Part shown: positions 1 through 58,455 of the stretch, one piece after another
How the letters are laid out: each line of letters opens with the position of its first letter
How positions within the stretch are numbered: the stretch's first letter is position 1
From: an uncultured bacterium
GTDB taxonomy: Bacteria; Cyanobacteriota; Vampirovibrionia; Gastranaerophilales; Gastranaerophilaceae
Direction: 5' to 3'
Length of the DNA: 58,455 nt
Assembly (NCBI GenBank): GCA_902760645.1
Contig: CACWHC010000018.1
Location: 1 to 58,455, forward strand
Notes under the pieces: model-generated
Told to the model about the DNA's origin: nothing
What the model saw: only the letters and a program-made list of their open reading frames with translations
Database searches by the model: none
Program-made: the position numbers and the translations under genes

Positions 1-2
1 AT

Positions 3-23
3 ACTGCTTAAAACAGCAGTTTT
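3..23 (+). terminator. Hairpin plus T-tract at window edge
   Basis: ACTGCT (3-8) pairs with AGCAGT (15-20) and is followed by a short T run to 23. It probably ends the transcript of a phage gene lying left of the window. Confidence 0.45.
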
Positions 24-55
24 CAGTGTTCAGAATTATAAAAAAGGAGGTTAAA

Positions 56-469
56 ATGAAAAATGCTGAAAATTCGGATGACAAAGCTGAAAAAATCTCA
101 ACTCCTGACAAAAGGGCTGAAGCTATTTTTAAATCAAAAGCTAATCCGCCTGCCGGCAAAAGTCAGATTTCTGTTGACAGTGATGAAATTTCTAAACTTA
201 AAGAAGAAATTTCATTATTAAAAAAAGAAAATTTCAACATCAAAACTCTTGCGGCTCTTGAAAAATCAGGTTGTTTAAAGCCGGAGCTTGCCGCAAAAAC
301 TATTCCTGAAAATTGTGAAAATATTCAGGAATGGGTCGAACAGTTCAAGGCTGAAAATGATATTTTATTCCGTAAACCTCTTCAGGATCACGGAAACACT
401 TTTAAGCCTACTCAATGTACTAATTTGAGTCCGGTTGAAATTATGAATAATTACATTAGAGGAATATAG
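56..469 (+). CDS. Putative capsid scaffolding protein
   Basis: A 137-residue, charged, largely helical protein. A Lys/Glu-rich coiled-coil stretch (about residues 45-65, with SKLKEEISLLKKEN) separates a disordered Lys/Ala/Ser-rich N-terminus from a C-terminal tail ending in NNYIRGI. The start at 56 is chosen over an upstream in-frame start at 26 because AAAAAGGAGG sits 5 bases before this ATG. It lies directly upstream of the major capsid gene, the usual place of a separate scaffold (GP20/DUF4355-like) in HK97-fold phages whose capsid protein lacks its own delta domain. The function is inferred from composition and position only; no catalytic protease residues are evident. Confidence 0.55.
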   Translation: MKNAENSDDKAEKISTPDKRAEAIFKSKANPPAGKSQISVDSDEISKLKEEISLLKKENFNIKTLAALEKSGCLKPELAAKTIPENCENIQEWVEQFKAENDILFRKPLQDHGNTFKPTQCTNLSPVEIMNNYIRGI

Positions 470-500
470 ATATATCCCCCGTATTATAGCTATTTGTTTT

Positions 501-538
501 CCGCCATATTTATGGCGGTTTTTTGCCGAAATTTCGGC
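501..538 (+). terminator. Tandem hairpins between scaffold and capsid genes
   Basis: CCGCCAT (501-507) pairs with ATGGCGG (512-518) and is followed by six T's (519-524), a good intrinsic terminator. It is followed at once by a perfect 14-bp palindrome, GCCGAAATTTCGGC (525-538). The pair may attenuate transcription from scaffold into capsid, or the second hairpin may be a processing site. Confidence 0.7.
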
Positions 539-628
539 ATTTTGATTGATATAAAAATTTTGGCAGCGGATTTTTAGGAAAATTTTTGCCGTCTGCATCG
601 TAATATTACTAAATATAGGAGAAACAAA

Positions 629-1567
629 ATGACAGTAAATGTTATTACAAGAGCCAACAGTGAGGCTTTAATTCCTGTTGAAATTTCTAATCAGATTATC
701 AAAGAAGTTCCTACAGCTTCAAAACTATTACCTTTGATGCGAAAATTGCCTAATATGTCATCAAAACAAAAAACACTTCCTGTTCAGAATGCTTTGCCTG
801 AAGCATATTTCCTCTCGGGTGATATGGCACAAAAACAAACAACAAAGGCAGAGTGGGAAAAACTGACACTTACGGCAGAAGAATTAGCTGTAATTGTTCC
901 TATTCCGGAGGCTGTACTTGATGATTCTGCATTCAGCATCTGGGATGAAATAAAACCACAGATTGTTGAAGCACTCGGAATTGCTATAGATGGGGCAATA
1001 TTATTCGGTACAAATAAGCCTGACAGCTGGCCTACCTCTATTTATGACGGTGCTGTTGCTAAAAATCAGGTTGTTTCGATGGGAACAGGTGAAGATATTG
1101 CAGAAGATATTATCGGTGTTGATGGCTTGATGTCTAAAGTTGAAAATTCAGGATTTATTGTAAACGGCTTTTTAGCGGATGCTACTTTTGAAGCTCATTT
1201 GAGAAATCTGAGAGATAGTAACAACAATTTATTATATTCAAATTCATTGTTAACATCTACTCCGTCAAGTCTTGTAGGCAGACAAATTGAATATGATAAT
1301 AACGGTGTATTTGATACTACCAAAGCCTTAATGATATGCGGTGATTTTTCAAAGGCGGTTTACTCAATCAGACAGGATGTAACCTATAAAGTTTTGGATC
1401 AGGCAGTTATTCAGGATACCGAGGGTAATATTGTTTATAATCTTGCGCAGCAGGATATGATAGCGTTGCGTGTGGTTATGCGTTTGGGTGTTCAGATTGC
1501 AAACCCTGTTACAAGAAAGAAAGGTAAGGCAGGATATCCGTTTGCAGTTTTGGCACCTGCTGCGTAA
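629..1567 (+). CDS. Major capsid protein, HK97 fold
   Basis: 312 residues, typical of an HK97-family capsid protein without a long N-terminal delta domain. Family-like stretches include the P-domain-like segment LTAEELAVIVPIPEAVLDD, then a helical region with EALGIAIDGAILFGTN, a central domain with GFIVNGFLAD, and a C-terminal segment QQDMIALRVVMRLGVQIANP. Capsomers of this protein would build the icosahedral head together with the scaffold encoded just upstream. The ribosome site ATAGGAGAAAC precedes the ATG. No prohead protease gene is visible next to it. Finding the capsid upstream of terminase and portal is unusual and is discussed under findings. Confidence 0.85.
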   Translation: MTVNVITRANSEALIPVEISNQIIKEVPTASKLLPLMRKLPNMSSKQKTLPVQNALPEAYFLSGDMAQKQTTKAEWEKLTLTAEELAVIVPIPEAVLDDSAFSIWDEIKPQIVEALGIAIDGAILFGTNKPDSWPTSIYDGAVAKNQVVSMGTGEDIAEDIIGVDGLMSKVENSGFIVNGFLADATFEAHLRNLRDSNNNLLYSNSLLTSTPSSLVGRQIEYDNNGVFDTTKALMICGDFSKAVYSIRQDVTYKVLDQAVIQDTEGNIVYNLAQQDMIALRVVMRLGVQIANPVTRKKGKAGYPFAVLAPAA

Positions 1568-1615
1568 TTAATCCTCAGATTATATAGATAGAAATAAATA
1601 TAGGAGAAATTTAAT

Positions 1616-2761
1616 ATGACTGTATATAATGATTTGATTAATATATTGTTCAAACTTCCTGACGGAAGGAATTTGGAGGAATATTTTAAAAATATTCTTT
1701 TGCTCGCAAAATTCGGAAATGGTGATTTAAAAGACGGAATCACTTTTCCGGCTGCAGGAATAAAAAAATATTCTTCATACAGCGAAGTAATAAATGATTT
1801 TAACGCTACATCTCAGGTAGCTTTGGAGGCTTATGCTGTTTTTGCACAAAAAAATAATTCTCAAACTCCATCTCAGGTTAAAAATTTAATTGTTGCTGAA
1901 ATTAAAAACAACGAAAGTATTGCTGCAGCACTAGACAGAGCAAAAGCAGCTGATGGGAAATTCGCAAAAGTAGTTACTACATCCCGCTTGGCTGCCGATT
2001 CTCAGGCAATTGCAGCTTGGTGTCTTTTAAATGACAGATTTTGTGATTTGGTTGTTACGGACACGGATGATGTTGAATCAATTATTGATGCAGGTAATAA
2101 CTATGCTTATGCTGTTTTTAGAAAAAATGCAAATGAGCCTATTGCTTCTGCAGTTGCCTCTACTTCAACTTGCGGAAAATTCGGGTCAAAAGACGGTTCA
2201 GCTCAATTCACCGAGCTTATGGGGATTTCACCGGAAATTTACACAGGTGAAGAAATTTCTGATATGAAGTCAAAGAATATTGCATTTTATTCAAATGTAA
2301 GTCCTATTGAAGGTGGTGAAACATCCTCATACGGTTATAACTGGATAATTGGTTCAAAAATGCTTGGCGGTGCTTTGCGTCAGAGAGAAATGATAAAACA
2401 TTACATAAAAAAATCAATAGGTTTAATGGCATTGGAATTTTTTAACCAAAAGCCAATGTATGACGAAACGGGTAATAACTTATTGTTAACTATGGCTGAG
2501 AAGCGTTTCAGAAGTTTTCAGACATATAATCTGGTTATCCCGACAACTTCGAATCAGGTAGGATTTCAGTTAAAAGTCGTTCCTATTCGTGTAGGTGCAG
2601 ATAGTATTATGAATACTGATAATGAATCATATCAGGCAAAACAGTATAAATTATACGGATACTATTATGATGCAATTGTAGGTGAAAAGGTCGATTTTAC
2701 TTTCACTGTTGATCCGTTGGATGAAGAAGTTTCACAAATTCTTGGGGGTGGTGAGGCATAA
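1616..2761 (+). CDS. Contractile tail sheath protein (DUF3383-like)
   Basis: 381 residues. The order of segments suits the DUF3383-type sheath family: an N-terminal beta/alpha domain, a middle region with TSRLAADSQAIAAWCLLNDR, the conserved-looking NIAFYSNVSPIEGG and SSYGYNWIIGSKMLGGALRQR, and a C-terminal beta domain with VGFQLKVVPIRVGADS and VGEKVDFTFTVDPLDEE, the type of strand region by which sheath subunits interlock. It would form the contracting outer tail cylinder. The next gene encodes the tube, as expected for a sheath-tube pair. This identifies the prophage as myovirus-like. Confidence 0.75.
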   Translation: MTVYNDLINILFKLPDGRNLEEYFKNILLLAKFGNGDLKDGITFPAAGIKKYSSYSEVINDFNATSQVALEAYAVFAQKNNSQTPSQVKNLIVAEIKNNESIAAALDRAKAADGKFAKVVTTSRLAADSQAIAAWCLLNDRFCDLVVTDTDDVESIIDAGNNYAYAVFRKNANEPIASAVASTSTCGKFGSKDGSAQFTELMGISPEIYTGEEISDMKSKNIAFYSNVSPIEGGETSSYGYNWIIGSKMLGGALRQREMIKHYIKKSIGLMALEFFNQKPMYDETGNNLLLTMAEKRFRSFQTYNLVIPTTSNQVGFQLKVVPIRVGADSIMNTDNESYQAKQYKLYGYYYDAIVGEKVDFTFTVDPLDEEVSQILGGGEA

Positions 2762-2806
2762 CCTCATACATATATTAGTAATTTAAAAAGATAGGAGATA
2801 TAAAAA

Positions 2807-3187
2807 ATGACAGTTTATGACGCTAAGAATATCCAGTTTGTGTGGAAAGGGGTTACGCTTACCGGAACAGGAGATGACCACGCATACAGTATTACTCAGG
2901 TTAATTCAAGTTTTACCCCTTATAAAGGTGTTCAGGGTGAGGGGTTAAACATAGTTAATAACAACAGACAGTGGATTGTAACACGAACTTTTAAGGTGGA
3001 TAGTATATCACTACCGATGCTTTCGGAAGATAACATGAATTGTGTTGAAGATACTCTTGTAGTAAGAGATTTAAATACAGGCAAAGATGATGTGTTTTCA
3101 GAATGTGTTATAGAATCTGTTGAAGGTGAAAAAGATGCGGCTACAAGAACCGTAAAGTGGCATGCTCTTGGCAGAAATAACAAGTAA
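2807..3187 (+). CDS. Tail tube protein (DUF3277-like)
   Basis: 126 residues, the size of contractile-phage tube proteins, starting MTVYDAKNIQFVWKGVTL. It follows the sheath gene by 45 bases and has a GATAGGAGATAT ribosome site. It is clearly paralogous to the protein at 22350-22727 (shared patterns: Y-D-x-K-N-x-Q-x-V-W-x-G, L-V-[IV]-R-D-L-N-x-G, and a late E/S-G-[ED]-K-[DK]-[AD] turn). This copy is the likely main tube subunit because it is next to the sheath, while the second copy sits in the baseplate module. A strong terminator follows. Confidence 0.7.
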   Translation: MTVYDAKNIQFVWKGVTLTGTGDDHAYSITQVNSSFTPYKGVQGEGLNIVNNNRQWIVTRTFKVDSISLPMLSEDNMNCVEDTLVVRDLNTGKDDVFSECVIESVEGEKDAATRTVKWHALGRNNK

Positions 3188-3208
3188 TAAGTATTGCTAC
3201 CACATCCG

Positions 3209-3237
3209 GCGGAGTGCAATTTGCACTCCGCTTTTTT
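3209..3237 (+). terminator. Strong intrinsic terminator after tube gene
   Basis: GCGGAGTGCAA (3209-3219) pairs perfectly with TTGCACTCCGC (3221-3231), followed by TTTTTT. It separates capsid-sheath-tube, the highly expressed structural genes, from lower-copy genes downstream. Confidence 0.88.
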
Positions 3238-3259
3238 AAATAACGAAAGGAAAATTAAA

Positions 3260-4162
3260 GTGTCAGATAGTACATCAGTAGCGGCTATATATCTGCCGTT
3301 AAAATCAAAAAAAATGAAGATTTCAAATCCTTTATGGGTAAGTAAAATAAATCGTAGTATAACGACTGCTATCAGTAAAAATTATAATCTTAATCTTGCT
3401 AATTTTAATACTTCGGTCTTTGCTGCAAATCTTGCTTTACAGTGTCGTTCAAATCTTGATTTACAATATATTACAATAGTGTTAAGTTCAATTATTCAAG
3501 GTAGTCAGGTTACTAATCAGGCTGTACTGGATATATTTTTCAACGGTTTAGCCCCAATATTAAATATGTATTGTTTGCAAATGGGTTTTAACAATATAAA
3601 TCAAATGCGGCAGGCTGTTCAAACCGCTCAAAATATTGATGCTTCTTTGTTTATTCAGGGATTATCAAATGCGTTAAATTCATTTAACAGTCCGACGAAG
3701 GTCGATGTTATTTATAAAAAATACGGCGAGGCTCTGGATATTGATGTCGTAAAATCGTGTCATTTCACTTTTAGTACGGCTCAGGCTTCTCATACGGTAT
3801 CAAATGCAGTAACATCCGCAGGTTTAAATGTTCTTAACAGGCAAAATTTTGTGATAAGTCCTTTGGATTCTGTACAAATGCATCTTACAGGAAATATAAA
3901 AAATGAAAATGGCGATCTCGTTAAATCAAATTATATTATCCAAAAACTGTCCTATTGTATGTCAAATGGCATATTAGTAGCGGTAAGGATAGGTAAAGAT
4001 GTGTATGAAAAATGTTTGATAGAATTTGCACAACCTAAAATAATTAATGCATATAATTTGCAGATTGGTTTAGTTATGAGTGTGCCGTATTATAAAGGTT
4101 TTTCTAATTTGCAGTCAGGTGTGGGAGTTAATGTTTTAAACAGCAACAGTTTGACCATTTAA
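3260..4162 (+). CDS. Phage tail protein, possibly Dit/DUF6046-like
   Basis: 300 residues from a GTG start preceded by CGAAAGGAAAA; the longer reading from 3194 runs through the terminator hairpin and is rejected. The N-terminal half is helical and hydrophobic (SNLDLQYITIVLSSIIQG; GLAPILNMYCLQMGFNNINQ). The C-terminal half is beta-rich with SPLDSVQMHLTGNIKNENG and NAYNLQIGLVMSVPYYKGF, resembling small beta-sandwich tail proteins of the Dit/DUF6046 kind. It lies between tube and baseplate J #1, so a tail-terminal or baseplate role is likely. I cannot name the family firmly. At 300 residues it is too short for an ordinary tape-measure protein. Confidence 0.5.
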   Translation: MSDSTSVAAIYLPLKSKKMKISNPLWVSKINRSITTAISKNYNLNLANFNTSVFAANLALQCRSNLDLQYITIVLSSIIQGSQVTNQAVLDIFFNGLAPILNMYCLQMGFNNINQMRQAVQTAQNIDASLFIQGLSNALNSFNSPTKVDVIYKKYGEALDIDVVKSCHFTFSTAQASHTVSNAVTSAGLNVLNRQNFVISPLDSVQMHLTGNIKNENGDLVKSNYIIQKLSYCMSNGILVAVRIGKDVYEKCLIEFAQPKIINAYNLQIGLVMSVPYYKGFSNLQSGVGVNVLNSNSLTI

Positions 4163-4174
4163 TAAGGAGAAATT

Positions 4175-5341
4175 ATGGAATTAAATAATAATGGAATGAT
4201 TATATCTTCTTTGGAAAATAAATTGGAAGATAAAATTTCAAGGTTGAATAAATTTTTAGGAACAGAGATTAGTTTTAATCCGGAGAGTGTATTATCAAAT
4301 ATTGTCCTTGCACTTTCCGTAATGCAGCAAAATTTGGAAAATCAAATTGCGTATCTTGTAAAGCAATATGATATAAATACAGCTGAAAATATTTATCTTG
4401 ATTCATTATTTGAACGTGTTGCATTATCAAGATATTCTTCAAATCCAACTACATTTAGTATTAAAGTTTCAGGTGTTCCGAATTGTGTTATTCAAAAAGG
4501 TGAACTAATTTTAACTGAAAAAGCTACAGGACAAATTTTTTATAATAGTTCAGCATTTCAGTTTAATAACAGTGGTTTTGCTTTTGCAAATATGCAATCT
4601 TATATCGAAGATAATATTCCGGTAAATACGGGTGCTATTTTTAGTATAAGTAATAAACCGTCCGGTGTTGAAACAGTTTTCCCTGATACTGTATCTGATG
4701 TTGTAGTCGGTAATCCTTCAGAGAGTGATAAGGATTTCAGAGAAAGATTTAAAAATAACGGTAATAATAATGAAAAATGTACCAGAAACTCTGTTTTGAT
4801 GAATTTATCAAAATATACAGGCGGGTTGGACTTCGTTTCGATAGCTGATGTAAATTCAAATCAGGCAGTACCGCCGGGAGCGATTAAGGTTATAGCAAAA
4901 AATATTGTTTCTGATGAGGAGTTTGCAGAGGCAATATTGGATAATACAATGGCAGGAATTTCGTATATAGGTAACACTTCTGTTGAAGTTACAAAGTGTA
5001 ATCAGACTTTTGTCGTAAGATTTACAAAAGCAAAAAGCATATCAATTGATATAAATGTTGTTATTCTTTTAAAATCAGGATTTTACCGAAATAGCGTTAT
5101 TGAAGAAGTAAAAGATTCAATAATGAAATATTTGTCTAAAAAGACTTTCGGACTAAAATCTTCCGTGTATGCTTCAAATTTTCTTATTTCTGTATTACAG
5201 ACGGCAGGTGTTGCTGCGGTATCTGATATTAAGATAAAGAAAACTTCTTCACATGTATATGAATCGGCAATAAATTTAGCTGCTGATGAAGTTCCGGTGT
5301 TTAGCGCCTCAAAAATATATGTAATTTGTGATGAGGAATAA
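4175..5341 (+). CDS. Baseplate J-like wedge protein, copy 1
   Basis: 388 residues with the baseplate J pattern: an N-terminal helical region (ALSVMQQNLENQIAYLVKQ...NIYLDSLFERVALSR), a beta-rich middle (GVPNCVIQKGELILTEKATG; NPSESDKDFRERFKNNG) and a C-terminal region with TFVVRFTKAKSISIDINVVI and VYASNFLISVLQTAGVAAV. It is paralogous to 23103-24260, most clearly in the C-terminal half. Baseplate J proteins form the wedges that trigger sheath contraction. This copy sits upstream of terminase instead of beside gp25, where the second copy lies. The ATG follows AAGGAGAAATT. Confidence 0.75.
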   Translation: MELNNNGMIISSLENKLEDKISRLNKFLGTEISFNPESVLSNIVLALSVMQQNLENQIAYLVKQYDINTAENIYLDSLFERVALSRYSSNPTTFSIKVSGVPNCVIQKGELILTEKATGQIFYNSSAFQFNNSGFAFANMQSYIEDNIPVNTGAIFSISNKPSGVETVFPDTVSDVVVGNPSESDKDFRERFKNNGNNNEKCTRNSVLMNLSKYTGGLDFVSIADVNSNQAVPPGAIKVIAKNIVSDEEFAEAILDNTMAGISYIGNTSVEVTKCNQTFVVRFTKAKSISIDINVVILLKSGFYRNSVIEEVKDSIMKYLSKKTFGLKSSVYASNFLISVLQTAGVAAVSDIKIKKTSSHVYESAINLAADEVPVFSASKIYVICDEE

Positions 5342-5352
5342 GGATATATAAT

Positions 5353-6642
5353 ATGCCTATAAAATGGGAAAAAAGTAAATATAGTTTGAAAGCGCGTCAG
5401 TTTCTTTCAAAGCCTCCCGAAGAGTTTCCGTTGTTGACATTGCTTGATGGTGCTGTCAGGAGCGGAAAAACTTTAAATATCATTCAAAAAATACCTCAAA
5501 TATTTGATTCTATAGGTAACGAGAATTTAAAAGTTTTTTCAGGATATTCAAAGAGTACTGTGAGAAATAATGTTCTGATAGAGTTAAAGCCGTTTATTGA
5601 AAACTATTTGGGCGGTAATTTAAAGTATAACAGTGCGAGCGGTGAGATGGAAATAACTTTGTGGGGTAAAGTTTATCCCTGTCTTGTTGTAGGCGGTGGT
5701 GATTCTGACAGTGTAGCATCAATTCAGGGCGGTACTTGGGATTTTTGGTATGCAAATGAGTTACCGCAGCATCATTATAATTTTTATAATATGGCATTAA
5801 GCCGTTTAACTCCTGCTAATGCTAAAGCATTTGCGGACAGTAATCCGGAAAGTTCAAATCACTGGTTATATCAGGAAAAGATTAAACCATATATAGAGGG
5901 TGATAAGACCGTGCGGGATGTTTTTGAATATTGGCATTTTACAATGAAGGATAATGCAAATCTTTCTCAAACTTTTATAAATAATCAGGAAAAATTATAT
6001 CAGGGGGCTTTTAAAGCCCGTAAAATTGATGGTTTATGGATTGTTGCAGACGGTCTTGTATACGATACTTTTTGCAGAAGTAAGCATGTTCTGCCGCACT
6101 CTCAAATGCTTGATAAAATATTAAAAAATGATATATTAGAGTATTTTCTGGGTGTAGACTGGGGATGGAATCACCCCACGGCTTGTTTACTGCTCGGCAT
6201 TGATAAAGATGGTACTTACTATATTATTGATGAATTGTATTCCACAAAGATTGAAGCTGAAGATGTTATAAATTGGATAAATGAAAAGCAGAAAGAATAC
6301 GGACGTTTTTTCAGTTTCGCTAATTGTGATAATGCAAGACCCGAACAAAATGATAAATTAAGAAAAAATACAAATCTTATAATATATGAGGAAAAACCAA
6401 AAGTAGAGGATAGTATCTCTTTGGTTCGAGGATTAATTAATTATGATAACATAATTGTTTCTGATGTGTGTAAGGCAACACTTGGAGAATTTGAAACTTA
6501 TCGTTATCCTTCAGAAACAGACAAACTTAAAGGCGGAATATCTTTAGATGGTTCGGATACTCCGCTAAAAGTAAATGATGATTGTATGGATGCTATGAGA
6601 TATGCAATATACAAGCATCTGACTACATTCAGACGAAAATAA
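5353..6642 (+). CDS. terL: Terminase large subunit
   Basis: 429 residues. The N-terminal ATPase has a Walker A variant GAVRSGKT (about residues 33-40), then FWYANELPQHHYNFYNMALSRL, which contains the Walker B/coupling region, and ADSNPESSNHWLY. The C-terminal RNase H-like nuclease domain is marked by GVDWGWNHPTACLLLGID (first acidic residue), CDNARPEQNDKLR and the terminal DDCMDAMRYAIYKHL. This is the PBSX/Terminase_3 layout. It would pump DNA into the prohead through the portal encoded next. No small terminase gene is recognised in the window; it may lie to the left. Confidence 0.88.
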   Translation: MPIKWEKSKYSLKARQFLSKPPEEFPLLTLLDGAVRSGKTLNIIQKIPQIFDSIGNENLKVFSGYSKSTVRNNVLIELKPFIENYLGGNLKYNSASGEMEITLWGKVYPCLVVGGGDSDSVASIQGGTWDFWYANELPQHHYNFYNMALSRLTPANAKAFADSNPESSNHWLYQEKIKPYIEGDKTVRDVFEYWHFTMKDNANLSQTFINNQEKLYQGAFKARKIDGLWIVADGLVYDTFCRSKHVLPHSQMLDKILKNDILEYFLGVDWGWNHPTACLLLGIDKDGTYYIIDELYSTKIEAEDVINWINEKQKEYGRFFSFANCDNARPEQNDKLRKNTNLIIYEEKPKVEDSISLVRGLINYDNIIVSDVCKATLGEFETYRYPSETDKLKGGISLDGSDTPLKVNDDCMDAMRYAIYKHLTTFRRK

Positions 6643-6663
6643 TTTAAAAGAAAAGGAGGCATT

Positions 6664-7899
6664 ATGCTTATAAAATTTGATATTGATGAAAATTTCAGAA
6701 AATTAAAATGGGATAGTGATGATACTGCAAGATTTCAAAACTATTCACGTTACAGAGAATTGTATCGAAGTGAATTTTCTCGTCCCTTTAGAGGGGTATT
6801 GAATAAATTGTTACGCAGATATCCGCTTCAAAACACTACTGCACAAACATTGATTGAAGTTAATTTATTTAAAAGTCTTACTGACTTTTTTAAATATTTA
6901 ACTACAAACAATGATTTTAATATTCTTGTGGATGGTGAAGGACAGCAGGTTTGGGACAAAATTTCAAAAGACAATAATTTTATTACTGTATTAAAAGAAA
7001 TCTGTGTTGATAATTCCAGATTTGGGGATGCTTTGCTAAAGGTTGCCTTCAAAGACGGCGAGGTAAAAATATTTTCTGTGTGTCCGGATTGTTGGTTTCC
7101 GGTTTTTAATAACGGGAATTTGAATGATTTGTCGGGTCATATTCTGTTGTTTGACTTAGTTCATAACGGGCGGCTATACAAACATATTGAAAAAATTCAT
7201 AAAGGTTATATTGAAAATGAAATTTGGGAAGTTTCAAATGGGGTTATGTCCGCTAAAATTACCGATATAGGAGAATTTGGTTTGTTGCCGATTGATGATT
7301 TTTCTGATAAATGGAATGATTTTGTACTGTTTCCTGTGAAAAATACAACTGAAAGTGATACTTATTACGGGGAAAGCGATTATAAATCCTGTGAAAGCAT
7401 TGTCGAAGAAATTATGCTGACCATTTCACAAAATTCAAAAATTATAAACAGGCATGCAAATCCGAAGCTTGCCGGCAGTATTGAAAATACCGAGTTGAAC
7501 CCTATTACGGGTGAAAGGCATTTCCCAAACAGTGATTTTATTACAATGGGAAAAGACGGGCAAAAGCCTGAATATATAACTGCTGATTTGCAGTCTGATG
7601 CTATAAAAACTCATATAGAAACGTTAATGCAGTTTTTCTATATACTGACAAAAACTCCGCCTCAGGCGTACGGAATTGATGTATCTGCAAATATGTCAGG
7701 TGAAAGCTTAAAAACGATTCTTTCTTCATCTGTTGCAAAAGTGAAGGACATAAGAGATGTATCTCTGACCAATGCAATTATAAAGACAGTTCAGTGTGCA
7801 TTGGCTTTTTCAGGTATTGAAAATGCTGCGGTAAAAGTTAATTGGGACGGTGATTCTGCTAAATCGCCTAAAAATAATGTAATAAAGCTAAGTGAATAA
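6664..7899 (+). CDS. Portal protein
   Basis: 411 residues, immediately after terL with an AAAAGGAGGC ribosome site. Portal-like features are an N-terminal region with FSRPFRGVLNKLLRRYPLQN, a middle beta domain (EVKIFSVCPDCWFPVFNNG), and a C-terminal helical part with QFFYILTKTPPQAYGIDVSANMSG, equivalent to the wing/stem segment and the PPxxxG pattern of SPP1-like portals. Position and length agree with a portal. The final residues are Lys/Asn/Ser-rich and probably flexible. Confidence 0.78.
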   Translation: MLIKFDIDENFRKLKWDSDDTARFQNYSRYRELYRSEFSRPFRGVLNKLLRRYPLQNTTAQTLIEVNLFKSLTDFFKYLTTNNDFNILVDGEGQQVWDKISKDNNFITVLKEICVDNSRFGDALLKVAFKDGEVKIFSVCPDCWFPVFNNGNLNDLSGHILLFDLVHNGRLYKHIEKIHKGYIENEIWEVSNGVMSAKITDIGEFGLLPIDDFSDKWNDFVLFPVKNTTESDTYYGESDYKSCESIVEEIMLTISQNSKIINRHANPKLAGSIENTELNPITGERHFPNSDFITMGKDGQKPEYITADLQSDAIKTHIETLMQFFYILTKTPPQAYGIDVSANMSGESLKTILSSSVAKVKDIRDVSLTNAIIKTVQCALAFSGIENAAVKVNWDGDSAKSPKNNVIKLSE

Positions 7900-7918
7900 T
7901 TGATAAGGAGGTTAAATT

Positions 7919-8359
7919 ATGTATTCTGATACAGATAAAGCGGATGAATATTTTTCATCAAGATTAAATTCCGATACTTGGTTTGAGGCTGATAATAGTG
8001 ATAAAATCGCTGCCTTGACAATGGCTGAAAATATCATAAACCGATTGCCTTTTATAGGCAGTAAATTGTGTTGTTCTCAAACAGAACCATTCCCCAGAAG
8101 TTATAAAGGTCAGGTAATCAATATTCCTGATGATATAAAAAAAGGAATATATGAAGAAGCTCTGTATTTACTTATAAATTCCCAAAATTTGGATACTACA
8201 GTTCCCGATGGTGTGCAATCGATGTCTTTAGGTAGTGCCAGTGTGAGTTTTAAAGATTATTCAGGTGTCGGTATCTCAAAAAATTCTTCAAATTATATTT
8301 CAGGCTGGTTAAAACAGGGTTTTGATATTGAACCGGAAAAATACAGAGAGGGGTATTAA
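7919..8359 (+). CDS. Head-tail connector (DnaT-like/gp11-like adaptor)
   Basis: 146 residues. The order of features, AD(E)YF..R-LNSDTWF near the N-terminus, AALTMAENIINRLPF, a QTEPFPRSY motif and DDIKKGIYEEALYLLINSQ, is that of the protein family annotated as 'putative DnaT-like ssDNA-binding' in phage genomes. Its location after the portal, however, points to a head-tail adaptor under the portal ring. A strong ATAAGGAGGTT precedes the ATG. The next gene begins one base after its stop codon. Confidence 0.65.
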   Translation: MYSDTDKADEYFSSRLNSDTWFEADNSDKIAALTMAENIINRLPFIGSKLCCSQTEPFPRSYKGQVINIPDDIKKGIYEEALYLLINSQNLDTTVPDGVQSMSLGSASVSFKDYSGVGISKNSSNYISGWLKQGFDIEPEKYREGY

Positions 8360-8360
8360 A

Positions 8361-8702
8361 ATGATTGATTTTTTTGCAACGCAAAAGTATAAAATTTATA
8401 CAAAATCTGTAATTCAGGTTGGTGCAGGGGAGGAAGTTACCTGGAGAGAGGACAGGATTATAAAAGCTTATGTAGAACCCGTAAACGGTGAAAAACTTCT
8501 TGGTACTGAGCTTGGTAATAAGGATGATATTTCTCTTATGATTTATACAAAAAATTTGATTAATAAAGGAGAACGTATTTATATAAATAATTCTCAAAAT
8601 CAGGTCGATGGATTTTTTGAAATAAGAGAACGTGAATTTTATCGTATGCCGTTTTTTAACTATTTTAAAGGATATTTGGTGAAGATTGATGAAAACTTAT
8701 GA
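8361..8702 (+). CDS. Small head completion / stopper-type protein
   Basis: 113 residues from ATG 8361 (GAGAGGGG upstream), one base after the connector stop. The protein is beta-rich (TKSVIQVGAGEEVTWREDR; VDGFFEIREREFYR; FKGYLVKIDENL) with length and composition like phage head-closure proteins. It is translationally coupled to the next gene, which begins inside its last codons. The assignment rests on position between connector and tail-completion genes. Confidence 0.5.
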   Translation: MIDFFATQKYKIYTKSVIQVGAGEEVTWREDRIIKAYVEPVNGEKLLGTELGNKDDISLMIYTKNLINKGERIYINNSQNQVDGFFEIREREFYRMPFFNYFKGYLVKIDENL

Positions 8703-9216
8703 ATTTAAAAATGAATTATTTGATTATTTTAATCAAAAATTAAGTCAGAATTTCCCCGAATTATCGGGGAAAATTTTTAGGGAAAGATTGCGGATAAATC
8801 AGCCTGCATTTCCGTTTGTTGTCCTGAAATCCGGTGAAAGAAGCCGTATTAATAAGCGTTACGAGCATTTTTTAGAAGGGAATCAGGAACATACTAGAGT
8901 GCAATACCGTATGCCTGTTACCTTTGCAGTTCACGATGTAAAAAACAATCCTATAGAGGCTGAAATGTTTTCTGATACGGTTATAGACTATATTGAGATG
9001 TTTTTTGCTGATAATGATACTACTCATAATGATTTGCGAGAAAAAGGTATTATTGTCAATGAATTAATGATATCGCCTGTCAGAGATACAAGTTCTTTTT
9101 CGAAAACTGCGCAGGAGTTTGTTCGGGAGATTGATATAGTATTTGAATTTGAAGATATAATGACTATTTTGCCTGATGAAGGTAAAAAACTTTCAGTTGA
9201 CATTAATCCGGTGTAA
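8689..9216 (+). CDS. Tail completion / minor tail protein
   Basis: 175 residues, starting at ATG 8689 (a TTG at 8686 is also possible) and overlapping the previous gene by 14 bases. It shows an N-terminal helix (FKNELFDYFNQKLSQNFPEL), then beta strands around AFPFVVLKSGERSRINKRY, and a SDTVIDYIEMFFADND helix. These proportions fit neck or tail-completion proteins that cap the head-tail interface. It is the last structural gene before the 11.4 kb accessory block and is followed by a long terminator. Confidence 0.5.
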   Translation: MKTYEFKNELFDYFNQKLSQNFPELSGKIFRERLRINQPAFPFVVLKSGERSRINKRYEHFLEGNQEHTRVQYRMPVTFAVHDVKNNPIEAEMFSDTVIDYIEMFFADNDTTHNDLREKGIIVNELMISPVRDTSSFSKTAQEFVREIDIVFEFEDIMTILPDEGKKLSVDINPV

Positions 9217-9241
9217 TTTTTGTGTTATGAAATACTCCAAT

Positions 9242-9298
9242 CCGGAGGTTACTGTGTATTAACAGTATTTTTGCATTATGCACCTCCGGTTTTTTTTA
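9242..9298 (+). terminator. Two-tier terminator closing head module
   Basis: CCGGAGGT (9242-9249) pairs with ACCTCCGG (9282-9289), with a nine-base T-run after it. The loop holds a second hairpin, TACTGT/ACAGTA (9250-9267). It marks the left border of accessory block A. Confidence 0.85.
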
Positions 9299-9382
9299 TT
9301 TTTAGAAACAAAATCGGATATTGTCAGTTAAATACGGCAAAATCAGGCTGAATTTTTTGGTAATTGAAATATGGAGGCTAAA

Positions 9383-10623
9383 ATGGAATTAAATAAGAAA
9401 CTACAAAGAATATTAGAAAATGAAAATTTGACAAAGGGAAAAAAGGCAGAGGAAATCAAAAAATATTTTAAGCAAGAGCGTATGTTTTTTGATTTAAAGT
9501 TGTGGATGTATTTACTTAAATTATTCGCAGGAGAGCTTTTAATACTTATAAGTTCAGTTTTTCCTGCAAGTATGTCAGGAAAACTAAGTTACGCTGCTTT
9601 AGAAAATTTATTGACAAAGAATATCGGACGAAAGATTGCAAAAAGTGTATCAAATAATGTTTCGACCGGAGTTGTATCAGGAAGTATTTTAGGTGCCGGA
9701 GAAGGCTTGTCAAATGATAAAAATGTCGGACTAACAACAATTGAGGATGGAATATTGTTGGGTTTATATGGGGGAATACTTGGGAGTACAACATCATACA
9801 TAGAAAGATATTTGCGGGGTATAAAACTAAAATCGTTCGGTGATATTGATAAGTTATCAAGAGAATTGAGAAAAAAATATTTTAAAAGTGCAAAGAAATT
9901 TTATAAGGATTATATTCAGGATATTGTAATATATAAAGATGGTAAGATTATATTTTCAAAGAGAGGTGTGCTTGAAGTATTAAAGTGGAATCCTAAAAAA
10001 GCACAATATTTCCCTGAATTAGTAAATGATTTAAAAAATGCACAGTTTAATCATACAGGACCAAATATAGAGCCAAAGAAAGCGGGAAAGGTCAAAAGCT
10101 ATGATGTATATATCGGTAAATATGGAAGTTATAAAATTGAAAATCTTTCAGATAATGTAACTCGTAGGTACTATTTCACAAATGATCGTTTCACCAGTGG
10201 GGATACGGCTACTAGCCGGTCCCATAGTAAAACGACCATTCAAGAGTTCACAAATTCCGGAAAAAGCGTCGGAACTTACAGTGACTCTAATCACATTATA
10301 AATGATAATTCCGAAAATTTCAACCCTAATTTTACGAATTATGACAAAAATAATACAAATATACCTACGGGTAATGCTGCAGACTTGCGAGATTATAGTA
10401 CTAAAAATCCAAATGAAGAACGAAGCATATCTTCTGATATTCTTGCAGGACACAGTACGCAAATCCTGATTACGGATTTCCCGTAACGTGGGAAATAAGA
10501 GAGAAAAAGAAAAAGTATCCTCCGTCATATTTTGAATTGTATGAGGTAGTTGAGGATATAGTAGTATCTTTGTTGGATGATTTCATACGCTTTATGGGAT
10601 ATGACGAAGTACATAAATTATAA
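9383..10623 (+). pseudogene. Frameshifted payload protein, LPD3-like region plus constant C-terminal domain
   Basis: The ATG at 9383 follows ATGGAGGCTAAA. The open frame gives 367 residues and stops at 10486. It holds a hydrophobic Gly-rich segment (about residues 70-135, GVVSGSILGAGEGL...GLYGGILG) of the type seen in polymorphic-toxin-like phage proteins, then a region with IVIYKDGKIIFSKRGVLEVL that resembles, weakly, the LPD3/barnase-like 'polyvalent protein' domain, then a Ser/Asn-rich linker shared with the M15 gene (10193-10350). From about 10452, another frame continues with QYANPDYGFPVTWEIREKKK to GYDEVHKL and stop at 10623, almost identical to the C-terminus of the gene at 19110. A small deletion near 10450 therefore separated payload from its C-terminal domain. 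It may still be expressed as a truncated protein. Confidence 0.7.
10193..10350 (+). repeat. Linker repeat copy 1 (partner at 17088-17246)
   Basis: About 155 bp encoding a Ser/Thr/Asn-rich linker (SGDTAT..SHS...IQEFTNSGK.VGTY..., then NSENFN.NFTNYDKN). It is nearly repeated at 17088-17246 with scattered substitutions. Both copies are in frame in payload genes with unrelated N-termini, so this segment could serve as a recombination site between payload genes. Confidence 0.8.
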
Positions 10624-10670
10624 GAAAGATAATAGCAAATCTGTAAGAATTTTTAAATATAAGTAGTTAA

Positions 10671-10697
10671 ATACAGCTTGTATAAGCTGTATTTTTT
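10671..10697 (+). terminator. Terminator in front of lipase-like gene
   Basis: ATACAGCTT (10671-10679) pairs with AAGCTGTAT (10684-10692), ending in six T's. The following GGTAATTGAA then leads to the next ribosome site. A weaker relative of the same arrangement lies at 9330-9360 before the previous payload gene, so payload cassettes seem to carry their own leading terminator. Confidence 0.75.
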
Positions 10698-10720
10698 GGT
10701 AATTGAAAAAGGAGGTAAAA

Positions 10721-11632
10721 GTGGAATTACCTAAAAATGATATATATGTAAAATTATTAGAATTAGCGACTAATCTGAACGATAAACCCGATCCCCAAAA
10801 AGGAAAAATCGGATGCAATTTGAAAGTGGGTGCAAAAATTAAAATTGATGAAAGCATATCAGACAGCTATGAAGAACTTCCTGAAAACTATTATGTTGTT
10901 AAAAAAATCTTTAAAGAGAAAAATGGATTATTAGCAATAATTGTAGAGCGTGAGTATGAGGATGAAAGTGGGAATGCCCAAAAGGAAGGAATATTAGCTT
11001 TAGGCGGTTCATTTTCAGTAAAAGAACCATATAAAAATCCTGTTGAGTGGTATAAAGATTGGGTGTTGAATAATGCAAAAATAGCTTTGAATAAAATACC
11101 CCCACAATTTTATACGGCATTAGGAATATTGGATAAGTATAAAGCAGAATATAATATTAAATCGATAACCGGATTTTCATTGGGGGCAGTACTTGGCGGA
11201 ATGTTAGCAAAGTTTAATCGGCACAGTGATGTAAACGCATATCTATATAATGGCGGATTGCCTGTAGAATTGGGAAAAGTATTGAAAAAAGTGTACGATG
11301 CTCAGATAAATCCTGATAGCTCTAATATATTAACAATGCTGACCCAAGGAGATTTGCTGACAAATTTAATAACAATAGAAAGAGGTTCGGGAATATTTTT
11401 ATCCGGCAGAGAAGAAAAAATTCATTGTGGACATGAAATTAGTAGTCACAGGAAATTGACCGCATCTGATTATACTGAGATAATTCAAAAAGGTTCAATT
11501 TCGACAGATGAACTTTCAACTGCGATAGATAAAACATCTGCAGGTGTTAGTGTTCAATTAAATATTCCGTTGCCGAATAAACCATATAAGAAAAAGCTAT
11601 CTGAAATTGAGGATGAAAAAATAATGAAATAA
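10721..11632 (+). CDS. Lipase-like alpha/beta hydrolase, copy 1 (C-terminal domain lost)
   Basis: 303 residues from a GTG start 5 bases after AAAGGAGG. The centre carries the nucleophile elbow GFSLG (Gly151-Gly155, Ser153), preceded by KYNIKSIT and followed by the helix AVLGGMLAKF and an AYLYNGGLP strand-turn, as in Lipase_3/Mbeg1-type (DUF2974-like) hydrolases. It is a clear paralogue of the protein at 19110, but it ends at KIMK, while a relic of the constant C-terminal domain (DDFVRFMG then stop) lies just past its stop at 11642-11668. I infer a displaced payload module that would act on membrane lipids. No signal peptide is present. The secreted protein gene at 11738 follows. Confidence 0.65.
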   Translation: MELPKNDIYVKLLELATNLNDKPDPQKGKIGCNLKVGAKIKIDESISDSYEELPENYYVVKKIFKEKNGLLAIIVEREYEDESGNAQKEGILALGGSFSVKEPYKNPVEWYKDWVLNNAKIALNKIPPQFYTALGILDKYKAEYNIKSITGFSLGAVLGGMLAKFNRHSDVNAYLYNGGLPVELGKVLKKVYDAQINPDSSNILTMLTQGDLLTNLITIERGSGIFLSGREEKIHCGHEISSHRKLTASDYTEIIQKGSISTDELSTAIDKTSAGVSVQLNIPLPNKPYKKKLSEIEDEKIMK

Positions 11633-11719
11633 ATATAACAGATGATTTCGTCCGATTTATGGGATAATGTAGAAATTAATACTGTTAAATGCATATTGCA
11701 ATATTATTAATTAATTAGT
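11531..11719 (+). repeat. 189-bp direct repeat, copy 1 (copy 2 at 13187-13377)
   Basis: The last 102 bases of the lipase gene, its C-terminal-domain relic and the shared promoter/scar segment recur at 13187-13377 with only a few changes. The pair brackets the Kelch-like gene, so recombination between the copies would excise it. Confidence 0.9.
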
Positions 11720-11724
11720 ACACT
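11696..11724 (+). promoter_or_regulatory. Predicted sigma-70 promoter within scar repeat
   Basis: TTGCAA (11696-11701), 17-base spacer, TACACT (11719-11724). The -35 box is made from the codons for the last residues of the shared '...LQYY' toxin end, and the promoter points into the gene at 11738. Five such copies precede five secreted-protein genes. Confidence 0.55.
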
Positions 11725-11737
11725 AATGTAAGTAATT

Positions 11738-13165
11738 ATGAATATGAAGTATCATTTTTTATTAAAAATATTGTTATTATTTAGCATATTTGTATCATAT
11801 CCGCAAAATGTATTGTCCAAAGAATTTAGAGGACGATTTGTTAGTGTCGGTACATTGCAATATTATCCGGATACTTTAACCAGACTGAAAGACGGACGTA
11901 TACTTCTTTCATTAAAAGGTTTTAATTTCCAAATTTATAATCAGAAAACGAAGAAATTAGAAAAGACAAATCAGCCGAAATATGAAAGAGATTATGTCAG
12001 ACCTATTGTATTAAATGACGGTAGGGTTTTTATTCCTGGTGTGTCTATTGATTATTACGAAAGTGTAGACTATATGAAATCACAGGAGGGTTCTGAGTAT
12101 GCAGAAATATATAATCCTGTGACTGATACATATACCCGGGGTGCAAAAATGAACATTCCCCGTTTTAGATTTGGAGTGTCAAAACTTCATGACGGCAGGT
12201 TGCTTATAACAAACGGGTATCATCCTGACAGAACAAAGCTTCGTTTAGAGCCAAGATTAGAAACGGATGTGGATTTTAAATTAGGTGATGAGGTTCGTTT
12301 TGACTATGTCGAAGATGCCGTAAAATCAGAAATATATGATCCGGATACGGATACATATACATTAGGTCCAGATACAAGTATATATAAAAAACGTAAACCA
12401 ATGTCTAAGCCTGAATTGCCAAAGGATGCAGAAAAACAGGCTAACAATTCGAATAAGCCGATATTATTGGAATTGGATAATAGTTCAACGGATAAATATT
12501 CAGCATCCGATATTCGTTCAAAATTTCCGGACTTGCATAAAAAGCCGAAGAATTCGCCTAAACCTATTTACACATCATATATAAATCATTCATTAGGCTG
12601 CGGATTTACAACAACTTTAAGTAATGGAAAAGTTTTGGTATTAGCTGATTCTAATTTTTCTGAGTTATATAATCCGGATACAAATTCTTTTGAGTTGATA
12701 AAGAATAATATACCGGGTATGTCTATACCTTTGAATTTCGAGTTATTTTTACCTGATTTTTTGTTGCCCGATAATCGTGTATTTATACCAAACTTGGAAA
12801 TTAAAGAAAATGGGCGTAAATTTTTTATATATGATCCTGTAACAAATAAATACTCATTAACAAGTGGTATGGGGCATAGTGCATCGTGGAACCATAATGG
12901 TTTCGTGGTTTTAAAGGATGGACGTATTTTGTTATACGGCGGCTTGTCGTGTGGGGATTATATAAACGGTTGTAGTTATTACAGAAATATGACAATATAC
13001 GATCCAAAGACGGACAAATTTGTTCCCGTGAGCAGCAAAGTTCCCAAAAACACGGTAATAGTGAAAGGAATAAGTTTGGATAACGGGGATGTGTTTTTTA
13101 TTACGCAATCATTATCCGTATGGAAACAAAAATCGTACGGTTTAATATTAAAAATTAAAGAATAG
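11738..13165 (+). CDS. Secreted Kelch-like beta-propeller protein, copy 1
   Basis: 475 residues with a signal peptide (hydrophobic LLKILLLFSIFVSY, likely cleavage near VLSKEF). Repeating blades have the pattern LKDGRILL...F-x-IYNxxTKK, LNDGRVFIPG...YAEIYNPVTDTYT, LHDGRLLITNGY...SEIYDPDTDTYT, with more near the C-terminus (LKDGRILLYGG...MTIYDPKTDKFV), as in Kelch/galactose-oxidase-type propellers. A charged, Lys/Pro-rich insert (about residues 220-280) interrupts the propeller; the paralogue at 17484 has a different charged insert in the same region. It is presumably periplasmic or surface-exposed. Within block A I suggest an immunity or surface-modifying role, without direct evidence. Confidence 0.65.
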   Translation: MNMKYHFLLKILLLFSIFVSYPQNVLSKEFRGRFVSVGTLQYYPDTLTRLKDGRILLSLKGFNFQIYNQKTKKLEKTNQPKYERDYVRPIVLNDGRVFIPGVSIDYYESVDYMKSQEGSEYAEIYNPVTDTYTRGAKMNIPRFRFGVSKLHDGRLLITNGYHPDRTKLRLEPRLETDVDFKLGDEVRFDYVEDAVKSEIYDPDTDTYTLGPDTSIYKKRKPMSKPELPKDAEKQANNSNKPILLELDNSSTDKYSASDIRSKFPDLHKKPKNSPKPIYTSYINHSLGCGFTTTLSNGKVLVLADSNFSELYNPDTNSFELIKNNIPGMSIPLNFELFLPDFLLPDNRVFIPNLEIKENGRKFFIYDPVTNKYSLTSGMGHSASWNHNGFVVLKDGRILLYGGLSCGDYINGCSYYRNMTIYDPKTDKFVPVSSKVPKNTVIVKGISLDNGDVFFITQSLSVWKQKSYGLILKIKE

Positions 13166-13186
13166 TAAGTAGGTATAAATTTTTTC

Positions 13187-13288
13187 AAAACATCTGCAGG
13201 TGTTAGTGTTCAATTAAATATTACGTTGCCGAATAAACCATATAAGAAAAAGCTATCTGAAATTGAGGATGAAAAAATAATGAAATAA
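13187..13288 (+). pseudogene. Duplicated 3' end of lipase-like gene
   Basis: These 102 bases repeat the last 33 codons and stop of the gene at 10721 (KTSAGVSVQLNI...EDEKIMK), with one visible substitution (CCG to ACG). There is no start codon or ribosome site in front. It belongs to repeat copy 2 (13187-13377) and shows that this block has been rearranged by duplication. Confidence 0.9.
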
Positions 13289-13377
13289 ATATAACAGATG
13301 ATTTCGTCCGATTTATGGGATAATATGTAGAAATTAATACTGTTAAATGTATATTGCAATATTATTAATTAATTGGT
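13187..13377 (+). repeat. 189-bp direct repeat, copy 2
   Basis: Second copy of 11531-11719, differing at a few positions (for example a two-base insertion near 13322). It carries the lipase 3' remnant and the promoter for the next gene. Confidence 0.9.
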
Positions 13378-13382
13378 AAAAT
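13354..13382 (+). promoter_or_regulatory. Predicted promoter within scar repeat
   Basis: TTGCAA (13354-13359), 17-base spacer, TAAAAT (13377-13382), placed about 20 bases before the ATG at 13402, with AGGAGC as ribosome site. Confidence 0.55.
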
Positions 13383-13401
13383 TAATATAATAGGAGCAGA
13401 A

Positions 13402-14001
13402 ATGAAGAAAGTAATCTTTTCAGTATTAGTAATAATTGTAGTCATATTATGCAGTTTTGCAGTACTTTGTTTTCAGAGTCCAAAAACGTTACCTGACGGA
13501 ACAATAGAAATTGATTTTATGAAAGACCGACCAAATTGGTTGGCATCAAGAATTTTGTATAATTATGTATTAAAAAAACTTGACAAAACTCCAAAAGAGG
13601 CAAAGGAATTTGCAAATATTGAGCCAAAATATGTTGCGGCATATTTTGTTGACTTGAATAACGATGGTAAAAAAGAAATTATAGGATATGTTGGTTCTAC
13701 GTTCTATATGGGTTCAGCAGGTTATTCATTATTTATATTGCAAAAAAAGGCTGAAAGATATGAAGACATTGCAGGTTTCATAAATTTTGAACCTCTCAAA
13801 AATTTATATGTTACAAATAGAATATTTAATGGTTATAAAGTCATTGTATATTATGGTTCAGTAGCATTCAAATTTAGTAAGCTTACGGTTTACTATAATG
13901 GTCAATTATATTTTTCTCGGGATACATTGAAATTATTTGAGGAATATATGAGGGATTTTGCTAATTATGATGTATCTGAAATAACTGACATTAAGGAATA
14001 A
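13402..14001 (+). CDS. Small exported protein, paralogue A
   Basis: 199 residues with an N-terminal hydrophobic signal or anchor (IFSVLVIIVVILCSFAVLCF). The first ~65 residues (through SRILYNYVLK) are almost identical to the next gene, after which the two diverge steadily while keeping FVDLN(N/D)DGKKEIIG, an EF-hand/FG-GAP-like Asp-rich loop, and the S(T/S)FY(M/I)GSAG motif. I do not recognise a named family. The conserved export region with variable remainder, and a position after a toxin scar, resemble the immunity-type genes of block B; that reading is an inference. Confidence 0.6.
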   Translation: MKKVIFSVLVIIVVILCSFAVLCFQSPKTLPDGTIEIDFMKDRPNWLASRILYNYVLKKLDKTPKEAKEFANIEPKYVAAYFVDLNNDGKKEIIGYVGSTFYMGSAGYSLFILQKKAERYEDIAGFINFEPLKNLYVTNRIFNGYKVIVYYGSVAFKFSKLTVYYNGQLYFSRDTLKLFEEYMRDFANYDVSEITDIKE

Positions 14002-14081
14002 ATATTAATTTATATGTATCGTATAGATAAGCAAGGTGTATTTGCATCTTGCTAAAAAGTTCATGAAAAAGGAGGTTAAAA

Positions 14082-14129
14082 ATGAGTGTAGAAATTAATA
14101 CTGTTAAATGCATATTGCAATATTATTAA
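14082..14129 (+). pseudogene. 15-codon toxin scar, copy A
   Basis: A perfect start signal (AAAAAGGAGGTTAAAA then ATG) opens a reading frame of only 15 codons, MSVEINTVKCILQYY, then stop. The start resembles that of the payload gene at 19110 (same AAAAAGGAGGTTAAAAATGAGTG, MSEEI), and the end resembles that of the muramidase fragment at 17233 (KCLQYY). It looks like a payload gene whose middle was deleted. A 9-bp stem hairpin (14030-14053) lies upstream. Confidence 0.6.
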
Positions 14130-14143
14130 TTAATTGGTAAAAT
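14115..14143 (+). promoter_or_regulatory. Predicted promoter within scar repeat
   Basis: TTGCAA (14115-14120), 17-base spacer, TAAAAT (14138-14143), identical in layout to 13354-13382. Confidence 0.55.
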
Positions 14144-14162
14144 TAATATAACAGGAGCAAAA

Positions 14163-14738
14163 ATGAAGAAAGCAATCTTTTCAGTATTAGTAATAATTGT
14201 AGTTATGTTTTGCAGTTTTGCAGTACATTGTTTTCAGAGTCCAAAAACGTTACCTGACGGAACAATAGAAATTGATTTTATGAAAGACCGACCTAATTGG
14301 TTGGCATCAAGAATTTTGTATAATTATGTATTAAAAGAAGTTAAGATGAGTCCAAAAGAGGCAAAGGATGCCAATATAGTTCCGAGTGCTGTAAAGGCTT
14401 ATTTCGTAGATTTAAATGATGATGGTAAAAAAGAGATTATTGGGATAGTGAATTCAAGTTTTTATATTGGGTCGGCAGGTCATTCTTTAATAGTAATGGA
14501 AGGAAACTTTTCTGCCTTAAAGGATATTACTTTATATTTGTCATTTGCACCTCAAGATAAGTTCTATGTCAGTACAAATAAAACAAGTGGTTATAGGGAT
14601 ATAAAATATACATTTTCGCATTCCTGTATATCAGCTTTTGTGGAAGCTAAATATACGAATGGATATTATTACTCAAAACAAGCATATGATGCATTTAAAA
14701 AATCTTTGTCTGATTATTCTTGTTTTACAAGCGAGTAA
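14163..14738 (+). CDS. Small exported protein, paralogue B
   Basis: 191 residues, tandem paralogue of the previous gene with the same signal/anchor and N-terminal 65 residues, the same AYFVDLNDDGKKEIIG loop and FYIGSAGHSL, but a different C-terminal third (YVSTNKTSGYRDIKYTFSHS...). The two genes have matching 5' flanks (scar repeat, promoter, AGGAGCA). The divergence pattern suggests either diversification of a specificity region or replacement by recombination at the conserved 5' part. Function unknown. Confidence 0.6.
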   Translation: MKKAIFSVLVIIVVMFCSFAVHCFQSPKTLPDGTIEIDFMKDRPNWLASRILYNYVLKEVKMSPKEAKDANIVPSAVKAYFVDLNDDGKKEIIGIVNSSFYIGSAGHSLIVMEGNFSALKDITLYLSFAPQDKFYVSTNKTSGYRDIKYTFSHSCISAFVEAKYTNGYYYSKQAYDAFKKSLSDYSCFTSE

Positions 14739-14827
14739 TTTTTGCCAGCCAAAATATTTTTTGTATAAAATACCAAGCAAGGTGTATTTACATCTTGCTA
14801 AAAAGTTCATGAAAAAGGAGGTTAAAA

Positions 14828-14875
14828 ATGAGTGTAGAAATTAATACTGTTAAATGCATGTTGCAATATTATTAA
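14828..14875 (+). pseudogene. 15-codon toxin scar, copy B
   Basis: Same structure as 14082-14129: AAAAAGGAGG, ATG, then MSVEINTVKCMLQYY and stop. A hairpin with the same AGCAAGGTG/CATCTTGCT stem lies upstream at about 14774-14797. The ORF is too short to be a functional payload. Confidence 0.6.
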
Positions 14876-14889
14876 TTAATTGGTAAAGT
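14861..14889 (+). promoter_or_regulatory. Predicted promoter within scar repeat
   Basis: TTGCAA (14861-14866), 17-base spacer, TAAAGT (14884-14889); the -10 is weaker than in the previous copies. Points into 14908. Confidence 0.45.
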
Positions 14890-14907
14890 AATAATACTGG
14901 AGTGGAA

Positions 14908-16173
14908 ATGAAGAAATTTTTAATATTTATATTTTTTATTTTGATTTCAATAAATAGTTCTTTTGCGGTTGATTATAGCCGGTTTGATTTAAAAGATATA
15001 AATTCCGTAAATAATGCGGTTAAAGTTTATCAGGAGGAATATAAGGACAGAAAAGGGACAAAAGAAGCCGAAGAAGAATATAATAGATTTTTAGAATTTT
15101 ATTATAATTTTATAAATATTCAAAATACACAGTTATTATTTGATTTTAAAACCTATAGGAAATCTTATCAAAAACAAGCTCAAAAATATGCAAAAGAATA
15201 TTATAAGTATGGTTTAAATGTACAATTTGATGAGGGTGAATTTTTTGTAACCAAAAGTAATAAATATTTATATTCGAAATTTAAATCTTATTTGCCTAAA
15301 CCATTATCTGATATGATAAAGTTTGAGCGGTATTATGATAAAAGGCGAATATCTGATGCAAGGTATGTAATGCCCAAATCCCGTTTGCGCCATGAAATAA
15401 GATATTACAATAATTTCAAAAATAAATATCCTCAGTATTCTGCCGATTATGATATTGACAGTATAATAAAATCTCTTGAAGAAGATTTAAAATCTTATCC
15501 TTTGGTACATTACTCTTCTAATAGAAAGTTTCCAATAGATTTTTTTAAAATTTTGGATAAAGAATTAGAAGATATAGATGTTGTTCCAAAAGCAATAAAA
15601 CTTTTCCAAAATGAATTTAAAGATAAAAAAGGTTCAAAAGAGGCTGATGAATCTTATGAGTATGATTTATGCTTTTTTATTAAGAAAATCACGGAAGAAC
15701 CGAATGAAAAAATAAAGAAAGATTATGAGCGTTATATAAAATTTGCAAAATATTCAAATTATGATAAAACAGGTGTTGGATATAAAGATGGGGAAATACA
15801 AATTTCATATCCAAAAATAGCAGATATGCTGAATCAAAAATATCATAAGTATGGGTATACGATTTATTTTAATGATAAAAATGATTTAAGTGTATATGTA
15901 AGTCCAAAATACATTTATGAGCAAGTCGGTCAATATTTGTCGAAACCTTATCAGGAGTATTTAGAATATAATTTTAGTATTGAGGATAGAAATATAATTA
16001 AGGATGGAGTTTATGTAATTTCCGAAAGTGAAATAAAGTCAATTTTAGATTTTTATAAAGATTTTGAAAATAAATATCCGGACGGACCAAGTGTATATCA
16101 CGAAATTTCTAAGTACGAAAAAGCGCTAAAATGTTATCCTAGCGCTGATTATTGGTGCGATAAGTATAAGTAA
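14908..16173 (+). CDS. Secreted two-repeat helical protein, unknown function
   Basis: 421 residues from ATG 14908 (CTGGAG upstream; an in-frame GTG at 14902 is too close to it). The signal peptide FLIFIFFILISINSSFA has a clean Ala-x-Ala-type end before VDYSRF. The mature protein holds two homologous halves of about 200 residues: each begins with a V-x-K-A-[IV]-K-[VL]-[YF]-Q-x-E-[YF]-K-D-[RK]-K-G-[TS]-K-E-A-[ED]-E block and ends with a [FK]-[YK]-x-[FK]-x-N-K-Y-P segment, indicating an internal duplication. It is rich in Tyr and Lys. It sits in block A behind the same scar/promoter repeat as its neighbours. I do not recognise the family. Confidence 0.65.
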   Translation: MKKFLIFIFFILISINSSFAVDYSRFDLKDINSVNNAVKVYQEEYKDRKGTKEAEEEYNRFLEFYYNFINIQNTQLLFDFKTYRKSYQKQAQKYAKEYYKYGLNVQFDEGEFFVTKSNKYLYSKFKSYLPKPLSDMIKFERYYDKRRISDARYVMPKSRLRHEIRYYNNFKNKYPQYSADYDIDSIIKSLEEDLKSYPLVHYSSNRKFPIDFFKILDKELEDIDVVPKAIKLFQNEFKDKKGSKEADESYEYDLCFFIKKITEEPNEKIKKDYERYIKFAKYSNYDKTGVGYKDGEIQISYPKIADMLNQKYHKYGYTIYFNDKNDLSVYVSPKYIYEQVGQYLSKPYQEYLEYNFSIEDRNIIKDGVYVISESEIKSILDFYKDFENKYPDGPSVYHEISKYEKALKCYPSADYWCDKYK

Positions 16174-16248
16174 TATATTAACCTAATAATAATTAAAAAC
16201 ATTAGAATAAAGTATTTGTTAATTATTTCTAATGAGTAAATATTAAGT

Positions 16249-16280
16249 AATAAGCATTGATTAATTCAGTGCTTATTTTT
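16249..16280 (+). terminator. Terminator before M15 peptidase gene
   Basis: AATAAGCATTGA (16249-16260) pairs with TCAGTGCTTATT (16266-16277, one G-U), followed by T's to 16280. Another example of a terminator leading a payload cassette. Confidence 0.75.
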
Positions 16281-16304
16281 GTGTAGCAGAGAAAGGATAA
16301 AATA

Positions 16305-17261
16305 ATGACAGAATTAGGACAAAACAGCGGTGTAAAAATTTTTTGGACACCGGAAGAAGTGTATGAACATCTAAAATCTTTACCTAAGGGGCAAAAATTA
16401 GAAATTAAAATTCCAAATATTTATTGTACAGAGAATTTTATGTGGAATGAATTATTAGAAACTGGTAAACGACAGATATCTTTGCCAAGTTTGGAAATTT
16501 TGCGTAATTTAAAATCAATTGCAGAAATATTACAGGTATATAGAGATATTTTAGGAAAATTAATAATTATAAATTCAGGTTGGCGAACTCCTTCAGAACA
16601 ACAAAAACTTATAAATATGTATAAAAGAGGGGAATTATCTAACATGCCATCAGAAACAAGTTTACATCTTGAGGGTTTGGCATTGGATGTTACGGTAAAA
16701 GGTATGCCTCAATCCGTGTTTCAATCATTGGTTAATGATACTCTGATAGGAGAGGCAGAGTTAACTGATCCTACGTATACCCATATAGGCTTGCCTCACT
16801 ATTCTAAAGGTTACTTAAAACGTAATAATATATATAGTGATTATATTTACAGAAATCCATATATTGATGTAAGCAAATTATCTTCTGTAGAATCAGATAA
16901 AATTATAAAAAGAATGGAACCAAAGTATTGGAAAAAAGTTCCATCAACATTTAATTCGGGAAAGAGCCAAAAATTGTTTTCAGGTAAATTGAGTACTGAT
17001 ATATATATTAATCCAGAGCAATCTGAGTCTGTAAATAATACAAATACACCAGTTAATAAAAATAATTTTACAAATAATCATTCCATCAGTGGGGATACGG
17101 CTACTGGCCAGTCCCATAGTGGAATGATCATTCAAGAGTTCACAAATTCTGGGAAAAACGTCGGAACTTACCGTGACTCTATGAATATTACAAATGATAA
17201 TTCCGAAAATTTCAACACTAATTTTACGAATTATGACAAAAACATTAGAAAAATTTTTTGA
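16305..17261 (+). CDS. M15-type D-Ala-D-Ala peptidase payload
   Basis: 318 residues. The M15A/Peptidase_M15_3 core is complete: SGWRTPSEQQ (Ser91 on), the zinc/catalytic SLHLEGLALDV (His121, Asp128) and YTHIGLPHY (His160). Such enzymes cut peptidoglycan stem peptides. There is no signal peptide, so export would need lysis or virion delivery. After the catalytic domain comes a spacer and then the Ser/Asn-rich linker shared with the gene at 9383. The frame ends at YDKNIRKIF, within an A/T homopolymer region, where another frame continues into a muramidase-like segment (17233). The constant C-terminal domain is missing, so I read this as a displaced payload module. Confidence 0.75.
   Translation: MTELGQNSGVKIFWTPEEVYEHLKSLPKGQKLEIKIPNIYCTENFMWNELLETGKRQISLPSLEILRNLKSIAEILQVYRDILGKLIIINSGWRTPSEQQKLINMYKRGELSNMPSETSLHLEGLALDVTVKGMPQSVFQSLVNDTLIGEAELTDPTYTHIGLPHYSKGYLKRNNIYSDYIYRNPYIDVSKLSSVESDKIIKRMEPKYWKKVPSTFNSGKSQKLFSGKLSTDIYINPEQSESVNNTNTPVNKNNFTNNHSISGDTATGQSHSGMIIQEFTNSGKNVGTYRDSMNITNDNSENFNTNFTNYDKNIRKIF
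17088..17246 (+). repeat. Linker repeat copy 2 (partner at 10193-10350)
   Basis: Second copy of the Ser/Asn-rich linker-coding repeat, in frame at the end of the M15 gene. It sits exactly at the junction with the muramidase-like fragment, supporting a role as recombination point. Confidence 0.8.
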
Positions 17262-17451
17262 AGATTTAGGATTTAGAGAATCCTGTGGTGATTATAAAGT
17301 CGTCAATAATATAGGTTTTCTTGGGAAATATCAAATGGGTGAATCTGCATTAGTAGATGCCTGTTATTATAATAGGAAACCTTCTGGTAATTATAATAAT
17401 GATTGGAGTAAATGTTTTACTATTTATACCAAATGCTTGCAATATTATTAA
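17233..17451 (+). pseudogene. Truncated lysozyme/transglycosylase-like fragment
   Basis: 72 codons reading FFEDLGFRESCGDYKVV, then NIGFLGKYQMGESALVDACYY, the start of a lysozyme-fold hydrolase (catalytic Glu in RES, GKYQ-GE-AL pattern). It breaks off after NNDWS and ends in FTIYTKCLQYY. There is no ribosome site at ATG 17233. It is out of frame with the M15 gene, which it overlaps by 29 bases, so it may once have been fused to it. Its KCLQYY end matches the end of the 15-codon scars at 14082 and 14828. Confidence 0.65.
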
Positions 17452-17465
17452 TTAATTGGTAAAGT
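17437..17465 (+). promoter_or_regulatory. Predicted promoter at toxin 3' end
   Basis: TTGCAA (17437-17442, inside the last codons of the muramidase fragment), 17-base spacer, TAAAGT (17460-17465). Here the promoter still sits inside a recognisable hydrolase remnant, which explains why it survives in the scars. Confidence 0.45.
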
Positions 17466-17483
17466 AATAATACTGGAGTGGAA

Positions 17484-19019
17484 ATGAAGAAGTATTTAAA
17501 TTTACCAAAACTTTTTTTATTAATATTAGTAGTCTTATTTAGTGTTTCACCGTGTGTTTATTCAAAAGAATTAAGCGGTAGGTTTATAAAGCTCAAATCA
17601 GAAAAATATAATTATATATATGCTGATTATACGGAATTGAAAGATGGACGGTTGTTAATCTCAAAAGGAACAACAAAGTTTCAGATATATAATCCAAAGA
17701 CAAATAAGTTTGAGAAAGTAACTCAGCCAAAGTATGGACATACGTTTGTAAAACCGGTTTTACTAAAAGATGGGCGAGTGTTTCTTCCCGGATACGGTAA
17801 AAATTATATTGAATCACGTAGTAGTCTTGTAATATGGAAAGAACCCTATGAAGATTGTGAGTTTTCATATATTTATAATCCCATAACAGATACATATACA
17901 AAATCTTCAAAGATGCTGGATTATAGCCCAATAAATGCAAGTGTGTTGTTGCCGGATGGCAGAGTATTTTTTGTTCATGGGCGGCCGGATAGAAATAGTA
18001 AATCTTATACATATGCTGAAATATATAACCCAAAAACCGATAGTTTTGAGTCAGCCGGAGAGTCTTCAATAAATGTGGAAGAAACGATAGTAAGAGTTGG
18101 GGATGAAGTATATTCGAAAGAGGAATATGAGTACAATTTGTATAAAGAAGCGAAGGAAAAGAAAGCCGAAGAAAAGAAGAAACGAATAGCTGAAATGTAT
18201 AAATACGCTGAAAATGATTTAAGGAATAAATTAAATAAAAAGTTATATGATGATGAAGAGAAACCTAAAGAAGAACCAAAGCAAGCATCAGTGTCTGAGA
18301 TAAAACCTGTATATGAAAAGAGAGAACTCCAAGATAATTCAAAAGATGCAATTTTATTACCAAATGGGGAAGTATTAATTGTATGGAACACTTATGCTGT
18401 CGCAGAAATATATAATCCCACTAAAGGGGATTTTCGAAGAATTTATTGGCCAAAAAGAAAAGATTATAATCCAATTCCTTATTATATATGTAACGGACAA
18501 TACATGTTTGTTTGGCGAGATAAAAAAATAGTAAAAATATATAATCCTGTAACGGAGCAAATAAGACAATTGGATGTACCTGCTGATAATAAAATGTTTG
18601 CTGGTATTGCAGAAGAATATAATCTTTCAAATTCAAATATGTTGTTTATAAGCAATTTTGATGACCATGCTATTTTATATGATGCAGAAAGTGAAAAATT
18701 TATAGATATGGATGTAAAGTTGAGGGATTGGGCTGATTCATCATTTTTACTATTAAATAACAATCAATTATTAACTTATGGTGGAGATTTCCCGACATAT
18801 TCAGGCGGTGCTCCGTATAGACGGAAAATGAAAGTATTTAATATAAAAACTAAAAAACTAAAGAAAGTAGGTTATTCCCCAATTTTTCATAATCCCATTG
18901 AATTTATTAAGTTAAATAATGGGAACCTGCTTTTAGAAACACATGTCTGTGATACTATAAACGGTCCGTGCTATTCCGTATTTTATTTGTATAAAGTGAA
19001 ATCAAAAAAGAATAGATAA
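17484..19019 (+). CDS. Secreted Kelch-like beta-propeller protein, copy 2
   Basis: 511 residues from ATG 17484 (CTGGAG at -10; the in-frame GTG at 17478 lies too close to it). Signal peptide LFLLILVVLFSVSPCVYS, then KELSGRF as in copy 1. Blades follow LKDGRLLISKG...FQIYNPKTNKFE, LKDGRVFLPGYG...SYIYNPITDTYT, LPDGRVFFVHGR...AEIYNPKTDSFE. A long Lys/Glu coiled-coil insert (about residues 215-275, KEAKEKKAEEKKKRIAEM) breaks the propeller, at a position comparable to the Pro/Lys insert of copy 1. Later blades include AEIYNPTKGDF and MKVFNIKTKKLK. Position: directly after the M15/muramidase payload remnants. Periplasmic or surface location is likely. Confidence 0.65.
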   Translation: MKKYLNLPKLFLLILVVLFSVSPCVYSKELSGRFIKLKSEKYNYIYADYTELKDGRLLISKGTTKFQIYNPKTNKFEKVTQPKYGHTFVKPVLLKDGRVFLPGYGKNYIESRSSLVIWKEPYEDCEFSYIYNPITDTYTKSSKMLDYSPINASVLLPDGRVFFVHGRPDRNSKSYTYAEIYNPKTDSFESAGESSINVEETIVRVGDEVYSKEEYEYNLYKEAKEKKAEEKKKRIAEMYKYAENDLRNKLNKKLYDDEEKPKEEPKQASVSEIKPVYEKRELQDNSKDAILLPNGEVLIVWNTYAVAEIYNPTKGDFRRIYWPKRKDYNPIPYYICNGQYMFVWRDKKIVKIYNPVTEQIRQLDVPADNKMFAGIAEEYNLSNSNMLFISNFDDHAILYDAESEKFIDMDVKLRDWADSSFLLLNNNQLLTYGGDFPTYSGGAPYRRKMKVFNIKTKKLKKVGYSPIFHNPIEFIKLNNGNLLLETHVCDTINGPCYSVFYLYKVKSKKNR

Positions 19020-19044
19020 AAGTAATAATTAAATTAAGTCTAAA

Positions 19045-19076
19045 AGTGCAATGGTTAAGTAATCATTGTGCTTTTT
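19045..19076 (+). terminator. Terminator before second lipase-like gene
   Basis: AGTGCAATG (19045-19053) pairs with CATTGTGCT (19064-19072, G-U allowed), then TTTTT. It has the same place and spacing relative to AAAAAGGAGGTTAAAA-ATG as the hairpins before the 15-codon scars. Confidence 0.65.
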
Positions 19077-19109
19077 GTGTTACTCATTAAAAGAAAAAGG
19101 AGGTTAAAA

Positions 19110-20570
19110 ATGAGTGAAGAAATTGATAAACAAGAAAAATTACCGCAAGATGATACTTTTGCACAAATGTCTTTATTTGCAACAGTATTAACTATGTCTA
19201 AGGGTGAGCTTGATGATTATCTTGATAAAAAAATATTTTCTAAAAAAAGAATTTTAAATTTGAAAAAACAAGGTATAAACATTGATGAACAAAACTTTAG
19301 AGATAATCTAGAAAAACTTATTGAGGGCAAAGTGGTAACAATCAATGATTCCAAATATAAAGTAGCAAAGATAGAACACGATAATAGTGGTTTACAAGTG
19401 ATAGTATTTGAATGCGTTGAGTCATCAAATTCAATGGTGAAACAAGGTGAAAGTGTTTTTGCAATAGGCGGTTCTTATACATTTTATAAATTTTTAAATA
19501 ATCCCGTAGAATGGAAACGAGATTGGGTAGATAGTGATGCAAGGACAGGATTAGGTCATTATCCGAAACAGTTTAAACCTGCCCAAAAAATTTTGACGGA
19601 TTATAAAGAGAAATACAACATAAAATACATTACAGGTTTTTCGTTAGGTGCAATAATAGGTGGAATGTCAGCAGCATTGCCTAAAAATAGAGATTTAAAA
19701 GCGTATTTATATAATGGCGGTTTGCCTGTTAATATGCTTGAATTATTAAAACACAGGCATCTTGTAGAGCAAAATCCTGACTTATCAAATATACAAACTT
19801 TTCTTAGTCAAAAAGAAGTATTAACATATTTGATTTCAGTAGAAAACGGTTCAGACATATATTTGTCCAATATAGAGAATGAAAATATAGTTGGACACGA
19901 TATATATTTTCATTTAGGTTTAGGTGGTTCAAATTATTCTAAAGTGACACAACAAGGGTTATTGGATATATATGGCTTTAAATCTTCTGTATCAGAAAAC
20001 GATAATGGTTTTGGTATTCAATATAATGTACCCATGGACGTGAATAAGCCGTACAAGAAAAACAAATCTGAAATTCCAGATAATGAAGTAAATGTATCAG
20101 ATAAACATGTAATAAAAGAGCAACCTCCCAAAAATAAATCAAAAATAAAATCATTAGAATATTTGCATAATGATGAAACTGATAAAAATGAAGCAGAGAA
20201 ATCCGAAAATGACTTGTTTGAAAATACTGAATCAGATTCAAATTATCCTGCTGAATCTAATGAAGAAAAATCGTATAATGCTGAAGATTTGCAAGGTAGT
20301 GCTGATAGTACCTCCAAAACGATAAATGCAGGCAGAAATATTCCACTTTCAGAGTGGAGTTCTGAGGTATTAGATAACGGGGATAAGGTAAGCAGAATGC
20401 AATATAACGACCCTGATTACGGATTTCCCGTAACGTGGGAAATAAGAGAGAAAAAGAAAAAGTACCCTCCGTCATATTTTGAATTGTATGAGGTAGTGGA
20501 GGATATAGTAGTATCCCTGTTGGATGATTTCATACGCTTTATGGGATACGAGGAAGTACATAAATTGTAA
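19110..20570 (+). CDS. Lipase-like payload with intact constant C-terminal domain
   Basis: 486 residues from ATG 19110 (AAAAAGGAGG upstream). Residues 1-~130 are charged. The hydrolase region has AIGGSYTFYKF, then the nucleophile elbow GFSLG (Gly176-Gly180, Ser178), IIGGMSAAL and AYLYNGGLPVN, close to the paralogue at 10721. After PYKKNKSEI comes a Ser/Glu/Asn-rich linker (about residues 325-410) and then the ~75-residue constant domain: LSEWSSEVLDNGDKVSR, PDYGFPVTWEIREKKKK, YPPSYFELYEVVEDIVVSLL, DDFIRFMGYEEVHKL. The same domain is broken in the 9383 gene and reduced to a relic after the 10721 gene. It stands 15 bases before the baseplate plug gene. I infer a virion-associated or tail-docked effector; no signal peptide is present. 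Confidence 0.65.
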   Translation: MSEEIDKQEKLPQDDTFAQMSLFATVLTMSKGELDDYLDKKIFSKKRILNLKKQGINIDEQNFRDNLEKLIEGKVVTINDSKYKVAKIEHDNSGLQVIVFECVESSNSMVKQGESVFAIGGSYTFYKFLNNPVEWKRDWVDSDARTGLGHYPKQFKPAQKILTDYKEKYNIKYITGFSLGAIIGGMSAALPKNRDLKAYLYNGGLPVNMLELLKHRHLVEQNPDLSNIQTFLSQKEVLTYLISVENGSDIYLSNIENENIVGHDIYFHLGLGGSNYSKVTQQGLLDIYGFKSSVSENDNGFGIQYNVPMDVNKPYKKNKSEIPDNEVNVSDKHVIKEQPPKNKSKIKSLEYLHNDETDKNEAEKSENDLFENTESDSNYPAESNEEKSYNAEDLQGSADSTSKTINAGRNIPLSEWSSEVLDNGDKVSRMQYNDPDYGFPVTWEIREKKKKYPPSYFELYEVVEDIVVSLLDDFIRFMGYEEVHKL

Positions 20571-20585
20571 GAAAGAGGTGTAAAA

Positions 20586-20930
20586 ATGAAACAATTTAGC
20601 TTGCCTGGCTTGCGTGATACAACGCAAGCTTTTTGTTCGTATGTTTTTGGCAAAAAGACATACAGATTTGTCTTTACCTGGTGTGAAGAGTTTGTAATTG
20701 TTGATATGTATTTTATTAGTGATGGCGAAAATAATTACATATTGCATGGTTACCCTTTGGTACCGGATTCGGACTTAATTAGCCGCGTTAAAAATGATGA
20801 TGTGATTTCCGGTGCTTTGTTTGTAAAAAACAAGTACGGTAAAGATTTCGATATTACAAGAAATAATTTTGATTCAGATTTTGAGCTTGTTTACTATGAT
20901 AAAGCTGAAATTAGTGTTCTGGGAGGTTAA
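20586..20930 (+). CDS. Baseplate plug protein (Pam3 gp18-like)
   Basis: 114 residues. The pattern (FCSYVFGKKTYRFVFTWCEE near the start, PLVPDSDLISRV, a GALFVKNK strand and the ending FDSDFELVYYDKAE) is that of the small plug proteins annotated in the cyanophage Pam3-type simple baseplate family. It would close the tube above the spike. It opens the baseplate module, and the hub gene starts one base after its stop codon. Ribosome site AAAGAGGTG. Confidence 0.65.
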   Translation: MKQFSLPGLRDTTQAFCSYVFGKKTYRFVFTWCEEFVIVDMYFISDGENNYILHGYPLVPDSDLISRVKNDDVISGALFVKNKYGKDFDITRNNFDSDFELVYYDKAEISVLGG

Positions 20931-20931
20931 A

Positions 20932-21759
20932 ATGTCCGGTAATTTAAAATTTAATTTAATCTTTAGGGTTCCTGAAGCTGATATTTGTATCAAAAATTCT
21001 GATGTTGATTTTGTTTATTATAAATCATCTGAAATAAGTGCAAATTACGCTAATTTTATTTTGTGGAATTTAGATGAAATTTCTTATCGCGAACTTTTTC
21101 ATAAGAGTTTTTGGGTAAATGTTTTTTCGCAATATTCAGATGAACCGGAAATACCTGTATTTAGCGGCTATATCGATTTAAAATCTGTTGAACGCAAGAT
21201 GTACGAGTTCAGTCCGGATTATGATGATGTCCCGACTCCCGATATGTTTACAAAGTTCAGACTCATTGACAGCAAGAATATTTATGAAGATTTGGTCGTA
21301 AATAAGGATTATAGAGAACCGATAAGTTCAATGCAGATTATAAAGGATTGTACGGATTTAATAGGAGTTGATAATGTGGTTATAACTGCTGATATTCCCA
21401 ACAAAACTTATAATAAATTTAAAGCATTAGGACATCCCCATAAGGTTATTTATGAGATTTGTAAATCATTAAAAGTACCTGTAAGTATTACGGATAATGT
21501 CGTTTATATCGGCAATCCTGATGAAAATCTTGCAGATGGCACTATTCAAAATTTTAATTATACTAATTCGTTGGAGCCGCAATACCAGGGTAATAATGAA
21601 GCTTTGATTATTACTGATTTCTGTCCGCAGGTTAATCCTAATAATTTTGTAAAATGTGAATTTGAAAAAATGCAGGGTCTGTTCCCTGTGAAATCGATTT
21701 ATTCTGTAGGTAATACATACAGGACGTTGTGTACTTCAAAAATAAGGATAGGTGTATAA
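20932..21759 (+). CDS. Baseplate hub protein
   Basis: 275 residues from ATG 20932 (GGGAGGTTAAA upstream). The order of beta domains, with EISANYANFILWNLDEISYRE early, IPVFSGYIDLKS and a helix-containing middle KFKALGHPHKVIYEICKSL, then a YRTLCTSKIRI end, fits gp27/gp44-like hub proteins that adapt the tube to the spike. Its place between plug and spike supports this. It overlaps no neighbour; the spike gene begins three bases after its stop. Confidence 0.6.
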   Translation: MSGNLKFNLIFRVPEADICIKNSDVDFVYYKSSEISANYANFILWNLDEISYRELFHKSFWVNVFSQYSDEPEIPVFSGYIDLKSVERKMYEFSPDYDDVPTPDMFTKFRLIDSKNIYEDLVVNKDYREPISSMQIIKDCTDLIGVDNVVITADIPNKTYNKFKALGHPHKVIYEICKSLKVPVSITDNVVYIGNPDENLADGTIQNFNYTNSLEPQYQGNNEALIITDFCPQVNPNNFVKCEFEKMQGLFPVKSIYSVGNTYRTLCTSKIRIGV

Positions 21760-21761
21760 AC

Positions 21762-22331
21762 ATGACAAATAAATTTACAGAAAAAATGTATAATGTGACG
21801 CAAGGTATATCTCAACGGGTTTTCGTCGAAAAACCTTGCAAAGTAATTAAGGTGTATTCGTCGCAGTACTGCGTTGATGTCGAATATTATTCAAAAAACA
21901 AAAAAAATGTATTGTTGAAAGTTCCCATCAAACATTTGCAGACGCAGAATGCATATGTATATCTGGGTGTAAATATTGGGGATTGCGGGACTGTACGCTT
22001 TTTGGATGATGATGTTTCCGGATATTTGGAGAAGTCTGAACTTGAAAGTTCCGAAATAAGGACTCACAATATAAATGACAGTTTGTTTACTCTTGGGTTT
22101 TATCCAAATAGTGAGCATTATTTATTTCCTGAGGGGCAGCTTGTAATTGGTACTAAAAATGGCTGTATGATTAGACTTACCGATGATAATATACTGATTT
22201 CCGGTGGGAATATTGTCCTCAATTCAGGTAATTTAACGATAGGCTCAAATACTACGATTGATGGTAAAAATTTTTTGGCACATTGTCACAGCGGCGGACA
22301 TGATGGTAATCCGACAGGCGGGGTAATTTAA
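21762..22331 (+). CDS. Baseplate spike protein (gp138/gpV-like)
   Basis: 189 residues from ATG 21762; the longer reading from 21729 overlaps the hub gene. The N-terminal OB-fold-like part (VFVEKPCKVIKVYSSQYCVDV; VPIKHLQTQNAYVYLGVNIGDCGTVRF) matches Gp138 N-terminal-type spike proteins. The C-terminal repeats (DDNILISGGNIVLNSGNLTIG) form a beta-helix-like needle, and the end HCHSGGHDGNPTGGVI is the characteristic His/Gly tip, likely metal-binding. It would pierce the outer membrane on contraction. Confidence 0.78.
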   Translation: MTNKFTEKMYNVTQGISQRVFVEKPCKVIKVYSSQYCVDVEYYSKNKKNVLLKVPIKHLQTQNAYVYLGVNIGDCGTVRFLDDDVSGYLEKSELESSEIRTHNINDSLFTLGFYPNSEHYLFPEGQLVIGTKNGCMIRLTDDNILISGGNIVLNSGNLTIGSNTTIDGKNFLAHCHSGGHDGNPTGGVI

Positions 22332-22349
22332 TACTAAAAAGGAGAAGTT

Positions 22350-22727
22350 ATGATTTATGATACAAAAAATGTCCAGGTCGTTTGGCGTGGACAAACTTTA
22401 AGCGGTTTTGGACACACAAAAATAAATATATCTCAAGGCTCTGTACCCAGTATGGAGCTTGTTTTCGGTATATTTGGCGAATTTTTCAATTGCCCTCTGT
22501 TAGGCAGATATTGGTCTGTAAAAAGTGCGTTTCTTCCTAATAGTGCGGCTTACAGAATGTTAGAAAATGATAATTTGGCACGAACACAGGGTACTTTGGT
22601 TATTCGTGATTTAAATCTTGGGACAAGTGATATCTTTTATAATTGTTTTATTTCGTCTATAGGGGATAAAAAAGATTCTGATTCCAGGATTGTTATATGG
22701 ACCTGTGCAAAACGTAATTTAATGTAA
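22350..22727 (+). CDS. Tube-like protein in baseplate module
   Basis: 125 residues, paralogous to the tail tube protein at 2807 (YDTKNVQVVWRGQTLSGFG; GTLVIRDLNLGTSDIFYNCF). Tube proteins and baseplate tube initiators share a fold in T4-like phages (gp19 versus gp48/gp54), so this copy, lying between spike and gp25, is plausibly the tube initiator that docks the tube to the hub. An alternative is an ancestral tube gene left after the sheath-tube pair was acquired. Ribosome site AAAAAGGAGAAG. Confidence 0.6.
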   Translation: MIYDTKNVQVVWRGQTLSGFGHTKINISQGSVPSMELVFGIFGEFFNCPLLGRYWSVKSAFLPNSAAYRMLENDNLARTQGTLVIRDLNLGTSDIFYNCFISSIGDKKDSDSRIVIWTCAKRNLM

Positions 22728-22741
22728 TAAGGAGTAAAATT

Positions 22742-23089
22742 ATGATTGATATATTAAGTGATGGTAAAAATTTCACAATGCAAGACGGGGATTTTGCTGT
22801 GGTTGAAGGTGTAGAAAAAGTAAAGCAGCATATTATTACGGCTTTGAATACATTTTATTCCGACTGGATTATAGACAAAGAAAAGGGAATCGATTTTGTC
22901 AATGGTTTGCGGAATACGGATTTGTTAGATGCAGATATTCATAAGCAGATTTTAGAAATAAAAGATGTGCTTGGAATAAGTTATTTCAGGCTTTCATATA
23001 ATACATCAACGCATACGGTTGAAATATCAGCTAATATACAAACGGAGTACGGTGATATTTCGATTAATGATGCTTTGGGTAACAGGTAA
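22742..23089 (+). CDS. Baseplate wedge protein, gp25-like
   Basis: 115 residues with the GPW/gp25 signature: MQDGDFAVVEGVEKVKQHII, then LNTFYSDWIIDKEKGIDFV, EIKDVLGI and the C-terminal IQTEYGDISI. This protein nucleates sheath assembly on the wedge. It is followed by baseplate J #2 as in most contractile systems. Confidence 0.85.
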   Translation: MIDILSDGKNFTMQDGDFAVVEGVEKVKQHIITALNTFYSDWIIDKEKGIDFVNGLRNTDLLDADIHKQILEIKDVLGISYFRLSYNTSTHTVEISANIQTEYGDISINDALGNR

Positions 23090-23102
23090 TAGTGGGGGTG
23101 TT

Positions 23103-24260
23103 ATGGATATAAAAAATGATGTTATCATTTCAGAAACAAAAGAGGATATTGTTTCTGTCTATGAAGATGCTTTAAAATTGAAGTACGGTGCTAATTTCAG
23201 GATAAAAAAAGATGGAATTTTATATTCAATTATTAATTTAGCTGTTGAGTCCGAACTAGAACTTCAAGATAATATTATGAAGATTGCAGATAGTTTTAAT
23301 CCTCATGCAGTTACAGGATTCAGACAGGATGCGATGTATGAAAGACTTGGGATATACAGACTGGCTCCTGTATCGACTAAATTTTTTAAAAATATAATTT
23401 CTGATTTTGTTTGTTCGGTAAAAGCAGGTGAAATTTGTATTCGATCATCTTCAAACGGAAAAGAATTTTTTAATGTAAATAGTTTTACTACTGATATATC
23501 AGGTGTTACCCAAGTAGAATTTAAGGCGGTAGAATGCGGATTGGTAGAAGTATCTGCTTGCGATGTTTTTAATATCGTATATGCTCCGACAGGTATATCT
23601 GCAGTAAGTGAAAGTCCTGCTGTTAATATTTCGTTTGGTTCTGATAAAGAAACTGATGAAGATTATAAAAAACGCTATCAGGATTTAAAATTTCTAAATG
23701 CAAGAGCGACTTATTCCGCGAATATTTCCAATTTAAAAAAATATACACATGAACATATAAAAATATTTGATAAAAACACTAAACGTTCCTTGGATGAGGG
23801 AGTTGTGGAAATTATCGCAAAGTATGATGTAAGTGATATCCAATTCGCTTCTGCTATCGCAAATACTTTTGGTACAGGTATTTTATTTGTGGGTACTACC
23901 GAAGTTATACTTAATGATATTGCCGGTTCGACCTATACTGTCAGGTTTACAAAGGCTCAGGATGTTCCTGTTGTAATCAAATTAGTGCTAAGGTTAATGA
24001 CCGGGTATTTATTTGAGGAAATAAGAAATATTGCACAGGCTAAAATTATGCAATATTTAGAAGATAAATATACATTAGGCAGTGTTATTTATGCAAACGA
24101 ATTAATAATTCCTGTCTTACAAATTGATGGTGTTGAAACAGTTACCGATATCCAAATAAAACGTGAAAATGACGAATCTTATTCTCAAACCATTAATTTA
24201 TCAGATTATGAATTACCAGTATTTACTGCCCAAAATATCCAGATTTTAGAGGAGGTGTAA
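23103..24260 (+). CDS. Baseplate J-like wedge protein, copy 2
   Basis: 385 residues from ATG 23103 after AGTGGGGGTG; a longer reading from 23019 overlaps gp25 and is rejected. Baseplate J features: SIINLAVESELELQDNIMKI, ERLGIYRLAPVS, an early beta domain (FVCSVKAGEICIRSSSNGKE), NISFGSDKETDEDYKKRYQ and the C-terminal TYTVRFTKAQDVPVVIKLVL with VIYANELIIPVLQIDGVETV. It has the standard position after gp25. Homologous to 4175-5341. Confidence 0.82.
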   Translation: MDIKNDVIISETKEDIVSVYEDALKLKYGANFRIKKDGILYSIINLAVESELELQDNIMKIADSFNPHAVTGFRQDAMYERLGIYRLAPVSTKFFKNIISDFVCSVKAGEICIRSSSNGKEFFNVNSFTTDISGVTQVEFKAVECGLVEVSACDVFNIVYAPTGISAVSESPAVNISFGSDKETDEDYKKRYQDLKFLNARATYSANISNLKKYTHEHIKIFDKNTKRSLDEGVVEIIAKYDVSDIQFASAIANTFGTGILFVGTTEVILNDIAGSTYTVRFTKAQDVPVVIKLVLRLMTGYLFEEIRNIAQAKIMQYLEDKYTLGSVIYANELIIPVLQIDGVETVTDIQIKRENDESYSQTINLSDYELPVFTAQNIQILEEV

Positions 24261-24261
24261 A

Positions 24262-24840
24262 TTGAAAACCATAAAATACGATAAAGAAATTTTGAATTGC
24301 GTAATTCCGTATATGCGAAATAATGAAGATTTAGTTTATCTTTTAAAAATTATTGGCGAAAGATTTTTAAAGTTACAAAAAATTATAGAGTATCTTCTAA
24401 GTTCGTATAATATTCGAATGGCAAAAGGACAATTTTTGGATTTTGCCGGAATGGAAGTAGATGCGGCCCGGGATGAGGCGGATATGGATTCATTTATATG
24501 TGCAAACAGTCCGGATATCAATGTTGAAAAGAGATTTTATTTCTTGTCTTCCGGTTTAAATCCTATTCAAATCATTTCTCTTTCCGATAATGAATATTTG
24601 AGTAAAATTTTAGCAAAAATTTCCATGAATATGGCACAGCCAAATATTATAAATGTGATTGATATTGTAAAAGCTGTTACTAATGCGGATGATGTTTTAG
24701 TTATTCCGGATGATAATGCGAGCCTGAAAATCATTATTACCGGAGAGCAGCTCTTTCTAACAGCAAATACAGTTAATTACGTTAGACAGTTTATATTAGG
24801 AAATGGTATTTATTTAAAGGAGGTAAAAGTAAATGAGTAA
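24262..24840 (+). CDS. Baseplate/tail protein, gp8-like (DUF2612/DUF2313 type)
   Basis: 192 residues from a TTG start with AGAGGAGGTG in front, one base after the stop of baseplate J. The segment SSYNIRMAKGQFLDFAGMEV followed by AARDEADMD resembles the GxxLDxxGxxxGxxR core of DUF2612/YmfQ-type proteins, which link wedge to fibre. It overlaps the fibre gene by 8 bases, indicating translational coupling. Confidence 0.6.
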   Translation: MKTIKYDKEILNCVIPYMRNNEDLVYLLKIIGERFLKLQKIIEYLLSSYNIRMAKGQFLDFAGMEVDAARDEADMDSFICANSPDINVEKRFYFLSSGLNPIQIISLSDNEYLSKILAKISMNMAQPNIINVIDIVKAVTNADDVLVIPDDNASLKIIITGEQLFLTANTVNYVRQFILGNGIYLKEVKVNE

Positions 24841-26545
24841 ACCAATTAACCCAGATATTGCAATTCCTTCCGAATTTGCAGCAGATGGTCAAAAAAGAAA
24901 TTTTACGGAAGAAAAAATCCAACATGGATTTAATTCAGTGGCAAAAGATACTCTTGAGGGTGATTGCCTTAACAAATTCATTGATGACACATACAAAGGC
25001 TTGAATTATGCTATTGACGGTGTTGATGATTTGTATGATGTTACTGATACAAAAGCTGATGATAGTGCGGTTGTCCATTTAACAGGTAACGAAACAATAT
25101 CAGGTACTAAAATCTTTTCAGGTTCTATAGCAACCGGCAGCAGTAATTTTGTTGCAATTTCAGGTACAAATATTTATATAAAAAATGGTACCCCTGCTGT
25201 AACTATTACTGCTTTAAACGGTCATTTGGTGGAAGATGGCAACAAGGTTATAGATGTTACTGACCTTGCAACAACAGATACTGCAGGTATTGTACAATCG
25301 GACGGCTCAACTATTAATGTTGCTTCAGGTGTAATATCTGCTCCTTTAGCAACACTTGATTTTATTAACAATTCGAAGGCACTTGAAACTGGTACAGCTA
25401 GTTCAAACGCAACGATTTTGGCGGATGTTGTCAATTACGCACATTCGACTTTTGATTTGTCAAAATTTACTGTAGTAGGTACACCGACAATTACGGATGA
25501 CGGTATTGCTAGCGGATTATCTTCTACCAACGGTATATATGTTCCGACATTAACCCCAGATACAAGTTCTTGGGAAATTGGTATCGAACAAGAAGTAACC
25601 GTAGAGGCGATTGCCGACAGCGATTCTTCGTTTGTTTTCTTTACAGATGGTGCAGACAAAGGTGTAAATGTTCAATGCGGATATACAAATTCTTCTTATG
25701 ATAGTTTTACTGTATACGCTAAAAATGTAACAGGCACAGGGGCAAGTCTTAATTGCAATTCAAGTGGAAATGGAAAATGTGTTGTCGGTGATAAGCAAAA
25801 ATTAGTTCTTGGCTATGATGCTCCCACAAATATTGCTTATTTTAAAGCGTATAAAAATGGGGTATTATATGCTTCAAGTTCTGTAATCGCTCTTGGAATA
25901 CTTCAACAAGATGCTACACATAATACAATAGGTTTTAGAAGGGGACTACGGGGTACTAAAAACAAGATTAATCTTAAAACTTATTATGTAAAAATAAATG
26001 GTGTTCTTGTATATAGCGGCAACAAAACAGGCATAGATACTTATACTATTGGTGGTAATACCGTTACAATTCCTTATACTTTAAGTAAAACTGGTTCAAA
26101 AATTGTTGATGGTGTTTACAGAACGGAAGTAACCGCAGTTTATGACGAATACGGTTATGCACCATACTACACTTTAGACGAAGCAAACGGCAATTTTACT
26201 TTACCGCAGGGCGAAATCTACGGGATGATGCTTAATCAGTCTGTTCCGCACGTTATAGAAAGCTACCAAAACGGTACTTCTTGGTATCGTGTATGGTCTG
26301 ACGGTTGGTGTGAGCAAGGCGGTGAAGTAGTTATACCAGGACAGACAGGGGCACAGATAGTGTTTATAAAACCTTATGCAAATACTGATTATATGATTAT
26401 GCTCACAAGTGCAGATTATCAAGTAAATGCAACACCGGGAGTAACGGCAGGTTCGCAAAACACGGGCGGTTTTTACACAGATTATCCGAGTGGGGAAAAC
26501 GAAGGGAACGTTTACTGGGCAACAAAAGGATATATAAATATTTAG
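24833..26545 (+). CDS. Tail fibre / receptor-binding protein
   Basis: 570 residues. The N-terminus (NPDIAIPSEFAADGQKRNF, EEKIQHGF) is a short virion-attachment part, then come Thr/Ser-rich repeats (about residues 70-200), a region of about 200-400 with concanavalin/LamG-like strand patterns (VTVEAIADSDSSFVFFTDGA; LVLGYDAPTNIAYFKAYKNG), and a C-terminal tip with SWYRVWSDGWCEQGGEVVIP, seen in many phage fibres and typical of the receptor-binding end. It determines host range. It is followed by a small gene that may be its chaperone. Confidence 0.75.
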   Translation: MSKPINPDIAIPSEFAADGQKRNFTEEKIQHGFNSVAKDTLEGDCLNKFIDDTYKGLNYAIDGVDDLYDVTDTKADDSAVVHLTGNETISGTKIFSGSIATGSSNFVAISGTNIYIKNGTPAVTITALNGHLVEDGNKVIDVTDLATTDTAGIVQSDGSTINVASGVISAPLATLDFINNSKALETGTASSNATILADVVNYAHSTFDLSKFTVVGTPTITDDGIASGLSSTNGIYVPTLTPDTSSWEIGIEQEVTVEAIADSDSSFVFFTDGADKGVNVQCGYTNSSYDSFTVYAKNVTGTGASLNCNSSGNGKCVVGDKQKLVLGYDAPTNIAYFKAYKNGVLYASSSVIALGILQQDATHNTIGFRRGLRGTKNKINLKTYYVKINGVLVYSGNKTGIDTYTIGGNTVTIPYTLSKTGSKIVDGVYRTEVTAVYDEYGYAPYYTLDEANGNFTLPQGEIYGMMLNQSVPHVIESYQNGTSWYRVWSDGWCEQGGEVVIPGQTGAQIVFIKPYANTDYMIMLTSADYQVNATPGVTAGSQNTGGFYTDYPSGENEGNVYWATKGYINI

Positions 26546-26560
26546 GAAAGGATATATAAA

Positions 26561-27109
26561 ATGTGTTACGAAATTAAAAAACCTATTACAGAGAAACAAA
26601 GAGCGGATTTTATTGTTGAATACAACCATAATCAAGGCTTACGCATAGAAGATACGGAAATGTTTTTGTTCGCACTTGAACCCGATGAAATTATGGACGA
26701 AAAGGAAATAGAAATTGAGGTTGTTGACCCTGAAACGGGGGAAACTCATACGGAAACGATAACAGTTCCTTATCCTGTCAAAGACCCTGATTATGAAAAA
26801 AAGCAAGCGGAGAAAGAACGTAAAAGACTTGATGCTTTAACTCTTACACCATCTGATGTTGAAAGAGCTTTGTATAAAGCTAAAGAAATGGACTTTGAGG
26901 ATTTAAAGGCTTTGATTGCTGAAAAAGCACCGCAATTAGATATGAAAGCGTTAGCAATCGAATTTAGGGCTAACAATTTCTATCGTGGTGTAGAAGTAAA
27001 CGGAATGCGTTTAATTGATACTGTTGGGGCGTTGTTAGGCTATACCCCTGCTGATATGGATTATTTATTTACACATAAGGAATTGCCGAATAATGCTGAG
27101 GTAGTTTAG
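26561..27109 (+). CDS. Small phage protein after fibre, possibly fibre-associated
   Basis: 182 residues, acidic and helical in the second half. A Pro/Glu/Thr stretch (VVDPETGETHTETITVPYPV) is followed by a Lys/Glu coiled segment (DYEKKQAEKERKRLDALTLT) and a helical domain with SDVERALYKAKEMDFEDLKA and RLIDTVGALLGYTP. The position after the fibre is typical for fibre-assembly chaperones, but I do not recognise a Pfam-type signature. It ends one base before the holin-like start. Confidence 0.45.
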   Translation: MCYEIKKPITEKQRADFIVEYNHNQGLRIEDTEMFLFALEPDEIMDEKEIEIEVVDPETGETHTETITVPYPVKDPDYEKKQAEKERKRLDALTLTPSDVERALYKAKEMDFEDLKALIAEKAPQLDMKALAIEFRANNFYRGVEVNGMRLIDTVGALLGYTPADMDYLFTHKELPNNAEVV

Positions 27110-27110
27110 T

Positions 27111-27335
27111 ATGTTGCATATTAGTCCGGATTTAATTGTTTCCGTAACTATACAGTTAGTTGCGGTAGGGATATTTATTGGTGTGTATAAGACTACAATT
27201 GCATTTATGCAGCTTCAAATTCAGGAACTTAAAGAAGATATGAGAAAATATAATAATATTCTTGAAAGAATGATAAGGGTTGAAGACAGTGCAAAGTCGG
27301 CACATCAAAGAATCAGCGGTTTAGAAACCAGATAG
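27111..27335 (+). CDS. Holin-like small membrane protein
   Basis: 74 residues. One N-terminal transmembrane segment (LIVSVTIQLVAVGIFIGVY) is followed by a coiled coil with charged residues (LQIQELKEDMRKYNNILERM). It lies directly before the amidase endolysin, as holins or holin accessory (XhlA-like) proteins do. A single membrane span is unusual for a canonical holin, so an accessory or spanin-like role is possible. Confidence 0.5.
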   Translation: MLHISPDLIVSVTIQLVAVGIFIGVYKTTIAFMQLQIQELKEDMRKYNNILERMIRVEDSAKSAHQRISGLETR

Positions 27336-27343
27336 GATAAATT

Positions 27344-27856
27344 ATGAAAATTAAATATATAATAGGGCACTGGACGGCAGGAAATTTAAAGCCGTCCGGT
27401 TTGGATTTAAAAAGTTATCAGCTGTTAGTTGACGGAGAAGGTTGTGTACATTCGGGGCTTGCCCCCGGATGTACGTCGTCTACGGGAGGAATGAACTCTG
27501 TTACATACAATATTGCTTGCTGCGGAGGTTTGTTATCTAGTGCATTGACCAAAAATCAGACTGAAAAATTCTATATGATATGTGCAAAAAAGCTGAAAGA
27601 ATACGGACTTTCGGCTTTTTCTTTTTATACGCATGCTGAAATAGGTGAAATGTGCAGAGGATATAGGCTTAAACAGCAGGGAAAATCGTATGATACAAAA
27701 CATCAAATCATAACTGATTTATTACCGTATAATCAATGGCTATATCAAAATATCGGGAAAATTGACCTGACAAGGCTTCCTGATTTTCGGGGGAATGCCT
27801 TTGAAACGGGTGATTTTATCAGAACAAAAATTGTTTGGTACTTAAAAAAATTATAG
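27344..27856 (+). CDS. N-acetylmuramoyl-L-alanine amidase endolysin
   Basis: 170 residues with the Amidase_2 (PGRP-like) fold: IIGHWTAGNLKPSG with the first zinc His, LLVDGEGCVHSG, SVTYNIACCGG, and FYTHAEIGEM with the second His region; the chain then runs to RTKIVWYLKKL. It cleaves the bond between glycan and stem peptide for lysis at the end of the lytic cycle. No signal peptide, so release depends on the preceding holin-like protein. Confidence 0.82.
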   Translation: MKIKYIIGHWTAGNLKPSGLDLKSYQLLVDGEGCVHSGLAPGCTSSTGGMNSVTYNIACCGGLLSSALTKNQTEKFYMICAKKLKEYGLSAFSFYTHAEIGEMCRGYRLKQQGKSYDTKHQIITDLLPYNQWLYQNIGKIDLTRLPDFRGNAFETGDFIRTKIVWYLKKL

Positions 27857-27876
27857 AAAATGAAAGGTAAATAATA

Positions 27877-29001
27877 ATGTCATATAACTATGTTCAGTAT
27901 ATTAATTGCAATTTAGAGATATTGGTAAATTATATAAATCATTTAGTCGAATTCAGTAACAAATATAACGATGCAATAAATGAAATATATCGGGAATCTG
28001 GAACAATAAGTTTAACAAAATCAGAGCAGGCAATAAAATGTGAAAAGGAAATAAAGGATGCTTATGATACGGCTGTAAAATTATATGAGGATTTAAAACG
28101 GATAGCACAAAATTATCAGTATGGACTAAATATATATAGCGATATTCGTTCCTTTGATAACAGATTAAAATCTGCGAAACTGCCGATATATGAGAGTGCA
28201 AAGATAGAAGTAGAGAGTGTTCCGTCAGAATATGATGTATTATTAGATATTTTGACAGGCGGAGCGACACCGGTAGGTGATTATACTGACGAAGAAGCAA
28301 CCGAAAACAGTGCGGATAATGGTAATGAAGAAGAAAATACCGATGAATCGTCGATGACATTGCAGGGCGGATTACGTTATTGTCATTATGTAAAAGAATC
28401 CGGTAATGATGCAGATGGAACATGCAAAGACCTAAACGAAGATAATAGCGACTTTTATGTAGAACAAGAAATAGAAGAAAAGGAAGAAGGCTATGCCGGG
28501 GATAGTATAGAAGCGGCAGCGGAATATAAGAAAAAATATGATGCAGAACAAAAGAAAAAAGCAGAACAGCAAGCCCAACAAAAAGCCCAACAAAGAGCTA
28601 CTACTAATAAAGCAAATTGGATTATGCCGTGTTATGGGAAAATTGTCGGTGCATACGGTGAACCAAGACCTACACATATACATGACGGAATAGATATAGC
28701 AGTTCCGATAGGAACTCCTATAAAGGCTGTCGCTGACGGTAAAGTCGTTGAAGCAAGGAATGCTGATGGCTATGGAAAATTCGTTGTAATTGAACATAAA
28801 ATAAACGGGCAAACAATGACAAGCGAATATGGGCATATCTTAAAGTGGGTTGTATCTAAAGGACAATTTGTAAAGCAAGGTCAAATTGTTGCATACTCAG
28901 GGAACGAAGGATCTTCCTACGGTCCGCATTGTCATTTAACTATAAGGATTGGTTCGTATAGGGGGCGTGCAGTAAATCCTTGGGATTATATAAAGTATTA
29001 A
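27877..29001 (+). CDS. Full-length M23 endopeptidase toxin, cassette C1
   Basis: 374 residues. Residues 1-~110 form a helical N-terminal domain of unknown family (NLEILVNYINHLVEFSNKYN; SEQAIKCEKEIKDAYDTAVK). An acidic middle (about 115-215) and a Lys/Gln/Ala linker (AEQKKKAEQQAQQKAQQRA) follow. The C-terminal M23/LytM domain (about 243-374) has all metal and catalytic motifs: HDGID (His269, Asp273), YGH and GPHCH (His351, His353). It hydrolyses peptidoglycan cross-links. There is no signal peptide. It is the only copy with an N-terminal domain; the six modules downstream keep at most linker plus M23. Its stop overlaps the stop of the convergent gene 28998-29504. I infer a lysis-released or virion-borne toxin whose C-terminus is exchangeable. 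Confidence 0.75.
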   Translation: MSYNYVQYINCNLEILVNYINHLVEFSNKYNDAINEIYRESGTISLTKSEQAIKCEKEIKDAYDTAVKLYEDLKRIAQNYQYGLNIYSDIRSFDNRLKSAKLPIYESAKIEVESVPSEYDVLLDILTGGATPVGDYTDEEATENSADNGNEEENTDESSMTLQGGLRYCHYVKESGNDADGTCKDLNEDNSDFYVEQEIEEKEEGYAGDSIEAAAEYKKKYDAEQKKKAEQQAQQKAQQRATTNKANWIMPCYGKIVGAYGEPRPTHIHDGIDIAVPIGTPIKAVADGKVVEARNADGYGKFVVIEHKINGQTMTSEYGHILKWVVSKGQFVKQGQIVAYSGNEGSSYGPHCHLTIRIGSYRGRAVNPWDYIKY

Positions 29002-29504
29002 TATTTTTCGTTTGGATAGATAAATTTATGAGCTTTTTCATAATATTTTTCGATTTTTTGTTGTTTATTCCTTGCATATTGCGATAGTTTATCAATTTTT
29101 GTTGTATCTATACTATTATCGCAGAAGTATTGTTCAAGAAAATCGTACAATGCCCCGGAAAAGTCTGTTGCAGGGGCGTTATCTTTTATATTAACATACT
29201 TTTGGGTTATAGAAACCATATCGGAAAATAAATCAAAAACGGGTGTGAAAATTATCATATCGTAGTTGGAAGTTGCGAAATCTATATATGAGTCTTTGTC
29301 TTTAAAGATTTTTTTGTAACTCTTTTTCGCATCATTGTATATGTTATCTATATCTGTTTTGGTAGATTTATAATTTCCATTGATAAATAATTCCATTTCA
29401 GTTTTATACTGTTTGCTTAATTCTTTAGGAATAGGTTTATATTCGGCAAAAGCAGATAAACAGAAAGAAAATAATACCGTAAATAAAATTAATATTTTTT
29501 TCAT
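28998..29504 (-). CDS. Putative periplasmic immunity protein, C1 (family A)
   Basis: 168 residues starting at ATG 29504. A longer in-frame TTG start at 29519 would place the -10 box inside the gene. Signal peptide ILILFTVLFSFCLSAFA, cleavage before EYKPIPKELSKQYKTEME, a segment almost identical in C4, C6 and C7. The mature part is helical with LEQYFCDNSIDTTKIDKL near the end, matching the family A motif Y-F-x-D-N-[NS]-[VI]-[DN]-[TS]-K-x-[IL]. It converges with the M23 gene and overlaps its stop codon. A periplasmic helical inhibitor of the M23 domain is inferred from location, export signal and one-to-one pairing. Confidence 0.65.
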   Translation of the reverse strand: MKKILILFTVLFSFCLSAFAEYKPIPKELSKQYKTEMELFINGNYKSTKTDIDNIYNDAKKSYKKIFKDKDSYIDFATSNYDMIIFTPVFDLFSDMVSITQKYVNIKDNAPATDFSGALYDFLEQYFCDNSIDTTKIDKLSQYARNKQQKIEKYYEKAHKFIYPNEKY

Positions 29505-29510
29505 AAAGTA

Positions 29511-29538
29511 ATTATACAAAAAATATTAAAAAAAGCAA
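29511..29538 (-). promoter_or_regulatory. Leaderless promoter of C1 immunity gene
   Basis: On the minus strand TTGCTT (29533-29538), 16-base spacer, TATAAT (29511-29516), then six bases and the ATG (29504). With the usual 6-base gap after the -10 box, the first transcribed base is the A of the ATG. The same arrangement recurs before all seven minus-strand genes. Confidence 0.75.
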
Positions 29539-29553
29539 GTGAAAGATAAAAAG

Positions 29554-29594
29554 GTGGAGCTTAAAACTCCAGAGCTTAAAACTCCACTTTTTTT
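29554..29594. terminator. Cassette-boundary hairpin C1/C2
   Basis: GTGGAG (29554-29559) and CTCCAC (29582-29587) pair around an internal partial duplicate of the same hairpin; a seven-base T-run runs to the ATG of the C2 module. On the other strand the stem is followed by CCTTTTTAT, so it can stop transcription both ways. Confidence 0.7.
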
Positions 29595-30074
29595 ATGAAA
29601 ACAGATGAAGAACAAAAGAAAAAAGAAGAACAACAGAATAAGCAAAACAGCACTAATAAGGCAAATTGGATTATGCCGTGTAGTGGAAAAATTTCAAGTC
29701 CATACGGTTGGAGAATTCATCCGACTTTAAAAACTAAAAAATTTCATGATGGTGTTGATATCGGTGTAAATTTAAATACTCCAGTTAAAGCTGTTGCCTC
29801 AGGTATTGTAGTAAAAGCTAAGTGGTATAATGGATATGGTAAATATATAGAAATTGATCACGGAAACAGTATTACTAGTTTTTACGGGCATTTAAATGAA
29901 TTTAAAGTTTGTAAAAATCAATTTGTAAAACAAGGGCAGATTATTGCTCTTAGTGGTAATACTGCTGGTATAGGTGCTAATGGTAAAGTTATGACAACTG
30001 GTCCTCATCTCCATTTTGGTGTCCAAGAAAACGGTGATAGTGCTAATCCATTAGATTTTATCAGAAATTTCTAG
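29595..30074 (+). CDS. Orphan M23 module, cassette C2
   Basis: 159 residues: a short linker (TDEEQKKKEEQQNKQ) that resembles the linker of the full-length toxin, then NKANWIMPC and a complete M23 domain with FHDGVD, FYGHL and GPHLHF. There is no N-terminal domain, no signal peptide and no ribosome site; the ATG abuts the T-run of the boundary terminator. It is probably silent and functions only if recombined onto the full-length gene. It overlaps the convergent gene by 24 bases. Confidence 0.7.
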   Translation: MKTDEEQKKKEEQQNKQNSTNKANWIMPCSGKISSPYGWRIHPTLKTKKFHDGVDIGVNLNTPVKAVASGIVVKAKWYNGYGKYIEIDHGNSITSFYGHLNEFKVCKNQFVKQGQIIALSGNTAGIGANGKVMTTGPHLHFGVQENGDSANPLDFIRNF

Positions 30075-30656
30075 TATATAATTGTTAATATTTAAATATA
30101 CGAATTGTTTTATAGTTAATAGCGTTTTAAACTCTTGTGCAAGTGCTATATTATACTTTTCAATATAGTACTTGTATACAAGAATATCACACTCAGCTCC
30201 GGGTGTAAGGTTTAAATCGTATTTATTAATTACATTTTTAAGTTCTTCTATTATAGCCTCAGGATATAAACTAATTGTTCCCTGCATTTCTTTTAATTTT
30301 TGTATATAAATTTTATTTTGTTCTTTATTTGTTTTGTTTTTTAAATATTTTTTATAGATTTTTGTAGATTCTTTATCAAAATCTATTAGCATCTGCATAA
30401 GCGTATTCTTCTCATACGTAATTTTGTCATAAAGGATGTGTTGTAAAGCATTATTCATATCTATTTTATATTGTTCAAGTTCATTATTTGGTATAATTTT
30501 AATATACTTATAAATCAAATCCTTTGGGAATAGCTCATAATTATCAATACTTGTTACAATATTAATATAGGATTCTTTCGGAATCGGCTTATATTCGGCA
30601 AAAGCAGATAAACAAAAAGAAAATAATACCGTAAATAAAATTAATATTTTTTTCAT
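30051..30656 (-). CDS. Putative periplasmic immunity protein, C2 (family C)
   Basis: 201 residues from ATG 30656. The same signal peptide as C1, then EYKPIPKE, after which the sequence leaves family A: helical, Ile/Asn/Lys-rich (YIKIIPNNELEQYKIDMNNA; KKYLKNKTNKEQNKIY; GAECDILVYKYYIEKYNIAL). The breakpoint lies within a few codons after the signal peptide, consistent with exchange at the conserved 5' end. Convergent with the C2 M23 module. Inhibitor role inferred. Confidence 0.6.
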   Translation of the reverse strand: MKKILILFTVLFSFCLSAFAEYKPIPKESYINIVTSIDNYELFPKDLIYKYIKIIPNNELEQYKIDMNNALQHILYDKITYEKNTLMQMLIDFDKESTKIYKKYLKNKTNKEQNKIYIQKLKEMQGTISLYPEAIIEELKNVINKYDLNLTPGAECDILVYKYYIEKYNIALAQEFKTLLTIKQFVYLNINNYILEISDKI

Positions 30657-30662
30657 AAAGTA

Positions 30663-30690
30663 ATTATACAAAAAATATTAAAAAAAGCAA
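30663..30690 (-). promoter_or_regulatory. Leaderless promoter of C2 immunity gene
   Basis: TTGCTT and TATAAT with a 16-base spacer on the minus strand, then six bases to the ATG at 30656; the same sequence as the C1 promoter. Confidence 0.72.
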
Positions 30691-30705
30691 GTGAATGTTA
30701 AAAAG

Positions 30706-30731
30706 GTGGAGCTTAAAACTCCACTTTTTTT
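30706..30731. terminator. Cassette-boundary hairpin C2/C3
   Basis: GTGGAG (30706-30711) pairs with CTCCAC (30719-30724), loop CTTAAAA, then seven T's up to the ATG at 30732. The reverse strand also has T's after the stem. Confidence 0.72.
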
Positions 30732-31220
30732 ATGAAAACAGATGAAGAACAAAAGAAAAAAGAAGAACAACGAAATAAGCAGAGAAATGCACAAATAAGT
30801 CAAAAATGGATATTACCTGTTTCCAAAGGTCATAAAATAACAAGTAGATTCGGAAAAAGGAAACCTCCTGTTCCTGGTGCAAGTGCATTTCATAACGGTT
30901 GGGATATAGGGGTTCCTCTTTATACTCCGATTAAGGCAATTGCTGATGGGAAAGTTATTGCTGTTGGTCCGGCAAGAGGTTACGGGAATTGGGTAGTTAT
31001 TGATCATGGAATGATTAATGTAGTTAGAGTAACAAGTGAATATGGCCATATTTCGAGTTGGTCTGTAGGATTTGAACAATATGTAAAAAAGGGTCAAGTT
31101 ATTGCTTTATCGGGCAATGCAGGTTATTCATCAGGTCCGCATTTACATATTACAATCCGTGAAGGAATTCCATTCAAAGGTAGAGCAGTTGACCCAATTA
31201 AATATATCAATATTTTTTAA
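30732..31220 (+). CDS. Orphan M23 module, cassette C3
   Basis: 162 residues: linker TDEEQKKKEEQRNKQR, then QKWILPVSKGHKITSRFG, and an M23 domain with FHNGWD, SEYGH and GPHLHI. The module has the substitution HNGWD for HDGxD; the metal-binding His and Asp are kept. No ribosome site or N-terminal domain. The first part (SQKWILPVSKGHKITS) is shared with C6 but not with C1, C2 or C5, showing two linker-junction types. Overlaps its convergent partner by 14 bases. Confidence 0.7.
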   Translation: MKTDEEQKKKEEQRNKQRNAQISQKWILPVSKGHKITSRFGKRKPPVPGASAFHNGWDIGVPLYTPIKAIADGKVIAVGPARGYGNWVVIDHGMINVVRVTSEYGHISSWSVGFEQYVKKGQVIALSGNAGYSSGPHLHITIREGIPFKGRAVDPIKYINIF

Positions 31221-31722
31221 GATTTTTTATAACACCAAAATAATTATATTCATTAGGGTCATTAATTTCTTTTTTTAAATAATTAAAATAATCCATATTA
31301 AAATTTGGTATTATACTGTGGTTCGTATCATAATAGATTCCCTTAGGTTTGTATTCAAAGTACATTGGAACAGAGTTTTTATATTCGTATTCTCCGGTTG
31401 AACACATGAATCCCTTGTAATTTACCTTGAATATTTTTTTTGTTGGTGAATATTTCGTTGAATATATAAGATGCGTTATGTAGCCTTCACCGTACGGGCA
31501 TATTATATTTTCTATGTCTCCACCCGGATCCATTTCTTCCATAACATCGACAAAATACATATCTTTGTTATGATTATATTTGAATGAATTTAAGTCGTAA
31601 CTTAAATATCCCCTGCCTACAAAATTTGTGTTACTAAGGTGATTTTCATTTTTTTTATCAATAGCAAGACCCGACAAACAAATTGAAAATAATACCGTAA
31701 ATAAAATTAATATTTTTTTCAT
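31207..31722 (-). CDS. Putative periplasmic immunity protein, C3 (family B)
   Basis: 171 residues from ATG 31722. Signal peptide like the others (ILILFTVLFSICLSGLA), but the mature protein is a different, beta-rich fold: YFVDVMEEMDPGGDIENI, CPYGEGYITHLIY, and SPTKKIFKVNYKGFMCS. The core pattern CPY-x-x-GYITHLI-[YF] recurs in C5 and in the C-terminal half of C6. Convergent with the C3 module. Confidence 0.6.
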   Translation of the reverse strand: MKKILILFTVLFSICLSGLAIDKKNENHLSNTNFVGRGYLSYDLNSFKYNHNKDMYFVDVMEEMDPGGDIENIICPYGEGYITHLIYSTKYSPTKKIFKVNYKGFMCSTGEYEYKNSVPMYFEYKPKGIYYDTNHSIIPNFNMDYFNYLKKEINDPNEYNYFGVIKNLKKY

Positions 31723-31728
31723 AAAGTA

Positions 31729-31756
31729 ATTATACAAAAAATATTAAAATAATCAA
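31729..31756 (-). promoter_or_regulatory. Leaderless promoter of C3 immunity gene
   Basis: TTGATT, 16-base spacer, TATAAT on the minus strand, six bases before the ATG at 31722. Only the -35 box differs slightly from C1 and C2. Confidence 0.68.
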
Positions 31757-31771
31757 GTGAATGTTAAAAAG

Positions 31772-31888
31772 GTGGAGCTTAAATCCGGTAATACGGGTCA
31801 TTCAAAAGGTCCGCATTTACATGTAACTCTCAGACATGGTGATTTTCAAGGTAGAGCGGTGAATCCTTGGGATTATATCAGTCGCTGA
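31772..31888 (+). pseudogene. Truncated M23 module, cassette C4
   Basis: 39 codons, opening with the left half of the boundary hairpin (GTGGAGCTTAAA) joined directly to the end of an M23 domain: SGNTGHSKGPHLHVTLRHG...RAVNPWDYISR. The GPHLH motif remains but the HxxxD half is gone, so it cannot be active. Its 5' junction is identical to that of C7 (34953). The paired secreted-protein gene is intact. Confidence 0.85.
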
Positions 31889-32396
31889 TTGGTCGTAATT
31901 CTTCGACTTGTTCAATTAATTTTTCTATTATTTTACCTTGTTGGACTTCATATAAAGCAATGTCATCAAGTTTTTTAGTATCAACATTGTTATCTTTAAA
32001 ATATGGATATAAATAGTCTGACAAAGGATTAACTGAATCTGTGCCAATTGCTTCATACTCATTATGCAAGTATTTTTCTTCGGTTATCTTTATTAACTTA
32101 CTGTATAAATCAAGTTCTGAAGATGGAATACAGACTTCATAAAGTAAGCTGAGATTGATTGCGTCCATTTGATTATTTGAATAATATCCGTGTTTAAGGA
32201 TCCTAGCATGCAGTTTTTTTGCTTTTTTTACATATTTGTCAACATTTTTTATTGCTTTTGGGTATTCTTTCTTTATAACCTTTTCCATTTCCGCTTTATA
32301 CTGTTTGCTAAGTTCTTTCGGAATCGGCTTATATTCGGCAAAAGCAGATAAACAGAAAGTGAAAAATACCGTAAATAAAATTAATATTTTTTTCAT
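31878..32396 (-). CDS. Putative periplasmic immunity protein, C4 (family A)
   Basis: 172 residues from ATG 32396. Signal peptide ILILFTVFFTFCLSAFA, then EYKPIPKELSKQYKAEMEKV and a helical body with EVCIPSSELDLYSKLIKITE and PYFKDNNVDTKKL, the family A motif. It converges with a toxin that has lost most of its domain, so this is an orphan immunity-type gene. It overlaps the module end by 11 bases. Confidence 0.62.
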   Translation of the reverse strand: MKKILILFTVFFTFCLSAFAEYKPIPKELSKQYKAEMEKVIKKEYPKAIKNVDKYVKKAKKLHARILKHGYYSNNQMDAINLSLLYEVCIPSSELDLYSKLIKITEEKYLHNEYEAIGTDSVNPLSDYLYPYFKDNNVDTKKLDDIALYEVQQGKIIEKLIEQVEELRPISD

Positions 32397-32402
32397 AAAG
32401 TA

Positions 32403-32430
32403 ATTATACAAAAAATATTAAAAAAAGCAA
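32403..32430 (-). promoter_or_regulatory. Leaderless promoter of C4 immunity gene
   Basis: TTGCTT, 16-base spacer, TATAAT on the minus strand, six bases before the ATG at 32396; the same sequence as the C1 promoter. Confidence 0.72.
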
Positions 32431-32504
32431 GTGAAAGATAAAAAGGTGGAGCTTAAAACTCCAAAGCCCAACAAAAAGCTACTACTAATAAAGCAAATTG
32501 GATT

Positions 32505-32921
32505 ATGCCGTGTAGTGGAAAAATTTCAAGTCCATACGGTTGGAGAATTCATCCTGTTACAAATCAACGAACGTTTCATAAGGGTATTGATATACAGGCA
32601 ATAAAAGGTACTCCAATAAAAGCACCTATGGATGGAATTGTTACATTCGCTGCATATGATGGTCCGAATGGAAACTGTGTAAGGTTATCCCATGGCATGA
32701 TAAATGGTAAAAACTTAACAAGTACTTCAATACATTTAAATACAATAAGTGTAAAAACGGGGCAAGTAATCAAACGAGGTGATTTAATAGGAACGGTGGG
32801 TTCTACAGGAAAATATAGTAATGGTAAGCCATCTTCTACAGGTCCTCATTTGCATATATCTGTGTATGAAAACGGGCAGCATGTTAATCCGCTTAAATAT
32901 ATAGATGCGTCAGCTCATTGA
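32505..32921 (+). CDS. Orphan M23 module, cassette C5
   Basis: 138 residues from the first available ATG, but the coding similarity begins earlier, at about 32469 (KAQQKATTNKANWI), matching the linker of the full-length C1 toxin (QQRATTNKANWIMPC). Upstream of that an in-frame stop and the boundary hairpin follow at once. The domain has FHKGID, the Ser/His segment STSIHLNTI in place of YGH, and GPHLHI. It looks like a C-terminus displaced from a full-length gene by recombination inside the linker. Confidence 0.68.
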   Translation: MPCSGKISSPYGWRIHPVTNQRTFHKGIDIQAIKGTPIKAPMDGIVTFAAYDGPNGNCVRLSHGMINGKNLTSTSIHLNTISVKTGQVIKRGDLIGTVGSTGKYSNGKPSSTGPHLHISVYENGQHVNPLKYIDASAH

Positions 32922-33539
32922 AAATAAATATCTTTTTAATATGTATATGATTTCTATATCGTAATCAGAACCATATTTTTTGCCGAATGTTTTGATAATT
33001 TTTTTATTAAAATAATCTAGCCAATCCTGAAGTTCTGCTATTTTATTCGGGTCATTGTCATAATATGTGTTGATATATTTCTTATACATCTTTTCGATTG
33101 TGTTCCCTTCATATTCAATTATGTCTTCGGAAGAAACAAATCCAATATATTCCGATTTGAAAATTTTTTGGGTTGGATTGTATATTAATTTAAAAATCAA
33201 ATGTGTAATATAGCCTTTGTCATAAGGACATTTGCTATAATACCCTAAATCAGTGGAGGGATCTCTATCAACAATTACATTGACTGTATATGTATCAGTT
33301 TTGATATCATGTCTGTATGTACTAATATCAAAGTAATGATATCCCCCAAACCCGACAAATTTTTTCCCATTTATATTAATTACATATGGAGTCGAATTGT
33401 AGCATTTTTTTGGAGAAAAACACAAAAATTCAATATTGAAATCGTTGTCTTTTTTTATATAATATTCTCTATTCTTGTATGCATTTACTGATGAACAAGA
33501 GAATGTTAAAAATAGAAATAAAATTAATATTTTTTTCAT
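32910..33539 (-). CDS. Putative periplasmic immunity protein, C5 (family B)
   Basis: 209 residues from ATG 33539. The signal peptide starts ILILFLFLTFSCSSVNA, conserved only in its first part. The mature protein is family B: YTVNVIVDRDPSTDLGYYSK, CPYDKGYITHLIFKL, NPTQKIFKSEYIGFVSS, followed by a helical C-terminal extension (KYINTYYDNDPNKIAELQDW). Convergent with the C5 module, 12-base overlap. Confidence 0.6.
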   Translation of the reverse strand: MKKILILFLFLTFSCSSVNAYKNREYYIKKDNDFNIEFLCFSPKKCYNSTPYVININGKKFVGFGGYHYFDISTYRHDIKTDTYTVNVIVDRDPSTDLGYYSKCPYDKGYITHLIFKLIYNPTQKIFKSEYIGFVSSEDIIEYEGNTIEKMYKKYINTYYDNDPNKIAELQDWLDYFNKKIIKTFGKKYGSDYDIEIIYILKRYLFSMS

Positions 33540-33545
33540 AAAGTA

Positions 33546-33573
33546 ATTATACAAAAAATATTAAAAAAATCAA
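33546..33573 (-). promoter_or_regulatory. Leaderless promoter of C5 immunity gene
   Basis: TTGATT, 16-base spacer, TATAAT on the minus strand, six bases before the ATG at 33539. Confidence 0.68.
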
Positions 33574-33588
33574 GTGAAAGATAAAAAG

Positions 33589-33615
33589 GTGGAGCTTAAA
33601 ACTCCACTTTTTTTT
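33589..33615. terminator. Cassette-boundary hairpin C5/C6
   Basis: GTGGAG (33589-33594) pairs with CTCCAC (33602-33607), then eight T's to the ATG at 33616. The extra T puts an upstream GTG (33574) in frame with the module, unlike the seven-T boundaries. Confidence 0.7.
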
Positions 33616-34074
33616 ATGAAAACAGATGAAGAACAAAAGAAAAAAGAAGAACAACAGAATAAGCAACAAACTTCAAATCAAAAATGGATATTACCTGTTT
33701 CCAAAGGTCATAAAATAACAAGTGGATATGGCAACAGAATGCATCCAATTCCGCATGTTATAAAATTTCACGATGGTATTGATATTAATGCAAGAGCAAA
33801 CACTCCGGTTTATGCTGTAGCAGCTGGTATAGTGTTTAAATCTGAATGGTATAATGGCTATGGAAATTACATAGAAATAGACCATGGTAATAACATTCAT
33901 AGCTTTTATGGGCATCTTAATAAGCGAGATGTTACAAAAGGTTCAACAGTAAAGCAAGGCCAAAATATTGGATTAAGCGGTAATACAGGTGCAGGAACTG
34001 CAGAGCATCTTCATTTTGGTGTACAGAATAATACAAAAAGCGATAATCCTGTTAAATATCTTCCGAACTTTTAA
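33616..34074 (+). CDS. Orphan M23 module, cassette C6
   Basis: 152 residues: linker TDEEQKKKEEQQNKQQ, NQKWILPVSKGHKITSGYG as in C3, then an M23 domain with FHDGID, FYGHL and AEHLHF. The residues around YNGYG(N/K)YIEIDHGN are close to C2, so this module appears mosaic between C3 (start) and C2 (middle). No ribosome site. Overlaps the convergent gene by 23 bases. Confidence 0.7.
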   Translation: MKTDEEQKKKEEQQNKQQTSNQKWILPVSKGHKITSGYGNRMHPIPHVIKFHDGIDINARANTPVYAVAAGIVFKSEWYNGYGNYIEIDHGNNIHSFYGHLNKRDVTKGSTVKQGQNIGLSGNTGAGTAEHLHFGVQNNTKSDNPVKYLPNF

Positions 34075-34903
34075 TTATTTTTTTTAATATATAACTGTCA
34101 AGTTGTTTGTATATATATTTTTCAATCAGTTCTACGTTTTCAGGAATATTTGGTTTTGTCATTTCTATTGCAATGATATTGCTGCTACGGGTTGAGTAGT
34201 TATCTTTTGTGGCAATATCATTTGCGACAAAACCTTTATATTTAATATAAAAATTGCTATCTTTTATTTCTATTTTAAATATAAGATGTGTAATGTATCC
34301 GTTTTTATATGGATATTTATACTTGTATGACAAATTTATTTCAGATAGGTCTATTGCAATATCTGTTGTATAGGTATTTTTTAACTTGTTGTATTTTAAT
34401 TTTCTATAATTATATGCAATTCCTTGTCCTATATTGCTGAAATCTCTGAAATAATCGTTCTTAGTCAAAAATTTTTTTCTGAGTAGATTTTCTTTCTCTT
34501 CCGAGTATCTGATAAGTTTATTTATTGGTTTTGTGTTAATATTGTTATCCTTTAAATATGGCAACAATACATCATATATATCAATCCAGCAATCAGTTAT
34601 TGGTATATCTTCTTTTATATTAGTATATTTGTTTGTAATATCAATTAGGCTTATAATAAAGTAAAATATTTCGGATTGCAATCCCATATCTATTGCTGTA
34701 TAGCGTGATTCAGGTTCTTCAGCCAGTATATGCTTATCATAATTTTTAATGTTATTAAATCTAACCTTGTATTCTTTCTTTATAACCTTTTCCATTTCAG
34801 TTTTATACTGTTTGCTAAGTTCTTTCGGAATCGGCTTATATTCGGCAAAGGCAGATAAACAGAAAGTGAAAAATACCGTAAATAAAATTAATATTTTTTC
34901 CAT
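34052..34903 (-). CDS. Putative two-domain immunity protein, C6 (family A + B)
   Basis: 283 residues from ATG 34903 (MEKILI in place of MKKILI). After the shared signal peptide and EYKPIPKELSKQYKTEMEKV comes a complete family A domain (to about residue 155; motif LPYLKDNNINTKPINKL), then a family B domain (YTTDIAIDLSEINL; KYPYKNGYITHLIFKIEI; YIKYKGFVAND). It is the only fused member. It may protect against two toxin classes at once, or it may be a product of cassette recombination. Confidence 0.65.
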   Translation of the reverse strand: MEKILILFTVFFTFCLSAFAEYKPIPKELSKQYKTEMEKVIKKEYKVRFNNIKNYDKHILAEEPESRYTAIDMGLQSEIFYFIISLIDITNKYTNIKEDIPITDCWIDIYDVLLPYLKDNNINTKPINKLIRYSEEKENLLRKKFLTKNDYFRDFSNIGQGIAYNYRKLKYNKLKNTYTTDIAIDLSEINLSYKYKYPYKNGYITHLIFKIEIKDSNFYIKYKGFVANDIATKDNYSTRSSNIIAIEMTKPNIPENVELIEKYIYKQLDSYILKKIIKSSEDI

Positions 34904-34909
34904 AAAGTA

Positions 34910-34937
34910 ATTATACAAAAAATATTAGAAAAAGCAA
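34910..34937 (-). promoter_or_regulatory. Leaderless promoter of C6 immunity gene
   Basis: TTGCTT, 16-base spacer, TATAAT on the minus strand, six bases before the ATG at 34903. Confidence 0.7.
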
Positions 34938-34952
34938 GTGAATGTTAAAAAG

Positions 34953-35069
34953 GTGGAGCTTAAATCCGGTAATACGGGTCATTCAAAAGGTCCGCATTGT
35001 CATCTTACAATAAGAGAAGGTAAATACAAGGGTAAACATGTTAATCCATATAAATATATCAAACATTAA
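34953..35069 (+). pseudogene. Truncated M23 module, cassette C7
   Basis: 39 codons with the same 5' junction as C4 (GTGGAGCTTAAA joined to TCCGGTAATACGGG) but a different 3' part: GPHCHLTIREGKYKGKHVNPYKYIKH. The end is closest to the C1 domain. Not catalytic. Its stop overlaps the stop of the convergent gene. Confidence 0.85.
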
Positions 35070-35575
35070 TAATTATCAGGAACTATTTGTTGAACTTTTT
35101 TTAAATATTTTTCTAATATTTTAATTTTTTTCTTTTCATATTTTATAATACATTGCAATTTTTTGCTATTTACATTGTTATCTTTAAAATATGGGGTTAA
35201 AAAATCTTCCATAGGTACTACTGAATCAGTACCCAATGGAAGATATTTAATTCCCAAATATTTTTCTTGTGTAATTCGCATTAATTTAGCATATAAATCT
35301 ATATCAGCGGCAGGGATAACAAGTTCTGCCATGTTGACAAGAGAAACATGTTTTCCTATATCATATCCATTTCGCATTATATCATTGTAGTATGAAAGAG
35401 CTTGTTTTTGATAATTGTCTATTTTATTTATAACTATAGGATAATCTTGATTTATAATATTTTCAATTTCAGTTTTATACTGTTTGCTTAATTCTTTAGG
35501 AATAGGTTTGTATTCGGCAAAGACAGATAAACAAAAAGAAAATAATACCGTAAATAAAATTAATATTTTTTTCAT
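35066..35575 (-). CDS. Putative periplasmic immunity protein, C7 (family A)
   Basis: 169 residues from ATG 35575. Signal peptide ILILFTVLFSFCLSVFA, EYKPIPKELSKQYKTEIE, helical body with ELVIPAADIDLYAKLMRITQ, and TPYFKDNNVNSKKL. It is closest to C4, and both are paired with truncated toxins. It is the last cassette; no boundary hairpin follows, and the repeat homology ends near 35605, which I take as the right edge of block B. Confidence 0.62.
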   Translation of the reverse strand: MKKILILFTVLFSFCLSVFAEYKPIPKELSKQYKTEIENIINQDYPIVINKIDNYQKQALSYYNDIMRNGYDIGKHVSLVNMAELVIPAADIDLYAKLMRITQEKYLGIKYLPLGTDSVVPMEDFLTPYFKDNNVNSKKLQCIIKYEKKKIKILEKYLKKVQQIVPDNY

Positions 35576-35581
35576 AAAGTA

Positions 35582-35609
35582 ATTATACAAAAAATATTAG
35601 AAAATGCAA
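35582..35609 (-). promoter_or_regulatory. Leaderless promoter of C7 immunity gene
   Basis: TTGCAT, 16-base spacer, TATAAT on the minus strand, six bases before the ATG at 35575. Confidence 0.68.
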
Positions 35610-35730
35610 GTAAAAGTAAAAGAGTCGGAGTGTGGTTGCATGAAATTTATGGGAATGTCCTTAATAATTCTTTTGGCTATTGTTCATGCATATTTTTAGT
35701 GATATGATTGTTTTTAAAGAGGGGTATGCC

Positions 35731-36690
35731 ATGGATATTTTGTTTATTATAGACAGGTTAGAGTTAAAGTGGTTTGAGTTTAATAATCTGGTTACCAATT
35801 TTTGGCTAATCAGAGAGCTGATATATGAGCATAAAAATGTTTATATAACGACTATTGACGGTTTGAGTCTTATTGACGGGAAGCCGATGACACATTGTTA
35901 TTCGGTGTTTGAGAAGAACGGTAATATATTTTATGACAAGACGGATATTCATAGAAATATAAATGATTTCAGTCTTGTAATGTTCAGACAGGATCCGCCT
36001 GTTGACGGAGATTATATCAATTCTACTTACATTTTTGATTTTGTTGATGAAACGAAAACGCTTGTAATTAATAAACCGTCCGCAATTCGTGATTTTAATG
36101 AAAAATTGCACGCCGTATATTTTAAAGAATTGATGCCTGAAAATATTGTGACCTCATCCCGTTCAGATATTTTGAAATTTCTTGATAAACACGAGGAAAT
36201 TGTTCTTAAACCTTTGAACAAGTGTTTCGGTTCGGGTGTTATGACACTAAAAAGAGGTGATAAAAATACCTCTGTAATAATGGATTTAATGACAAATAAC
36301 GGGAAAACTCTTGCAATGGTGCAAAAATACATTCCTGATGCAAAATTCGGTGACAAAAGAGTAATGTTTTTGGGCGGTAAGGTGCTTCCTTATTGTGTTC
36401 AGAAACTTCCGAGCAACAATGATTTTAAGTTTAATGACCATTGTGATGCAAATATTATCAAAGCGGATTTATCACGGGAAGAAATTGATAATTTTACTCC
36501 TGTTGCAAAAAAACTTAATTCAATGGGTATAATGATGGCAGGACTTGATGTTATTGACGGTAAAATTATAGAAATTAACGTGACGAGTCCTTGTTACTTC
36601 ATAAAAGAAGTCAACAACCACTTTGGCTGCACATTAGAAAAAGAGATTACGAACTTTATTCTTGAACAGTTATGCTGTTTTGCCGGGTAG
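35731..36690 (+). CDS. gshB: Glutathione synthetase
   Basis: 319 residues from ATG 35731 (AAGAGGGG upstream; an in-frame start at 35680 has no ribosome site). Joins gamma-glutamylcysteine and glycine using ATP. GshB/ATP-grasp marks: MFRQDPPVDGDY, the Lys of VLKPLNKCFGSGVMTL, VQKYIPDAKFGDKRVMFLGG and GLDVIDGKIIEINVTSPCY with the Mg-binding Glu-Asn pair. No gshA is in the window. It is the first chromosomal-type gene right of the prophage. Confidence 0.85.
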   Translation: MDILFIIDRLELKWFEFNNLVTNFWLIRELIYEHKNVYITTIDGLSLIDGKPMTHCYSVFEKNGNIFYDKTDIHRNINDFSLVMFRQDPPVDGDYINSTYIFDFVDETKTLVINKPSAIRDFNEKLHAVYFKELMPENIVTSSRSDILKFLDKHEEIVLKPLNKCFGSGVMTLKRGDKNTSVIMDLMTNNGKTLAMVQKYIPDAKFGDKRVMFLGGKVLPYCVQKLPSNNDFKFNDHCDANIIKADLSREEIDNFTPVAKKLNSMGIMMAGLDVIDGKIIEINVTSPCYFIKEVNNHFGCTLEKEITNFILEQLCCFAG

Positions 36691-36742
36691 TAAACCGTTA
36701 TTTACATGAGCTTTTCCCTGTCCAGGAAAGTTTATCTCTGCA

Positions 36743-37036
36743 GTGCAGATAGTCAAGATTTTCGTTTACGATTACCCAGGCTGTGCATCCTCTGCCGTTG
36801 TTGTCTTTACATACATTATCTGCAAACGAATAAAAGAGCTGAGAAAAGTTGAAAAAATTACCCTTGAACAACTTGCATACAGAAGCGGTATCTCAAAAGG
36901 CGGTCTGAGTGAAATTGAGAGAAATATGAAAGAACCCGGAGTCTACACAATATTTCGTATATGTGACGGTTTAGGAATTACAATGAAAGAATTTTTTGAT
37001 TTTCCGGAAATTGATGATTTTTTGGATAAAGTTTGA
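36743..37036 (+). CDS. XRE-family regulator, start uncertain
   Basis: The conserved part CKRIKELRKVEKITLEQLA, YRSGISKGGLSEIERNMKEP and GVYTIFRICDGLGITMKEFF is a complete XRE helix-turn-helix. The 30 residues in front (from GTG 36743) look non-native, and no ribosome site or ATG occurs close before ICKRIKEL. The gene may have lost its true 5' end, or it may start at a rare codon. Function: DNA-binding repressor of unknown target. Confidence 0.55.
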   Translation: MQIVKIFVYDYPGCASSAVVVFTYIICKRIKELRKVEKITLEQLAYRSGISKGGLSEIERNMKEPGVYTIFRICDGLGITMKEFFDFPEIDDFLDKV

Positions 37037-37045
37037 CATATGCAG

Positions 37046-39835
37046 TTAACTAAAATCAATTTTATATTTTTTAATTTTATCCGTCAAAATTTCATCTTTT
37101 TCGGTATTATTTTCGTCAGGGTTTAAGGCACAAATGAGTTCTTCAATATCCCAGGGATTTTCAGTACTGTTTATTCTTTCATTTATATCGTCCATATAAT
37201 CTTTATATTTCGCTTCCAGATTTCCCTGAATAACTTTTCTTTTGAGTGTTATTGGTATTGAGCTTTGTTTCCCGTCTAAAATTTCAGCAATCATATATGT
37301 TTCAGGATATTTTTTTATTGCTGACGATTTTATAATAAGGCTGTTTAAATCCTCCAGTTCAAGTCCGTAAACATTATTATTCCCGGTACTTTTGTAAAGA
37401 CAGTCAGCGAGTACGCTTTCCATTGCCAATATTTTTAGTTTAAGATTATTGTTTAGTGTTTGCTTTTTATCATAAATAATCAGACTTGGTTTTGTGAGTC
37501 TAAAATCAGTATCTCTTCTGAGATTGCTGTTTATTCCTCTAAGGTATTCGTCAATAAAAATTTCAGGAATATTTTTGTGGGTGTCAAAAAATATTTCGGA
37601 ACTTTGTACCAAGATGTTTTCTTTGCGTTGCTGTTCGGGTGTATTTACCAAACAGGTATAATTGTCGGCAATATTTTCAGGCATATTATTCAGAATATGT
37701 CTTATCAGTAAATTTTTGCGTGAATGAAAACTTGTATCTAACAATATAACGCCTAATCCCTGACCGTAAGTTTTTAAATAATTTACTAAACTTGTATAAT
37801 CGCCGTCTTTACTGTCAAAATATTCTTCTGCAAGGTCTTTTACCATTCCTTCGGAAATCGGTTTTCTAAACATTTTATACAGATTTTCAAATTCTTTCAT
37901 ATTAATATGATGATTGTTCATAGGTATTGTTATTCTTCTGTTTCCCAGTTTGGTTGATATAATGTCAATATTTTTATCACCCCTGTCTATCTGTGTCAGA
38001 GCAACTTTTATATCACTAAAGCTAAGACTGTATACAATGGGATTTTCTGTTAATTCGTATAATATTTCAGCACCTACCAGTTCAAAAGGTCGGTTGATAT
38101 ACGCAGCTTCCGGCGGTTCTGTCTTTTTAATATGTTCAAGATTTTTTATATCCTGCTCGGTTAAAGGTTCGCCTCTGAGATTTTTAGTCCAGGAATTAAT
38201 CATTTCGGGACTAAATGATTTCTGAATAATTTTAAAATATTCCGTCAAGTAGCTTGTAGGTTCTGTTTTTATCTGTGAATACAGGGTTGTATAATAAGCC
38301 TTTAGGAATTTCTGCATATATACAGGAATTTCATTTTCGTCTTGCAGGTTTCCTTTTTGTTGAGCTTTTTCAAATTTTATTTTTTGTAATTCTTTTATTC
38401 TTTTTTTCTGATCTCTGATAATTTCTTTTTTTAGTTCTTCAAAAGTGCCGTTCTTCATAGCACGTCTGACTTTACCAAGCGAATGTATAATATGGTCGCC
38501 TAATTCTCTGCCAAATTCCGGATTATTTGCCCAAAATTCAGTCATTACTTTCGACTGGAAGTCTTTGAAGGCTTCTGATGAATATATTACATTTTCAGGT
38601 CTGTATATTTGGTGTTTTTTCAGGTGTTCGGACAGTGCAACAATTATATCAAAACTGTTGTTCCACGCATCAATCATAGCAAATTTTAGATGCTCCTGTC
38701 CTGTTCTGAGGTCGTTCAGGTATTTTGTTTTTTGGGCAGGTGACATTTGCTGCCAGCGCTGTATTAGTTTTTCTGTTCGTATGGCTTTGACGGTTTCGTA
38801 ATCATCATCCGAAAGACCTGCTTCAAATATTTTCAAGTTGTTTGCTGCCCAAATTTTGAATAAATCGTCCTGACTTAATTTTTGAGAACCTACTTTTGTT
38901 TTAACTTTAGGTTGTCCGTTGTCGGTTTGTTCTGATTTTTGGGGATTATAAGTCCGTTTGCCCTCTCCGTTATGTTCAGCCTTGTATTTTTCAAGCATTT
39001 CAATTTCGTTAATCTGGTCGGCAATCATTTCCAGTTTCCTCTGATGAGGTAATTTTTCCCACCAGTTTTCAAATTTTTCGACAGTTTTTTTAGCTCTGGA
39101 TGTTCTTTTTTCAGGTGGCAGTTTAGCCCAAAATGCGGAAATTCTCTCGCCAATCCAGTCGGAGTAACCGTTCTGAGTATATCTTAATGATGTTCTGTAT
39201 TCAAATTCAGGGATTTCTATTCCAAGACTTTCTATTGTTTTGGGTCTTATATAAACGGCATCATCTCCGTTTCTGTGCCTGAAATCCGCTTTGAAATCTT
39301 CATTTAAGTCCGATTCCAAATCTTTGTTAATTTCTTCAAAGGTTTTGTTATCCAGATAGATTTTCTTGGCAAGGTATAAGCTTAAATTTTCTTTGCTCTT
39401 TAAAATTCCTGCATCCATTAAAGCAAGTAATTCGGCATTTTCTCTTGCTGAATACAATAAACCAAGTGTAGCTTTCGTATCTTCGGGATTTCTTATGTTT
39501 TTAAATTCGGGGTATATTTCTTTTATGTCATCAACCGTAGTTGCCAGTGTAAGATACTCATAGGCTTTTCTTTGAGCTTCTAAAGGGCTTATATCCGTTT
39601 CTTCGGGATGCTCCTCATAATATGCTTTGACAGTTACCGGCATTAAATCACGATTTTTTTCGTAAAATCTGTTACGTCCCTTGTCAACTCTTGCAGTAAA
39701 CATCAAATTGTCATTGAATTGCGGAATAATTGAATTATAGTTTTTTTGTTCCTGCGGTTCGTTATTATTTGGCAAATTGTTATAATTTAAAAATTTTTTA
39801 TTTGAGAAGTTTGCCGTTACGGGATAAATTTTCAT
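37046..39835 (-). CDS. Large lineage-type protein, unknown function
   Basis: 929 residues, no signal peptide and no transmembrane segment. It starts MKIYPVTANFSNKKF, with LMFTARVDKGRN at about residues 43-54, the short Phe-x-Ala/Gly type of motif also found at the N-termini of three other proteins here (43867, 52231, 55053). The body is helical, charged and rich in Lys, Glu and Trp segments such as RISAFWAKLPPEKRTSRAKK, WEKLPHQRKLEMIADQINE and KLIQRWQQMSPAQKTKYLND, suggesting repeated helical W-x-x-(M/L)-[SP]-x-x-[QE]-[KR] motifs. No enzyme motif is recognised. Confidence 0.7.
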   Translation of the reverse strand: MKIYPVTANFSNKKFLNYNNLPNNNEPQEQKNYNSIIPQFNDNLMFTARVDKGRNRFYEKNRDLMPVTVKAYYEEHPEETDISPLEAQRKAYEYLTLATTVDDIKEIYPEFKNIRNPEDTKATLGLLYSARENAELLALMDAGILKSKENLSLYLAKKIYLDNKTFEEINKDLESDLNEDFKADFRHRNGDDAVYIRPKTIESLGIEIPEFEYRTSLRYTQNGYSDWIGERISAFWAKLPPEKRTSRAKKTVEKFENWWEKLPHQRKLEMIADQINEIEMLEKYKAEHNGEGKRTYNPQKSEQTDNGQPKVKTKVGSQKLSQDDLFKIWAANNLKIFEAGLSDDDYETVKAIRTEKLIQRWQQMSPAQKTKYLNDLRTGQEHLKFAMIDAWNNSFDIIVALSEHLKKHQIYRPENVIYSSEAFKDFQSKVMTEFWANNPEFGRELGDHIIHSLGKVRRAMKNGTFEELKKEIIRDQKKRIKELQKIKFEKAQQKGNLQDENEIPVYMQKFLKAYYTTLYSQIKTEPTSYLTEYFKIIQKSFSPEMINSWTKNLRGEPLTEQDIKNLEHIKKTEPPEAAYINRPFELVGAEILYELTENPIVYSLSFSDIKVALTQIDRGDKNIDIISTKLGNRRITIPMNNHHINMKEFENLYKMFRKPISEGMVKDLAEEYFDSKDGDYTSLVNYLKTYGQGLGVILLDTSFHSRKNLLIRHILNNMPENIADNYTCLVNTPEQQRKENILVQSSEIFFDTHKNIPEIFIDEYLRGINSNLRRDTDFRLTKPSLIIYDKKQTLNNNLKLKILAMESVLADCLYKSTGNNNVYGLELEDLNSLIIKSSAIKKYPETYMIAEILDGKQSSIPITLKRKVIQGNLEAKYKDYMDDINERINSTENPWDIEELICALNPDENNTEKDEILTDKIKKYKIDFS

Positions 39836-39921
39836 GAATATTTCCTTTTGATATAAGTATGCTTATTATAAGTTTCTGAATATAATTTTTTGCTAATTTA
39901 ATTAATATTAGGGTATCCCTT

Positions 39922-40998
39922 TTACTTTACTCTTGAAAATACTTCTACATTAATGTCATCAAAGGTATTTGTATTAAAATAAGCACAGGAGGCTACCATT
40001 GCTGCATTATCGGTACAGTATTTCATTGGCGGTGCAAATGCTTTAAATCCGTCATTTTCTAACGCAAATATTTTTTTTCTTATCTCGGAATTTGCCGCAA
40101 CTCCGCCTGCTATGACAACCTGATTATATCCGGTTTTATCTAACGCTTTTCTTACTTTTTTGACTAATGTTGAGGATACACATTCCTGAAAACTTGCACA
40201 TACGTCTTTTACAACATTTTCGGGAAGTTCTTCCGTATTGTATTCTGCTTTTAACTGTTTAACAAGACGCAAAACGGCTGTTTTTAGTCCGCTGAAGCTG
40301 AAATCAAATTCATCAACTTTTGCTTTCGGTAAAATATAGGCTTTAGGATTTCCTTCCTGAGCCATTTTATCTAATTTAGGACCTCCCGGATACGGTAAAC
40401 CTATCAGTCTTGCAACTTTATCATAGGCTTCTCCTACCGCATCATCAATGGTTTCCCCGATAATTGTTTGTTCGGAATATGATTTGACATCAATAATCTG
40501 CGTATGTCCGCCGCTTACCAATAATGCCATAAACGGAGGTTTTAAATCCGTATCAAGATAATTACCGCAAAGGTGTGCATTCAAATGGTTAACCCCGATA
40601 AACGGTTTATCATAAACCAAAGCCAATGATTTTGCGGCATTTAATCCTACAAGCAGACAGCCTACTAATCCCGGGCCTACTGTTCCTGCAAATGCCGTTA
40701 TATCTCCAGGTTCAATTCCTGCATTATCTTTAGCCTGCTTAAAGGCTTCTTCTATAACTATATTTATGGAATCCAAGTGTTCTCTTGCCGCAATTTCAGG
40801 GATTACTCCGCCAAATTGTGCGTGAGTTTTGATTTGCGAGGCAACAACGTTTGCAATTACCTCTCTGCCGTTTTTTACGATAGCACAAGCGGTTTCGTCA
40901 CAGCTTGATTCTATTGCCATAATATAATTATCGTATCCGCTGTCCGGACCTATATCAATTTGTTTTTCCGAGAATAATGTATTTTTTGTCATTTTCAT
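39922..40998 (-). CDS. tsaD: tRNA N6-threonylcarbamoyladenosine synthase subunit TsaD
   Basis: 358 residues. Universal t6A enzyme; transfers threonylcarbamoyl to A37 of ANN-decoding tRNAs. Motifs: AIESSCDETACAIV, KTHAQFGGVIPEIAAREHL with the metal-binding His pair, GPGLVGCLLVGLNAAKSLAL, VNHLNAHLCG, LLVSGGHTQI, GEAYDKVARLIGLPYPGGP and VAGGVAANSEIR. The length is normal. A TATAAT box ends six bases before the ATG, so its transcript may also be leaderless. Divergent from obg with only 37 bases between. Confidence 0.95.
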   Translation of the reverse strand: MKMTKNTLFSEKQIDIGPDSGYDNYIMAIESSCDETACAIVKNGREVIANVVASQIKTHAQFGGVIPEIAAREHLDSINIVIEEAFKQAKDNAGIEPGDITAFAGTVGPGLVGCLLVGLNAAKSLALVYDKPFIGVNHLNAHLCGNYLDTDLKPPFMALLVSGGHTQIIDVKSYSEQTIIGETIDDAVGEAYDKVARLIGLPYPGGPKLDKMAQEGNPKAYILPKAKVDEFDFSFSGLKTAVLRLVKQLKAEYNTEELPENVVKDVCASFQECVSSTLVKKVRKALDKTGYNQVVIAGGVAANSEIRKKIFALENDGFKAFAPPMKYCTDNAAMVASCAYFNTNTFDDINVEVFSRVK

Positions 40999-41035
40999 AG
41001 TAAAATTATAGCATAAATATGAAAAGGATTAGGGA

Positions 41036-42319
41036 ATGCAATTTTTAGACAAGACCAAAATAAGAGTAGTTTCAGGACGCGGCGGTAACGGTATGGTTGC
41101 ATGGCGTCGTGAAAAATATGTCGACAAAGGCGGTCCTGCCGGTGGTGATGGCGGTAAAGGCGGCGATGTATATTTGGTTGCGGATGAAAATATGTCAACA
41201 TTGATGGATTTCAAATACAAGTCCGTATTTAAGGCTGATGGTGGTGAAAACGGCGGTATCAAAAACTGTCACGGTCATTGGGCAAAAGATTTATATATAA
41301 AAGTGCCTGTCGGTACTGTTGTAAGAGATGTCAAAACAGGAAATGCCATTGCGGATTTGGTTGAACATGAACAAAAAGCCTTAGTGGCAAAAGGCGGACG
41401 GGGCGGTCGTGGTAATGCAAGATTTGCTACTGCTCAAAACAGAGCTCCTCAATATTGTGAGCCTGGTGAACCTCCTATTGAAAGAGAATTAATTCTGGAA
41501 TTAAAACTTATTGCGGATGTCGGATTGTTGGGTATGCCAAATGCCGGTAAATCAACTTTTATCAGCCGTATAAGTTCAGCAAAGCCAAAAATTGCAGATT
41601 ATCCTTTCACTACTCTTGTTCCAAATCTTGGGGTTGTACATAAACCGTCCGGTGACGGGTTTGTTGTTGCGGATATTCCGGGTCTTATAGAGGGTGCAAG
41701 CGAAGGTGTCGGATTAGGACATGAATTTTTGCGTCACGTTGAAAGATGCCGTTTCCTTGTTCATATTATTGATGTGACGGAAGCTGATCCGCTTGGTAAT
41801 TATAAAAAAATTAATGAGGAATTAAGGAAGCATTCCGAAAAACTCGCTCAGTTATATCAAATTGTTGCTCTGAATAAGATTGATGCAATAGACAATGATA
41901 AAAGAGAAGAATTATTAGAATTGTTCAAAAAGCAGGCGGAAGTTGTATTTCTTATTTCTGCCGTAACGGGTGAAAATGTTGACGATATAAAATATTTTAT
42001 GGGTCAGAAAGTTGACGAAATAGAAAAGCCTGTATCAGATATTATTGTTGAAGATGACCCTGATGCCACAAATAATGATGACAGTGCTTTTGAAATTTCA
42101 AAAGCTGCAAAAGATACATATATTATTGTCGGAGGTAAAGTTAATCGGCTTGCACAGGTTACTGATGAAAGAAATCCCGAACAGGTAATCAGATTTCAGA
42201 ATATTTTAACGGGTATGGGCGTTTTTGACAAACTGAAATCAATGGGGATAAAAGACGGTGATACTGTCATTGTGGGTAAATTAGAGTTCGCATACTATGC
42301 GGATGAATTTTTCGGTTAG
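41036..42319 (+). CDS. obgE: Obg/CgtA ribosome-assembly GTPase
   Basis: 427 residues: an N-terminal glycine-rich Obg fold (KIRVVSGRGGNGMVAWRREK; GGPAGGDGGKGGDVYL; KGGRGGRGNARFAT), a G domain with GMPNAGKSTF (G1), DIPGLIEGASEGVGLG (G3), LNKIDAID (G4) and the following SAVTGEN (G5), and a C-terminal OCT domain ending GKLEFAYYADEFFG. It acts in 50S maturation. The ATG follows GGATTAGGGA. yjbQ follows in the same direction. Confidence 0.95.
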   Translation: MQFLDKTKIRVVSGRGGNGMVAWRREKYVDKGGPAGGDGGKGGDVYLVADENMSTLMDFKYKSVFKADGGENGGIKNCHGHWAKDLYIKVPVGTVVRDVKTGNAIADLVEHEQKALVAKGGRGGRGNARFATAQNRAPQYCEPGEPPIERELILELKLIADVGLLGMPNAGKSTFISRISSAKPKIADYPFTTLVPNLGVVHKPSGDGFVVADIPGLIEGASEGVGLGHEFLRHVERCRFLVHIIDVTEADPLGNYKKINEELRKHSEKLAQLYQIVALNKIDAIDNDKREELLELFKKQAEVVFLISAVTGENVDDIKYFMGQKVDEIEKPVSDIIVEDDPDATNNDDSAFEISKAAKDTYIIVGGKVNRLAQVTDERNPEQVIRFQNILTGMGVFDKLKSMGIKDGDTVIVGKLEFAYYADEFFG

Positions 42320-42341
42320 TGTGGAATAAAGGAGTAATTAT

Positions 42342-42758
42342 ATGGCGATTATAAGTGAAAAATTTACGGTACATACAAAAGGCAATACGGATGTAATTGA
42401 CCTTACAAGATATGTTCAGAATATTGTTTATAAAAATAATCTGACAAGTGCCGTAGTGTACGTTTATGCGGCAGGAAGTACAGTCGGGATTACAAATATC
42501 GAGTTTGAACCGGGATTACTGGTTGATTTACCTGAGGCATTAGATAAAATTGCTCCTGTTGACGGGATTTACCATCATGATGAAACCTGGCATGACGGCA
42601 ACGGTTATGCACATTTAAGAGCCTCTATTGTCGGTAATAGCACTATGGTACCGCTAGTGGACGGAGTTTTGCAGCTCGGACAGTGGCAGCAGATTGTACT
42701 GGTTGATTTTGATAACAAAGCCCGTTCAAGAAATGTTTGGGTACAAATAATTTACTAG
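42342..42758 (+). CDS. yjbQ: YjbQ family protein (UPF0047)
   Basis: 138 residues of the YjbQ/UPF0047 family: FTVHTKGNTDVIDLTRYVQ, the SAVVYVYAAGSTVGITNIE strand, HHDETWHDGNGYAHLRASIV with the conserved His/Asp cluster and a GQWQQIVLVDFD end. The family is linked to secondary thiamine-phosphate synthase activity. Co-directional with obg, 22-base gap, AAAGGAGTAA ribosome site. Confidence 0.88.
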   Translation: MAIISEKFTVHTKGNTDVIDLTRYVQNIVYKNNLTSAVVYVYAAGSTVGITNIEFEPGLLVDLPEALDKIAPVDGIYHHDETWHDGNGYAHLRASIVGNSTMVPLVDGVLQLGQWQQIVLVDFDNKARSRNVWVQIIY

Positions 42759-42783
42759 ATTGTAAAAGTTTGCATTATAAGGG

Positions 42784-42811
42784 TTGCAAAAAGCAGAAAA
42801 TAGTTTATAAT
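42784..42811 (+). promoter_or_regulatory. Promoter of prepilin-like gene
   Basis: TTGCAA (42784-42789), 16-base spacer, TATAAT (42806-42811). A GGAGG (42833-42837) and ATG 42846 follow in good spacing, so this promoter serves the G-tract reading frame. Confidence 0.6.
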
Positions 42812-42845
42812 GATAATATAGTACAAAACAGCGGAGGTTATTATT

Positions 42846-43815
42846 ATGACTAAGTTTTCACCTAGGGGGGGGGGTAAGAACCTCTCGCAGTAAGGGTTTG
42901 CAGGATTTGCAGGCTAGCCTGCATTTAGAGATGCTTCGCTCGTGGGATTTTTTAGACCACGGTGATGAAAGAATTACGCCTATTTTACGTCATCCCGAAC
43001 AGGGACCAGTAAACAGTTCATTACGGGATATTACTTTATGTCATCCCGAACTTGTTTCGGAATCTAGCCACCGTAAAACTTTAGGTAGTACTCAAAAAGA
43101 GAAGGTCGTAACAAGTAGCATGAGTCAGATGCTGAACCAAGTTCAGCATGACAAAAAGAAGAAAGCCGCGTTTACTTTGGCCGAGGTCTTGATAACCCTC
43201 GGTATTATCGGAGTTGTTGCGGCGATGACGTTGCCGACAGTAATAAGTAATTATAAAAAATCTGAAGTTACAAATAAATTAAAAGTTGTATATTCTTTAC
43301 TTAATCAAGCATATAAACTTTCAACAATTGATAACGGGTATATTAGTGAATGGCAGATTCCCAGTTCTGCAAAAGAGTATACGGAGAAATACTGGTTGCC
43401 ATATTTCAGTGGGGCAACGATTTGTTTAACCCCTGCGGAATGCGGGTATAAAAGTAATACACCATTTTATCAGGCTGATGGTACACCACATAGTACACTA
43501 ATTGATAATGACAGCTATCGTTTCCCTTTAAAATTAAAAAACGGTATATATGTTTTCTTTTCTATCGCAAAAGGTGCAGGTCCTAATAATAGATCTTCAT
43601 TAATAATTGTTGATATAAATGGTTCAAATTTACCTAATAAATTTGGTTATGACGTATTTAAATTAATAGTAACAGATAATGTAGTTTCAGGTGCGTACAG
43701 TGATTATGATGTGACCACGCAAAAAGAACAATGTGCCAGTATAGGTAGTAATTGCTTTAATCTGATACATAATAATAATTGGGAAATACCTAAAGACTAT
43801 CCGATAAAGTTTTAG
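42846..43815 (+). CDS. Type IV prepilin-like protein behind a 10-G tract
   Basis: The best start signal (promoter, GGAGG, ATG 42846) opens MTKFSPRGGGKNLSQ and stops at 42891 because of a run of ten G's (42865-42874). With nine G's the frame would join the long downstream ORF (open to 43815). That ORF contains a repeat-derived stretch (LCHPELVSES; MLNQVQHDKKK, with palindromic DNA) and then the prepilin motif KKAAFTLAEVLITLGIIGVV, its hydrophobic helix, and a pseudopilin-like globular part with a pair of cysteines near the end (QCASIGSNCFN). Internal ATGs at 43120 and 43129 lie just before the prepilin motif but lack ribosome sites. Either the gene is phase-variable and now off, or translation starts inside. 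Confidence 0.65.
42865..42874 (+). repeat. Poly-G tract (10 G)
   Basis: Ten consecutive G's in an AT-rich region, eight codons into a reading frame with strong start signals. Loss of one G joins this frame to the downstream prepilin-like ORF. Length errors in assembly are possible. Confidence 0.85.
43020..43155 (+). repeat. Dispersed palindromic repeat inside prepilin ORF
   Basis: CATCCCGAACTTGTTTCGG and ATGCTGAAC-CAA-GTTCAGCAT form hairpins; translation gives HPELVSES...MLNQVQHD, a phrase known from dispersed bacterial repeats. It forms the leader immediately before the prepilin motif. Confidence 0.6.
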
Positions 43816-43822
43816 TTTGTAG

Positions 43823-43851
43823 GTTGTGGTAAATCTGTGATTTACCGCAAC
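43823..43851. terminator. Hairpin between convergent genes
   Basis: GTTGTGGTAAATC (43823-43835) pairs with GATTTACCGCAAC (43839-43851, one G-U), loop TGT. There is no T-run, but its place between convergent stop codons suggests shared termination or 3' end protection. Confidence 0.45.
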
Positions 43852-43866
43852 AGCTGTTCTGTATGC

Positions 43867-45120
43867 CTATTTTTCAAACGGATTATTGTTGGTATAATAA
43901 TCACTCAATTCGTTATATATCGGCTCCATACCGTTAATTATCCGTTTAACCTCTTTTGTCGCATTTCTTACAGCTATATTTTCTTCTTTAATTCTCTTTT
44001 GAATTTGATGTCTTTTCTTGCTTAATTCTGCAATTTCCGCATCGATTTTTGCAAGTTTTTCTTCCATAGCGTTTACTTCTTCATAGTGACGATATGTGTT
44101 TGGATTTAGTTTTGAACTCCTTGTATCCATTTGTGATGCTTTGCGATTTACGCTGCCCTGTGACTTGAAGGCTTTATTCCTTCTGTTTATAATGGCTAAT
44201 TGCTTCTCAAGATGGTTTTTTTCTTCTTCTTTTACTCTTAAATCAAACATTGTTTCAATGTGATTAACAATATTTTCATCGTGATAATCCGAATGTTTGT
44301 TCAGGTCGCTTGCGGCAATATCTCTTTTTATCAGTCCGTCGCCTGTTTTATTGATTATGGAAGCAAGATTTTCAAGAAATCTGATTTTTTCTTCGGTTGC
44401 TCTGTTTTTGTATTCGTAATAATCAAGTTTTTCTTTGTCTTCTCTCAGAGCGTTATTATTTGCATATATATAATAATCCTGTTTATTAATTTCATCTCTT
44501 AATGATGTCATATAAGGACGTTCTGCTAATTCAGCAAGACATTTTTCTTTGTAACTTATTGCATCCTTGAGATTGATATTGTCTTCTACCTGTTTGATTT
44601 CATATCTGGCTTTTTCTTTGGTATCAGCTTTCAGCATACGTCCGTAGTATGCTTTGATAAAGTTAATCACCTTATTATAGTCACGGTTGTTGCCTCTGAT
44701 TGCGTGGAATTTGTTATGAAGCTCATCAAGCGTAGGTATTTCCGGTGCGATTTCAGTCGCAATATAATCATATTTTCTGTACATTTCAGGAGTAATTGTT
44801 TCTTCAGGGTCAGCTATATAAAGCTGATTAGTCGTTTTGTACGGATTTGCTTTAATTAAATTAATTCTGTTATTTCCGCATAGCTTTCCGCATAAATCTG
44901 CGACCCCTTCTTCACTCGGTCTGTACATGCTTGCACGACCCTCCGTTCGGATTTGGTTGTCGTTTTCATCATATACATAGCAGGTTGAACCTACTCCGTT
45001 TTGATCAAAAAATATTTGGTATTTGTATCCGCGTCCCTGAAAATCAGGATTCTTAGCGGTTTTCTTGTTCGTATGATTTATATAAGAATTGTTATTAAAA
45101 GTTATACCCTGTACTCGCAT
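43867..45120 (-). CDS. Coiled-coil protein, unknown function
   Basis: 417 residues, highly charged. It starts MRVQGITFNNNSYINHTNKK with NPDFQGRGYKYQ at residues 24-35, the short Phe-x-Gly type of N-terminal motif seen in other proteins here. A small N-terminal domain (VGSTCYVYDENDNQIRTEG) is followed by long helical coiled-coil regions (YEYKNRATEEKIRFLENLAS; EEKLAKIDAEIAELSKKRHQ). No signal peptide or membrane segment. Family not recognised; structural or scaffold role possible. Confidence 0.65.
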   Translation of the reverse strand: MRVQGITFNNNSYINHTNKKTAKNPDFQGRGYKYQIFFDQNGVGSTCYVYDENDNQIRTEGRASMYRPSEEGVADLCGKLCGNNRINLIKANPYKTTNQLYIADPEETITPEMYRKYDYIATEIAPEIPTLDELHNKFHAIRGNNRDYNKVINFIKAYYGRMLKADTKEKARYEIKQVEDNINLKDAISYKEKCLAELAERPYMTSLRDEINKQDYYIYANNNALREDKEKLDYYEYKNRATEEKIRFLENLASIINKTGDGLIKRDIAASDLNKHSDYHDENIVNHIETMFDLRVKEEEKNHLEKQLAIINRRNKAFKSQGSVNRKASQMDTRSSKLNPNTYRHYEEVNAMEEKLAKIDAEIAELSKKRHQIQKRIKEENIAVRNATKEVKRIINGMEPIYNELSDYYTNNNPFEK

Positions 45121-45245
45121 ATAAAAATACCCCTTTTATATCTGAATTATATGTCTATTAAACGTCAACAAGATTATTTTTGCCAGTACTGTTTTAAATT
45201 TTTACAATATTTTACATAATATACTTTAACTTTAATGGTGGTAAA

Positions 45246-46394
45246 ATGGGGTATATGAGGTTTTGTGTTATGAAAAATTTTATTATATTGGTATTCGTTT
45301 TTTTATGTAATTTTATACCTTGTTTTGCACTTGATAACGGAAAAGAACTTCCGTCGCAGGTTGGAAAAGTAATCAGCGTAACTTATGATGAAAATGAAAA
45401 CGTTATTCAGGGACAAAATTCCGAAAGACAGTTTGTTCGGATAAAACTTCTGAACGGATTATTTAAAGGTGATGAGGTCGCTGTTGAAAATATTCTGACG
45501 GGTAATCCTGCATACGATATTCAAATACATAAGGGAAATAATGTTATATTGCATGTTGAAGCGAAAAATGGCGATATAATTTCATCCGATGATGTGTCTT
45601 ATTATATTGCGGATATAAAACGTGATAACGTTTTGTGGCTTTTGTTCGGGGTATTTTGCCTGTTCCTTGTCCTAATCGGGCGTAAAAAAGGTGTGTTTAG
45701 TCTTATGGCAATTATTGCGACATTAGCCTATGTATTTGTTTTGCTTGTCCCTATGGTTTTAAGCGGTGTTTCTCCTGTTTTATCGGCATTAATAACGGGT
45801 GTTTTATCTACTGCTACTACCATATATTTGGTAGGCGGTTTAAATTCAAAGAGTACATCTGCAATAATCGGGACTGTTGCAAGTCTTGTGCTTGCGGCTG
45901 TAATGTCTGCTGCCGTTATTTATTTGGGTAAACTGACAGGTTTTGCAGGGGAAGAAAATTTATTCCTTTATACTGCCCATCCCGAATTGAATTTTAAAGG
46001 TATCCTTGCCGCATCAATGATGTTGGCTGCTTTGGGGGCATTGATGGATACTGCTGTATCCATTGCAAGTACTATTAATGAAATTCATGAAACGGATGAT
46101 TCTCTTGGTGTAAAAGCTTTGTTTACTTCTGGCATGAATGTAGGTAAAGATATTATAGGTACAATGTCAAATACTTTGATACTTGTTTATCTCGGGAGTT
46201 CTCTGCCTTTGATTTTACTTTCAAGTAATATTGATTTACAAAAGTTTTTTAATTTGAATCAGGTCGCAACCGAAATATCTTCTGCATTAATAGGCAGTAT
46301 CGCAATACTTGCGTGTGTTCCGTTTACTGCAATTATTGCCGCAATACTTATTAAAAGAGCCAAAAAGAATGTAGAATTTAACTTTGATAAATAA
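45246..46394 (+). CDS. YibE/F-like membrane protein
   Basis: 382 residues: signal/anchor at the N-terminus (NFIILVFVFLCNFIPCFA), an OB-like extracytoplasmic domain (KVISVTYDENENVIQGQNSE; VRIKLLNGLFKGDEVAVEN), and seven or eight membrane segments including VLWLLFGVFCLFLVLIGRKK, LAASMMLAALGALMDTAVSI and LIGSIAILACVPFTAIIAAI. The GALMDTAVSIAS and EI(H/x)E motifs are typical of YibE/F proteins, whose function is not settled (transport is proposed). The ATG at 45246 follows GGTGGTAAA. Confidence 0.8.
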   Translation: MGYMRFCVMKNFIILVFVFLCNFIPCFALDNGKELPSQVGKVISVTYDENENVIQGQNSERQFVRIKLLNGLFKGDEVAVENILTGNPAYDIQIHKGNNVILHVEAKNGDIISSDDVSYYIADIKRDNVLWLLFGVFCLFLVLIGRKKGVFSLMAIIATLAYVFVLLVPMVLSGVSPVLSALITGVLSTATTIYLVGGLNSKSTSAIIGTVASLVLAAVMSAAVIYLGKLTGFAGEENLFLYTAHPELNFKGILAASMMLAALGALMDTAVSIASTINEIHETDDSLGVKALFTSGMNVGKDIIGTMSNTLILVYLGSSLPLILLSSNIDLQKFFNLNQVATEISSALIGSIAILACVPFTAIIAAILIKRAKKNVEFNFDK

Positions 46395-46429
46395 AAAAGG
46401 AACGCTTACAAAGTAAGCGTTCCTTTTTT
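46393..46429. terminator. Bidirectional terminator between yibE/F-like gene and glnA
   Basis: GGAACGCTTAC (46399-46409) pairs perfectly with GTAAGCGTTCC (46413-46423), flanked by six A's on the left and six T's on the right, so it works on both strands for the two convergent genes. Confidence 0.92.
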
Positions 46430-46445
46430 ATTAGTTTTCCCGTTT

Positions 46446-47810
46446 CTAGTATCTTTCCAGATATTTATCAATTTCCCACTGAGAAACATATGTTCTGAAA
46501 GAATCCCATTCTTTACGTTTAGATGACATAAATTCATTGAATGCGTGTTCGCCCAGTGCTGCACGACCGACCAAAGATTTATCAAGACATTCTAATGCTT
46601 CGGCTAACGAACCCGGCAAAGAATCAATTCTTTGTTTCTTACGTTCTTTGGTAGTTAATTTGTAAATGTTGCTTTCAACCGGTGCAGGCGGATCGATTTT
46701 ATTCCTTACACCGTCTAAGCAGGCTTCCAGTATTGCAGCAAATGCCAAATATGGATTACAAGCAGGGTCAGGTGAACGTAATTCAACCCTTGTAGATTTT
46801 CCCCTCTTTGCAGGAACTCTTAATAATGCACTTCTGTTAGCAAGTGACCAAGCTAAATATACAGGTGCTTCATATCCCGGAACTAAACGTTTGTAGCTGT
46901 TTACTGTCGGATTTAATATTGCAGTTATACTTTTAACATGCTTCAGCATTCCGCCGATTGCGTATTTTGCCGTATCTGATAATTCAAATTCCGCATTTTT
47001 ATCATAAAATGCATTCTTAGAGCCTTCAAACAAAGATACGTTGCAGTGCATACCTGAACCGTTTATTCCGTATATCGGTTTTGGCATGAATGTTGCATGT
47101 AAACCATGTTTTGCAGCTATTGCCTTAACCGCAATTCTGAAAGTGGCAACATTGTCCGCTGCCGTTAAAATGTCTGCGTATCTGAAATCTATTTCATGTT
47201 GTCCGTCAGCTACTTCGTGATGGGACGCCTCAATGTCAAATCCCATTTCCTGCAGCGTAAGAACAATATCCGAACGTACATCTTCCCCTAAGTCTTCCGG
47301 TCCTACATCATAATATCCGGCACGGTCTTGTGTAGTTGTAGTTACCTTGCCGTCTTTATCTTTTGCAAACAGGAAAAATTCGGCTTCAGGTCCGATGTTC
47401 ATAGAAAATCCCATTTCTTCGGCTTCTTTCATTACACGTTTAAGGTTGCATCTCGGACAGCCTTCAAACGGGGTTCCGTCTGCATTATATATATCACAAA
47501 TTAAACGTGCAGAACGAGCATCCTCTCTGTCTCTCCAAGGCAGAACCTGAAAAGTGTTGCGGTCAGGTCTGAAAAACATATCTGATGTTTCAATACTTCT
47601 GAATCCCTTAATTGATGAGCCGTCAAGCATAATTTCATTGTTTAATGCTTTATCTATATGCTCGGACGGTATTGTCATATTTTTAACCTGCCCGTTTATA
47701 TCAACAAACTGAAGTTTTATAAATTTGATATTGTATTCTTTTATTAGTTCCCTAATTTCACTATCTGTAAAGCTTTTCCCGTCTAATCTCTTGTGCGTAA
47801 ATTCTTTCAT
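46446..47810 (-). CDS. glnA: Glutamine synthetase type I (alpha-like)
   Basis: 454 residues from ATG 47810 (AGAGGGA upstream; the preceding TTG is also possible). Makes glutamine from glutamate, ammonia and ATP. Motifs: LDGSSIKGF, GPEAEFFLF, HHEVADGQHEIDFRY, PKPIYGINGSGMHCNVSLF, NSYKRLVPGYEAPVYLAW and RVELRSPDPACNPYLAFAAI. The NLYDLPPE-type adenylylation segment is absent (SNIYKLTTKERKKQ instead), fitting the non-adenylylated GSI-alpha form. Confidence 0.95.
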   Translation of the reverse strand: MKEFTHKRLDGKSFTDSEIRELIKEYNIKFIKLQFVDINGQVKNMTIPSEHIDKALNNEIMLDGSSIKGFRSIETSDMFFRPDRNTFQVLPWRDREDARSARLICDIYNADGTPFEGCPRCNLKRVMKEAEEMGFSMNIGPEAEFFLFAKDKDGKVTTTTQDRAGYYDVGPEDLGEDVRSDIVLTLQEMGFDIEASHHEVADGQHEIDFRYADILTAADNVATFRIAVKAIAAKHGLHATFMPKPIYGINGSGMHCNVSLFEGSKNAFYDKNAEFELSDTAKYAIGGMLKHVKSITAILNPTVNSYKRLVPGYEAPVYLAWSLANRSALLRVPAKRGKSTRVELRSPDPACNPYLAFAAILEACLDGVRNKIDPPAPVESNIYKLTTKERKKQRIDSLPGSLAEALECLDKSLVGRAALGEHAFNEFMSSKRKEWDSFRTYVSQWEIDKYLERY

Positions 47811-47836
47811 CAATCCCTCTTTCTGTCATGCCAAAT

Positions 47837-47850
47837 GTAAATATCTATAC
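47837..47850 (-). promoter_or_regulatory. NtcA-like palindrome upstream of glnA
   Basis: GTA-N8-TAC (GTAAATATCTATAC), the consensus of the cyanobacterial nitrogen regulator NtcA, 27 bases before the glnA ATG. The position is closer to the gene than in usual activated promoters, so it may be chance or a different mode of control. Confidence 0.3.
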
Positions 47851-48059
47851 TTTATTAGAATACTTTTTTATTAAAAGGTCAATATTTTCCCGTATTAAGA
47901 ATAAATAAATGTACCCATAAATGCGGATATATAAGTATATAGCCACTTAATCTAAGTTTACATTCCAGTATTTACAAGCCTGTATATAAATATGTAAACT
48001 TTTGTAACGATATTATATGTATATAGCAATTATATATTCTGAAAATACTTTATATAAAT

Positions 48060-48195
48060 GTAAGCAATAACGAATTAAATAACACGAGTTTATAAAACAT
48101 ACTACACTACCTACTACTACACACTAACCTTCTACACACACGAGGGATCATTAAAAAAGATTCCAAACTCTATCTTTCAGATAGGGTTTTTTTTT
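48060..48195 (+). ncRNA. Candidate small RNA ending in terminator
   Basis: A stretch without ORFs, low in G and rich in C/A/T (CTACCTACTACTACACACT), ends in a strong terminator (48166-48195). No protein gene on this strand needs this terminator, because glnA and aroH both lie on the other strand. No clear promoter is seen. An sRNA is the simplest reading, held with low confidence. Confidence 0.3.
48166..48195 (+). terminator. Orphan intrinsic terminator
   Basis: AACTCTATCT (48166-48175) pairs with AGATAGGGTT (48179-48188, one G-U), loop TTC, followed by a T-run to 48195. Confidence 0.8.
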
Positions 48196-48300
48196 GCCGT
48201 GAGCAAAGGTATGAGTCCGCAGGACGAAAGACAAACAACAATCAACGTAAACGTTGAGTTTTCGTTGTTGTTGTTTGTGGTACCGTTTATCGCGAACGGC
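48196..48300. other. Structured three-way-junction element
   Basis: GCCGT/ACGGC closes the element (48196-48200 with 48296-48300). Inside are AAAGGTA/TACC-G-TTT, a GTCC-GCA-GGAC hairpin (48215-48225), the single-stranded GAAAG and a long hairpin (ACAAACAACAA with TTGTTGTTTGT, 48231-48278) nested over TCAACG-TAAA-CGTTGA. The fold resembles a three-way junction. It is also open in one frame (MSPQDERQTTINV...), so a repeat-derived or coding origin cannot be excluded. Confidence 0.45.
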
Positions 48301-48324
48301 AGCAGGCTAAGCCTGTTCTTTTAT

Positions 48325-48518
48325 GCCACCAGAATTTCCGCAAGGTTGTTCAGAATTTCCGCATTTTTATCTTAGCCACCAGAATTTCCGCAAGGTTGTT
48401 CAGAATTTCCGCATTTTTATCTTAGCCACCAGAATTTCCGCAAGGTTGTTCAGAATTTCCGTTTTTTTACTCAGCCACCACATTTTCCGCAGGATTGCTT
48501 AAGATTTCCTCAAAATTA
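48325..48518. repeat. Tandem 50-bp repeats, four copies
   Basis: Unit starts at 48325, 48375, 48425 and 48474 (last copy diverged). Each unit holds the 13-mer CAGAATTTCCGCA twice, separated by AAGGTTGTT-type sequence. The repeats are downstream (3') of the aroH stop codon. Spacers between 13-mers are constant, so this is not a CRISPR array. Confidence 0.88.
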
Positions 48519-48860
48519 TTATTTTCTTAAATCGGATGCACCTTTAAGATATACAAACTCAGGCTCTTTGTTAATATCTGCAAGTATAAGTACTCTTATA
48601 CACATTGGTAAAGAGTTTTTTACATGCATTTCCTGCACACACATGAAAGCTGTTTTTCCCCACCCTAAATCTTGTCTTACAAATTTTGCAGGATAAACCG
48701 CATCCAAATCCTTCGTTACGGAAAACTCCACATAAGAAACATTTTCTTCCGAAAGAGAATTTTTATTAATCAGTTCGGTAAATAATTCAATAGCTGCTTC
48801 TCTTATTGAGTCAGTAGTGTTTGATTCAGCTGTGATAGCTCCTCTTATCCCTTTTAACAT
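48519..48860 (-). CDS. aroH: Chorismate mutase, AroH type
   Basis: 113 residues, the length of monofunctional Bacillus-type chorismate mutase. Conserved: MLKGIRGAITAESNT, VSYVEFSVTKDLDAVYPAK, a Cys-Val-Gln-Glu-Met-x-V strand (MCVQEMHVKNSLPMCIRVL), FVYLKGASDLR. Converts chorismate to prephenate for Phe/Tyr synthesis. Last gene of the minus-strand operon with fmt, 12 bases after it. Confidence 0.9.
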   Translation of the reverse strand: MLKGIRGAITAESNTTDSIREAAIELFTELINKNSLSEENVSYVEFSVTKDLDAVYPAKFVRQDLGWGKTAFMCVQEMHVKNSLPMCIRVLILADINKEPEFVYLKGASDLRK

Positions 48861-48872
48861 ATATAACCCCTT

Positions 48873-49790
48873 TTATTGTTTATTTCTTAATCCGTTAAAC
48901 CAATCTCGGGCAAACATTTCCCCTTTGCCCTCAGGTTTTACTTTTATAAGCATAATACAATCTTTTCCGCAGGCAACTTTTATGCCTTCCTTTGTTACTT
49001 CAAGAAACTCACCGCAGTTTCCGCATCCTTCACATACTTTTGTTTCAAGTACTTTTATTATTTTGTCGTTATATTTAAAATACGCAGAAGGGGACTTGTA
49101 TATACCTCTTACAAGGTTGTGAATTTCCTGAGCGGATTTTGAAAAAACTATTTCGGTTTCCTCTTTTTGTAATTTGTTTGCCATACAAACACCATCTTCG
49201 CATTGTGGAACCGGTGTTATGGTGTTACCCGCAAGTCCTAGTAATGTGTTTTTAATCATCTCGGGTGATTTGTTGCTGATTTCTTCGTATAATTCTTCGC
49301 AGTTCATTGTATCAGAAATAGGTATTACAAGTCTTTGACATACATCACCGCAGTCAAGTCCGAGTTCAGTTATCATTGTGCAGATACCTGTTTCTTTATC
49401 ACCGTTTATGATTGCACGCTGAATAGGGTTGGCTCCTCTGTATTTCGGAAGTAGTGATGCATGCAAATTTATGGTTTCATATTTTGGAATGTCAAGAACT
49501 TCCTGAGATAAAATTTGCCCGAATGCAAACGTTACAAAAAAATCAGGCTCAAGTTTTTTTAATTCTGCCTGTATATCAGGTTCTTTCCTTATTGATTTTG
49601 GCTGAAAAACCGGAATATCATTTTTAATTGCAAACTGTTTAATAGGGGACATTTGTATTTTGTTACCCCTTCCTGCAGGTTTATCCGGTTGTGTTACCAC
49701 GGCTAAAACATCAATATCGGGAGAATTGTATAAATATTCCAAAGACTTCAGCCCAATATCGGGTGTTCCGAAAAATACTACCTTAAGCAT
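48873..49790 (-). CDS. fmt: Methionyl-tRNA formyltransferase
   Basis: 305 residues. Formylates initiator Met-tRNA. Motifs: VVFFGTPDIGLKSLEYL, AVVTQPDKPAGRG, NLHASLLPKYRGANPIQRAI (catalytic Asn-x-His and SLLPKYRG), TGICTMITELGLDCGDV. The C-terminal domain contains IVRG-type LVRGIYKSPSAYF. The start overlaps the def stop by 8 bases. Confidence 0.95.
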   Translation of the reverse strand: MLKVVFFGTPDIGLKSLEYLYNSPDIDVLAVVTQPDKPAGRGNKIQMSPIKQFAIKNDIPVFQPKSIRKEPDIQAELKKLEPDFFVTFAFGQILSQEVLDIPKYETINLHASLLPKYRGANPIQRAIINGDKETGICTMITELGLDCGDVCQRLVIPISDTMNCEELYEEISNKSPEMIKNTLLGLAGNTITPVPQCEDGVCMANKLQKEETEIVFSKSAQEIHNLVRGIYKSPSAYFKYNDKIIKVLETKVCEGCGNCGEFLEVTKEGIKVACGKDCIMLIKVKPEGKGEMFARDWFNGLRNKQ

Positions 49791-50346
49791 TTTTTAATTC
49801 AGCCTCCAATTCGGGTTCTTCAAGGAGTTTATCTTCTTCAATAGGCGGAAGATTGTATTTTGCAAGGACTTCATTGGCTTCAAATCTGTTTATGCAATGG
49901 TCGATATACAAAATCCCGTCTAAGTGGTCAAATTCGTGCTGAATACATCTTGTTAATAATGTGCCGCCGTTTGCCTCCAATATAAACGGTCTGCCGTGCG
50001 AATCAAGTGCTTTTACGGTTACGTTTTTGTATCTTCTTACATCCGTATAAGCTTCCGGAAAACTTAAACACCCCTCATTACTGATTATTGCACCTGATCT
50101 TTTTATTATTTTAGGATTTATAAATACCATAGGTTTGAGCGGTTCCTCGTTAGTAGAAACGTCCAAAACAAATACTCTGTAGTTAACGCCGATTTGCGGT
50201 GCCGCAAGTCCGACCCCGTTTGCCGAGTACATTGTTTCCAGTAAATCGTTTACTAATTCCGTAATCTTTTTGGATACTTTATGAACTTCCTTTGACGGCT
50301 GTCTTAATGATTCTGTTCCATACTTTAATATAGTTTTAATCGCCAT
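49783..50346 (-). CDS. def: Peptide deformylase
   Basis: 187 residues. Removes formyl groups from nascent proteins, so it pairs with fmt. The three motifs are present: GVGLAAPQIG, EGCLSFPEAY and QHEFDHLDG with the metal-binding Cys and two His. The C-terminal tail (EEDKLLEEPELEAELKNA) is acidic and longer than minimal. Confidence 0.96.
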   Translation of the reverse strand: MAIKTILKYGTESLRQPSKEVHKVSKKITELVNDLLETMYSANGVGLAAPQIGVNYRVFVLDVSTNEEPLKPMVFINPKIIKRSGAIISNEGCLSFPEAYTDVRRYKNVTVKALDSHGRPFILEANGGTLLTRCIQHEFDHLDGILYIDHCINRFEANEVLAKYNLPPIEEDKLLEEPELEAELKNA

Positions 50347-50401
50347 AAATAATCACCTCGTTATTTAAAATTCTACTATAAAGTAGTCTGTTTGGCAATT
50401 A

Positions 50402-51076
50402 TTATCGTACATTAAGAAATTTATGCATTTGCGGAATCATGCGGACGTTAGGATATTTTGAGTAAAATTTGTCAAATATTTTTTCGCAAACTTCTGTGCT
50501 GACTGCAAAATTATTTTCTGCCATTTCAGGCTGCAAAATAATCAAAATATTATTTTTTATTGCAAGTTTTGTTGCAAAATTTATTTCTTCCTCGGTAATA
50601 TTTTCGTTAAATACGATTTTTGCAAATACTTCTTTTTGTGATGCGATATCAAAAAATTCTGTAATTTTATCCTCAGCTTGCGGCTGACCTGTACAGCTTT
50701 CAAGTTTTATGTCTGCTGAAATTACATCAGTAAAGTCTATAATTTTATTCAGATTTTCCGGTAATGTCGCATTCGTTTCCAGATATATTTTATGTTTGCT
50801 GTTTTTTGCAAGCGGTAAAAATTCCGATAAAAAGTCAACAGAAACCAAAGGTTCTCCGCCTGTCAGGGATAATACGAAATTTTTGCCGTAACCGTTAACT
50901 TTTTCAATTAATTGAGAGGGAGTGTATTCTGTTGATTTTGATAATTCAAAATCAGTATCACAGTATCTGCAATTCAAATTACATCTGCAAAAGCGTATAA
51001 ACAACTGCCGTTCCCCGACATAAGGACCTTCCCCCTGTATTGATAAAAATATTTCTCTAATGTTAGCCTTTGACAA
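50402..51076 (-). CDS. queE: 7-carboxy-7-deazaguanine synthase QueE
   Basis: 224 residues. A radical SAM enzyme of the queuosine/7-deazaguanine pathway. SIQGEGPYVGERQLFIRF is the QueE-type start; the CX3CX2C cluster motif is CNLNCRYC, followed by DTDFE; LSLTGGEPLV and LETNATLPENL are further conserved stretches. The start follows the dnaJ-like stop by two bases, so the two are one transcript. No other queuosine gene is in the window. Confidence 0.9.
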   Translation of the reverse strand: MSKANIREIFLSIQGEGPYVGERQLFIRFCRCNLNCRYCDTDFELSKSTEYTPSQLIEKVNGYGKNFVLSLTGGEPLVSVDFLSEFLPLAKNSKHKIYLETNATLPENLNKIIDFTDVISADIKLESCTGQPQAEDKITEFFDIASQKEVFAKIVFNENITEEEINFATKLAIKNNILIILQPEMAENNFAVSTEVCEKIFDKFYSKYPNVRMIPQMHKFLNVR

Positions 51077-51078
51077 TT

Positions 51079-52170
51079 TTAATAATCTCTTACGGAAGTT
51101 TGTGACATTCTTTTTAGCTTCGAATACATAGTAACTTCGTCTTCCGACAGTTCCTTCGGTAATTGTATCTCTACTGAAATAATCATATCACCAATTCTTC
51201 CGTTTGTCATTAACCCTTTATTCGCAATTCTAAATTCCTGTCCTGATGAAGTCATTGGAGGAATTGTGAGATTTATATTGCCGTCAAAGGACGGAACTTC
51301 AACAACTGAACCAAGTACAGCTTCAAACGGTGAAATTGGAAGTTTATAAATAACATTGTTACCCTCAAGCTGCATGTGTTCATCTTTTTCTACTTTGATT
51401 GTAATGTAGAGATTACCGTTTGTGCCTCCAAAGAAACCCGGATTACCTTCTCCTGCAAGTCTTAATTTTGAGTCATTGCGGACTCCCTTTGGAATTTTTA
51501 CGGTTAATTTGCGATTAGTCTGATATATGCCTGAGCCTCCGCATTTAGGACATTTAGCTGAATTAATAAATCTTCTGCCGTTACAATGCGGACATAATTC
51601 TTTATGCATTATGTTCAAGACCCTTTCGCATCCCCTAACGGCTTCCGTTAATGTGATGGAAACTTCCGTGTAAACATCGTCCCCATCCTTAGGTTGTCTT
51701 TTTACTGCTTTTTCAGAGTGTTTTTTGCTTATTTCATCAAGTATTGATGAAACTTTGTCTTTAAAAAATTTCTTTGTATATGATTCATAAATATCTTGTT
51801 TTTTCCCTTGTGAAGTTTTATTTGTTGTTTCTTTTTCAACGTATGAATCTGTTTTTGAAGTGCCTGTTTCTTTAAATTCAGGTTTTGAATCAGCTTTTTT
51901 GTTTTGTTGTTCAGATTTTTTGCCGAAGTCTTTTTTCGGGGTTTTGTAAAATCCGTTTATCATGTCGTATTGTTTGCGTTTAACTTCATCAGACAATGTT
52001 TCGTAGGCTTCCAGTACATCTTTAAATTTCTGGACGCTTTCGGGTGATTTGTTCACATCAGGGTGATACATCCTTGCCAGATGTCTGTATGAAGTTTTTA
52101 CTTCAATGCTGTCACTGTCAGGGGTAACTCCAAGAATATCATAATAATTTTTCTTACATTTCATCGTCAT
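51079..52170 (-). CDS. DnaJ-like co-chaperone with half zinc finger
   Basis: 363 residues. J domain at residues 8-75 (YYDILGVTPDSD, HPD motif in RMYHPDVNKS). The charged, disordered spacer (about 75-140) replaces the Gly/Phe region. The zinc-binding part has only two CxxC motifs, CPHCNGRRFINSAKCPKC with GGSGIY, where DnaJ has four. The C-terminal substrate-binding domains (RKLTVKIPKGVRNDSKLRLA; LPISPFEAVLGSVVEVPSFD) are normal. It would stimulate an Hsp70 partner. Confidence 0.85.
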   Translation of the reverse strand: MTMKCKKNYYDILGVTPDSDSIEVKTSYRHLARMYHPDVNKSPESVQKFKDVLEAYETLSDEVKRKQYDMINGFYKTPKKDFGKKSEQQNKKADSKPEFKETGTSKTDSYVEKETTNKTSQGKKQDIYESYTKKFFKDKVSSILDEISKKHSEKAVKRQPKDGDDVYTEVSITLTEAVRGCERVLNIMHKELCPHCNGRRFINSAKCPKCGGSGIYQTNRKLTVKIPKGVRNDSKLRLAGEGNPGFFGGTNGNLYITIKVEKDEHMQLEGNNVIYKLPISPFEAVLGSVVEVPSFDGNINLTIPPMTSSGQEFRIANKGLMTNGRIGDMIISVEIQLPKELSEDEVTMYSKLKRMSQTSVRDY

Positions 52171-52230
52171 ATAATTATTTATAATGACGTTATAAAATTT
52201 TTCAACATTATTGTGGGGAAATTTTTATGA

Positions 52231-53619
52231 TTATTTATTAAAACCTATTGTCGACTGCGCATTACGGTCTTTATACAAGTTTTCCTTAATTTTCATGTTT
52301 TGGTTTGACTGAATTGGAACTATAAAATCATCCAGTCTTAAATTTCTTCGGTTATCGTTAATTGCTGTTTCTGTTGCTTCGTCTATCAAAACGGTTATAT
52401 CTCTGTTAGAAAATCCTCTTGTCATATTTACAAGTTTATCTATATCCTCTGCGGAGGAAGCTAATTCGGCTCCTTTTGGAAACTGATTAAGCCTCAGAAC
52501 AATCAATTTTTGTCTTTGATTATCATCAGGTAAACCCATATAAGTTTTATATGTCAGTCTGCTTTTTATTGCATCATCAACAAGGTCAAAGTTATTTGTA
52601 GCCCCAAGGATAATGATATTATCCCCTCTTGCTTGATCTATTATTTGTAATAACGTGCTGACCAGTTTGTTGCCTTCGGCATGTGTGCCTGACGAATCTC
52701 TGCGTGCAGTTAATGATTCCATTTCATCCATCATCATAAGTACGGGTTTACCGGATTCTTTAGCAATATCCTTTATATAGTCATAAGCTTCTTGTGTTTG
52801 GATGGATGAGCCGTTTACGAAGGTAGAACCAACCTTAGAAACCTTAAACTTATACATCGGCAATCCTGTTTCCTGAGCTATGGCTTCCATAAGATAGGTT
52901 TTTCCGCATCCCGGAGGACCATATAATAAAATTCCTCTTGGCATTTTTTTGCCGTATTCTACTTCGTTAAGTCTTGCTATTTCAGGATTTTTGAGCGGAA
53001 TTAAAATTGTATTATTTATTTTGGCTTTTTCTTTTTCCATGCCTGCAATACTGTCAAATCCTGATGGTGAAAATTCATTCGGTGTGAATTCTTCAACCAG
53101 CATATTCGGTTCACGTTTCTTCTTCACTGCAGTATTTGTCGGTTTGTCCGGTTTATCAATATTTTCTTGTTTTTCAGCTTTGTCATTATTTGATTTTATC
53201 TGAACTTCGGCATCATTATCATTGTTGCTGTCAAGTTTTGCAATTAAATCATAAATCCATTTTGCTTCTCCGGGGATACCGTCTTCTGCAAGTTCCTGCA
53301 TGTAAGTATTATATTCTTTCATTCTGTAATGCATTGACGGATATTTTTTGTCAATCTGCTTTACGACAGCAATTTTTTGATTCACAAATATATCAGAATA
53401 AAATTCGGTCATTTCCTTGTTGTTTAATGCAGTAGCTTCACGCAGGTTATCTTCCATTTCCATTACGGATTTATTCATAATCCTGAGTTCTTGTGCAATT
53501 TCACGCTGAGTCAAATCTTTGCCGTATAATTCTTCTTTTTTTAGCTGTTTTTGTACCTGTTCATTAAGTTTTTTGTTGTAGCCGAAAGTCGGGCTGTTTG
53601 CTATGCTGTAAATTCTCAT
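52231..53619 (-). CDS. AAA+ ATPase, lineage-type
   Basis: 462 residues. N-terminal part starts with SIANSPTFGYNKKLNEQVQ, the short Phe-x-Gly type motif, then a helical region and an Asn/Asp/Lys linker (about 150-180). The AAA domain from ~190: GFDSIAGMEKEK, Walker A GPPGCGKT, Walker B VLMMMDEMES, sensor/arginine-finger region with IIILGATNNFDLVDDAIKSR, and RGFSNRDITVLIDEAT. It resembles classical FtsH/Vps4-type AAA proteins but has no protease or membrane domain. Substrate unknown. Confidence 0.8.
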   Translation of the reverse strand: MRIYSIANSPTFGYNKKLNEQVQKQLKKEELYGKDLTQREIAQELRIMNKSVMEMEDNLREATALNNKEMTEFYSDIFVNQKIAVVKQIDKKYPSMHYRMKEYNTYMQELAEDGIPGEAKWIYDLIAKLDSNNDNDAEVQIKSNNDKAEKQENIDKPDKPTNTAVKKKREPNMLVEEFTPNEFSPSGFDSIAGMEKEKAKINNTILIPLKNPEIARLNEVEYGKKMPRGILLYGPPGCGKTYLMEAIAQETGLPMYKFKVSKVGSTFVNGSSIQTQEAYDYIKDIAKESGKPVLMMMDEMESLTARRDSSGTHAEGNKLVSTLLQIIDQARGDNIIILGATNNFDLVDDAIKSRLTYKTYMGLPDDNQRQKLIVLRLNQFPKGAELASSAEDIDKLVNMTRGFSNRDITVLIDEATETAINDNRRNLRLDDFIVPIQSNQNMKIKENLYKDRNAQSTIGFNK

Positions 53620-53698
53620 TTCATTATCCCTTTATAATGCCAATTTTAGAATGAATATATTTTAAATACTATGCTTGTAACATAATATTTTACAATAC

Positions 53699-54979
53699 TT
53701 AATTAAATAAAATTCCGACAATAGCGGCGGACATATAGCACGCAAGAGTACCTGCAATTAATGCACGAACCCCTAATCTTGCAAGATTTTTCCTTTGGTT
53801 AGGTGCAAGTTCTCCTATACCGCCTAACTGAATTGCTACTGAGCCGAAATTACCGAAGCTGCATAATGCAAAACAGGCAATTAAATAACTTTTTTGCGAA
53901 AGTGCCTGCGGTAAATTGGTTAAATCAACGTATGCAACCATTTCATTCAGTACAAGTTTTGTTCCCATTAAGCTTCCGACTGTTGTCGATTCACTCAAAG
54001 GACAACCCATCAAATACGCAAATATGGCAAAAATTTTACCCAATATCATTTTTAATGACAGTTGAGTTAAGTCAAATGATGCAAAATTTATGTGCAGATA
54101 TTTAACGATTAAATTTCCAGCACCTCCTAAAATATAATCAATCATTGCAACAAGAGCGACAAGTGCCAAAATCATTGCAACAATGTTAATTGCTACTTTC
54201 ATACCTTCTGATGCACCTGCGGATATTGCATCAAATACGTTTATATAAGGTTTTCTTCTTTTGCTGTATGTTATTGAAAAATTCTCGCTTGTTTCCGGGG
54301 TATGTGTTTCAGGATACATGATTTTTGCAATAATCATTGCTCCCGGAACTGCCATTATGGAAGATGCCAGCAGATAATGAGCAGGAATACCTATTGAAAT
54401 ATATATCGGCATTGTGGCTCCGGATATACAAGCCATACTTCCTGCCATTGACGCAAGCAATTCCGAACGGGTAAGTTTTGCTAAATAAGGTCTTATCATG
54501 ATTTGTGCCGATATTTGCCCTACAAAGGCACTTGCTACATTTGATAACGCTTCTGCCCCGCTGACGGACATGAGTTTATTCATGGCTTTTCCAAATATAG
54601 GTATTATCCTTTGCATTATTCCGTAGTAGTACAGAATATTAACCAATATCATCATGAAAATTAATGAACAGATTAGTTGCAGGGCAAAAATATTTGAGCC
54701 TTGTCCGAATATTTCGCCGAGTCTTGTGTTATTTAAAAGAGGTCCGAATACGAAGCTTCCACCGTCTTTTGCAAAATCCAAAATCTTTTGGACACATAAG
54801 CCTATATTCATAAATAATGCTCTGCCAAACGGTACTTTAAATATAAATACAGCAAGTAAAACCTGTAGAGCAAAGCCTGTGCCTACCGTCTTATAATTGA
54901 TTGCTTTTTTGTTGTTTGACATAAGGTATGCCAGCAAAAATATAAAAGCTATCCCAAAAATTCCAAAAAATCTGCTCAT
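53699..54979 (-). CDS. Concentrative nucleoside transporter (NupC type)
   Basis: 426 residues with about ten membrane segments. CNT marks: FVFGPLLNNTRLGEIFGQGS, VSGAEALSNVASAFVGQISA, MRPYLAKLTRSELLASMAGS, ISGATMPIYISIGIPAHYLL, SEGMKVAINIVAMILALVAL, and a late GFG-type helix LIACFALCSFGNFGSVAIQLG with GGIGELAPNQR. Cation-coupled nucleoside uptake at the inner membrane. Confidence 0.93.
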   Translation of the reverse strand: MSRFFGIFGIAFIFLLAYLMSNNKKAINYKTVGTGFALQVLLAVFIFKVPFGRALFMNIGLCVQKILDFAKDGGSFVFGPLLNNTRLGEIFGQGSNIFALQLICSLIFMMILVNILYYYGIMQRIIPIFGKAMNKLMSVSGAEALSNVASAFVGQISAQIMIRPYLAKLTRSELLASMAGSMACISGATMPIYISIGIPAHYLLASSIMAVPGAMIIAKIMYPETHTPETSENFSITYSKRRKPYINVFDAISAGASEGMKVAINIVAMILALVALVAMIDYILGGAGNLIVKYLHINFASFDLTQLSLKMILGKIFAIFAYLMGCPLSESTTVGSLMGTKLVLNEMVAYVDLTNLPQALSQKSYLIACFALCSFGNFGSVAIQLGGIGELAPNQRKNLARLGVRALIAGTLACYMSAAIVGILFN

Positions 54980-55052
54980 ATAACCCTCATAAAATTCTGT
55001 ATAAAATTATTATACAAAAAACATGAAATAATAATATATAATTTTAGGTAAA

Positions 55053-57884
55053 TTATAATTTAATGTTTGTAAAATCCTGAAGGTTAAAGCCCAGGTCTTT
55101 CATATGTCCGAGTAATGCTCCGCCGGTGATTTCTCCTGCTTCATTCTTTATAACCCAGCTTTGGTCGCCGTCAATAGCGTTTCTTACCATATTTGCGTAT
55201 GACTGTTTATCAAAGAAAGTGTCAGCTGCACGGTATATTGCATCCGTAAAATCGTTGCTCATTTCGTTCAGGTATGCAAAATAGTCATTTCCTGTTGTTG
55301 ATTTTATCTGCGGTACGGTACGACTGGTTAAAAATCCGTTTACACCATCAGAAACGCTGTCAACATGTCCGCCTACACGGGTGCATATAACAGGTGTTCC
55401 TTTGTACAGAGATTCCCATTTTGCTCCGTCCGGTTCAAAATGGCTTGAATATAACGTAAAGTCGCTGCCTGCCTGGAAAATATTATTTGCTGTGTAACCG
55501 TCCTGCCATACAACTTGTTTACCTAAATCGTAACCGAGTTCTTTCTTTAAATTCTGAGCGAGTTTTCTGATATTTCCGCCTTCACCGTCAGCACCGCCTA
55601 TAACGATAATCGGTTTTGGTTTATTAGGGTATCTGCCTGCCCATTCGTTCATAACTCTGCGAATTGCGTTGCAGGCTACATCTACGCCTTTTTGACTTAC
55701 AAAGCGTACACCCATATCCAAAACAAGTGTATCGTCCAAATCTTCCGGTTTAACTTGTGATAAATCGGTTAATTCTGATTCACCTATATTGAATAATCTG
55801 TCACCGCGTTTTTTGTTGTGTTCAATCATGCTGTTCAAATAATCAATAAATACTGCTTTATTATGTTTTCTGTTAAGAAGGATTCGTTCTGTTGTATCAG
55901 AATGCGTATAGGACTTAAATTCTCTTAATGCTGTAGTTCCTTTTGCTTCCATAGCTTCTAAAGCCGTATTTATGCATTCTGAACCTATTTCTTTAAGTTG
56001 TTCAATTTTTGTCCTGAAATTACCCGCATCAAGTTTCCCTGATAAAACTTCTTCCATTTTGGCTCGCTGCAGGTCTGAAATCCCTGACAGATTACGCAAA
56101 GTGCTCTGGAATAGTGTCAGTTTGTCGCCGTTTATTGCATTTAAAAATCCTGTTATATTTGCCTGACTGACTTCGTTTACACTTCTGTCCCAGCCGTTGC
56201 TTGCCCCTTGTAATGTGCCGTTATCTTTTCTTACTTTACAGATGTGCTGCATAGCATGACTTCTTTCGGGTTGCTCTGCAAGCTCTGCTGCGTATGTAGG
56301 CGATACTGGCTTCATTTTGTTAGAAAGACATGCTGCCATATTAGCCAGGTTAACCTGATTATCCGTAACAAGAACTTTTCTTAAAGCATCATACTCAAAG
56401 CCTGTATTTGCATATTTGTGAATATCGTATGCGTACTTGTCAAATAATGTATTTAAAATTTCTGATGTATGATTCCAGCTTGTTCCCTGATAATCCAGGT
56501 TGTGGTCTATGTTAATCAGGTTCATAGATTTGAACATATTTGCAGCACGGGAAGATAATTCTTTCATTTCAGCTTCGCATGGTGCTTTTAATCTCATCAA
56601 AGGTGCAATCGCTCCGGCATGCCAGTCGTTCAAAATCATTGCATCAGGTGTTTTTATTTCCGCAAATTTATCCGGATTAAAGATTTTTATGCATGTCTGA
56701 GAGTTAGGGTCAGCCTTAATCTTTAAAAATTCATAAACTGATTTTGAAAAGAAAGCGTATCTTTCGGCTTCTGAAGCTTTCTGGGAATCAGTATATAATC
56801 CGCTTGATGTAAAGTAGTCGTTGTTCTTGAACATCAAACGTTTGAAACCTTTCGGGTCCATTCCCGTAAAGACTTCTACTGTCTGATTTTCAACTCTTTC
56901 GTTGCGGAATACTTGAGTAGTAAATTCTGCAACCTTATCAAGGGTTATTTCAAAATGTTTTGGTTTGTCTAAATCGTAAGTATATTTGTATGTATTCCCT
57001 ATTTGTTCAAGTTTTGATTTGCCGTGGATAAGACTGAGCGGTCTTACAAGTGAATTGTCTATATTAAATTCTTTTGTCAAATTTTTAGCAATCTGAACAG
57101 GAACTTCACCCAAACCGCCTTCTTTTTCAGGAATAGATTCTGAGGTCAGCGACCAAATTACGGAATCTTTAGTGAGTGGTTTTGGCTGCGGCATTTTATC
57201 GGTCTTGTTTATAAATGCTGATGCTGCATCACTCAGCCAGCTTTTCAGTCCCTCGCTTAACTCAATAGGTGAGCCGTCATTTCTGACATTTCTCAAAAGC
57301 GGTATGCCGTCAAGATTTGCCAAATTCCTTTCTCTTGGTGCTGCTACCATGGCTTTATATACTTCCATGTTAACTATATCCGCATCCAAAGATGATAAGT
57401 ACCCGTCATACCATTTTTTGGTGTCTTTTAATTCATTTGACAAATTATTAATGTCGTTTGTATTTGTTCGTGCGAGGCTTTCTACGGATGTTAATTTTGC
57501 ATCCATTGATGCATTTTTCGCGGATGCTTCCGTAATTTTATCGGAAATTAATCCTAACTGGGTGCTTATATCTCCGATTTTAGAGTTTACGTTGTGGTAA
57601 AGACTTTTAGTGTTACCGTTTTTCATTATAGCATATGAGGCTAATCCAAGTGTAACAAGGGCTAAGCCTGCGTTTACATAGTTCAGATTTTCTTTAAAGA
57701 AGTTTTTATCATCTTGCGGGGTGCTTTGTCCCGGAGCTGTTGGGGTATTTGTCGGCTGTGTCTGAAAAACAGGTGGCTTATTTAGCAGCGATGACGCTGA
57801 TACCGTGCTGTCTGCGGAGCTCAATTGAGTCCCGTTAAATCCTGTCAGACCATTAAATGAGATTTTCTTGATGCTAACGCCCAT
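55053..57884 (-). CDS. Membrane-anchored GT5 glycogen synthase-like protein
   Basis: 943 residues. N-terminus with SIKKISFNGLTGFNGTQ, then Thr/Pro/Gln-rich disorder, one membrane segment (about residues 68-85, NAGLALVTLGLASYAIMKNG) and a coiled coil (about 90-160). The glycosyltransferase 5 part starts near residue 232 with VIWSLTSESIPEKEGGLGEV (KEGGLGEVP replaces KTGGLGDV), NDWHAGAIAPLMRL, and ends with FEPDGAKWESLYKGTPVICT and GGHVDSVSDGVNGFL. Starch or glycogen synthesis, possibly tethered to the membrane. The normal enzyme is about 480 residues and has no anchor. Confidence 0.78.
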   Translation of the reverse strand: MGVSIKKISFNGLTGFNGTQLSSADSTVSASSLLNKPPVFQTQPTNTPTAPGQSTPQDDKNFFKENLNYVNAGLALVTLGLASYAIMKNGNTKSLYHNVNSKIGDISTQLGLISDKITEASAKNASMDAKLTSVESLARTNTNDINNLSNELKDTKKWYDGYLSSLDADIVNMEVYKAMVAAPRERNLANLDGIPLLRNVRNDGSPIELSEGLKSWLSDAASAFINKTDKMPQPKPLTKDSVIWSLTSESIPEKEGGLGEVPVQIAKNLTKEFNIDNSLVRPLSLIHGKSKLEQIGNTYKYTYDLDKPKHFEITLDKVAEFTTQVFRNERVENQTVEVFTGMDPKGFKRLMFKNNDYFTSSGLYTDSQKASEAERYAFFSKSVYEFLKIKADPNSQTCIKIFNPDKFAEIKTPDAMILNDWHAGAIAPLMRLKAPCEAEMKELSSRAANMFKSMNLINIDHNLDYQGTSWNHTSEILNTLFDKYAYDIHKYANTGFEYDALRKVLVTDNQVNLANMAACLSNKMKPVSPTYAAELAEQPERSHAMQHICKVRKDNGTLQGASNGWDRSVNEVSQANITGFLNAINGDKLTLFQSTLRNLSGISDLQRAKMEEVLSGKLDAGNFRTKIEQLKEIGSECINTALEAMEAKGTTALREFKSYTHSDTTERILLNRKHNKAVFIDYLNSMIEHNKKRGDRLFNIGESELTDLSQVKPEDLDDTLVLDMGVRFVSQKGVDVACNAIRRVMNEWAGRYPNKPKPIIVIGGADGEGGNIRKLAQNLKKELGYDLGKQVVWQDGYTANNIFQAGSDFTLYSSHFEPDGAKWESLYKGTPVICTRVGGHVDSVSDGVNGFLTSRTVPQIKSTTGNDYFAYLNEMSNDFTDAIYRAADTFFDKQSYANMVRNAIDGDQSWVIKNEAGEITGGALLGHMKDLGFNLQDFTNIKL

Positions 57885-58061
57885 ATTTACTCCTGAAATA
57901 TTCCTAAACTGAGTTTTAAATACTTCTAAATAATATTTTTTGCTATCTTGCAGAAAAATTTAAATAAAATCTTTACAATCAGTAATATGTATATTATTGT
58001 ATTTTTTTCTAATTATCAAAAATTTAAAAATATTTAACATTAGCCAATTTACCAAATAGTA

Positions 58062-58090
58062 TTGACAATAGATTTTGTTCTTGCTAGATT
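58062..58090 (+). promoter_or_regulatory. Promoter of tRNA-Lys
   Basis: Consensus TTGACA (58062-58067), 17-base spacer, TAGATT (58085-58090). Transcription would start near 58097, about 45 bases before the tRNA. Confidence 0.75.
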
Positions 58091-58141
58091 AGTAAATGCA
58101 AAGACTAAAAGATGTCGATGCATTTAGATTTAATAGCATTT

Positions 58142-58214
58142 GCGCCTGTAGCTCAGCCGGTAGAGCAATCCCCTTTTAAGGGAGAGGTCGCGCGTTCGAA
58201 TCGCGCCAGGCGCA
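58142..58214 (+). tRNA. tRNA-Lys (UUU)
   Basis: 73 bases. Acceptor GCGCCTG/CAGGCGC plus discriminator A, D-arm GCTC...GAGC, anticodon arm ATCCC-CTTTTAA-GGGAG with TTT anticodon, T-arm GCGCG-TTCGAAT-CGCGC. The 3' CCA is not encoded. Confidence 0.96.
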
Positions 58215-58307
58215 AATCTTTTTTGCTTATAAATCAGGTTGATAAATAACAATAATGGTGAATTTTATTTAATAAACCCATAAAAATAAGTTTTGTTTAA
58301 TCTCGTT

Positions 58308-58455
58308 TTATGCGGAATACATTTTCAAGGTTCTTTCGGTATTCTTTGTGATTACTGCTTTTGCGGATTCGTATTCCTGCTGAAGTGCGGAATGCTCGGT
58401 ATCCAAAAGTTTCAGCATACTGTCATATTGTTTGTCTTTATTTTCAATTTCACGG
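58308..58455 (-). CDS. 3' end of a gene cut by the window, unknown function
   Basis: The last 48 codons of a minus-strand gene running off the right edge: QYDSMLKLLDTEHSALQQEY, ESAKAVITKNTERTLKMYSA and stop at 58308-58310. Helical, charged, coiled-coil-like; several Gastranaerophilales proteins end in similar LDTEH-AL-E-type helices, from memory only. Confidence 0.55.
   Translation of the reverse strand, partial: REIENKDKQYDSMLKLLDTEHSALQQEYESAKAVITKNTERTLKMYSA

Follow-up and report, generated by a model that had tools for sequence, protein, structure and literature searches.

The prepilin-like gene beginning at ATG 42846 is, on the strength of sequence comparison, highly likely to be one of ∼26 pilin genes in a large family of minor type IV pilins that undergoes slipped-strand phase variation by means of a G tract. 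The gene lies in a 58,455-nt stretch of DNA (the window) from a 1.96-Mb genome of 29 contigs (the source genome). The source is a gut bacterium of the Gastranaerophilales, an order related to cyanobacteria whose members do not photosynthesize. In the mechanism that we propose, the ribosome would start at the ATG of a module common to the family, translate approximately six codons and enter the G tract. With a tract of a single length class (9, 12 and so on in the window gene), the leader, the cleavage motif and the mature pilin would all be read in frame (ON), and the other lengths would end translation after 10–36 codons (OFF). Tract length would change by slippage during replication and, with the ∼26 genes switching independently, cells of a clone would differ in the few pilins that each displays at its surface. 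The pilins would be processed, assembled into pili and displayed at the surface, and the benefit may lie in evading immunity or phages or in more diverse adhesion.

The window gene and its reading frames

The original prediction had described a promoter, a GGAGG, an ATG at 42846 and ten G's, all of which can be read directly in the sequence (Table 1); the two promoter boxes agree with the consensus at 10 of 12 positions. It had also placed the tract after seven codons; the exact offset is six full codons plus one base. Translation of the gene at different tract lengths bore out the predicted switch: ten G's give a product of 15 aa, with the stop expected at codon 15, and nine G's give read-through across the prepilin motif as a 322-aa prepilin. 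At 11 G the product is 10 aa, and at 12 G the gene is ON again (322/323-aa prepilin at 9 or 12 G). Upstream, a YjbQ/UPF0047 family gene (42342-42758) sits between an obgE-like gene (41036-42319) and the window prepilin gene.

Table 1. Coordinates of features in and around the window prepilin gene
Feature	Position	Strand	Detail or basis
Sigma-70-type promoter, part of the repeated module	42784..42811	+	TTGCAA (-35) 42784-42789, 16-nt spacer, TATAAT (-10) 42806-42811
Shine-Dalgarno GGAGG (42833-42837) and ATG (42846-42848)	42833..42848	+	Sequence; arrangement common to 31 copies
Poly-G tract, G10, proposed switch	42865..42874	+	ON at 9 or 12 G, OFF at 10 or 11 G
OFF-state short ORF at G10, 15 aa, TAA 42891-42893	42846..42893	+	Translation
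Conserved 3' half of the module, TAAGAACCTCTCGCAGTAAGGGTTT...	42875..42905	+	ON frame reads VRTSRSKGL, a basic prepilin leader
Dispersed-repeat insert stretching the leader to 108 residues	42909..43160	+	ON frame open, other two frames closed
Candidate internal starts ATG 43120 and ATG 43129	43120..43131	+	17 and 14 residues upstream of the motif
Prepilin N-terminal cleavage/methylation motif AAFTLAEVLITLGIIG	43153..43230	+	PF07963, TIGR02532, own-genome match at the same coordinates
Mature pilin-like protein, 214 aa, and stop	43171..43815	+	Alignment of 40 sequences, AlphaFold2, PDB pilin profiles

A genome-wide family of tracts in one module

Counting of tracts over the whole source genome with the patterns HG8 and HG9 gave 31 matches each; that is, there are 31 poly-G tracts, each of 9–13 G, and none of exactly 8 G. 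All 31 share one module, which consists of a promoter, a Shine-Dalgarno sequence, a start codon, ∼six codons, the tract and YAAR(N)CCTCTYGYRGYAAGGG, the last of which encodes in the ON frame a basic leader such as KTSRSKGLQ. Because the 31 tracts share one module and none has exactly 8 G, their number is far above chance and marks a genome-wide family. By shuffling, 0.26 runs of 8 G are expected in the window, and a chance G-run as the source of the window tract was ruled out by the 31 tracts in register. Alignment of 30 copies of the module revealed conservation from the -35 box to ∼45 nt past the tract, with a mean consensus of 0.90 near the -10 box and nearly nothing upstream, and this bounded conservation defines the module as a repeated ∼130-bp cassette.

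A prepilin motif follows 28 of the 31 tracts; the other three modules (L011, L020 and L033) have none within ∼1.3 kb. In 26 of the 28 genes the frame is open in exactly one tract-length class, giving a long ORF of 254–405 aa, and at the remaining lengths a stop follows after 10–36 codons. The ON classes of these 26 genes cover all three residues modulo 3, and at the assembled lengths 5 genes are ON and 21 are OFF. In the two remaining genes (L010 and L030) a stop codon interrupts the frame between tract and motif; these genes, together with the three modules without a prepilin, were counted against phase variation. Further, 11 genes of the source genome have no in-frame ATG, GTG or TTG from the tract to the prepilin motif, and their translation must therefore cross the tract; the same absence of a start between the two holds for 101 of 103 intact genes with short leaders from other genomes. 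Overall, the earlier proposal of phase variation through the G tract gained strong support from this family, with its constant tract position, its one-frame rule and the tract lengths seen in a sister species (see below).

Two loci of the source genome represent two stages of loss. One (L304, C12:39724) is a tract-less derivative prepilin with an open reading frame, as though fixed in the ON state, and the other (C15:21696) is a decayed module from which both the prepilin and the tract are gone.

The product resembles a minor type IV pilin

The window protein scored above the gathering threshold of PF07963 (25.9 bits, cut-off 21.2, E 6.8e-6) and above that of TIGR02532 (19.1 bits, cut-off 16.3), and its matches to PDB profiles are pilins, in the N-terminal part. 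In an alignment of 40 homologues the Glu at mature position 5 (E5) is invariant, and the mature part contains the conserved stretches DINGxKxPN and GWxIxxDYP. The high-confidence AlphaFold2 model of the mature part (pLDDT 90.9, pTM 0.84) has a 53-residue helix at 3–55 followed by a beta-sheet domain with strands at 117–174. VIA-align placed full-length pilins at weak Z scores of 3.2–4.3, amid unrelated entries, and a Foldseek search of the PDB gave no significant match, a result that we counted against the proposed explanation. The source genome encodes a prepilin peptidase (Peptidase_A24, C11:21864), a PilB-like ATPase (C1:73995) whose best NCBIfam model is TIGR02538 at 564 bits, below its cut-off of 675.65, and a PilT/PilU-family ATPase (C17:15045) above cut-off.

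In five presumed phase-variable prepilins of the source genome (L013, L026, L028, L031 and L038), the C-terminus is an Lcl_C-like (lectin-type) domain that contains locally variable patches. A search for a diversity-generating template repeat around this lectin-like C-terminus in the five members matched only homologous genes and short repeats, none of them an obvious template.

Tract lengths and selection in a sister species

The same module is present in a species of the same genus (G012), in which 33 tract loci were analysed; 20 of these have the prepilin in one frame, and all 20 are OFF. We compared the two species through pairs that are best homologues by protein and differ in tract length: L016 (10 G, ON) and L117 (12 G, OFF) have 98% amino acid identity, L012 (11 G, ON) and L322 (12 G, OFF) are 96% identical, and L024 (11 G, ON) and L331 (12 G, OFF) are 74–78% identical. 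The best G012 homologue of the window gene (L129, 71–73% identity) also has ten G's and is also ON at nine, but differs in its leader, which has 164 residues, and in its gene neighbourhood. OFF genes stay under purifying selection, with dN/dS values of 0.06–0.25 in nine homologue pairs, pairs OFF on both sides included, and on these values dead genes were rejected as an explanation.

Variation in tract length among 96–98% identical homologues, and among near-identical modules that carry 9, 10 or 11 G, is hard to reconcile with a tract of fixed length at which transcriptional slippage or ribosomal frameshifting would yield a constant in-frame minority of product and no heritable switching. Both polymerases and ribosomes can slip on long runs of G, and a constant minority product would suit a family whose members are mostly out of frame as assembled and still under purifying selection. 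However, tract length is also tied to the ON frame of the gene, a dependence that supports the assigned start as well, and the tract-less derivative L304 remains open in frame, so we regard slippage or frameshifting at a fixed tract as very improbable. Still harder to credit is that the tract lengths are sequencing errors introduced in assembly, or that the family is dead and consists of decaying pseudogenes. Homopolymers of 10–13 are error-prone, and decay would fit the three modules without a prepilin, the two genes with a broken frame and a single relic; length errors, however, are unable to produce 31 tracts or a common module, the OFF genes have the low dN/dS values given above, and the system was found again in sampled loci of other genera, where tracts precede prepilin motifs and the leaders are unrelated to that of the source genome.

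One G012 locus (L319, G012:C14:30818) has ten G's in the signal-peptide region of a 403-aa exported protein that is not a prepilin, and is ON at that length.

Long leaders and the position of the start

Prepilin leaders are normally up to about 30 residues long. Among the 26 one-frame genes of the source genome, the leader has 17–22 residues in eight, 40–48 in six and 62–170 in twelve, the window gene being among the last. The concern raised at the outset, that a leader of ∼100 residues would be far longer than normal, can be accounted for. At 9 G the window leader has 108 residues, compared with 17–22 in the eight siblings, and is well beyond the usual length for prepilins. Its length is due to dispersed repeats inserted in frame, and pieces of the insert recur elsewhere in the source genome. 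A search for inverted-repeat arms in the window insert at 9-base seeds found none, and a palindromic element is therefore not claimed for this copy.

Two features were counted against phase variation, the length of the window leader and the pair of ATGs that lie in frame 14 and 17 residues ahead of the motif. They raise an alternative in which the window copy and the other long-leader members start downstream of the tract, here at ATG 43120 or 43129, and the tract controls the siblings only. A start at either ATG gives a leader of 14–17 residues, in keeping with the short leaders of ordinary prepilins of the source genome, and the two family genes with a stop between tract and motif have an open prepilin frame. 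We nevertheless consider a downstream start unlikely. Neither ATG has a good Shine-Dalgarno sequence, compared with 13 of 16 inspected tract-less prepilins that have one, and the six members with leaders of 40–48 residues have no internal start or a TTG only. Moreover, in all 13 inserts longer than 100 nt the ON frame is the only one of the three that is open. The window insert (taken as 296 nt) stays open on shuffling with a P of 0.003, and the product of such values over the 13 inserts is ∼1e-28, which is an overstatement since the inserts have elements in common. That the long inserts are open in the ON frame alone suggests selection for an unbroken frame from the tract-linked ATG. In the window copy, translation would probably run from ATG 42846 across the tract.

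Six genes of the source genome (L014, L018, L026, L028, L297 and L306) carry the prepilin motif twice, with an insert (FTLAEGATHVAQSAKPRRAAFTLAEV) lying between the two copies; duplications of this type are present in tract-bearing and in tract-less genes.

The repertoire is very probably biased to OFF

As judged from tract lengths, the pilin repertoire is very probably biased to OFF, such that most genes would be off at any moment. Among the unambiguous short-leader genes of 39 assemblies, 12 of 95 were ON, compared with 33 expected on permuting tract lengths among genes, and a bootstrap over assemblies gave 6–20% ON. Permutation within assemblies gave a weaker result (15.4 ON expected, P 0.02). 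By genome, the bias was not significant in the source genome alone (P 0.09) and had a P of 0.0003 in G012; over all sets, 17 of 141 genes were ON. These states were called from assemblies, where homopolymer lengths could be miscounted, but the near-equal sizes of the two OFF classes among the 95 genes (45 and 38) speak against a constant miscount of tract length.

Since tract-bearing and tract-less relatives coexist, the ∼130-bp cassette may have spread onto prepilin paralogues. We tentatively suggest, at a little under even confidence, that this spread has made the pilin repertoire of the Gastranaerophilaceae a combinatorial, OFF-biased surface display, with selection acting to silence most of the genes in any one cell.

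Relation to known phase-variable systems

Pathogens such as Neisseria, Campylobacter and Mycoplasma provide the best-documented cases of phase variation driven by repeats. Closest in target is pilC of Neisseria gonorrhoeae, which encodes a type IV pilus tip adhesin and has a poly-G in its signal-peptide region (PMC5354566). Both systems place a poly-G frameshift switch in the region coding for the secretion leader and govern a type IV pilus component, but PilC is a large adhesin from one or two loci and no prepilin, whereas the Melainabacteria system has ∼26 prepilin-like genes with one common switch module. The opa genes of the same organism, about 11 dispersed genes with CTCTT repeats in the leader region (PMC5354566, PMC3745409), are similarly a dispersed surface multigene family in which a leader repeat switches each member and cells express none to several; they differ in using a pentamer repeat, in encoding an outer-membrane barrel and in being a smaller family, compared with the G homopolymer and prepilin product described here. 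In the poly-G phasome of Campylobacter, as catalogued with PhasomeIt, there are tens of tracts per small genome, mostly 9–10 long, spread over unrelated gene groups (536 homology groups), and in one data set the proportion of ON states was near that expected from neutral drift (PMC6321876). The source genome likewise has tens of coding-strand G tracts (lengths mostly 10–11), but all are in one gene family and at one position, and ON is rare. Finally, vlhA of Mycoplasma gallisepticum has variable GAA repeats in the promoter region (PMC6258824) and resembles the pilin system in that each gene of a large family of surface proteins has its own repeat switch; its trinucleotide repeat acts at the promoter, in contrast to the translational frame switch of the pilin genes.

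The mechanism class is thus known (Neisseria pilC and opa, Campylobacter), and the scale, target and lineage appear undescribed. What differs from the known systems is that a whole prepilin repertoire is on one cassette, that the host is a member of the Melainabacteria and that ON is rare. Our literature search found no report tying Gastranaerophilales or Melainabacteria to phase variation; the paper in it that contains both Melainabacteria and phase variation concerns flagellins, and in the portions available to us the literature on pilins in Gastranaerophilales or Melainabacteria lists pilus genes only. If our account is correct, a largely uncultured gut commensal lineage gives dozens of pilin genes per genome to phase variation, most of them off together. 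Should selection indeed keep the display biased to OFF, it would be much like that of pathogen antigen families, found this time in gut commensals akin to cyanobacteria. It makes testable the idea of stochastic pilin display by commensals against IgA, phages or changing surfaces. A practical warning is that automatic annotation will label many such genes truncated.

Distribution within the family

The genome collections compared contain one genome per species. Tracts of 9 or more G occur in 158 of 191 genomes of the same family, and the count per genome ranges from 0 to 128. Across the order, a pattern of G9 and, 15–45 nt later, FTLAEVLIT-coding sequence matched 65 of 383 genomes, every one of them in this family (other families, 0 of 22), and its reversed control gave 0 matches. 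Among the matches listed from the genome collection, nearly all are Gastranaerophilales or Melainabacteria records or gut MAGs; three loci among them are labelled Fusobacterium sp. CAG:439, which we take to be a misnomer. Prepilin genes are more numerous where tracts are: the motifs number 51–92 per genome in five tract-rich genomes, compared with 6–13 in four genomes that have one tract or none.

In two species, sampled loci also included tracts inside glycosyltransferase-like genes; the poly-G lies within or near the 3' end of these genes (L107, L112, L115 and L118, in G011 and G005), as in Campylobacter. In a genome of another genus (G031), five loci (L140, L146, L152, L158 and L164) have a shared leader and carry unusually long tracts of 14–20 G.
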